Assembly (NCBI GenBank): GCA_029907355.1
Contig: JARYLZ010000028.1
Span: forward strand, 1 to 34,486
Origin: Bacteroidota bacterium
GTDB lineage: Bacteria > Bacteroidota > Ignavibacteria > SZUA-365
DNA: 34,486 nt
Direction: 5' to 3'
Below, piece by piece: positions 1 through 34,486 of the stretch (the stretch's first letter is position 1; every line of letters begins with the position of its first letter). Position numbers and translations under genes: made by a program. The notes below the pieces were generated by a model. That model made no database searches and was not told where the DNA came from. It saw only the letters and a list, made by a program, of their open reading frames with translations.

Positions 1-138
1 GATGTCATCCGTCACTCTGCAGAACGCATAAACGGTGCGGATGGCGATCCGCTTTGGTTTCGGGAGAATCCGGAAGGACAGGGCGAAGTTCGTGCGGCTC
101 GCCCGCGTGATGGAATCCGCGTCACCCGGCGATTCCAT
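1..138 (-). CDS. hpnD: HpnD-like squalene/phytoene synthase, N-terminal part (runs off left edge)
   Basis: Only the first 46 codons are in the window. Translating the minus strand from the ATG at 138 gives a typical trans-isoprenyl synthase start: a TNFALSFRILP block, then VYAFCRVTDDI, which matches the family's first Asp-rich motif (YAFCRxxDDIxDE). The start lies one base after the hpnC stop (TGATATG), so the two are almost certainly cotranscribed and coupled. In the HpnC/D/E route, HpnD condenses two farnesyl diphosphates to presqualene diphosphate, which HpnC then converts to hydroxysqualene. Two tandem synthases of the same superfamily favour that route over a single carotenoid enzyme. 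The specific HpnD name rests on gene order plus this short N-terminus. Confidence 0.72.
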   Translation of the reverse strand, partial: MESPGDADSITRASRTNFALSFRILPKPKRIAIRTVYAFCRVTDDI

Positions 139-139
139 A

Positions 140-1060
140 TCATACCGATCGTGCGTGGGCGAGGGTGCGGGCGAGAATGAAGACGGCATCGCGGATTGTG
201 ATTTTCGGCCGATTCGAGATCACAGTATAGCCGCAGCCGCGAATTTTATCAAGGATGCGGCTTCCCCCCTCCCATACGGCACGCAGTTCCAAGCGGAAGC
301 GGTTCGACACGAGAGGGAACAATGGACGGGCACGCCTGAAGAATTCCCACGTTCTTTCGACCTCGAAACGCATCAACTCTCGGAACGCCTCCGTTTCGGG
401 CACACGCCGAAAATCGTCGTCCATGCACCCGAACGCCCGCTTGTCTTCGTCAGGAACATAACAGCGTCCGCGTTGCGTGTCGATCGCGATGTCTTGCCAA
501 AAATTCACGAGCTGCAAACCCGTGCACAAAGCGTCCGAAGGGGGGTATGCTCTCTCGTCGGTGCACCCGAAGAGGGCGAGGAGAATGCGGCCCACGGGTA
601 CGGCGGATCTTCGGCAGTAATCGAGGACTTCCTCGAAGGTCTCGTAGAAATACCCCGACGCATCCTGTCGAAAGGCGTCCAACAATGCCCGGAAATAAGA
701 GGCATCGATCCTGAACGTTTCGATCGTATGCTGTAAGGCGGGGCTGATCATCCTCGCCCATCGGACCAGCTCGGGAGGCACAGTTTCCGAAAGCGTCGCC
801 GACGAATCGGTCGTCCCCTCTCTTGTGCCCCGATCAAGAGTCGTTTCCCAAAACGCAAGGTTCCGGAGTCGCACATCCAGTGCCTGCGTCCCCTCGTCGG
901 CGAGATCGTCCGCAGTACGGGCAAATGCATACACCGCCGCGATATGGGGGCGAAGACGCGAAGGAAGGAGAATAGAGGCGACGGGGAAGTTCTCGTAGTG
1001 CGCCCGTGCAAGGGTCATACAGGAACGGTACGATTCCGTAAGGCGCAGATCGAGAGACAT
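140..1060 (-). CDS. hpnC: HpnC-like squalene synthase (trans-isoprenyl diphosphate synthase)
   Basis: A 306-residue member of the squalene/phytoene synthase superfamily. The first Asp-rich motif is at about 47-56 (ARTADDLADE, with D51 and D55) and the second at about 187-203 (NFWQDIAIDTQRGRCYVP, with D190 and D194). Between them is the HpnC-like stretch DYCRRSAVPVGR at 147-158. These acidic motifs bind Mg-diphosphate in this fold. In the known HpnC/HpnD/HpnE pathway HpnC turns presqualene diphosphate into hydroxysqualene on the way to squalene and hopanoids or other triterpenes. The next gene downstream starts one base after the stop and is a second synthase, as expected for hpnC-hpnD. A phytoene synthase is the alternative. 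The Shine-Dalgarno sequence is weak. Confidence 0.82.
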   Translation of the reverse strand: MSLDLRLTESYRSCMTLARAHYENFPVASILLPSRLRPHIAAVYAFARTADDLADEGTQALDVRLRNLAFWETTLDRGTREGTTDSSATLSETVPPELVRWARMISPALQHTIETFRIDASYFRALLDAFRQDASGYFYETFEEVLDYCRRSAVPVGRILLALFGCTDERAYPPSDALCTGLQLVNFWQDIAIDTQRGRCYVPDEDKRAFGCMDDDFRRVPETEAFRELMRFEVERTWEFFRRARPLFPLVSNRFRLELRAVWEGGSRILDKIRGCGYTVISNRPKITIRDAVFILARTLAHARSV

Positions 1061-1207
1061 GGGTGCCCTGAAATATACGAGATGGCAGCGTGGTGAGGCT
1101 ACAGAATCCTCTGATACGATAAAAACCGCACGAGTGCAGTCGTATAAGGGATCGTGTCGTTCAAAGCATTTCTCCTGCCTGTATCTCTTGCCGGCGTCGG
1201 TGGATGA

Positions 1208-2353
1208 TCATCCTCCCAGTTTTCGGACCACGGTCTCTTTCGTAATCCGGATATCGTTCTTCCGGTGTTCGGCTCCCTCGATGTGCACCGCATCGTACCG
1301 CCCCAGCCTATTGAAATCCGCATTCGCAGGAGTACTATCCCGCCGATTCAGGAGAAACAATCGCCTGCCGCCTTCGCTGCAGAGGAACATCCGTACTCTC
1401 CCTTTTTCATGGAAGGGTGCACTCACCACACGGAAATCACAACTGTCCTGCTCCGTGTCCCTTTCTTTCAGCCTGCCTAAAATCACGTAATTGTACTTCA
1501 GCGAAAGTTTCGCGTTCCCGAGCGCGTGATCCAACCGCTCGAGCCATGAGGGGCGTTCCCACCGTTGATCATGGTGGCACCAATCTCTTGGACTTTCCAG
1601 TGCAGGACACGTCCCCTGTCGGAAACACGGCGCCGTAACAGCCCATCCTTTCCCGATCATGCGGTCGCGAAAACCAAGCATCGCACGTGACGTTTCCCGA
1701 AGTGCAGGTTCGATCACCAGCACGCGCCCGGCATTCGCCAGGATTTCATCCAGGAACCGGGGAAGCCTGTCGACCGTGGATGCATCCAGTTCGTTGAGAA
1801 CGTTCCCCATCACGATGAGATCGAAGCTTGCCGGTCGGAGTTCGACTGTTGCAAGCCGTCCTTGGTCTGTGGTGAACTCGAAACGCGGCCTGCCGCGCAA
1901 ATGTTTTGTGAAGCTGTGTACACCCAACGCGAACGACAGTGCTTCCGCCGAGGGATCGAGCCCACGATACCGGACGAGTTCGAGCCACGGGAGAGCGTCG
2001 ACGGTCTCGTCGAGCCAGGTATGGAGACCGATAAGGGCCGTTCCAGGGCCGCACCCGATATCGAGAACGGAAAGTTCTCTCCGCTTTTCGAAAAACCCTT
2101 CCCGAAGGAGTTCGTCGAGCGGGTGAAGCAGTTTCAGGCAGTTTGCCGCCGTGAAGTACGAGAAATACGCCCTCAGGGAGGACCTATCATCGAGATAGGG
2201 CGTCGAGCGTTCCGAAACGAGAGGCAACGGATGGTTGAAACGGTTCGAAAGGCGGGTAAGAGCGGATGCGACATGAGCAGTGGCCCCATTGATCGGGGTG
2301 TTTCCCATGACCATGGAATACATCTCATCATACCATGTCGGGAGGCGGAGCAT
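1208..2353 (-). CDS. Rsm22-family class I methyltransferase (ribosome-associated, Fe-S type)
   Basis: 381 residues. A SAM-binding Rossmann motif is at about 97-104 (LDIGCGPG), and VLNELD at 185-190 resembles motif IV. The C-terminal half has the Rsm22 signature: C243 and C249 in CFRQGTCPAL, C259 in DWCHH, then C325 in MFLCSEGG after a KGRVR strand. In the family, including mitochondrial METTL17/Rsm22, these four cysteines hold an Fe-S cluster and the protein assists small-subunit ribosome assembly. Whether it is an active methyltransferase is not known from sequence. An AAGGGA Shine-Dalgarno lies just upstream of the ATG. It is on the same strand as hpnC but 147 bases upstream of it, so cotranscription is possible but not shown. 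Confidence 0.82.
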   Translation of the reverse strand: MLRLPTWYDEMYSMVMGNTPINGATAHVASALTRLSNRFNHPLPLVSERSTPYLDDRSSLRAYFSYFTAANCLKLLHPLDELLREGFFEKRRELSVLDIGCGPGTALIGLHTWLDETVDALPWLELVRYRGLDPSAEALSFALGVHSFTKHLRGRPRFEFTTDQGRLATVELRPASFDLIVMGNVLNELDASTVDRLPRFLDEILANAGRVLVIEPALRETSRAMLGFRDRMIGKGWAVTAPCFRQGTCPALESPRDWCHHDQRWERPSWLERLDHALGNAKLSLKYNYVILGRLKERDTEQDSCDFRVVSAPFHEKGRVRMFLCSEGGRRLFLLNRRDSTPANADFNRLGRYDAVHIEGAEHRKNDIRITKETVVRKLGG

Positions 2354-2552
2354 ATTTCCCTTGAATGGGTGAATGGAGTGCTATTTTCAAGAGTAAACGG
2401 GCACCATTTCGTCCGCATGAAAGAAGCGGCCGTACCGAATCGCAATGAACTTTCGGACTTCCATTACGGGCGCGACGGTGCTTTGCGGAACGAGGCTTTC
2501 TTCGCATGTTGCGGGCTGTGTTTACGATGAACGTTCTGGTGCATCTCCAATC

Positions 2553-3491
2553 ATGATCATCTCCGCCACAACACCGATGTGGGTCCTTTTCGGACTCGTC
2601 ATCGTTTTCCTCCTCGTCCTCGACCTTCGCGTGTTCCATCGGCGTCCTCACGAAGTCAGGATGAAAGAGGCGCTCGCATGGAGCGGTGTGTGGATAACCG
2701 TGTCGCTTCTCTTCGGGGCTGGTGTATATATCGAGCTTGGGGCGGACGCTGGCCACAATTTCTTGACGGGGTACTTCATCGAGAAAGCGTTGAGCATGGA
2801 CAACCTTTTCGTGTTCCTCGTCATATTCACCTTCTTCGGGGTCCCCTCCGAGTATCACCACATCGTGCTCTTCTGGGGCATACTCGGAGCCTTGTTTTTC
2901 CGCGCCGTATTCATTGCGGGCGGTGTGTCGCTGATTCACGCTTTTTCATGGTCCATCTATATCCTGGGCGCATTTCTCGTTGTGACCGGGGTAAAGCTTG
3001 CGCAAGGGAAGGAACGGGAATTCCACCCCGAGAAAAACATCGCGATACGCTTGTTCCGGCGGTTCTTCCCTGTGACGACGGAATATGCGGGCAAACGATT
3101 CTTCGTCCGAGCGAACGGCGCCATCGCCGCTACCCCCCTTTTCATCACCCTTCTCGTGGTCGAGACGACCGACATCGTATTCGCGACGGATTCCATCCCG
3201 GCCATTCTCGGCATCACCACGGATCCATTCATCGTATACACGTCGAATATCTTCGCCATCCTCGGCCTCCGCGCCCTGTATTTCGTACTTGCACACGTCA
3301 TGCGCCTCTTCCGTTTCCTGCACATCGGCCTCGCCGTGATCCTCGTCTTTATTGGAATGAAGATGCTCCTCACGGGCTTTATCGCCGTCCCCACGGACAT
3401 TGCATTGGTCGTGGTGTTCGCGATCCTGCTCGTGTCGATTCTTCTCTCCCTCGTCATGCCGGCGGCCACGGAATCAGCGGGAAAAAGCTGA
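2553..3491 (+). CDS. TerC/Alx-family integral membrane protein
   Basis: About 312 residues from the ATG at 2553. The frame is open further upstream, but those 36 codons are hydrophilic and unlike the family, so the start MIISATTPMWVLFG, directly before the first membrane helix, is preferred. Hallmarks of TerC are present: EKALSMDNLFVF and LLVVETTDIVFATDSIPAIL, two acidic membrane motifs repeated in each half. About eight to nine hydrophobic helices are visible. The family includes Alx and TerC, with roles in manganese export, metalation of secreted proteins and tellurite resistance. The exact substrate cannot be told here. The gene is divergent from the Rsm22 gene, with about 200 bases between starts. 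I see no yybP-ykoY-type leader. Confidence 0.88.
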   Translation: MIISATTPMWVLFGLVIVFLLVLDLRVFHRRPHEVRMKEALAWSGVWITVSLLFGAGVYIELGADAGHNFLTGYFIEKALSMDNLFVFLVIFTFFGVPSEYHHIVLFWGILGALFFRAVFIAGGVSLIHAFSWSIYILGAFLVVTGVKLAQGKEREFHPEKNIAIRLFRRFFPVTTEYAGKRFFVRANGAIAATPLFITLLVVETTDIVFATDSIPAILGITTDPFIVYTSNIFAILGLRALYFVLAHVMRLFRFLHIGLAVILVFIGMKMLLTGFIAVPTDIALVVVFAILLVSILLSLVMPAATESAGKS

Positions 3492-3583
3492 ACTGCAATC
3501 CTTCCCAAGACACTGCACCTGCTCCCCCCTCCTTTCACGAGCGGGGAAGAAGGCGTTCGTGAGGCGTGCTTGAGGAACTGTTC

Positions 3584-3619
3584 TCCTCCTAATGGGGTGT
3601 GTTTCTCCCCCCAGGAGGA
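3584..3619. terminator. Hairpin between convergent genes
   Basis: A 7-bp arm pair TCCTCCT (3584-3590) / AGGAGGA (3613-3619) encloses a second GGGG/CCCC pairing (3594-3597 with 3607-3610). It lies between the stop of the TerC gene and the stop of the convergent propeller gene. There is no clear T-run on either side, so intrinsic termination is plausible but weakly supported. Confidence 0.4.
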
Positions 3620-3622
3620 AAA

Positions 3623-5443
3623 CTACCATGCGCAGTGAAGGACCGTCCCGTTATGGCCGACCACCCACATCGTCTTCGCGTCCGTGTACCGGAGATCGAC
3701 GAGGGATTCTTCCGTCGGGCGTGCGATCCGCGTCCATGTTTTCCCCCCGTTCCGTGTCGTGAGCACTATCCCTTCCGCCCCGATCACCGTGCCCGTTTGC
3801 GGATTGGCGAAATCGACGGATGTCAGGGAAAGGTACACGTTGGTCGGGATCTGCTCCCACGTGTTGCCCCCATCCTCGGTGATGATGAGTGTCCCGCGCG
3901 TTCCGCATGCCCATCCCCGTTTCGCGTCGATGAATTTCACCGAGAGGAGATCCTCCGTGACCGGCGGTTGCTGTTTTTTCCACGACCCGCCGTTGTCACA
4001 GGATACAGCGATAGTTCCCCGCGCTCCAACGACGACCCAGCACTGGGACCCCATCAGCTCGACGTCGTACAGCTCCACTTTCTCGGGGAAACCCGCCCGT
4101 GTCCAGTTGGCGCCGCCGTCGTTGGTCACGAGGAGAGCGCCCCCTTCTCCGACGGCGATGCCGTTGTTCGGATCGCGGAAGGCCACGCTGTTCAGCCGAT
4201 ATCCCTTGTCGCTTTGTTGGACGGTCCAGGTTTCTCCCCCGTCCTCCGTCATCGCGACCTGCCCGCGGATGCCGACCACCCAGCCACGCCGTTCATCGAT
4301 GAAATCCATGCCGTTCAATTGGAGCGCCTGGGCGAACACTTGCTTGGTCCACGTCTCCCCTCCGTCCGTTGTCTTGAGGAAATCCCCGTCACGGCCCATG
4401 ACCCATCCGATATTCTGCGAAACGAAATCCACCGAATAGAATGACGACCGGGGGCCGATGGATACGCTCTTCCATGTTTCTCCCCAGTCGGTGGAGCGCA
4501 GAAGCGTCCCGCGGACACCGAGCACGATGCCGGTTCCGTTCTCGCTGAACGATACATCCATGAGATCGGCGTCCGTGCCGCTCTCGACGCGCTTCCACGT
4601 TTCCCCTTTATCTGTCGTCTTGATGATGACCCCGCCTTTCCCGACCGCCCAGCCGATATCGTCCCCGACGAAGTACATCGAAATGAGGGTGACGCCGGTC
4701 TTCGAGTCGATCATCCTCCAGTTCTTGCCGCGGTCGGTCGTCTTCAGCATCAAACCGTTCCCGCCGCAGATAAATCGGACGGTGTTGTTGACGTAATAAA
4801 TGTACTCGGGATTCCCCGGGAGATTGAAGTCCTTTTTCACCCAGCTGTCGCCGCCGTCGGTGGTCTCGAGGATGAGGCCCGCCCAACCCATGATCCAACC
4901 GCGCTTGTCGTCGTCGAAGTAGATCGAACGAAGGAAATGCGGTTCGTGGTAGGACTTGTCGATCCACGTGTTCCCTCCATCGCTCGTATACAGGATCAAC
5001 CCGCCGACGCCGACCGCCCAGCCGACCTGCCTGCTGAAGAAGTTGATCGCGTAGACGCGTTTCGTGGTGCCGGTATTCTGGCGGTGCCATGTCAGACCGC
5101 CGTCCGTCGTGCGGGAGATGATGCCGTCTTCCCCGCAGGCCCAGCCGTACTCGGAATCGATGAAGCTCTCGTCGTGAAAGGAGATATCCGTGTTGCTCTG
5201 GACAAGGCGCCACGTCTTCCCGTCGTCGGTGGATCGGATGATGCGTCCCTGGTCTCCGACGATCACGATGACATTCGGACCCGGCCGTTGAATCGAGTTG
5301 TTGGTGTTCCCGTGCGGGAGCGGGTTCTTCCACGTCCACGTCTGGGTGTTCCCCTTGGGGGTGAAGACGAGCACCCCGCAAAGCGCAGCGAGAAACGTCC
5401 ATGAGACCGGACACGGCCGATTCCAGAATTCACGGCGTTGCAT
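3623..5443 (-). CDS. Secreted YCF48/BNR-like repeat protein, predicted tandem beta-propellers
   Basis: 606 residues from the ATG at 5443. The frame is open for 122 more codons upstream, but only the downstream start gives a signal peptide: basic MQRREFWNR, then a hydrophobic run to about residue 30. An AAGGG lies upstream. The rest is repeats of about 42 residues built as GW-x-x-G-x-x-G-x-(I/L)-x-x-(T/S)-T-D-G-G-x-T-W. I count 14 such cores, ending at the C-terminal VVGHNGTVLHCAW, which fits two seven-bladed propellers. The repeat is that of YCF48 (HCF136), a photosystem II assembly factor, but it is common in secreted proteins of Bacteroidota and relatives and does not imply photosynthesis. 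I see no C-terminal type IX sorting domain. Partner and function are unknown. Confidence 0.85.
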   Translation of the reverse strand: MQRREFWNRPCPVSWTFLAALCGVLVFTPKGNTQTWTWKNPLPHGNTNNSIQRPGPNVIVIVGDQGRIIRSTDDGKTWRLVQSNTDISFHDESFIDSEYGWACGEDGIISRTTDGGLTWHRQNTGTTKRVYAINFFSRQVGWAVGVGGLILYTSDGGNTWIDKSYHEPHFLRSIYFDDDKRGWIMGWAGLILETTDGGDSWVKKDFNLPGNPEYIYYVNNTVRFICGGNGLMLKTTDRGKNWRMIDSKTGVTLISMYFVGDDIGWAVGKGGVIIKTTDKGETWKRVESGTDADLMDVSFSENGTGIVLGVRGTLLRSTDWGETWKSVSIGPRSSFYSVDFVSQNIGWVMGRDGDFLKTTDGGETWTKQVFAQALQLNGMDFIDERRGWVVGIRGQVAMTEDGGETWTVQQSDKGYRLNSVAFRDPNNGIAVGEGGALLVTNDGGANWTRAGFPEKVELYDVELMGSQCWVVVGARGTIAVSCDNGGSWKKQQPPVTEDLLSVKFIDAKRGWACGTRGTLIITEDGGNTWEQIPTNVYLSLTSVDFANPQTGTVIGAEGIVLTTRNGGKTWTRIARPTEESLVDLRYTDAKTMWVVGHNGTVLHCAW

Positions 5444-5663
5444 AGTATGGCCCTTGGAAAATGATGGAGAAACGTGGTCGTATACCGCGGGAGAAAATAC
5501 GTCCGGCGGTTCGGAAAACAAAGATACACGGAGCGGGCATCGCGCGGTTTGCCGGCGTTCCGCAACTTGCACCTTGCGGGGTAAGCAGTCCGCCGGTACC
5601 TGTCCATTTCGGTATGGGGCGTTTTTTCGTATGTTATTTTCCACGGTTTTCGCCTTGCTCATC

Positions 5664-6623
5664 ATGAAGAACCCCACAGGCCTTCCCTTCGGCGAATCGT
5701 CCTCTTCGAGTGGGGGGATTTTTTCCATCGTCCTCATCATCGCCCTGTCCGCAGCGGGGTGCCCGCTGCAGAAACAGGGAAACGAGAAGCTCCTTGTCAT
5801 TGCTTCCATTCAACCGCTCGCCTCGATCGTCCATGAAATCGGCGGCGAGTTCGTCGAGGTAAAAACAGTCGTGCCACCGGGGGCAAACCCTCATATCTTC
5901 GATCTGACACCCGATTTGCTCCTCCGGTGCCGCCAAGCCCGCCTCGTTGTGCTCGTCGGTTACGGCTTGGAATTCTGGAGTGATAAACTCCTGGCAAACA
6001 TCGACACAGGACGGGCACACATTCTAACGGCGGAAAAGATCCTTTCAAGCCCCGACTGCATGGGACTCCCGGGCTCGCCCGACTCCATTTCGCCACCACC
6101 TCCCCGCTTCAACGCGAACCCCCACATCTGGCTCGACCCCGTTCTCATGGCCCGGGTAGCACGCGGGATCGGTGCAGAACTCGCCGACCGGGATCCCGCG
6201 CACGCCTCCACGTACGCAAGGAACTCTCAGCGGGTCGAAGATTCGCTCCGTGCCCTGGACCGCGAGATCCGAACGAACCTCTCGACGATTCCTCCAGAGC
6301 GAAGACGATTCGTCGCCCAGCACGCTTCATGGGAATACTTCGCCCGTCGTTACGGTTTGGAGCAAGCGGCCGTTCTGGAACGTGTTCCCGGCCGGGAAGT
6401 CACCCCGGCCGAGCTGTCACGCCTCGTCGAGCTGGTGAGGAACAGCAGCGTTCCCCTCATCTTCGGCGAAACGTCATCGCCCTCGAAAGCCGCATCCGCT
6501 CTCGCAGTGGAAACGGGAGCCCGGCTCGTGCTCCTCGATCCACTCGGGAGTCCTGCGACGGCGATGTCCTATTTCGAACTCATGCGTTTCAACGCCTTCC
6601 GCATCGTCGAAGCCTTCCGATGA
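5664..6623 (+). CDS. znuA: Zinc ABC transporter substrate-binding lipoprotein
   Basis: 319 residues from the ATG at 5664. The frame is open further 5', but this start places a hydrophobic signal followed by a lipobox-like SAAGC, with the lipidated Cys at 33. It belongs to cluster A-I (ZnuA/TroA/PsaA) solute-binding proteins. Probable metal ligands are H77 (ANPHIFD), H154 (NPHIWLDP), H220 (AQHASWEYF) and an acidic residue at E269 or D292 (IFGET, LLDPLG). Three histidines plus an acid is the zinc-type set; manganese binders usually have Glu at the third position. The His-rich loop of many ZnuA proteins is absent. The stop overlaps the start of znuC by four bases. Confidence 0.85.
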   Translation: MKNPTGLPFGESSSSSGGIFSIVLIIALSAAGCPLQKQGNEKLLVIASIQPLASIVHEIGGEFVEVKTVVPPGANPHIFDLTPDLLLRCRQARLVVLVGYGLEFWSDKLLANIDTGRAHILTAEKILSSPDCMGLPGSPDSISPPPPRFNANPHIWLDPVLMARVARGIGAELADRDPAHASTYARNSQRVEDSLRALDREIRTNLSTIPPERRRFVAQHASWEYFARRYGLEQAAVLERVPGREVTPAELSRLVELVRNSSVPLIFGETSSPSKAASALAVETGARLVLLDPLGSPATAMSYFELMRFNAFRIVEAFR

Positions 6624-7453
6624 ACATGCATTCCCCTCTCAACGCTACGGTGCGGAATGACATCGAACTGCGCCATGTCACCGTTCGGTACGGCTGGCGG
6701 CTGGCTCTTGAAGACGTCAGCTTCGATGTCCCGCATGGCTCATTCTGCGGTATCATTGGCCCTAACGGCTCGGGGAAAACCACACTTATCCGCACTGTTC
6801 TCGGACTCATCGAACCTGTCTCAGGGAATGTCCTCGTTTTCGGTCGAGATCCGAGTGAGCTCGGTGCGGAACGGTCGCGCATCGGCTATGTCCCGCAACA
6901 CGCCGGCATCGACTTTACCTTTCCCCTCCGCGTCATCGACGCCGTCATGACCGGCCTGTACGGGAAACGCGGTCCGTTCCGAAAGCACGTGTCGGATCAC
7001 CGAGGCGCTGCGCTCGCCGCATTGAAACGCGTCGAAATGGACACCCTGGCGAAGAGGCCGATATCCGAACTCTCCGGCGGACAGCGCCAGAGGCTCTTGA
7101 TTGCGCGGGCCCTCGTGCACGAGCCGACCCTGCTCATCCTCGACGAGCCGACATCAGCGCTCGATCACCGCGCCGGCGAGGGACTGTACGAATGGCTGCA
7201 CCGGTTGAACGACCTCGACGGGATCACCGTTCTCCTCGTCTCCCACGATATGGGCGTCGTGAGCCGGTACGTCGACACCATCGCCTGCCTCAACACGCGG
7301 CTCGTCGCCCACGGGCGACCGTCGGAAGTCATCACGGGAGGAACGCTCGAGTCGATGTACGGATGCGGGGCGGTCCTGTTCGGCCACGGCGAAATGCCGC
7401 ACATGGTCGTCGAAGAGAGCCCACACAGGAACGACGAGGGACATGGGCCGTGA
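6620..7453 (+). CDS. znuC: Zinc/manganese ABC transporter ATP-binding protein
   Basis: 277 residues from the ATG at 6620, which overlaps the znuA stop (ATGA). It is an ABC ATPase: Walker A GPNGSGKT at 47-54, Q-loop VPQHAGID near 91-98, signature LSGGQRQR at 151-158, Walker B LLILDEP at 171-177 and switch histidine in LLVSHDMG. YVPQHAGIDFTFPLRV is typical of the ZnuC/TroB group. It powers import of the metal handed over by the lipoprotein upstream. The last codons overlap the start of the permease gene, so the three genes form one translationally coupled operon. Confidence 0.9.
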   Translation: MNMHSPLNATVRNDIELRHVTVRYGWRLALEDVSFDVPHGSFCGIIGPNGSGKTTLIRTVLGLIEPVSGNVLVFGRDPSELGAERSRIGYVPQHAGIDFTFPLRVIDAVMTGLYGKRGPFRKHVSDHRGAALAALKRVEMDTLAKRPISELSGGQRQRLLIARALVHEPTLLILDEPTSALDHRAGEGLYEWLHRLNDLDGITVLLVSHDMGVVSRYVDTIACLNTRLVAHGRPSEVITGGTLESMYGCGAVLFGHGEMPHMVVEESPHRNDEGHGP

Positions 7454-8325
7454 ATGCCCTCGAATTCGCTTTCATGCAACGGGCACTCGTCGAGGCCATA
7501 CTGATCGGCGGTGTCTGCGGGATCATCGGGGTGTACGTCGTCCTCAATGACATGTCATTCATCGGTGCCGGTATCTCCCACTCGGCGTTCGCGGGCGTCG
7601 CCCTTGGCCTCAGCACAGGCTTGAACCCGACATGGACCGCCATGGCATTCAGCATCCTCGTCGCTCTGGGGATCGGATACGTCGGCGAACGGACGGGTCT
7701 CACCCGCGACACGACGGTCGGGATCTTCTTCGCCGGGACCATGGCGTTGGGTGTTCTCCTCGTCGGGTTCCTGCACAATGAATACGTGGACGTCTTCGGC
7801 TATCTCTTCGGGAATATCCTAGCCGTTACGAACGGGGATATCGCTTTGGGGGCAGGGACGGCTGCGCTCATTCTCCTGACGGTGGCTTCCCTCTTCAAGG
7901 AATTCCTCGCCCTGAGCTTCGACGCCGAGCATGCCCGGGTGACGGGCATTCCCACGCGTGGACTGACATATCTCCTCCTCGCGCTCGTCGCCGTGACGGT
8001 AGTCGTGTCCGTCAAGTCCGTGGGCATACTCCTCGTCTCGGCGCTCCTCGTCATCCCTGCTGCCGCCGCACGTCAGATCGGAAAGCGGTTCGGGACGGTT
8101 CTCGCGCTCTCCTGCATTTTCGGTATCGGTTCGTCGGTCACCGGACTTCTCCTCGCATTCCGTCTCGATATCCCGGCAAGCGCCGCCATCGTTCTCGTAT
8201 CGGCTCTTCTCTTTTTCGTGTCATGGACGTATTCCGACCTCCGGAAACGGACACGTCGCGAGAAGGAAGCGTGCGGCGCAGTCCCGCAAGCATTCGGGGA
8301 CCGCAGAGACGTCAGCGGCCGATGA
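7450..8325 (+). CDS. znuB: Zinc/manganese ABC transporter permease
   Basis: 291 residues from the GTG at 7450, chosen because GTGA overlaps the znuC stop. An ATG at 7474 is the alternative start. It is an ABC-3 family permease with about eight or nine hydrophobic helices. Family motifs include FIGAGISHSAFAGVALG near the N-terminus and SVKSVGILLVSALLVIPAAAA toward the C-terminus. The C-terminal tail, about 30 residues, is charged and cytoplasmic. Its 3' end overlaps the convergent small membrane-protein gene by 14 bases. I see no Fur/Zur-type regulator gene nearby and no recognisable metal operator in front of znuA. Confidence 0.88.
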   Translation: MNALEFAFMQRALVEAILIGGVCGIIGVYVVLNDMSFIGAGISHSAFAGVALGLSTGLNPTWTAMAFSILVALGIGYVGERTGLTRDTTVGIFFAGTMALGVLLVGFLHNEYVDVFGYLFGNILAVTNGDIALGAGTAALILLTVASLFKEFLALSFDAEHARVTGIPTRGLTYLLLALVAVTVVVSVKSVGILLVSALLVIPAAAARQIGKRFGTVLALSCIFGIGSSVTGLLLAFRLDIPASAAIVLVSALLFFVSWTYSDLRKRTRREKEACGAVPQAFGDRRDVSGR

Positions 8326-8719
8326 TGAAGGGAAGGAGAACGATCAACGCCGCCACGGCGATTTTCCTGATCCCGCTCGCCCGATAATCCGCAGCGGATT
8401 TCTCATTCAGCGTCTTTTGCGTGCGGGTCCGAAGGAAAGGGACGAAATTGAGCGGGACGACGAGCGCGAACATGAGGACCATCACGTACAGGAGAAGCTG
8501 ACCGACGCGGGGCTTTTCCACAGCGAAATGGATGATGAGCGTAACCACCGAAGCTCCGATCAGCACCCAGACCAGGATCTCGAACAGCCGCGGTTTCCCT
8601 GTCTTGTAAAATACGATCTCCGCCTCACGAAAGGACACCGGCCGGAGGATTGCCCGTACGGCGGGAAGAAGATACGATGCGAGGAAAAGCACAAGCGTTG
8701 CGAGTTCGAAGGGTTGCAT
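8312..8719 (-). CDS. Small membrane protein of unknown function
   Basis: 135 residues with four predicted membrane helices: about 6-27, 46-64, 72-93 and 117-133. A basic cytoplasmic-looking loop (RTRTQKTLNEK) precedes the last helix. I do not recognise a family. A strong AAGGAG Shine-Dalgarno lies about seven bases upstream of the ATG, and the hydrophobic pattern is coherent, so I take it as a real gene. The 3' end overlaps znuB tail-to-tail by 14 bases, so the two transcripts may interfere at their ends. Confidence 0.72.
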   Translation of the reverse strand: MQPFELATLVLFLASYLLPAVRAILRPVSFREAEIVFYKTGKPRLFEILVWVLIGASVVTLIIHFAVEKPRVGQLLLYVMVLMFALVVPLNFVPFLRTRTQKTLNEKSAADYRASGIRKIAVAALIVLLPFIIGR

Positions 8720-9371
8720 GTCAACACTCCTTCATGTGCATGGAACAGGCCTCGGACCGCTCTGTCCGTTTCATTGCGGTGGATTCATGTCCCCGAAAAT
8801 TGCAGGAGCAATATACTCCTGAAGAAATGAAAAAATCCCACGTTTTCTTTCCCTACCATCCACATCGGTCATCGCGTGCCGGGGGGGAACACAGACAAGC
8901 AATCTTATCCTTCCTCGAGACGGGAAGGGATCTACCCGGTTTCGCCTCATGACGTGAGGGATGAGGAACAGTGCTCGAAAAGACGAGCTTGACTATCCGC
9001 CGAGGGAGAAAATGGAACATTCGAAAAGCCGAGAGGCGATGCAGGTTCAATGGAAATGACCGAACAGCGAAAGACTCGGGGCACATGAAAGGAGACGGAT
9101 CGAACTTGCTCACCACCCCGCAATGAAGGCTATGGCGCTTTGCATTTTGAACGTGAACATGCCTCGGGGGAAAACATGATCCAACACAGGTTCAGGAAAG
9201 CGGGTGCATCTCTGCGTCCGGATAAGGGGAACGATGGTGATCAGGCGCGTATGCTCCATGCGATGCATGCATCGGTTCCTCTTCTTAATCCCGCAACTTT
9301 ACGAGAAGTTTCTCCGAGGAGTCATTTTACTTTTCCGTGCACCGGCGACATCTTCATACGAGCGACACGCA
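8720..9371. other. Intergenic region, about 650 bases
   Basis: It separates the start of the small membrane protein from the preferred start of the FkbM methyltransferase. I find no convincing gene, RNA or mobile element. Weak hairpins occur near 8945-8967 (CCTCAT with ATGAGG). A perfect 14-base palindrome, CGATGCATGCATCG, lies at 9261-9274. If the FkbM protein starts at the GTG at 9204, the gap shrinks to about 480 bases and the palindrome is coding. Confidence 0.5.
9261..9274. promoter_or_regulatory. Perfect 14-bp palindrome upstream of fkbM-like gene
   Basis: CGATGCATGCATCG is its own reverse complement and lies about 100 bases upstream of the preferred start of the methyltransferase gene. 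It could be an operator for a dimeric regulator. A chance palindrome is also possible; no second copy was noticed. Confidence 0.25.
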
Positions 9372-10184
9372 ATGAACAAGGCCGCAAAAATTTTCACCAA
9401 TGTCCTCACGCCGAGAGCATTTTCCGTCCTCGGCCCCAAAATGTACGCAGCCTACTTTGAGCGCATCCTCACGAACACCCCGCAAATACTGCGGGATGGG
9501 GATTTCCGTTCCGTCGACCGGGAGATGGGATCCATTGCACGCCGATTCCGATACCGAAATTCCGTTTTCACGTACGATTGCCGATTCTGCGACGAACACA
9601 TCGATGAAGATACGTATGCTTTCGGGAACGTCCGGGAACTGTATATACGGGATTGCTATCTCCGTCACCACCCAGCTCACGTGTACGAGAAATCCCGCGT
9701 CGTCGTCGATGTCGGGGCGAACCGAGGCGCCTTCTCTGCACTCATGACCACCCGCGCAACGTTCATCCTCAGTATCGAATGCAACCCCGTGTACGCACCG
9801 GTGATCTCGCACAACATCCGCGAGAACGGATTCACGAACCACGCCCTCGAAATCGCTTTCATCGGGCGAGGGGAAAACCACAGCAGGGGATCCCACGCGA
9901 TAAACATCGTGGAAGCGTTCAGCCGCTACGGAATAGAGAAAGCGGATTTCGTCAAAATCGACATCGAAGGGAGCGAGTTCGAACTTTTCGACGATACCGA
10001 CTGGTTGCACCGCGTGCACGCCTTATCCATGGAAGTGCACCCCGAACACGGTGACCCTTCGACCATCATCAGGCACTTACGAGACCATGGATTCCGATGC
10101 TTGGTAGCGGATGAAAACCTGCGTCTCATCCCGGAAAAATTTGAAAAAGCGTCATTCCTCTATGCTGTTAAAAACGAGACATAG
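9372..10184 (+). CDS. FkbM-family SAM-dependent methyltransferase
   Basis: 270 residues from the ATG at 9372. The same frame is open back to a GTG at 9204, but the extra 56 residues look unrelated to the fold. SAM-binding motif I is VVVDVGANRGAFSALM, followed by an acidic strand end LSIECNP, then FVKIDIEGSEFELFDD, the signature of FkbM methyltransferases (IDVEGxE). The C-terminal part LSMEVHPEHGD and GFRCLVADEN is also typical. The family O-methylates sugars, lipids and natural products; the substrate here is unknown. No glycosyltransferases or polysaccharide genes are adjacent, so context does not help. No clear Shine-Dalgarno precedes either start. Confidence 0.8.
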   Translation: MNKAAKIFTNVLTPRAFSVLGPKMYAAYFERILTNTPQILRDGDFRSVDREMGSIARRFRYRNSVFTYDCRFCDEHIDEDTYAFGNVRELYIRDCYLRHHPAHVYEKSRVVVDVGANRGAFSALMTTRATFILSIECNPVYAPVISHNIRENGFTNHALEIAFIGRGENHSRGSHAINIVEAFSRYGIEKADFVKIDIEGSEFELFDDTDWLHRVHALSMEVHPEHGDPSTIIRHLRDHGFRCLVADENLRLIPEKFEKASFLYAVKNET

Positions 10185-10209
10185 CGATTACCTTTAAAAA
10201 ATTCGCTAT
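10181..10209. terminator. AT-rich inverted repeat after fkbM-like gene
   Basis: ATAGCGA (10181-10187) pairs with TCGCTAT (10203-10209) across a 15-base loop rich in A and T. It begins at the stop codon of the methyltransferase gene and lies about 65-90 bases before the lipoprotein start. It may be a weak terminator or an operator for the lipoprotein gene; there is no T-run after it. Confidence 0.35.
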
Positions 10210-10273
10210 TCATGTCAGGATTTAGGGGGTAAAAATGTCTTACTGGAAACTCACGAAACAGGAGAGTTCCCCT

Positions 10274-12055
10274 ATGCAAGGTCCGTTACCTAACGTTTCC
10301 TGCCTACGCATGTTTTTTCTCGCGCTTGTGTTTCTCCCCATCTTTCTCGTGAGCTCATGCCGGGATGAACCTTCCACGGCCCCCCCGCCAGTCGGAGGAA
10401 CGGTTTCCGGCATTGCCAAGGACGAGCAGGGTTACGGTGTCGTGGGTGCATTGGTCGAAGCAGTCCGGACGGACCAGACCATCCTCTCGAGGGATACGAC
10501 GGACGATTACGGACTGTTCGAGCTGAAAAATCTCCCCGATCAGCGCAGCAGCCTGCTCATCCGCGTCACGCACCCGGATTTCAAACCCTTCGTCGCCCCG
10601 TTCACCACGGTGACGAGCGGGAACGGAACCGATGGAGCGGTCCTGTCCATGATGCACCAGGACAGTGCCTGTGGGCGCCTGAAACTCACCATCACGGATC
10701 TCGCCACGCACCAGCCCATTGCGGGGGCGGAAGTGCGCCTGAAGCGCGACGAAACGCTTCTGACGACCGTCCTCTCGCCGCAGGACGGCGTCGTCGAGTT
10801 CAATTACCTGATCGCGGGCAACTATTCGATACGGATTTCCAAGGGAGGGTATGCCGTCGTCGAGCGCACCGCTTTCATCCAGTACTGCGACAGCGCAATC
10901 TTCGACATCCGCATGACGGCGCTCGCGACCCGCGACTCCTGCTGCGACGGCGTCTTGAAAATCGTGCCGAGAGACAGCGCCACGAATGCCGTTCTCATCG
11001 GGGCATCCGTGAAAGTCACGCGGATAGGCGGCGATTCGCGGACGAAGTGTTCCACGGATGATGGGGCTCTCTTCCTGGAAATCTGCGAGGGACATTACGC
11101 AGTGCGCATCGCCAAGGAAGGGTATGCGGTCCGCGAGTTCACCGTGACGATGGGATGCAACGAGGAAAAACTGGTTACATCCTACCTCTCCGCCGTCATT
11201 TCCAACGACAGTTGCTGTCACGGATCGATCCAGTTCACCGTCGTCGATTCGACAACGCGATCCCCCGTCAGCGGCGCGACGGTCAAGCTCATGAGGGGAT
11301 CCACCGTCGTCGCGATCCAGACGACCGGAGGGGACAGCCACAGCGCAGGCACGGTGCTTTTCGCCAACCGGTGCATGGGCGAATACAGTATCCGCGTCAT
11401 CAAGGAGGGCTACGCGGAACGGACGTTCTCGTTCTACCTCGGTTGCGACGTCCAATACGTGCATACGATCGCCATTCTCGCGACGACGACGAGAGACAGC
11501 TGCTGCCACGGGTCGGTCCAATTCACCGTCGTCGATTCGACGACGCGAGACCCCATCAACGACGCGACGGTGAAACTCCGCCGCGGTTCCACAGTCATCG
11601 CCGCACAGATGACGGGGGGAGACAACCGCCAGGCCGGGACCGTCCGGTTCCTCGAAATCTGCGAGGGCTCGTACAACATCTTGATCGTGAAGTCGGGCTA
11701 CACGGCACGCGAGTTCGAGTTCACGATCGGGTGCAATGAAGAATACGTGCACACGCTCGGTCTCAAACAAGTTACCATCGACTCCTGCCACACGGCCGTT
11801 CTCAAGCTCCGGGTGAAGGATTCGACGGTCGCAGAAGGCGGCTGGTTGTCCGGCGCAACGGTTACGCTCACCATGGGACATACGACGATCTGCACGGATA
11901 CGACAAACGCCGAAGGCTGGTTCATCCGTTCCAACCTGACGGCACCGGCAACCTACACGGCGACCATCTCGAAACAAGGGTATAGAACGAAATCGTACGT
12001 GTTCACGTATAAGGAGTGCATCACCCTCGAGGAAATCATACGCCTCGCACCCTGA
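10274..12055 (+). CDS. Lipoprotein with six cysteine-bearing carboxypeptidase-regulatory-like modules
   Basis: 593 residues from the ATG at 10274, which has AGGAG at 10260-10264, nine bases upstream. An ATG at 10235 behind AGGGGG is the alternative and adds 13 residues. Signal: hydrophobic FFLALVFLPIFLVSSC, with lipidated Cys about 29. A proline-rich linker is followed by six Ig/CarboxypepD_reg-like modules of about 85-95 residues. Module cores read like SGATVKL, then a GxYxIRIxKxGYA strand. Modules 3-5 each open with DSCC and keep two more cysteines, (I/R)C(E/M)G and GC(N/D). Modules 4 and 5 are very similar, also in DNA, indicating recent duplication. The likely role is a surface-anchored, disulfide-stabilised binding or structural protein. 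The ligand is unknown. Confidence 0.82.
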   Translation: MQGPLPNVSCLRMFFLALVFLPIFLVSSCRDEPSTAPPPVGGTVSGIAKDEQGYGVVGALVEAVRTDQTILSRDTTDDYGLFELKNLPDQRSSLLIRVTHPDFKPFVAPFTTVTSGNGTDGAVLSMMHQDSACGRLKLTITDLATHQPIAGAEVRLKRDETLLTTVLSPQDGVVEFNYLIAGNYSIRISKGGYAVVERTAFIQYCDSAIFDIRMTALATRDSCCDGVLKIVPRDSATNAVLIGASVKVTRIGGDSRTKCSTDDGALFLEICEGHYAVRIAKEGYAVREFTVTMGCNEEKLVTSYLSAVISNDSCCHGSIQFTVVDSTTRSPVSGATVKLMRGSTVVAIQTTGGDSHSAGTVLFANRCMGEYSIRVIKEGYAERTFSFYLGCDVQYVHTIAILATTTRDSCCHGSVQFTVVDSTTRDPINDATVKLRRGSTVIAAQMTGGDNRQAGTVRFLEICEGSYNILIVKSGYTAREFEFTIGCNEEYVHTLGLKQVTIDSCHTAVLKLRVKDSTVAEGGWLSGATVTLTMGHTTICTDTTNAEGWFIRSNLTAPATYTATISKQGYRTKSYVFTYKECITLEEIIRLAP

Positions 12056-12404
12056 ACCCCTCTCGAGATTGTTACGACGGGACGATACGGAAAGCGGGCT
12101 GCGGCCCGCTTTCTCTTTCCCACCGATGTGATCCCTCTCCCGGTAGGGAATACCGCTCTCAACCTCCTCCATCGTCTTCGCCCCTGCGTTCGTTCCGTGC
12201 CGATGGGATGAGGATCAGATACATCGAGCGTACGCCCCAAAGATTCCCCATCCCCTCGAGCTCCCCTCGTCGTGCGTTCGCAGCACGGTGACTTTTCCTG
12301 GCCCATGACCAACGAAAGGCGTGGGAGCCGGCATCACGGACGATCCCTTCGATCCAAAGTGCCCGAACCCGTCGTCCCAACGTTGTCCACTTGTCGATGG
12401 GTGG
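12056..12404. other. Convergent intergenic region
   Basis: It separates the lipoprotein gene from the convergent 1013-residue receiver/ATP-grasp gene. Apart from the terminator at 12090-12117 I see nothing identifiable. No clear hairpin ends the minus-strand gene. Confidence 0.5.
12090..12117 (+). terminator. Intrinsic terminator of the modular lipoprotein gene
   Basis: A perfect 10-bp stem GAAAGCGGGC (12090-12099) / GCCCGCTTTC (12104-12113) with a TGCG tetraloop is followed by TCTTT. It is 35 bases past the lipoprotein stop codon. A strong rho-independent candidate. Confidence 0.8.
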
Positions 12405-15400
12405 TTAAGAGGAGACCGCTTTCCGTTTCGTGCTGCGTTTGAGGATCACTCCCTGCCCACTTCTGCCGTCGACGCGGATTTCCACGTCTTCCTCGAGGCG
12501 CACGTGCCGCACGTATGTCAGGTCCGCTTCGACAGGACGTCCGCTCAACCACTCCCAGTCGATCGTGTCCTCCTCGCGGTAATGGCGGACGGTGAAATAC
12601 GCTACGCGAAAGGAGGTCAGGTTCTGGAAGAAATGCGAACCCTGGGAGGGGTCGGGTACCATATTCGGCAGCGAACTCTCAACGATCGCACGCGCAGCGG
12701 AAATGTTCGCGAACTTCACCGGGATGCCGAGCCAGGGGTCGGTTGTCCCCCACCGACCCGGTCCGATGAGGAGGTACGGTCTGTTTTGGTCGGAGAGGGT
12801 CCTGTTGACGGTATCGATTTCCATGGCGATTTCGCGCGTCCGCGAATGGTCGAAGGCGTCGGGTTTGACGTAGACGATGTCGGATAGGCGCTGGACGCCG
12901 TTCCCGAGCGCTCGGTCGCTCTTGAGGAGAATGTCTTCCCGCGGGACAGGTCGGAGGTCGATTTCTTCGAATGTTTCCTCCTTCACCATCGGCCGGACCT
13001 GGAGGAAACTGAACTCCATGGGCAAAGCGTGTTCATCGTCGAGGGTCCCTGCGAACTCGATCTCGACGGGGCAGTTCATCGCGGTTTCGCAGAGTCGCAT
13101 GAGCAAGCGGATGACCCGTGCGAGAGGGACGGCATCGGAATGGAGGATAGGGGCAAAGGTCAACACGCGATGACCGGCGTGCATTGTGCCTTCGTATAAC
13201 GTATCGCTCGCGAAATCATAGGTGGAGGCGACGAATCGGAGCGAGCCGTGCTGTTCGGCCGCCTTGACGTCCACGGAAACGATATTTTGGTCTTCTGTCG
13301 GCTCGCGGAGAACGATGTCGCTTGCGAGATCGAGGGCGAAGAAGCGGCGCTGGGAATTGTTGAAGTAGTCCTTCGTGGAGAGAAACTGCGGGAGCACGGA
13401 GGGATATGCCGGACAGAAACGCAGGCAAAGCCCCCCTTCGACCACGGTTTTCCCGAGACCGAAAGCGAGGTCCACGATGCCGTCCGCCGCCTTGGCGTCG
13501 CCGAACGGGTAGTAGTTGTACGAACGGGCGACGCCGGAGAAATGCGGGTAGAACAGATTCCCGTAACGTTTCCCCGTCACCTGCTGGATGACGACCGCCA
13601 TCTTTTCCTCCTCCAACCGATGGCCGGTCGCCTCGATGTAGTTGCGGGCCTGCCGGAAATAGGTCGACGCGAATACGAACTTGATCGCCTGCAGGAGCCG
13701 CTGGCATCGGACCTCGATGTTGCGGTTGCTGTTGGGAAGCATGAGCGTCGAATAGATTCCCGCGAAGGGCTGGTAGAGCATGTCCTCGAGCATGCTGGAC
13801 GAGCGGACGGCAAGGGGAAACGGGTTGGCGCTGATGATGAGTCGGATATCTTCTTCCACCTCCCGTGGCAGACGTGCGCGAAGGAAATGGCGCAAGACAT
13901 CCTCGTCCGGCGGATTCGCGATGCCGATCTCCAGCAGACCGTTGGACTCGACGAATTCCGAGAAGATGTCCGTGCAGAGAACGTAGGTCTTGGGGATCCG
14001 GATGGTGACGCCGGGGAAGAACCCGGGATTGAGATAATTCTTGAAGATGGTATCGATGAAAGCCAGACCGCGCGCTTTCCCGCCCAGCGACCCGCCGCCG
14101 ATCCTCTGGAACTTCGCATGCGGGTCGTATTCCTCCCTCGAGAAATCCGAGATGATTCCCCGCGTGTCGTTGATCACGAGCTGGTCGATTTGCCCGATCA
14201 TGTACGTCCGGAGTTCATGGATGTCCTTGAACGCGGTGATCTTGATCGGTTTGAGCATTTCGGCCAATTGGAACCGCGTGCGCGCCATCAACCAGTTCGA
14301 AAAATGGTTGTTCGAGGCATGGTAGAGGAGGGACTCGTCGGGGATCTCCGCCAGCTTCCACCGCAGTTCCCGGATATTCCGCGCTCGGTCGACCTCTGTG
14401 CCGTCCGGCAGGCGGAAGATGAAATCGCCGAAACCGAAATTGCGTTTCATGAATTCGCGCACTTCCTGGAGAAGGGTCCGCGAATGCTTGTCGGCGAAGG
14501 TGACACCCTCGGTGACGACCAGGTCCCGGAGTTCCGTCTGGGCGGACTGGACGAGGATCGGCAGGTCGGGTATCGCCTTGCGGACGTTCCGGATGAAGGT
14601 CAAGCCGGCATGCGTGTCCTTCGAACCGCCGATCTCGAAGGTGAGATCCGTGATGATGCCGAGGAGAACGTTCCGGTAGCGTTGGAAGAACCGCCAAGCT
14701 TCCTCGTATGTCGTCGCGTGGAGGATCTTCGGGCGTGCCCGCTGCCGGAGAAGTTTGTCCGCCAGGTTCCTGCCTTCTTCGACGAGCTCCTGCGCCTGCT
14801 GGATCAGTTCGGTGTAAATGAGGGGAAGATACGAGGAGGAAAAGGTCGGCGAATCCTCCACGAGGATGATGGCGCGAACGCCGTACTCGAGGCAATCGAC
14901 CGGGGCGTTCTGGAGATCCTCGAACAGCTTGATGATGGCGAGGAAAAGCTTCCGGTCTCCCGACCAGACGAAAACCCGGTCGAAGTGCACGAAGCTGTCC
15001 CGTTCCATGAGCACGTGGAGCTCGCGCGAGCGGTAGGCGAGCAGGACGAGGATGATATTCGGGTCGATGCCCCGCGCCTGCTCGCAAAAGGTGCGGAGGG
15101 ACATATCGCCCAGCCTCTGCATGGCGATGACCATGTCGAACTGCTGCCGCTTCATCGCATCGAGAGCCGCCTCGCCGGAGTAGACTCTCGTGATGAGCGG
15201 TGCGTAATGGAGATTGAGGTCGAGATATTCGCTGATTATCGCCTCGCTCAGCTGACCGTCGTCCACCAAGGTGTAGAAATCGTAACGGCTCGACACGAGG
15301 AGAATATTGTTGATGCGGATTCGCATCAAATCCTTGAAATCGAGATCATGATTTTCGACGAACGAGGGGGGGATGCCTTCCTCGAGAATGACATCCTTCA

Positions 15401-15446
15401 GCTCATCCTGCATGATGTATTCTCTCGTGTTCGCTTGAGCCGCCAT
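12405..15446 (-). CDS. Tandem-receiver PEP-synthase-like ATP-grasp protein (paralogue 1)
   Basis: 1013 residues from the ATG at 15446, with AAAGG just upstream; M12 is an alternative. Residues about 45-180 form a receiver-like domain in which Met109 sits at the phosphoacceptor position. Residues about 190-335 form a second receiver with E197/D198, acceptor D267 (IITDLTF), S301 and K320. About 445-820 is the PPDK/PEP-synthase N-terminal ATP-grasp domain: GGGSLGGK at 450-457, AVRSSSMLED at 546-555, FLQVRPM at 814-820. A conserved C-terminal region follows, with LIGPGRWG at 893-900 and SQGSHFFQNL at 934-943. I find no phosphohistidine motif and no PEP/pyruvate barrel, so the usual label PEP synthase is unsafe. 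The gene is divergent from gdhA, 232 bases away. Confidence 0.85.
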   Translation of the reverse strand: MAAQANTREYIMQDELKDVILEEGIPPSFVENHDLDFKDLMRIRINNILLVSSRYDFYTLVDDGQLSEAIISEYLDLNLHYAPLITRVYSGEAALDAMKRQQFDMVIAMQRLGDMSLRTFCEQARGIDPNIILVLLAYRSRELHVLMERDSFVHFDRVFVWSGDRKLFLAIIKLFEDLQNAPVDCLEYGVRAIILVEDSPTFSSSYLPLIYTELIQQAQELVEEGRNLADKLLRQRARPKILHATTYEEAWRFFQRYRNVLLGIITDLTFEIGGSKDTHAGLTFIRNVRKAIPDLPILVQSAQTELRDLVVTEGVTFADKHSRTLLQEVREFMKRNFGFGDFIFRLPDGTEVDRARNIRELRWKLAEIPDESLLYHASNNHFSNWLMARTRFQLAEMLKPIKITAFKDIHELRTYMIGQIDQLVINDTRGIISDFSREEYDPHAKFQRIGGGSLGGKARGLAFIDTIFKNYLNPGFFPGVTIRIPKTYVLCTDIFSEFVESNGLLEIGIANPPDEDVLRHFLRARLPREVEEDIRLIISANPFPLAVRSSSMLEDMLYQPFAGIYSTLMLPNSNRNIEVRCQRLLQAIKFVFASTYFRQARNYIEATGHRLEEEKMAVVIQQVTGKRYGNLFYPHFSGVARSYNYYPFGDAKAADGIVDLAFGLGKTVVEGGLCLRFCPAYPSVLPQFLSTKDYFNNSQRRFFALDLASDIVLREPTEDQNIVSVDVKAAEQHGSLRFVASTYDFASDTLYEGTMHAGHRVLTFAPILHSDAVPLARVIRLLMRLCETAMNCPVEIEFAGTLDDEHALPMEFSFLQVRPMVKEETFEEIDLRPVPREDILLKSDRALGNGVQRLSDIVYVKPDAFDHSRTREIAMEIDTVNRTLSDQNRPYLLIGPGRWGTTDPWLGIPVKFANISAARAIVESSLPNMVPDPSQGSHFFQNLTSFRVAYFTVRHYREEDTIDWEWLSGRPVEADLTYVRHVRLEEDVEIRVDGRSGQGVILKRSTKRKAVSS

Positions 15447-15578
15447 GATGCCTTTCGAATATGAATGGTTGCGTCCCCTGACCGCTGGGAAAAGTACGGA
15501 GGCAGGGACGGCTCCGCAAGCCTCCAGACCCGTTCCCTCGCCCTTCCCTTCGCCGCGAAAGTGTTTCTTCCACACCTT

Positions 15579-15610
15579 TTTGGATTCGATTGCCTGCCCG
15601 TCTATGTTTG
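15579..15610 (+). promoter_or_regulatory. Bacteroidota-type promoter for gdhA
   Basis: TTTG at 15579-15582 and TATGTTTG at 15603-15610 are separated by 20 bases. This fits the Bacteroidota primary-sigma consensus (TTTG about -33, TAnnTTTG about -7). The gdhA start is 68 bases downstream. It lies in the divergent gap shared with the minus-strand receiver/ATP-grasp gene. Seen by eye; no transcript evidence. Confidence 0.5.
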
Positions 15611-15618
15611 CGGCGTGA

Positions 15619-17022
<1,404 letters not shown>

Positions 17023-17093
17023 GCTCCCAGAACCGTCCTGCAGGGACGGCTTCCCTGTTCCTGCCGACCTCCCTCCTGATCGAGGGGATGCGA

Positions 17094-17125
17094 GAAAAGG
17101 GCGCTCCATCTGGAGCGCCCTTTTC
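17094..17125. terminator. Bidirectional terminator between gdhA and the protease gene
   Basis: GAAAAGGGCGCTCCA (17094-17108) is perfectly complementary to 17111-17125, a 15-bp stem with a tight loop. The A-run on one arm and T-run on the other make it a rho-independent terminator in both directions. It sits exactly between two convergent genes, 72 bases past the gdhA stop and about 43 bases past the protease stop. Confidence 0.88.
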
Positions 17126-17167
17126 TTTCCCGGAATCCCGTTCAAAGCACTGCGGTTGTCGGCCCCT

Positions 17168-18964
17168 CTAGGGAGCGGTCAAAGTCACCGAAGAAGTAGG
17201 AACATCGTTTTGCGAGCTGGTGTACTGGTAGCCGGGAGCTGTGAGGCTCGTGAGCGTCATGGTGACGCTGGGCGTCTTATTCTTCTTCATCGACGGGGTC
17301 GAGATGGTGCACTGACCGGCACTGTTCGTGACCGCCGTCCCGCTCCCACCGGCCCAAGAAACCGTAACGGTGGCGCCCGACAAGGGGTTATGATCAGGGT
17401 CGTGAATGGTTACGGTTACGTTGCCTTTCCAATTGACGCCCAACGATGTCGTGTACCCCGCATAACCACCGACATGCATGTCCTGCAGAGACAGGGTCGT
17501 GGCGCAGTCATCGTTGCTGTAACCCGAGGACCCGCCCAGGTTGTATGCCAGCACACGGTAGCAATAATTGGTGGAAGGTGACAATCCGATATCCGTGTAG
17601 GTTACGATATCGGCAGGAACCGTCGCGATGACTGCCCAGAGATTATTCCCTGTCGTTCTTTCGATTTTGAAACCGCTCTCGTTGATCGATTTGTCGGCCC
17701 ATTGAATGGATATGGAGGAAGAAGAAAGCTCGTTGGCAGTTAGTCCGTCAGGAGCGTCGGGAGGTGGGGGCAAAGGTGTGATGAGACTGTACAGGAGGCG
17801 ATTCGGCGAACCGGTCCCGATGTTCGTCAGCACACCGATCGTGGCGGAATTGAGAATCGCGTCCGTCACGTCGCCGGGCGTTAAGTTCGGGTAGGCGGCC
17901 AGGTACAGGGCGGCCACACCCGCGACGTGCGGGGCCGCCATCGACGTGCCCGACCACGTGGCGTACGATGTTGTGCTTGTATAGGTGGCCGACGTAATGG
18001 AGGAACCGGGGGCGAAGATATCGACGCAGGTCCCGTAATTAGAGTACGAGGCACGCGCATCCGTGGATGTCGTGGCCGCGACCGTGATGGCATCCGCCGC
18101 GCTTGCGGGTGAGTACCCGCACGCATTCTTGTGCTCATTTCCCGCCGCAACCGTATACACGACACCGGAACCGACGGAATTATTGACCGCATCATTGAGC
18201 GCTTGGCTGTACGAACCGCCGAGCGACATATTCGCCACTGATGGGCCGTTATGGGTGCTCGTGACCCAGTCGATGCCCGCAATGATCCAGCTGTAGTAGC
18301 CCGAGCCGGTGCAGTCGAGGACGCGCACCGGAACGAGCCGGGCATTCTTGGCAACTCCGACGTTCGTTCCTGCGACCGTACCGGCGACGTGTGTCCCGTG
18401 CCCGTTACAGTCGTTCGCATCGTTGTCATTGTCCACGAAGTCATACCCGGTAAGAACCCTTCCGTAAAATTCCACGTGATCCGGTCGTATACCGGTATCG
18501 ATGATGTACACCGTCACACCGCTCCCGTCTTGCAAATAGAAATAATGCTGGTCGAGCGGAAGTGTGCGCTGGTCGATACGGTCCAACCCCCAGCTCGGCG
18601 GATTGGTCTGGTCACCCCAGGCTGTTGCGATGCCGTCCGGCTCGACGTACGCGACCATGGGGTTGCGTCGTATGGCATCCACAGCCTGCGGGGGCAATGT
18701 TGCGGCAAAACCGCGGATCGCATGACGGTATTTGAAAAGCACTTTTCCCCCGTGTTCCGCAACCAAGCGGTCCGTCACCTCCTCGGGGCGCCCGACCGAC
18801 GGTTTGAACACGACGATGTAGCGTCCTGTCGGGTCGAGCTTGCCGTCCTCCTTTGAAAACGTCGGCTTATCGGGTGAAGCAGGTGCGACGGGTAACTCCG
18901 GCCCGTTCCCGCAGGATGCGAAAAAAATGGCGAAGAGAACCGCGCCGATCATCGAGTGTCTCAT
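17168..18964 (-). CDS. Subtilisin-like (S8) lipoprotein protease with FN3 domain
   Basis: 598 residues from the ATG at 18964, which has AAGGA about nine bases upstream and gives a lipoprotein signal (Cys18 in FFASCGN). The frame stays open upstream but has no protein-like character. An inhibitor I9-type propeptide spans about 47-110. The proteinase-K-like catalytic domain has D156 (YIIDTGIR), H189 ([10 protein letters not shown]), oxyanion N276 (VAAGN) and S341 ([11 protein letters not shown]), so the triad is complete. A proline-rich linker at about 398-405 leads to a fibronectin type III domain (about 404-490) and a C-terminal Ig-like domain common in secreted S8 proteases. It is expected in the outer envelope, degrading external protein. 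It could feed amino acids to the flanking glutamate dehydrogenases, but no operon link is visible. Confidence 0.92.
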
Positions 18965-19456
18965 CGGTTTTTTCCTTCTTTGGTTCCGAGAATCAACACG
19001 TAATTCAACTTGAACATTCTTTATACCATAATCAAGAGGATGTAAAAAATAACACCGATGAATTCTGTGGGGTTCCTGCTGCGTGAACATCGCTTTCTGC
19101 GTTACTATCTGTCGATCGTGAGTACTTACTTGCCGAGAATGGCGTAACAGAGCGGTTATCGTAAGGGGGAGGTGACGATATTGGCCGGGAACAAGGTTTC
19201 TCGAGATCGACCTTTTCCTCACACGATCCCAATGGAACGATTTTTTACCCGTATAGCCGACTCTTGCGCGGAAATACATGCTCGGTCTTCCGGTCAACGC
19301 ATTGGACTCCCTGCCCCGGGTCCGAGGGCAATGCTCGAACGCGAGAGGAGAGGGCTCTGGATTCGCCTCATTTTGGGTTGAAGCGGCCAGAGCATGCATA
19401 TCGTCCCCCACACCGTTGCGGACAGCGGGACTGATTGCCGAAACCACCCGTTCTTG
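18965..19456. other. Intergenic region upstream of the protease gene
   Basis: About 490 bases between the protease start and the 3' end of the second receiver/ATP-grasp gene, which is on the same strand. The part next to the protease (about 18965-19060) is AT-rich and probably holds its promoter. On the minus strand TATAAA (19020-19025) lies 15 bases from TTTACA (19041-19046), a weak candidate. No gene or RNA recognised. Confidence 0.4.
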
Positions 19457-22400
19457 TCACGTTCCCGCTTTGACGACTATGCCTTCCCCGCTCGTCCCGT
19501 CCACGATAACCTTGAGCGGTTCTCCGAAACGGACAAGGCGCACGAAGTCGCTCTCCTCTACGGCGGGTGCAGCGTCGAGCCACCCCCAATCGATGGTGTT
19601 GTCCGCAGCATCGTGCCTTACCGTGAAGTACATGATGTGGAACGAGGTCAAGTTCTGGAAGAAATGGGAACCCTGGGAAGGGTCCGGCATCATGTTCGGC
19701 AAGGATGCCTCCACGATGGCCCGAGACGCGGAGATATCGGGGAAGGTGACGGGAATGCCCAGCGAGGGGTCGGACGAGCCCCAGCGACCGGGGCCGATCA
19801 GCAGGTAAGGCCTGTTTTCCTTCGAGAGCCGCGTGTTCAATGCGGAAATGACGCGAACCATTTCGCGAGTCCTCATGGCGTCGAACGATTCGGGTTTGAT
19901 GTAGACGACGTCATGGAGTTGCTGTACCCCGTTCCCGAGGGCACGTTTCGTCCGAAGGAGGAGGTTTTCGAGGGAGTACGCACCGAGATCGATTTTCGAC
20001 GCCCTCTCCATTTTCACCATGGGGCGGACCTGGAGGAAGCTGAACTCGGCGGGCATGGGTTCCTTCGTACCGAGGCGGACCGCGAATTCCATCTCCACCG
20101 GGCAGTTCATTGCCGTCTCGCAGATTCCGACGAGCACTTGAATCACTTCCGTGAGAGGGATGACGCGCGATTTGAGAATGGGAGCGAAATCCAGCACCCG
20201 CGGACCTTCGCGTGCGACACCTTCGTAGAGTCGGTCGTCCTCTGCGGAGTACGTCGAGGCGAGCCAGGTGAGTACCCCGTGCCGCTCGGCTTCTTGGATG
20301 TTCAGGTGGGCGAGCGTATCCTCCTCGGCGGGCTCTTTCCGGATGATGTCCGTTGCGAGGTTCAATGCCCAAAACATCGTTTGGGCATTGCGGAAGAAAT
20401 CGCGCGCAGAGGTGAACTGCGGGTGAACGGCGGGGTACGCCGGGCAGAACTGCAAGCTGACGCCGCCATCGACAATGGTTTTCCCGAGGCCCAGCGCGAG
20501 GTTGACGACGCCGTCGCGCGGTTTCGCTTTCCCGAACGGGTAGTAATTGAACGAACGGGCGACACCGGAGAGGTGAGGGTAGAAATACCGTTCGTGGATG
20601 CTCCCGACCATTTCCTGGATGATGACGGCCATCCGTTCTTCCTCGACACGGTTCCCTGTCGCCTCGATGTAATTCCGCGCGCCCCGGAACCATGTCGAGG
20701 CGAAAACGTACTTGACCGCTTGGGCGAGATTGAAGAAGCGCACCGAGAAATCGGAGCTGCTGTTCGGAATCATCAAGGTCGCGTAGATGCCTGCGAACGG
20801 CTGGTAGAGTGCGTCTTCCAAGAGGCTCGACGAGCGGATGGCGAGCGGGTACTTCACCTTTCGGAGCATCGTCCGGAGATCCCCGAGGACGGTCGGCGGG
20901 AGGTCTGCGCGGAGGAAAGCCCGCAGAATGCGGTCGTCCGACGGGTCTTCGTTGATAAGGGGGCGCAGGGCGTTGAGTTCGACGAACTGTTCGAAGACGT
21001 CGGTGCCCAGAACGACCGTCCGCGGGATCGAGATGCGCATGCCCTTGTAAGATCCCTGGGGCAGGTACGCGTGGAGGAGACGCTCGACGAAGGCCAGCCC
21101 CCTCGCCTTCCCCCCCAGGGACCCTCCGCCGATCCGCGTGAACGGGGCATCCTCGTCGAACTCCCCGCGGGAAAAATCGGTGACGACCCCCTCCTGTTCC
21201 CTGCGGAGTTCCCGTGATATTTCGACCAAGAGGTATCGCCGCAATTCCTCGGCGTCCTGAAACTGATGGACTTTCACCGGCTTCAGTTTCCGGGCGAGCG
21301 CGACGTGGGTACGGGCCATGAGCCAGTTGGAAAAATGGTCCCGTGAAGCATGATACAGCAGGGACTCGACGGGGATGAATTTCAGGCGTTCACGAAGTTC
21401 CCGCAAGTTGCGTGCACGGGCGAGCTCTGCGCCGTCTGGGCGCCGGAAGACGAAGTCGCCGAACCCGAAATATTGCTTGATGAACGTCCCGACATCCTGG
21501 AGAAGCGTCCGAGAGGTCTTGTCGGCGAAAATGAAACCTTCCGCTTCGACTTCCCCCTTCCGCACCGTCTCCGCTGACTGGACAAGCACGGGAAGATCCG
21601 GTTTCTCGTTCCGGACGTTCCGCGCGAACGTCAATCCCGCGTTCGCTGAACGGTGCCCTTTCATGGATACCGTCATGTCGGTGATGACGCCGAGGAGCGT
21701 CTCGCGGTATGTCGTGTACAGTTCCCAAGCCTCCTCGTACGACACGGCGAGCAGGACCTTGGGACGCGCGCGGTACCGGAGGAACCGATCCGTCATGTTC
21801 GCACCCTCCTCGATGAGCGACCTCCCTTGTCGGATCAGCTCCTCGTACACGAGAGGAAGGTAGGACGAGTAGAAAGCCGGTGAATCCTCCAGGAGGAGGA
21901 TAGAACGAACACCGTAACGAAGGCAGTCGACCGGCGCGTTGCGGATATCTTCCAAGAGCTTGACGATGGCGAGAAAGACTTTCCGGTCGCCGGTCCAGAT
22001 GAAGACCCTATCGAGGAGGGACACGTCCTCCTGTTCGAGGAAGAGGGTCAACTCGCGCGATTGACCGGCCAAGAGGACGACGGGGATATCGGGGTGCTCA
22101 CTCTTCACCGCGCGGCAAAAGGAAAGGAGGTCCATGTCCCCCAGGCGCAGCATGCTGATCACGACGTCGAAACGGCCCGCCCGGAGCGTTTCGAGAGCCG
22201 CCTCGCCGGAATGGACGCGCGTGACATGCGGAGGGGCGATGAGGTTGAGTTCCGCGAACTCCGAAAACACCGCTTCGTCGAGTTGGCCGTCCTCGACGAG
22301 CGTGTAGTAGTCGTAGAGGCTCGAGACGAGGAGGATCTCTCCGATGCGGAACCGCATCAGGTCCTTGAAGCGGAAAGCCTCGACCGCCGAGAGCTCGCCG

Positions 22401-22468
22401 TCCAAGCCGAAACGGCGAAGCACATCGGTGACTTCGTCAAGTCCATGTCTCGCAGCAGGCATCGTCAT
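19457..22468 (-). CDS. Tandem-receiver PEP-synthase-like ATP-grasp protein (paralogue 2)
   Basis: 1003 residues, clearly paralogous to the 12405-15446 protein along its whole length. The first receiver-like domain (about 43-178) has Met106 at the acceptor position. The second (about 188-330) has E194/D195, D264 (VITDMTV), S298 and K317. The ATP-grasp part has GGGSLGGK at 447-454, AIRSSSLLED at 543-552 and FLQVRPM near 811. The C-terminal region keeps LIGPGRWGSSDP and SQGSHFFQNL. As in its paralogue, phosphohistidine and PEP-binding domains are missing, so it probably uses ATP for something other than PEP synthesis. It starts 65 bases after the second glutamate dehydrogenase gene on the same strand and is probably cotranscribed with it. 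The start could also be the third codon, also ATG. Confidence 0.86.
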   Translation of the reverse strand: MTMPAARHGLDEVTDVLRRFGLDGELSAVEAFRFKDLMRFRIGEILLVSSLYDYYTLVEDGQLDEAVFSEFAELNLIAPPHVTRVHSGEAALETLRAGRFDVVISMLRLGDMDLLSFCRAVKSEHPDIPVVLLAGQSRELTLFLEQEDVSLLDRVFIWTGDRKVFLAIVKLLEDIRNAPVDCLRYGVRSILLLEDSPAFYSSYLPLVYEELIRQGRSLIEEGANMTDRFLRYRARPKVLLAVSYEEAWELYTTYRETLLGVITDMTVSMKGHRSANAGLTFARNVRNEKPDLPVLVQSAETVRKGEVEAEGFIFADKTSRTLLQDVGTFIKQYFGFGDFVFRRPDGAELARARNLRELRERLKFIPVESLLYHASRDHFSNWLMARTHVALARKLKPVKVHQFQDAEELRRYLLVEISRELRREQEGVVTDFSRGEFDEDAPFTRIGGGSLGGKARGLAFVERLLHAYLPQGSYKGMRISIPRTVVLGTDVFEQFVELNALRPLINEDPSDDRILRAFLRADLPPTVLGDLRTMLRKVKYPLAIRSSSLLEDALYQPFAGIYATLMIPNSSSDFSVRFFNLAQAVKYVFASTWFRGARNYIEATGNRVEEERMAVIIQEMVGSIHERYFYPHLSGVARSFNYYPFGKAKPRDGVVNLALGLGKTIVDGGVSLQFCPAYPAVHPQFTSARDFFRNAQTMFWALNLATDIIRKEPAEEDTLAHLNIQEAERHGVLTWLASTYSAEDDRLYEGVAREGPRVLDFAPILKSRVIPLTEVIQVLVGICETAMNCPVEMEFAVRLGTKEPMPAEFSFLQVRPMVKMERASKIDLGAYSLENLLLRTKRALGNGVQQLHDVVYIKPESFDAMRTREMVRVISALNTRLSKENRPYLLIGPGRWGSSDPSLGIPVTFPDISASRAIVEASLPNMMPDPSQGSHFFQNLTSFHIMYFTVRHDAADNTIDWGWLDAAPAVEESDFVRLVRFGEPLKVIVDGTSGEGIVVKAGT

Positions 22469-22533
22469 CTCTTCGTTTCACCCAACCGGTGTGGGCGCGG
22501 GTTGACTCTGTTGCCGGCGGCACTCCGCCGGGC

Positions 22534-23820
22534 TCATACCCACCCGCGGAGTTTGCACGCTTCCGCGACACGGGAGACCGCGATCATCGTTGCGGCTTCG
22601 CGCATGGGGATGGACCGTTTCTGCGCGAGTTCCGAAACCGCGTAGTATGCCTCGGTCATTTTCGTGTCGAGCTTGCTCAGCACCTCGTCGCGCGTCCAGT
22701 AGTAATTCATGTTGCTCTGCACCTGCTCGAAATAACTGCAGGTCACCCCCCCGGCGTTGGCGAGGAAATCGGGGATGAGTTGCACACCCGTCTCGCGCAG
22801 GTACTCGTCGGCCTCGGGAGTGGTCGGCCCGTTGGCACCCTCGACGATGAAACGCACGCGCGGGTTGATGCTCCGGACATTCTCCGCATGGATCTGGTTC
22901 TCGAGGGCGGCGGGAATGAGGACATCCACATCCTGTTTGAGCCAGTCGTCGCCGTCGAGGACGTCGAGGCCGAGTTCGTCGGCGCGGGAGCGGTCGATTT
23001 CCCCATAGGAATTCGTAATGGAACGCAGGGCGGGAAGATCGATCCCCTCGCGCTTGCGGTAAGTGAAGGCGCGTTGTTCGCGCTGGTCCCAGCATGCGAC
23101 CGCCGTCACTTTCCCCCCGTAAGACGTGAGGAGTTCGATGGCATGCTGCGCCACGTTCCCGAAACCCTGGACGGACGCCGAGACACCGGCCAGCGAACCG
23201 CCCGCCTCGCGGACCGCCTCACGGAGGATGTAGATGACACCGTATCCCGTCGCTTCGGTTCGGCCGAGCGATCCTCCCATGCTGACCGGTTTGCCCGTGA
23301 TGAACCCGGGCGCTTTCCTCCCCGTGATCCGTTCGTACTCGTCGAGCATCCAAAGCATGTGCTGCGCCGTGGTCATGACATCGGGGGCAGGGACGTCCTG
23401 CTCGGGGCCGATGCATTCGGCGACTTTGCGGATCCAGCCTCTGCATAAAGCTTCCTGCTCACGCATGGAGAGATTGTGGGGATCGCAGATGACGCCGCCC
23501 TTCCCCCCGCCAAGGGGCAAATCGACAACGGCGGTTTTCCACGTCATCCACATGGCCAGAGCACGGACGGTATCGATCGTCTCGTGGGGGTGAAAACGGA
23601 TCCCCCCTTTGCTCGGACCGCGCGCGGTGTTGTGCTGGACGCGAAAACCCCGAAAGACGGCAGTCCCGCCGTCGTCCATACGGATGGGGATCGAGAAATG
23701 GATCTCGCGTTCCGGTTCGCGGAGAAGCTGCCGCGTCGCGGTATCCAACCCGAGTCGTTCCGCCACGACATCGAATTGCTGCTGCGCCATGCGGAAGGGA
23801 TTGAAAGATTCGACCGCCAT
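22534..23820 (-). CDS. Glu/Leu/Phe/Val-type glutamate dehydrogenase (second GDH)
   Basis: 428 residues from the ATG at 23820, with GAGG six bases upstream. An open extension of 45 codons upstream has no family similarity. It belongs to the shorter, RocG/GudB-like hexameric subfamily. K71 (KGGIRFHP), catalytic K107 (LPLGGGKGG) and D147 (VPAPDVMT) are present, with a Rossmann motif QGFGNVAQHA. Members are usually NAD-linked and catabolic, but coenzyme cannot be fixed by eye; a leucine dehydrogenase is less likely given the length and motifs. The next gene on the strand, 65 bases on, is a receiver/ATP-grasp protein. The GAF/nucleotidyltransferase protein is divergent from it across a 175-base gap. 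Confidence 0.9.
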   Translation of the reverse strand: MAVESFNPFRMAQQQFDVVAERLGLDTATRQLLREPEREIHFSIPIRMDDGGTAVFRGFRVQHNTARGPSKGGIRFHPHETIDTVRALAMWMTWKTAVVDLPLGGGKGGVICDPHNLSMREQEALCRGWIRKVAECIGPEQDVPAPDVMTTAQHMLWMLDEYERITGRKAPGFITGKPVSMGGSLGRTEATGYGVIYILREAVREAGGSLAGVSASVQGFGNVAQHAIELLTSYGGKVTAVACWDQREQRAFTYRKREGIDLPALRSITNSYGEIDRSRADELGLDVLDGDDWLKQDVDVLIPAALENQIHAENVRSINPRVRFIVEGANGPTTPEADEYLRETGVQLIPDFLANAGGVTCSYFEQVQSNMNYYWTRDEVLSKLDTKMTEAYYAVSELAQKRSIPMREAATMIAVSRVAEACKLRGWV

Positions 23821-23995
23821 GAGAACCTCGTTTTGAAATGTTGACCGCGTGGAAAATGACGGAGAAAAACGAAAACGAAGTAAAAAGTAGGTGTTTTCCG
23901 GAAGGGAAAAAAGGCGCCCCAGATTCAGGACACCGCATGAAAACCGCACTACCATTTCACAGCGTCTTCCCCTATCTTCATGAACGGAGGGGAAT

Positions 23996-26900
23996 ATGAA
24001 CGAGAGGAAAAGCGGTACGAAGTCGCCCCAGCAGGGGTATTCGCAAAATATTCATGAGCTTCTCCACGTTCTCGGCGAACGGGCAAAAGAGCTCAACTGC
24101 CTGTACCGCATCGAGGAAATCCTCATGCAGAAAGAGCGGAATATCGAGGATCTCCTCCACGAAATCGCCGAGGCGATCCCGAGCGGCTGGCAGTTCCCCG
24201 ACATTTGCCGTGCGCGAATCCGGTACGGGGAGGCGGTGTACAGCAGCCCGGATTTCCGAGAAACACCCTGGATGATTTCCACGGATATCACCGTCCAGGA
24301 GCGTGTAGAGGGTGGGATCGAAGTCTGCTACCTTACAGGGGTCCCGCATGCCGACGAGGGGCCCTTCCTGAAAGAGGAACGCAAACTCCTGCAAACCATC
24401 GCGGACCGCATCTCTTCCCATCTCCTCCATCGCAGACTCCGGAACGTCTTCCTCGAACTCGAGTCGGCAGGTCCCGGCGACAAGTCGCGAAGCGAATGGA
24501 TGATCGTCCTCGGCGTCCTTCGGCGTACCGACCAAAACCTCTACACGCGCATTTCCCGGAAAATGCTCAACCATCTCTGTCGCATCGGCGTCAAGGAAGC
24601 GACCACGCTCCTGCAAAGCTTCAGCGGGACCAACCCCTCCGAAGCGGCCGACAGCGTCATCGGAGAGAACCGCCCCCGCCAGCGCGAGGAACTCCACGAT
24701 TTCATCATTACGAGCGACGAGATTTTCATCATCGCCTCGAATTACCTCAGCGACCAGGATATCCTTTCGAACATCCAGAAATGGATCAAGGACGACAAGG
24801 CGTCGTTCCTCGTCAATGCCGTCGAAAATCTCGATACCTCACTGGCGGAAATCACCGATGCGCTCGGGCGTTTCTACCACCTCTTCCCGGATGGACTCGA
24901 CGTCACCCCATCGACCGATAAGGTTCTCCGAGTCTCCCTCATACGCCGCCTCCTCAGCGAGGACCTCGATTTCATCAACATCGCCAAGGCGTTCATCGAC
25001 ATCCAGGATTTCCATGACCTCCTGCAACGCGTAATCTACGCTCAGCGGAGTCACGGGAAGCTCGGCGGAAAGAGCACGGGACTTTACCTCGCCTCCCAGA
25101 TCCTTCGAAAGAACACCGACCGGGAACCGTTGCTTCGCAACATCCGGATCCCGAAATCCTGGTACATCGCATCGGACGTGATCCTGAATTTCATCCATTA
25201 CAACAATCTCGAGGAGGTGTTCAACCAGAAATACCTCGACATCGACCAGATCCGGGACGAGTACCCCCACCTCGTACAAGTCTTCAAGAACTCGTATTTC
25301 CCACCCGATATCGTGAAAGGGTTGTCCATGGCCCTCGACGATCTCGGGGACACCCCCATCATTGTCCGGAGCTCGAGCTTGCTCGAGGACAGCTCGAGCG
25401 GCGCATTCAGCGGGAAGTACAAGAGTCTTTTCCTCGCCAACACCGGCACGAAGAGCGAAAGGCTGGTCGCTCTGATGGACGCGATCGCCGAGGTGTACGC
25501 TTCCATCTTCGGCCCGGATCCCATCGAGTACCGGACGGAACGCGGACTGCTGGATTTCCACGAGGAGATGGGCGTCATCATCCAGGAGGTCGTCGGCACG
25601 AAGATCGGGAAATACTTCTTCCCTGCATTCGCCGGCGTGGCGTTCAGCAACAACGAGTTCCGCTGGTCGCCCCGGATCAAGCGGGAGGACGGTCTCATTC
25701 GTATGGTGCCTGGGCTGGGGACGCGGGCCGTCGATCGCCTCAGCGACGACTACCCCATTCTCATCGCGCCCGGCCAGCCGAACCTGCGCGTGAACATATC
25801 CCCCGAGGAGACGGTCCGCTATGCCCCGAGGAACATTGATGTCATCAACCTCGAAACGGGGATGTTCGAAACGATGGATCTACGTACGCTCCTCCGCGAG
25901 TGCGGGTGGATGTACCCCCTGATCGACAAGATCGTTTCCATCGTGGATGGTGACCATGTACGCGCGCCCGTCGGTTCCCATATCGATTTCGACCGGACGC
26001 AAACGGCCGTCTCGTTCGACGGCCTCATTTCCTCGACCCCCTTCGTCCGGCAGATTCATGCCATGCTCCGCATACTCCAAGAGAAGCTCGGCACGCCGGT
26101 CGACATCGAGTTCGCCAGCGATGGGAAAAACCTTTACCTCCTCCAATGCCGGCCGCAGAGCTTCACACGGCATAGTGCACCCGCACCGATCCCGCGGGAC
26201 ATCTCGAACCACAGGAAACTCTTCACCGCCAACCGGTACATCTCCAACGGCAGTGTACCGGAAATCACGCACATCGTCTACATCGATCCCACCAAGTACA
26301 ACGAGCTCCCCGAACGAAACGACCTCCTCGCCGTCGGTCGGGCCGTGGGGCGCCTCAACAAGCTCCTCCCGAAGCGACAATTCATCCTGATGGGACCCGG
26401 TCGCTGGGGAAGTCGCGGAGACATCAAGCTCGGCGTGAACGTCACGTACTCGGACATCAACAACACCGCCGTGCTCATCGAAGTCGCACGGAAGCAGGGG
26501 AATTACGTCCCGGACCTTTCCTTCGGGACGCATTTTTTCCAGGATCTCGTCGAAGCGTCGATTCGTTACCTCCCCCTGTACCCAGACGACCCAGGGGTCA
26601 TCTTCAACGAAGGGTTCTTCCTCCGCATGCCGAACATCCTCGCCGACATCCTGCCGGAGTTCGCATACCTCGCCGATACGATCCGCGTGATCGACGTGCC
26701 GAAGTGCACGGACGGAATGATCCTGCGCATCCTGATGAATGCGGATCTCGAGGAGGCAGTGGGATACCTCAGCCCACCTTCCAAGAGCAAGCCGTCCGAC
26801 TCGAACGGCCATTACCCCGAGCCCGAGCAGAGCGACGAGCATTGGAGCTGGCGGCTCCGTATGGCCGAACGCATCGCTGCGCATCTGGACCCGGACCGTT

Positions 26901-27229
26901 TCGGTGTCAAGGCGATGTACGTCATCGGGAGCACGAAGAACGCCACGGCCGGCCCCGACAGCGATATCGATCTGCTCGTCCATCTCGACGGCAACCCCGA
27001 ACAGCGGCGGGAACTCGAGCTCTGGCTCCATGGGTGGAGCCTCTGCCTCGCCGAAATCAATTACCTCCGCACGGGGTATCGTTCCCAGGGACTGCTCGAC
27101 GTCCATTACGTTACCGACGAGGATATCGCCCGTCGCTCTTCCTACGCCGTGAAGATCGATGCCGTCACGGATGCCGCACGGCAGTTGAAACTCGGCAAGG
27201 CGAAGCCCCGCGGCACCCTGAAAGGCTGA
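23996..27229 (+). CDS. GAF-ATP-grasp-nucleotidyltransferase protein, PEP-synthase-like
   Basis: 1077 residues with a strong Shine-Dalgarno (GGAGGGG) before the ATG. Residues about 20-150 look like a GAF sensor domain preceded by a helix (LYRIEEILMQKERNIEDLL). A helical region follows to about 345. A PPDK/PEP-synthase N-terminal ATP-grasp domain comes next: GKLGGKSTG at 354-362, IVRSSSLLED at 456-465, YLLQCRP later. The C-terminal module shared with the two tandem-receiver proteins follows (LMGPGRWGSRGD, SFGTHFFQDL). The last 120 residues are a minimal nucleotidyltransferase domain: GS at 978-979, D990 and D992 (SDIDLLVH), a probable third carboxylate D1035 (LLDVHYV). No phosphohistidine or PEP-barrel domain is seen. 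It is divergent from the second gdh. Confidence 0.86.
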   Translation: MNERKSGTKSPQQGYSQNIHELLHVLGERAKELNCLYRIEEILMQKERNIEDLLHEIAEAIPSGWQFPDICRARIRYGEAVYSSPDFRETPWMISTDITVQERVEGGIEVCYLTGVPHADEGPFLKEERKLLQTIADRISSHLLHRRLRNVFLELESAGPGDKSRSEWMIVLGVLRRTDQNLYTRISRKMLNHLCRIGVKEATTLLQSFSGTNPSEAADSVIGENRPRQREELHDFIITSDEIFIIASNYLSDQDILSNIQKWIKDDKASFLVNAVENLDTSLAEITDALGRFYHLFPDGLDVTPSTDKVLRVSLIRRLLSEDLDFINIAKAFIDIQDFHDLLQRVIYAQRSHGKLGGKSTGLYLASQILRKNTDREPLLRNIRIPKSWYIASDVILNFIHYNNLEEVFNQKYLDIDQIRDEYPHLVQVFKNSYFPPDIVKGLSMALDDLGDTPIIVRSSSLLEDSSSGAFSGKYKSLFLANTGTKSERLVALMDAIAEVYASIFGPDPIEYRTERGLLDFHEEMGVIIQEVVGTKIGKYFFPAFAGVAFSNNEFRWSPRIKREDGLIRMVPGLGTRAVDRLSDDYPILIAPGQPNLRVNISPEETVRYAPRNIDVINLETGMFETMDLRTLLRECGWMYPLIDKIVSIVDGDHVRAPVGSHIDFDRTQTAVSFDGLISSTPFVRQIHAMLRILQEKLGTPVDIEFASDGKNLYLLQCRPQSFTRHSAPAPIPRDISNHRKLFTANRYISNGSVPEITHIVYIDPTKYNELPERNDLLAVGRAVGRLNKLLPKRQFILMGPGRWGSRGDIKLGVNVTYSDINNTAVLIEVARKQGNYVPDLSFGTHFFQDLVEASIRYLPLYPDDPGVIFNEGFFLRMPNILADILPEFAYLADTIRVIDVPKCTDGMILRILMNADLEEAVGYLSPPSKSKPSDSNGHYPEPEQSDEHWSWRLRMAERIAAHLDPDRFGVKAMYVIGSTKNATAGPDSDIDLLVHLDGNPEQRRELELWLHGWSLCLAEINYLRTGYRSQGLLDVHYVTDEDIARRSSYAVKIDAVTDAARQLKLGKAKPRGTLKG

Positions 27230-27287
27230 ACACGAGCGGGATCACGCACGACTCCGCCGGATGCCGTGACCCGCATACAGCGGCGCA

Positions 27288-28148
27288 TCAGAGAAGAACG
27301 CGTTCCGCGTCGCGGGGGTTGTCGAGATCGAAACGCACGAGGGCGAGTCGGTGGTTGTCATGAGCGGCGCCGAATGCCCGGGTCGAACCGATGTCCTCCC
27401 ACCACGCGCCGGTCAGCCGTGCGGACTCGTGAACGTGCCCGTGCATCGTGACGCGAGGCTGCAGACGTTCGATGAGACGGCGGATGGCGACGCTCCCGAC
27501 ATGAACATCCAGCGGGGCATGGTCGAACATCTTTCCATCGAGAGCCGCCCGGTCGAGAGCCGTCCGGTACGGCGGGGCATGGAAGAGAAGCACCAGGCGC
27601 GACGGCTCGCACCCCGCCGTCAATTCCTCCAGATCGTCCGCGATCGTCCGGTACCGCAGAAGTTCCAGATCCTGTTCGACGGTGAATCTTCCGTCTTCCG
27701 GTGCCATACATCCGGGGTCGACGAACCGCGAGACGTCGTACCGTTCCCAGTCCTTGAGCAGGAACGGGGTCGGGGGGACGCATGAGTACCCGGCTACGAG
27801 GTAAGCCCTGTCCTCGAAACGGCGCATGTGGGCGTAATGCCAGTAACCGCGTCGCTCCCCTTCGAGGAAATCGCTCTCGAGAATTCTCGGGTCGTCGTTC
27901 CCCGCAATGAGGTACACGCTCGGGTACTGTCGTCCGAGTTGGCTTCGCACGCGGGAAAAACACGCGAAGAGCGTTTCCTCCGCAAACGACGAACGGTGCT
28001 TCTCCCCCGCCGCGATACGCAGACCGCCCGGGAATATATCGCCGCCGATGAAGAGGATATCGGGCGGACTCGCCTTCAAGGCATGCTCGAGAGTTCGGAA
28101 TCGGCCTGCATGCCCGTGAAGATCCGAGACGAACCAGCATGTGATCAT
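27288..28148 (-). CDS. Calcineurin-like metallophosphoesterase
   Basis: 286 residues from the ATG at 28148. The dimetal motifs run in order: SDLHGH (D9, H11), GGD at 35-37, GND at 83-85, H190 in LLFHAPP and GHVH at 237-240. All the usual metal ligands are present, so it should be an active phosphoesterase. The small single-domain form resembles YfcE/DUF-type or Icc-like enzymes, and the substrate is unknown. The start has no Shine-Dalgarno; an upstream extension of 27 codons is possible. Its 3' end faces the end of the GAF/nucleotidyltransferase gene across about 60 bases, in which I see no clear terminator. Confidence 0.85.
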   Translation of the reverse strand: MITCWFVSDLHGHAGRFRTLEHALKASPPDILFIGGDIFPGGLRIAAGEKHRSSFAEETLFACFSRVRSQLGRQYPSVYLIAGNDDPRILESDFLEGERRGYWHYAHMRRFEDRAYLVAGYSCVPPTPFLLKDWERYDVSRFVDPGCMAPEDGRFTVEQDLELLRYRTIADDLEELTAGCEPSRLVLLFHAPPYRTALDRAALDGKMFDHAPLDVHVGSVAIRRLIERLQPRVTMHGHVHESARLTGAWWEDIGSTRAFGAAHDNHRLALVRFDLDNPRDAERVLL

Positions 28149-28256
28149 GAGTCCGCGCCCGCGCTCTTCCCCCGGCCTATGCCCCTTCGAGAGGACATCG
28201 CTCCCAGCAGCGCCCGTCCTGCAACCCATGCGGGAGCATCATCACGGCATCCCCCT

Positions 28257-28904
28257 TCAACGCCGGCCGATGTAATACGAGAGACCGACCGAGAGGAACG
28301 AGAACCCGTCGTGCCGGTCGCCGGATTCGATATTGTCCAGCTTATCGGAATTCGTGAGCGTGCCCCCCAGCATGAGGCGGAGGTAAAGAGGTTTCCTTCC
28401 CCGGTAAATCATGAACTCGACGCCCGCTCCACCGCCGTACGCGAAAACCGTTTCGGTCTCGCTCTCGACGGTGACGCCGCCGGACGTGAGGGAAGGCTTG
28501 TGCGTCACGCCGCCGAGCCGGATGAACAGGAACGGCACGGTCTTCCCTTTCTGCGCGATGATGCGCCCTTCCAGATGGGTGCCGTACCAACCGAAAAACG
28601 TACTGCTTTTGCTCCCCCCGAAGTCCGAGGCAAGTGTGCCGATTCCCGCGAACGCCCCCGCCCCGAAACGGGGGTGGAAGAGGTACGTGACGTCAAGACC
28701 ACCCGCGAGACCGACGCGGTAATTCGAAGACTTTTTCGTCTGGTCGTCCCCCCGGAACGCGAGCCCGAAATGCGTTCCGAGACGGAATGACTTCGCGCGA
28801 GGGGCAAGGCCGTACGCCCCGTATCGTTGCGCATGTGCCGCAGAAGTGTTGATCAACGACAGGAACGCGAAGACAATGAACCCTCCCTTGACGAGATCAC
28901 GCAT
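28257..28904 (-). CDS. Outer-membrane beta-barrel protein
   Basis: 215 residues. A signal peptide runs to about residue 25 (SAAHA then QRYGAYG). The mature part is made of alternating amphipathic strands rich in Gly and aromatic residues (YRVGLAGGLDVTYLF, FGAGAFAGIG, YLRLMLGGTL) and ends with the strand FSFLSVGLSYYIGRR. It looks like a small OmpA/OprF-barrel-type (OMP_b-brl) protein without a peptidoglycan domain. The function is unknown. The phosphoesterase lies 108 bases downstream on the same strand. A good sigma-70-like promoter precedes the gene. Confidence 0.78.
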   Translation of the reverse strand: MRDLVKGGFIVFAFLSLINTSAAHAQRYGAYGLAPRAKSFRLGTHFGLAFRGDDQTKKSSNYRVGLAGGLDVTYLFHPRFGAGAFAGIGTLASDFGGSKSSTFFGWYGTHLEGRIIAQKGKTVPFLFIRLGGVTHKPSLTSGGVTVESETETVFAYGGGAGVEFMIYRGRKPLYLRLMLGGTLTNSDKLDNIESGDRHDGFSFLSVGLSYYIGRR

Positions 28905-29210
28905 GAGAATTTCCCGCGTTGGTGTTCCTTGTTACCGTGCCGAATGGCCGAATAATGCAAACCTTTCCGTTGCCTGTCAATATCGGATCTTTCTTCTCTC
29001 GGGTACCATCGAGAACCCCACTCTTTCCATTCGACGCCGTTCACGAGGGGGATGAGGCGAATCGTTCACCCGCGCGCTCGACGACATGTCATCTGTCTTT
29101 CCCTGAAATGGCACGCCTCGTCTCCGGTGGGAAAGGATGCATCCCTTCAGCCGCTTGGAGCGAACGACATGCCGGTGCATATTCGCGCAACGATCCCTCG
29201 AGAGGATTCC
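28905..29210. other. Divergent intergenic region
   Basis: About 306 bases between the outer-membrane protein gene and nth. It holds the minus-strand promoter at 28952-28980. I see no clear promoter for nth and no gene. The nth frame is open for 53 codons upstream of its chosen start but shows no protein-like pattern. Confidence 0.45.
28952..28980 (-). promoter_or_regulatory. Sigma-70-like promoter for the outer-membrane protein gene
   Basis: Read on the minus strand, TTGACA (28975-28980) and CATTAT (28952-28957) are separated by exactly 17 bases. The -10 hexamer ends about 48 bases upstream of the ATG at 28904. The -35 is a perfect consensus. Confidence 0.5.
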
Positions 29211-29972
29211 ATGAAAACACGAGACACCACCGGGAGCGAGACTCGAGAAGACAAGAAACGCCGCACCCGTGCTATTCTCACCGCGCTCAGGAAGGAATTC
29301 CCCGAAGCGGCATGTGCCCTCCATCACGAGTCGCCCTTCGAACTCCTCGTGGCGACCATTCTCTCCGCTCAATGCACGGATGAACGAGTCAACCTGGTCA
29401 CTCCAGCGTTGTTCGCGACATACCCGGATGCGCACGCTCTAGCCGGCGCGGATCCCGATCATCTCATGGGACTCATTCGGAGCACGGGGTTTTTCCGGAA
29501 CAAGGCACGGAATCTCATCGCGTGCGCCCGCGCCATCGTCGAGCGGCACGGCGGAGACGTTCCCCAATCGATGGAGCAACTCGCTTCCCTGCCGGGTGTG
29601 GGAAGGAAAACGGCGAACGTCGTGTTGGGAACGGCCTTCGGCATCCCGGGTCTGCCGGTCGATACGCACGTGAAACGGTTATCCCGCCTTCTCCGCCTCA
29701 CCGAAGCCGAAGACCCGGACGACATCGAACGCGACCTCTGTGCGCTGATCCCGAAATCGCAATGGACCGAAGCGGGGCACCTGCTCATCCTCCACGGCAG
29801 GAAAACATGCATCGCGCGCCGACCTCGCTGTGCGGAATGCATGATCGCCCCGTTCTGCCCGTCGGCTGTGCCGGTGACGGCGGATCGGATAGCCGGAGGC
29901 CGACGGACCAGGGGAAATACAGCCCTACCGATAATTGCACTGCATGACAGAGGGGGTAAAGGTTCGTCATGA
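29211..29972 (+). CDS. nth: Endonuclease III (DNA glycosylase/AP lyase)
   Basis: 253 residues from the ATG at 29211, which has AGAGG five bases upstream. Helix-hairpin-helix LPGVGRKTANVVLG with catalytic K133 and the catalytic Asp D151 in PVDTHVKR are both present. The C-terminal Fe4S4 loop has exact C-x6-C-x2-C-x5-C spacing (C200, C207, C210, C216). It removes oxidised pyrimidines and nicks at abasic sites in base excision repair. It is longer than E. coli Nth (about 211) by N- and C-terminal tails. The stop overlaps the start of the MFS gene by four bases. Confidence 0.93.
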   Translation: MKTRDTTGSETREDKKRRTRAILTALRKEFPEAACALHHESPFELLVATILSAQCTDERVNLVTPALFATYPDAHALAGADPDHLMGLIRSTGFFRNKARNLIACARAIVERHGGDVPQSMEQLASLPGVGRKTANVVLGTAFGIPGLPVDTHVKRLSRLLRLTEAEDPDDIERDLCALIPKSQWTEAGHLLILHGRKTCIARRPRCAECMIAPFCPSAVPVTADRIAGGRRTRGNTALPIIALHDRGGKGSS

Positions 29973-31321
29973 GCGAGCAAGACAGGAAAGCTTCCCCCCT
30001 CCGCGAACTGCTCGATCCCTTCGTGAACATCGTCCGGGCGCCGCGCGCGCTTTGGGCGGTAAACATCACCTATTTCCTCGAGGGCATTGCCTACTGGGGT
30101 GTCCTGACACTCCTTCTTCTCCACTTCAACGAAACAGTGGGACTGAACGATGCCCAAGCCGGCTGGATCGTCGGCGCATTCACGGGCGGCATCACGCTGG
30201 CCATGTTCTTCTTTGGGGAGCTGGCGGACCGGTGGGGTATCCGAACCGCTCTCATTCTCTCGCTCGCCTTGATGGCGATCGGCCGTTTTCTCCTGGCCGC
30301 CTCCGCCGGTTTCGGGGGAAACGGTATCTGGTCCCCCGTCTTCTTCGCATCCACAGGCGGTCTTTTCATCGTCATCCTCGGTTACGGGATGTTCCAGCCC
30401 GCGGAGTATTCGGCTGTCCGGAAATTCACGACGGCCAAAACCGCGGCGATGGGTTACGCCATGCTGTACGCCGTCAATAACCTCGGCGGTTTTCTCCCCG
30501 GCATCATTTCACCGCCACTGCGTGCTTCAGTAGGCATCACGGGCGTTTTCTGGGTTTACACCGCCGTCTCCGTCTTGGGGGCATTTCTCATCGTCATCCT
30601 CCTCTCGAAAAAAGCCCTCGAACAGGCGACAGCGGAGACGGGGGCAGATGTCGTGTTCGAAAGGGGCAAGCGAACGCGCCCGCCTTTCCGTTTCCGCCAA
30701 TGGCTCAAGGAACACCCCCTGCGCGACCTCCGCTTCTCCTTTTTCATCTTCGCGCTCATCCCCGTGCAGACCCTTTTCGCCCACCAGTGGCTGACTATGC
30801 CGCCGTACGTATCCCGCGCTTTCCCCGGCTGGGTGAGCGAGAACATGGAATTGTTCGTCAACCTCAACCCCATCCTCATTTTCGTCCTCACGCCGACTGT
30901 CGCTGCTCTGACATCGAAAATCAACGTGTACAAGATGATGATCGCGGGAACAGTGGTCATGGCCGCGCCGACATTCCTCCTCGCGGGGGGCCCCCATATC
31001 GGTGCGCTCTTCGCCTATATCCTCATCCTCTCCATCGGCGAGGCGATGTGGCAGCCGAGATTTCTCCAACTGGCCGCGGAGCTCGCCCCCGCTGGGAAAA
31101 CGGGGCAGTACATGGGCATCGCCCAATTCCCCTGGTTTTTAACGAAAGTCCTCACGAGCACCTATTCCGGCACCATGCTCGCGCGGTATTGCCCTGACGC
31201 CGGACCGCAGAACACAGGCATGCTGTGGTTCATTTACGGCTGCATCGCGATCCTCTCCCCTATCCTCCTCCTCCTGGCCAGAAAATGGATGGGGAATCGG
31301 CTTCAGGCTGCCCACGCTTAA
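29969..31321 (+). CDS. MFS transporter, POT/PTR2-like
   Basis: 450 residues with about 12 hydrophobic helices. YFLEGIAYWGVLTLLLLHF in helix 1 and GELADRWGIRTALI after helix 2 recall proton-dependent oligopeptide transporters and other MFS proteins. A cytoplasmic loop rich in Arg and Lys (about 220-250) splits the two halves. It lacks a clear ExxER motif in helix 1, so peptide transport is uncertain. Its ATG overlaps the nth stop (ATGA), so it is translationally coupled to a repair gene although no functional link is evident. Confidence 0.78.
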   Translation: MSEQDRKASPLRELLDPFVNIVRAPRALWAVNITYFLEGIAYWGVLTLLLLHFNETVGLNDAQAGWIVGAFTGGITLAMFFFGELADRWGIRTALILSLALMAIGRFLLAASAGFGGNGIWSPVFFASTGGLFIVILGYGMFQPAEYSAVRKFTTAKTAAMGYAMLYAVNNLGGFLPGIISPPLRASVGITGVFWVYTAVSVLGAFLIVILLSKKALEQATAETGADVVFERGKRTRPPFRFRQWLKEHPLRDLRFSFFIFALIPVQTLFAHQWLTMPPYVSRAFPGWVSENMELFVNLNPILIFVLTPTVAALTSKINVYKMMIAGTVVMAAPTFLLAGGPHIGALFAYILILSIGEAMWQPRFLQLAAELAPAGKTGQYMGIAQFPWFLTKVLTSTYSGTMLARYCPDAGPQNTGMLWFIYGCIAILSPILLLLARKWMGNRLQAAHA

Positions 31322-31418
31322 AACCGACCGGCATTTCGCACCCGCATCGTCCCCGCAGGGAACGACGGAATGCCTGCGCTTTCAAGCCATCGTTTTCGCG
31401 GCCGTTGCGTTCTCATGA

Positions 31419-31451
31419 ACGAGGGGTTCCCCTCGAAGAGGAACCCCTCGT
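31419..31451. terminator. Strong hairpin between convergent MFS and DUF1573 genes
   Basis: ACGAGGGGTTCC (31419-31430) is perfectly complementary to 31440-31451. A 12-bp stem has a 9-base loop, which can also fold as CCTC/GAGG. It lies about 100 bases past the MFS stop and about 80 bases past the end of the convergent DUF1573 gene. There is no T-run, so it may act as an mRNA 3'-end stabiliser or bidirectional terminator. Confidence 0.55.
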
Positions 31452-31529
31452 GTATCGACCGAGTACGGCTCGTTGGCTCAAGGGCTCGTCCGGCATGAGA
31501 GGACCGGAGGGACCCCCGAGCCGTGACGG

Positions 31530-32327
31530 TTACTTCTTGTCGACGTTCACCTCCGGGCTTTTCTCGCGGACGATCCCGAACACCTGGAGGAAAGCCTCGG
31601 ATTTCTTGGTCTTGATACGAAGCGAACCGTTGAGCTGACCCTTGTATTCCGGCGTGAGCGTGACGGAGATTTCCTTTTGCTCGTTCGGTTTCAAGGTGAA
31701 CGGCGTGGTCGGCGTGATGACGGAGTGAGTCAGCGGGATGGCGACCGTCGTCGAGCCCCCCGCGACCATGCTCGTGTCGGCGTAAGAGGTCGCCGAAAAG
31801 GGGATCTCGAGAATCTCGAGCGGTTCGCCCGTCATGTTCTTGATCGTCGCCTTGCCTGTGATCGGCTTCCCGACTTCCGCTCCGAGGAGTTGGATGTACT
31901 GCGGTTGGATGTCGAGTTCCGTCTTGACATCGGCCGAGAAACGCAGGATGGTGTGAGGATCCGTCTTCCCCTTGAGCATGACGGTGACGGTCTTGCTCGT
32001 CTTGCCGCGCGTACCTTTCGGAGGGGTGAACTTGACCTGGATTTTCGCTTCGCCGCCGGGCTGGATCACTTTGTCGGACAGGACCGCCGCCGTGCAGCCG
32101 CAGCTCGGGCGGACGTTGTCGATCTCGACGACTTCCTTGCAATTGTTCTTGAAAACGAATGTGTGTTCCACTGTCTGGTCGGCATCGATGGTCCCGAAAT
32201 AATAATCCGAAGTCCCAACCACCTGGAAGCATGAAAAGGGTTCGTTGCCGCTCTGCTGGGCGGCAAGTGGGACGGACAAAGCGACCGCCGATGCAGCGAT
32301 GAGCATGAACATGAAAAACGGTTTCAT
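31530..32327 (-). CDS. DUF1573 periplasmic protein (paralogue 1)
   Basis: 265 residues from the ATG at 32327, which has a strong GAGGAG Shine-Dalgarno seven bases upstream. A signal peptide ends near LAAQ (about 24). The DUF1573 core is at about 40-130: YYFGTI, a HTFVFKN strand, then RPSCGCTAA with C76 and C78, then PGGEAKIQVKF and TPPKG. A second Ig-like domain fills the C-terminus. DUF1573 domains are ASH/MSP-like beta-sandwiches frequent in secreted proteins of Bacteroidota and relatives. The CGC motif is near-invariant, and its role (metal, disulfide or heme) is not established. It lies 66 bases downstream of a related gene on the same strand, probably in one operon. Confidence 0.86.
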   Translation of the reverse strand: MKPFFMFMLIAASAVALSVPLAAQQSGNEPFSCFQVVGTSDYYFGTIDADQTVEHTFVFKNNCKEVVEIDNVRPSCGCTAAVLSDKVIQPGGEAKIQVKFTPPKGTRGKTSKTVTVMLKGKTDPHTILRFSADVKTELDIQPQYIQLLGAEVGKPITGKATIKNMTGEPLEILEIPFSATSYADTSMVAGGSTTVAIPLTHSVITPTTPFTLKPNEQKEISVTLTPEYKGQLNGSLRIKTKKSEAFLQVFGIVREKSPEVNVDKK

Positions 32328-32393
32328 AGGACTACTCCTCGATAATGATTGATTCGGCATTTCTCGCATGTATGGATGTGTACAGTTCTGGTC

Positions 32394-33176
32394 TCAAGGC
32401 GTCCCGGCAGTCTCCCGATTCCGCACGACACCGACGACGGGGATACGGATTTCCGATTTCGGGAGCGCGATACGAACGTGGCCGTTGATCTGACCCTTCG
32501 CCCGCGTCGCGAAATCCAGCGTCAATTCCGCCCGGCCACCCGGTTCGATGCGTTCGGGCGTTATGCGAAGAGTGAAATCGGTCACGGGGGAAGAAACCAC
32601 TCGGTCCGCATGGTAAGCGGCCCCGCTCGTCGTGTCGATATACTCCATCATGGCGGCGGAAATATTGTCGAAAACGATCGGCTCATCCGCGACGGATGTC
32701 ACACCGGTCCGGATATGGACACTGTCCCCCGCCGTGACGTCGAAATGCAAAAGCATCGTGTCCGGTTTCACATCGCCGATAACGTTCGCACGCACCGTGA
32801 GCACCACGACACGTTCATTCTGCCCTTTGCCGACCAGGCGATACACCTCCACGGTTTTCTCCACGAGACCGAAAGTACCGGAGGGAGATGTGAATTCCAC
32901 TGATAGGCTTCCCGATTTCCCGGGGGGAAGCACTGCGTCGCTGAGCAGCGCGGCTGTACACCCGCAAGTCGGTCGCGGAGGGAGAAGGCGGACGGTGTCA
33001 CGGCCTTTATTGGTAAAAGTGAATATCGTTTTCACCTTCTCGCGCTGCTTCAGCTCCCCGAAATCATGGAGTGTGGAATCGAACACGAGAGTCTGGGAAA
33101 GTGCGCGAAGTGAAAACAGGAGGGTGAAGAGCGACGTTCGAACGATAGTCGTTTGCAATATCGGTGCAATCTTCAC
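32394..33176 (-). CDS. DUF1573 periplasmic protein (paralogue 2)
   Basis: Same architecture as its neighbour: HDFGELKQREKVKTIF, a strand ending FTNKG, then RPTCGCTAALLSD, PGKSGSLSVEF and a second Ig-like domain with GQINGHVRIALPKSE near the end. The start is uncertain. From the GTG at 33176 the N-terminus is a plausible signal peptide (VKIAPILQTT... FSLRALSQ), 260 residues in all, but without a Shine-Dalgarno. The frame extends to an ATG at 33296, behind GGGAGAGG that sits too close to it, and a TTG at 33200 is also possible. The two DUF1573 genes probably arose by tandem duplication but have diverged widely. Confidence 0.8.
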   Translation of the reverse strand: MKIAPILQTTIVRTSLFTLLFSLRALSQTLVFDSTLHDFGELKQREKVKTIFTFTNKGRDTVRLLPPRPTCGCTAALLSDAVLPPGKSGSLSVEFTSPSGTFGLVEKTVEVYRLVGKGQNERVVVLTVRANVIGDVKPDTMLLHFDVTAGDSVHIRTGVTSVADEPIVFDNISAAMMEYIDTTSGAAYHADRVVSSPVTDFTLRITPERIEPGGRAELTLDFATRAKGQINGHVRIALPKSEIRIPVVGVVRNRETAGTP

Positions 33177-33610
33177 TTGAGAAAACCGATGTCTTTTCAA
33201 GGCGACACCCGTTCCCCTGGAAAAAGGACATCCAGTGAACGCAAACATCCCCGCAGATTGTCTCTTCATCGGAAAAATGTCCATGATAGGTATCATCCTC
33301 TCCCGAATTCATCGGGCATATCAATCGAAACTATCATGATACATATTCCGTTCCAAGTCAAATCCCTTTTCGGCGTGAACATTTATCGCCCGCTTCCGAC
33401 ACAGGGATTATCGTTCATGGGACAGGGAAACAGGGCTTGACTTTCGAAGCCGTATCTCGCGCAGGACGCTTTCCACCTCCGGTGCAGAGGGTCCGTCTCC
33501 ATGATGCTGAAACGGAAAACTCTCCACTCGGAACAGTCACGTGGAAAATGAAGATGTCGCGGTGATACACATCCGTGCCGAGAGTGCACGTGATGTTTAG
33601 CGTTTCCGCA
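33177..33610. other. Region upstream of the DUF1573 pair
   Basis: About 430 bases between the DUF1573 operon and the end of korC, all genes on the minus strand. Part of it (33177-33296) could be coding if the DUF1573 protein starts earlier. A promoter candidate is at 33333-33361. No clear terminator for korC and no RNA gene recognised. Confidence 0.4.
33333..33361 (-). promoter_or_regulatory. Candidate promoter for the DUF1573 operon
   Basis: On the minus strand TTGACT (33356-33361) and CATGAT (33333-33338) are 17 bases apart. Spacing and hexamers resemble the candidate promoter at 28952-28980. It would favour one of the upstream starts or a long leader for the DUF1573 gene. Confidence 0.3.
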
Positions 33611-34162
33611 TTACGCGGCGGCAGGGATCCCGGCGAGTTCCGCCCCGCGCTTCAATGCCGACTCGTTGAGCGGAAGAAGATGATGATGGCGTTCCGGGAG
33701 TACCTTGCGGAGAGCGTCAAGGACGGAATCGAAACAGACCGTTTGCCGCTTCGCCAAGAATGCCCCGAGGACGATCATGTTCATGATCTTTGTATTCTTC
33801 ATTTTCACCGCTTCTTCGCTTGCCGGTATGGGGACGATTTCGATGTCCGTTCTCTTGGGAGGGTCGATGATGTTCGTACTGTCGTAGATCAGGGTACCGC
33901 CCGGTTTCACCGCTTTCTCGAATTTCTCCAAAGAGGGTTGGTTGAGTGCGACGACGGTATCGAATCGACCGATGATAGGGCTGCTGATAGGAGAGTCGGA
34001 AACCTGTACGATGCAATTCGCCGTACCGCCCCGCATTTCTGGACCGTATGACGGCATCCAACAAACCTCTTTCCCCTCGATCATCCCTGCGTAGGTGAGA
34101 ACCTGCCCCATGGACAGGACCCCTTGACCGCCGAACCCGGCGAAAATGACTTCTTCAGTCAT
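33611..34162 (-). CDS. korC: 2-oxoacid:ferredoxin oxidoreductase gamma subunit (KorC-like)
   Basis: 183 residues, the full length of a stand-alone gamma subunit. GFGGQGVLSMG at 9-19 is the gamma-domain glycine motif. CWMPSYGPEMRGGTANC (about 34-50) and VVALNQPSLEKFE (about 70-82) are also typical. With the TPP-binding beta subunit it oxidatively decarboxylates a 2-oxoacid, reducing ferredoxin; the small three- or four-subunit KorDABC/VorDABC type is implied. The ATG overlaps the beta-subunit stop by four bases (ATGA), so the subunits are translationally coupled. Confidence 0.88.
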   Translation of the reverse strand: MTEEVIFAGFGGQGVLSMGQVLTYAGMIEGKEVCWMPSYGPEMRGGTANCIVQVSDSPISSPIIGRFDTVVALNQPSLEKFEKAVKPGGTLIYDSTNIIDPPKRTDIEIVPIPASEEAVKMKNTKIMNMIVLGAFLAKRQTVCFDSVLDALRKVLPERHHHLLPLNESALKRGAELAGIPAAA

Positions 34163-34486
34163 GGCTGCAAATCCTCCTTGGACGGAACTTTGAGATCACC
34201 AAGCGGATAGAACGGAAACATGTTTTCCACGAGCCATTCGTTGGCTTTCACCGGTGTGAATCCCCAGTTCGTCGGGCAGTTCGAGACGATTTCGACGAAG
34301 CACGTGCCGCGTTTCAGCTCCTGGTATTTGAAGCCGTTGATGATGGCTTTTTTCGCCTTCCGAACGTTCGTCGGTGTGTTCACGGCCTGTCGCGTCACGT
34401 AAAACGCCCCGGGCAACATGGCTACGAGATCCGTGATCTTGAGCGGGTTCCCGTTGAATTCTCTTTGCCGCCCATAAGGGGAAGTC
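34159..34486 (-). CDS. korB: 2-oxoacid:ferredoxin oxidoreductase beta subunit, C-terminal part (KorB-like)
   Basis: The gene enters from the right edge; 108 codons are visible, reading from TSPYGRQREFNGNPLKITD at the edge to the stop at 34159. MLPGAFYVTRQAVNTP, FVEIVSNCPTNWGFTP and MFPFYPLGDLK are characteristic of the C-terminal half of the TPP-binding beta subunit. The CPTNWG and YPLG motifs are typical of 2-oxoglutarate or branched 2-oxoacid enzymes rather than pyruvate:ferredoxin oxidoreductase. The alpha and ferredoxin-like subunits should lie just outside. Its substrate may be 2-oxoglutarate, a link to the two glutamate dehydrogenases, but specificity cannot be fixed from this part. Confidence 0.85.
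   Translation of the reverse strand, partial: TSPYGRQREFNGNPLKITDLVAMLPGAFYVTRQAVNTPTNVRKAKKAIINGFKYQELKRGTCFVEIVSNCPTNWGFTPVKANEWLVENMFPFYPLGDLKVPSKEDLQP

Follow-up and report, generated by a model that had tools for sequence, protein, structure and literature searches.

Glutamate dehydrogenase (GDH) connects carbon and nitrogen metabolism, and in actinobacteria it has dedicated protein regulators, the FHA proteins GarA and OdhI; to our knowledge, no dedicated GDH regulator is known in most bacterial phyla. Reversible nucleotidylation coupled to sensing is found elsewhere in nitrogen metabolism, with GlnE and GlnD acting on glutamine synthetase and PII. Two other groups of proteins are close to the locus described here by virtue of their domains: the ATP-grasp enzymes PEP synthase, pyruvate phosphate dikinase and rifampin phosphotransferase (RPH), and MntA, the antitoxin of the type VII HepT/MntA systems. 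In RPH, Lys22 and Arg117 position ATP (PMC4844700), while the MntA residues equivalent to a GSx10DxD motif and a third Asp bind Mg-ATP and AMPylate HepT (PMC7641770).

The locus lies in a stretch of 34,486 nucleotides from a Bacteroidota bacterium of the Ignavibacteria, hereafter the window, and its central gene (23996–27229, +) encodes a fusion protein of 1077 aa (FUS). From the N-terminus, FUS comprises a GAF-type sensor (residues 13–157; 24032–24466, +), an all-helical domain (165–345; 24488–25030, +), a PPDK_N ATP-grasp domain (355–733; 25058–26194, +), a domain named X (734–935; 26195–26800, +) and an MNT-type nucleotidyltransferase (NT) domain (945–1066; 26828–27193, +). The first-pass annotation had reported a fusion of GAF, ATP-grasp and nucleotidyltransferase domains beside a GDH gene; the ORF, the Pfam matches, the AlphaFold and Foldseek results and the relatives all confirmed it. 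Since about 95 full-length relatives from many phyla have the same fusion, a chance ORF and an assembly artefact can both be ruled out, and so can the local oddity that the annotation had considered. The X domain, a conserved convergent phosphoesterase gene, a second GDH gene and two more genes for PPDK_N proteins are features of the window that the annotation did not mention, and the open-access literature gave no account of the FUS fusion or of DUF5752, a domain of these two proteins.

Regarding its N-terminal half, Pfam called no GAF domain in the window FUS protein, and among the 97 related sequences of the family alignment it gave a weak match in 24 (best E 1.3e-3). The AlphaFold model of residues 1–352 had a mean pLDDT of 88, and its best Foldseek matches, the GAF domains of NifA and NlhI, had a probability of 1.00 and E values of only 7e-3 to 1e-2; as modelled, the N-terminal domain has a GAF fold. 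The helical domain is present in all the FUS-type variants examined and had no match; the conserved RX4HXY of a HEPN partner was not seen in it by eye.

As for the central part of the protein, the PPDK_N match (PF01326) spans residues 355–733 with an E value of 5.8e-58, and the unit formed by the ATP-grasp and X domains, hereafter the core, is common to three subfamilies: FUS itself, stand-alone PPDK_N-X proteins of about 585 aa (PART) and proteins with receiver and DUF5752 domains. Across 186 sequences, K359, R458, E464, D465, E705, Q717 and R719 of the ATP-grasp domain, together with the GRWG motif (802–805), D809 and H846 of X, are conserved at 90% or more in all three subfamilies; K359 and R458, which match Lys22 and Arg117 of RPH, are conserved throughout. 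FUS is thus like the dikinase family in its PPDK_N ATP-grasp domain and ATP-binding residues, but it differs in that no His swivel and no PEP/pyruvate- or rifampin-binding domain was found in it; X stands in their place, and the GAF and NT domains are added. The Pfam scan of FUS found neither a phosphohistidine swivel domain nor a C-terminal PEP/pyruvate-binding barrel, the C-terminus being occupied by NT instead, and a canonical His swivel at 734–935 was rejected, for a profile alignment with E. coli PpsA was significant over the ATP-grasp domain only. X was modelled by AlphaFold with mostly good confidence and had no confident PDB fold among the Foldseek matches listed. H846, within a G[TS]HFF motif (codon at 26531–26533, +), may act as a stand-in phosphate carrier, and X as a phosphate acceptor is our guess.

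The C-terminal domain of FUS is an MNT-type NT, of the protein-AMPylating type and with its full motif. Pfam matched NTP_transf_2 at residues 968–1012 (E 4.9e-7, above the gathering score), and did so in 96 of the 97 family members. The motif consists of G978 and S979, ten residues and D990-x-D992 (26927–26971, +), followed by the third Asp, D1035 (27098–27100, +); among the 97 relatives, G978, S979 and D1035 are invariant, and D990 and D992 reach at least 90%, so that the complete signature read at first pass is intact in FUS and conserved beyond it. The structure prediction proposed in that reading did return a nucleotidyltransferase fold: for the model of residues 733–1077, the best Foldseek matches were MNT-type nucleotidyltransferases, including 2rff and MntA (probability 1.00, E 3–4e-3). 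The NCBIfam MntA model scored 19.6 bits, far under its 60-bit cut-off. FUS shares with MntA the MNT fold, the GSx10DxD motif and the third Asp, but no HEPN (HepT) toxin was found among the window proteins scanned, and its NT is fused to a sensor and an ATP-grasp domain and paired with a metallophosphoesterase and GDH. The GlnE and GlnD family models of Pfam and NCBIfam gave no match to FUS; both sequence and domain order differ. Like these enzymes, FUS would serve nitrogen metabolism by a nucleotidylation that is reversible and coupled to a sensed signal; its eraser, instead, would be a separate calcineurin-like enzyme, and its link is to GDH rather than to glutamine synthetase or PII.

The GDH gene next to FUS (22534–23955, −; Pfam ELFV_dehydrog, 2e-70; true start probably near 23820) belongs to a FUS-linked clade, hereafter clade A. 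GDH is mostly divergent from FUS in the family of the window, where PART was not found. At distant loci from many phyla, the phylum names being those of metagenome-assembled genomes in which misbinning is possible, the gene order is GDH, often PART, FUS, and a convergent metallophosphoesterase gene (MPE). Among the 54 distant named loci whose upstream flank spans 4 kb or more, 50 have a GDH of the same clade on the same strand and at most 3.8 kb upstream of FUS; PART is directly upstream of FUS at 50 of the 66 loci with enough flank, and MPE directly downstream at 37 of 58, in convergent orientation in 36 of the 37.

The FUS-linked GDHs form a separate clade, with 62–79% identity to the window copy, while the best GDH of genomes devoid of FUS reaches about 51%. 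In the phylum of the window (198 genomes), FUS occurs in 19 genomes and clade-A GDH in 18, all of them among the 19, compared with none of the 179 others; in a second phylum (199 genomes), FUS occurs in 44 and clade-A GDH in 38, with both in 36, that is, clade A is present in 36 of the 44 FUS genomes and in 2 of the 155 others. Fisher tests of this co-occurrence, which ignore shared ancestry, gave 1e-24 and 2e-29, respectively. The Mantel correlation between FUS and GDH was modest (0.39), and the GDH–PART and GDH–MPE distance correlations were within the permutation range and were set aside. Overall, the genomic association of FUS with GDH is strong and well supported.

The association with GDH extends to the other core proteins. 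The window encodes two paralogues with a receiver-DUF5752-PPDK_N-X arrangement: one, with one or more receiver domains (19457–22468, −), adjoins the clade-A GDH, and the other, with a receiver domain (12405–15575, −), is divergent from the second GDH (15679–17022, +), an ELFV dehydrogenase of a different class that retains the catalytic lysines. An ELFV dehydrogenase gene, including the different GDH class, lies within 4 kb of 40 of the 50 receiver-DUF5752-PPDK_N genes. In the second phylum, FUS-type proteins, classified by the query range that they matched, comprise GAF, core and NT (19), GAF and core (12) or the core only (16), and a GDH gene is found within 4 kb in 15, 8 and 10 cases, respectively; one of the 10 GDHs near a core-only protein has only 51% identity, and several of the proteins not close to GDH are on short contigs. 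Furthermore, in two lineages of the phylum of the window the NT is degenerate, without GS or DxD, and GDH is still adjacent. Since relatives without NT, and some without GAF, keep the link to GDH, this link belongs to the ATP-grasp/X core and NT is not essential to it. The initial idea of a nitrogen-control nucleotidyltransferase device beside gdh stands in part: the link to GDH is real (50 of 54 loci), but it does not run through NT, whose partner is MPE.

The MPE gene of the window (27288–28229, −) converges on FUS and encodes a calcineurin-like metallophosphoesterase that, by eye, retains the motifs D-x-H, GGD, GND, H and GHVH. MPE is present in 10 of the 198 genomes of the phylum of the window, all with an intact NT, and in 15 of the 199 of the second phylum, 12 of which have a fused NT. 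In the remaining three (G276, G289 and G314) the core has no NT, and the notion that MPE is unrelated to NT was rejected, as each has a free-standing NT gene of 172–222 codons (stop to stop) that retains the motif; this gene converges on MPE and overlaps it, and the two lie on a different contig from GDH and the core (L175:9747–11318, L177:9071–10684 and L178:7415–9052). NT is present, then, in 25 of the 25 sampled MPE-positive genomes, and the free NT genes beside MPE indicate that NT and MPE behave as a pair independent of the core. MPE is absent from 7 of 19 NT-positive genomes of one phylum and from 5 of 15 of the other. The pairing would fit a writer and its eraser.

The protein that NT would modify was sought among residues that track its presence. 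When 79 GDHs of NT-positive loci were compared with 25 from loci where NT is lacking or degenerate, only M135 and V248 tracked NT, and no nucleophile (Tyr, Ser, Thr or His) did so. Several FUS positions do track it, for example H759 in X, a His with NT and mostly a Tyr without it, and Y37 in a GAF helix. Because NT-tracking residues occur in FUS and no such nucleophile occurs in GDH, this sequence comparison, which ancestry confounds, would make the core a likelier target of NT than GDH. The same result weighs on the proposal that NT directly adenylylates or uridylylates GDH, as GlnE does glutamine synthetase, with MPE removing the nucleotide. An intact MNT motif, the constant adjacency of GDH and FUS, the existence of a phosphoesterase partner and a segment peculiar to this GDH clade (CWDQxxQxxY/F, after the Rossmann glycine motif and absent from other GDHs) are all in keeping with it; the GDHs of NT-lacking lineages, however, do not stand apart at the conserved nucleophiles, GDH-linked relatives without NT are common, and in three genomes NT and MPE are on a contig apart from GDH. 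Nucleotidylation of GDH itself, raised at first pass, is therefore left without positive support, and we regard it as unlikely.

Two other explanations dispense with regulation of GDH by FUS. The cluster might be a biosynthetic or catabolic pathway in which the core phosphorylates or activates a GDH-linked substrate, a 2-oxo acid or glutamate, that NT then nucleotidylates: PPDK/PEPS relatives use a 2-oxo acid and RPH/PigC relatives use small molecules, 2-oxo acids are products of ELFV dehydrogenases, and core proteins are linked to both GDH classes. Such a metabolic role appears improbable, given that GAF and receiver domains on core proteins suggest regulation, that neither the PEP/pyruvate-binding barrel nor the His swivel domain was detected, and that no other pathway enzyme recurs among the window genes tested. 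Alternatively, GDH and the FUS-system genes might only be co-regulated under shared conditions, with no physical or chemical interaction, and co-expression by itself can yield conserved operons; yet in two phyla they occur almost one to one with a single GDH clade, even in genomes where they lie apart from it (e.g., G004, G203 and G237), which argues for functional dependence and makes mere co-regulation very unlikely.

The reading that we prefer, while giving it a little less than an even chance, is that of a GAF-gated, ATP-dependent regulator of GDH, in which NT adds a nucleotide and MPE removes it; the core or a partner would be a more probable acceptor than GDH. FUS would be the dedicated companion of one GDH clade, comparable in this proposed role to GarA and OdhI, which are unrelated to it and have neither an ATP-grasp domain nor a nucleotidyltransferase. 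Its constant part, the PPDK-type ATP-grasp domain with X, would use ATP and act on or with GDH, with phosphate possibly carried by H846, and the GAF domain would sense a small molecule, at a guess 2-oxoglutarate, glutamine or an adenine nucleotide. The nucleotide that the C-terminal NT would attach is probably AMP, and its acceptor would be one of the system's own proteins, most likely the core itself or an operon partner such as the PPDK_N-X protein of about 585 aa of the relatives; the convergent MPE would strip the nucleotide off, making the GDH companion a reversible switch. Catalysis of any kind and the direction of control are likewise what we infer. Broader still, and possible but doubtful, is a widespread and undescribed type of GDH control, in which a PPDK-like ATP-grasp core with a phosphate-accepting X domain of a new type would be switched by an MNT writer and a calcineurin-like phosphoesterase eraser.

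This companion system points to an undescribed control of GDH, a central enzyme of nitrogen metabolism, with a mechanism that is tentative. In phyla ranging from Acidobacteria and Zixibacteria to Ignavibacteria, Planctomycetes and Spirochaetes, one GDH clade is almost never without the FUS family, so that the control of GDH there can be put to the test with named genes; NT, being fused, lost, degenerate or free beside the phosphoesterase, offers a natural experiment for telling apart what each part does, and X comes to light as an uncharacterised domain in which a His is invariant.

Finally, some minor features accompany these genes. The ORF at 15697–17145 (−), considered as a conserved neighbour, was rejected as the antisense shadow of the second GDH (15679–17022, +). 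A subtilase (S8) gene (17168–19447, −) is located between the two GDH/core modules of the window and was not detected there in the loci of relatives. A third GDH, of the same class as the second, is found at G000:C55:44870–46123, and at L182:9643–12301 two more GDH-type ORFs lie directly 3' of a GAF and core protein without NT. The GAF-like module of the FUS type is also present at the N-terminus of a PAS-PAS-histidine kinase of the same genome (L004:539–2461, +).
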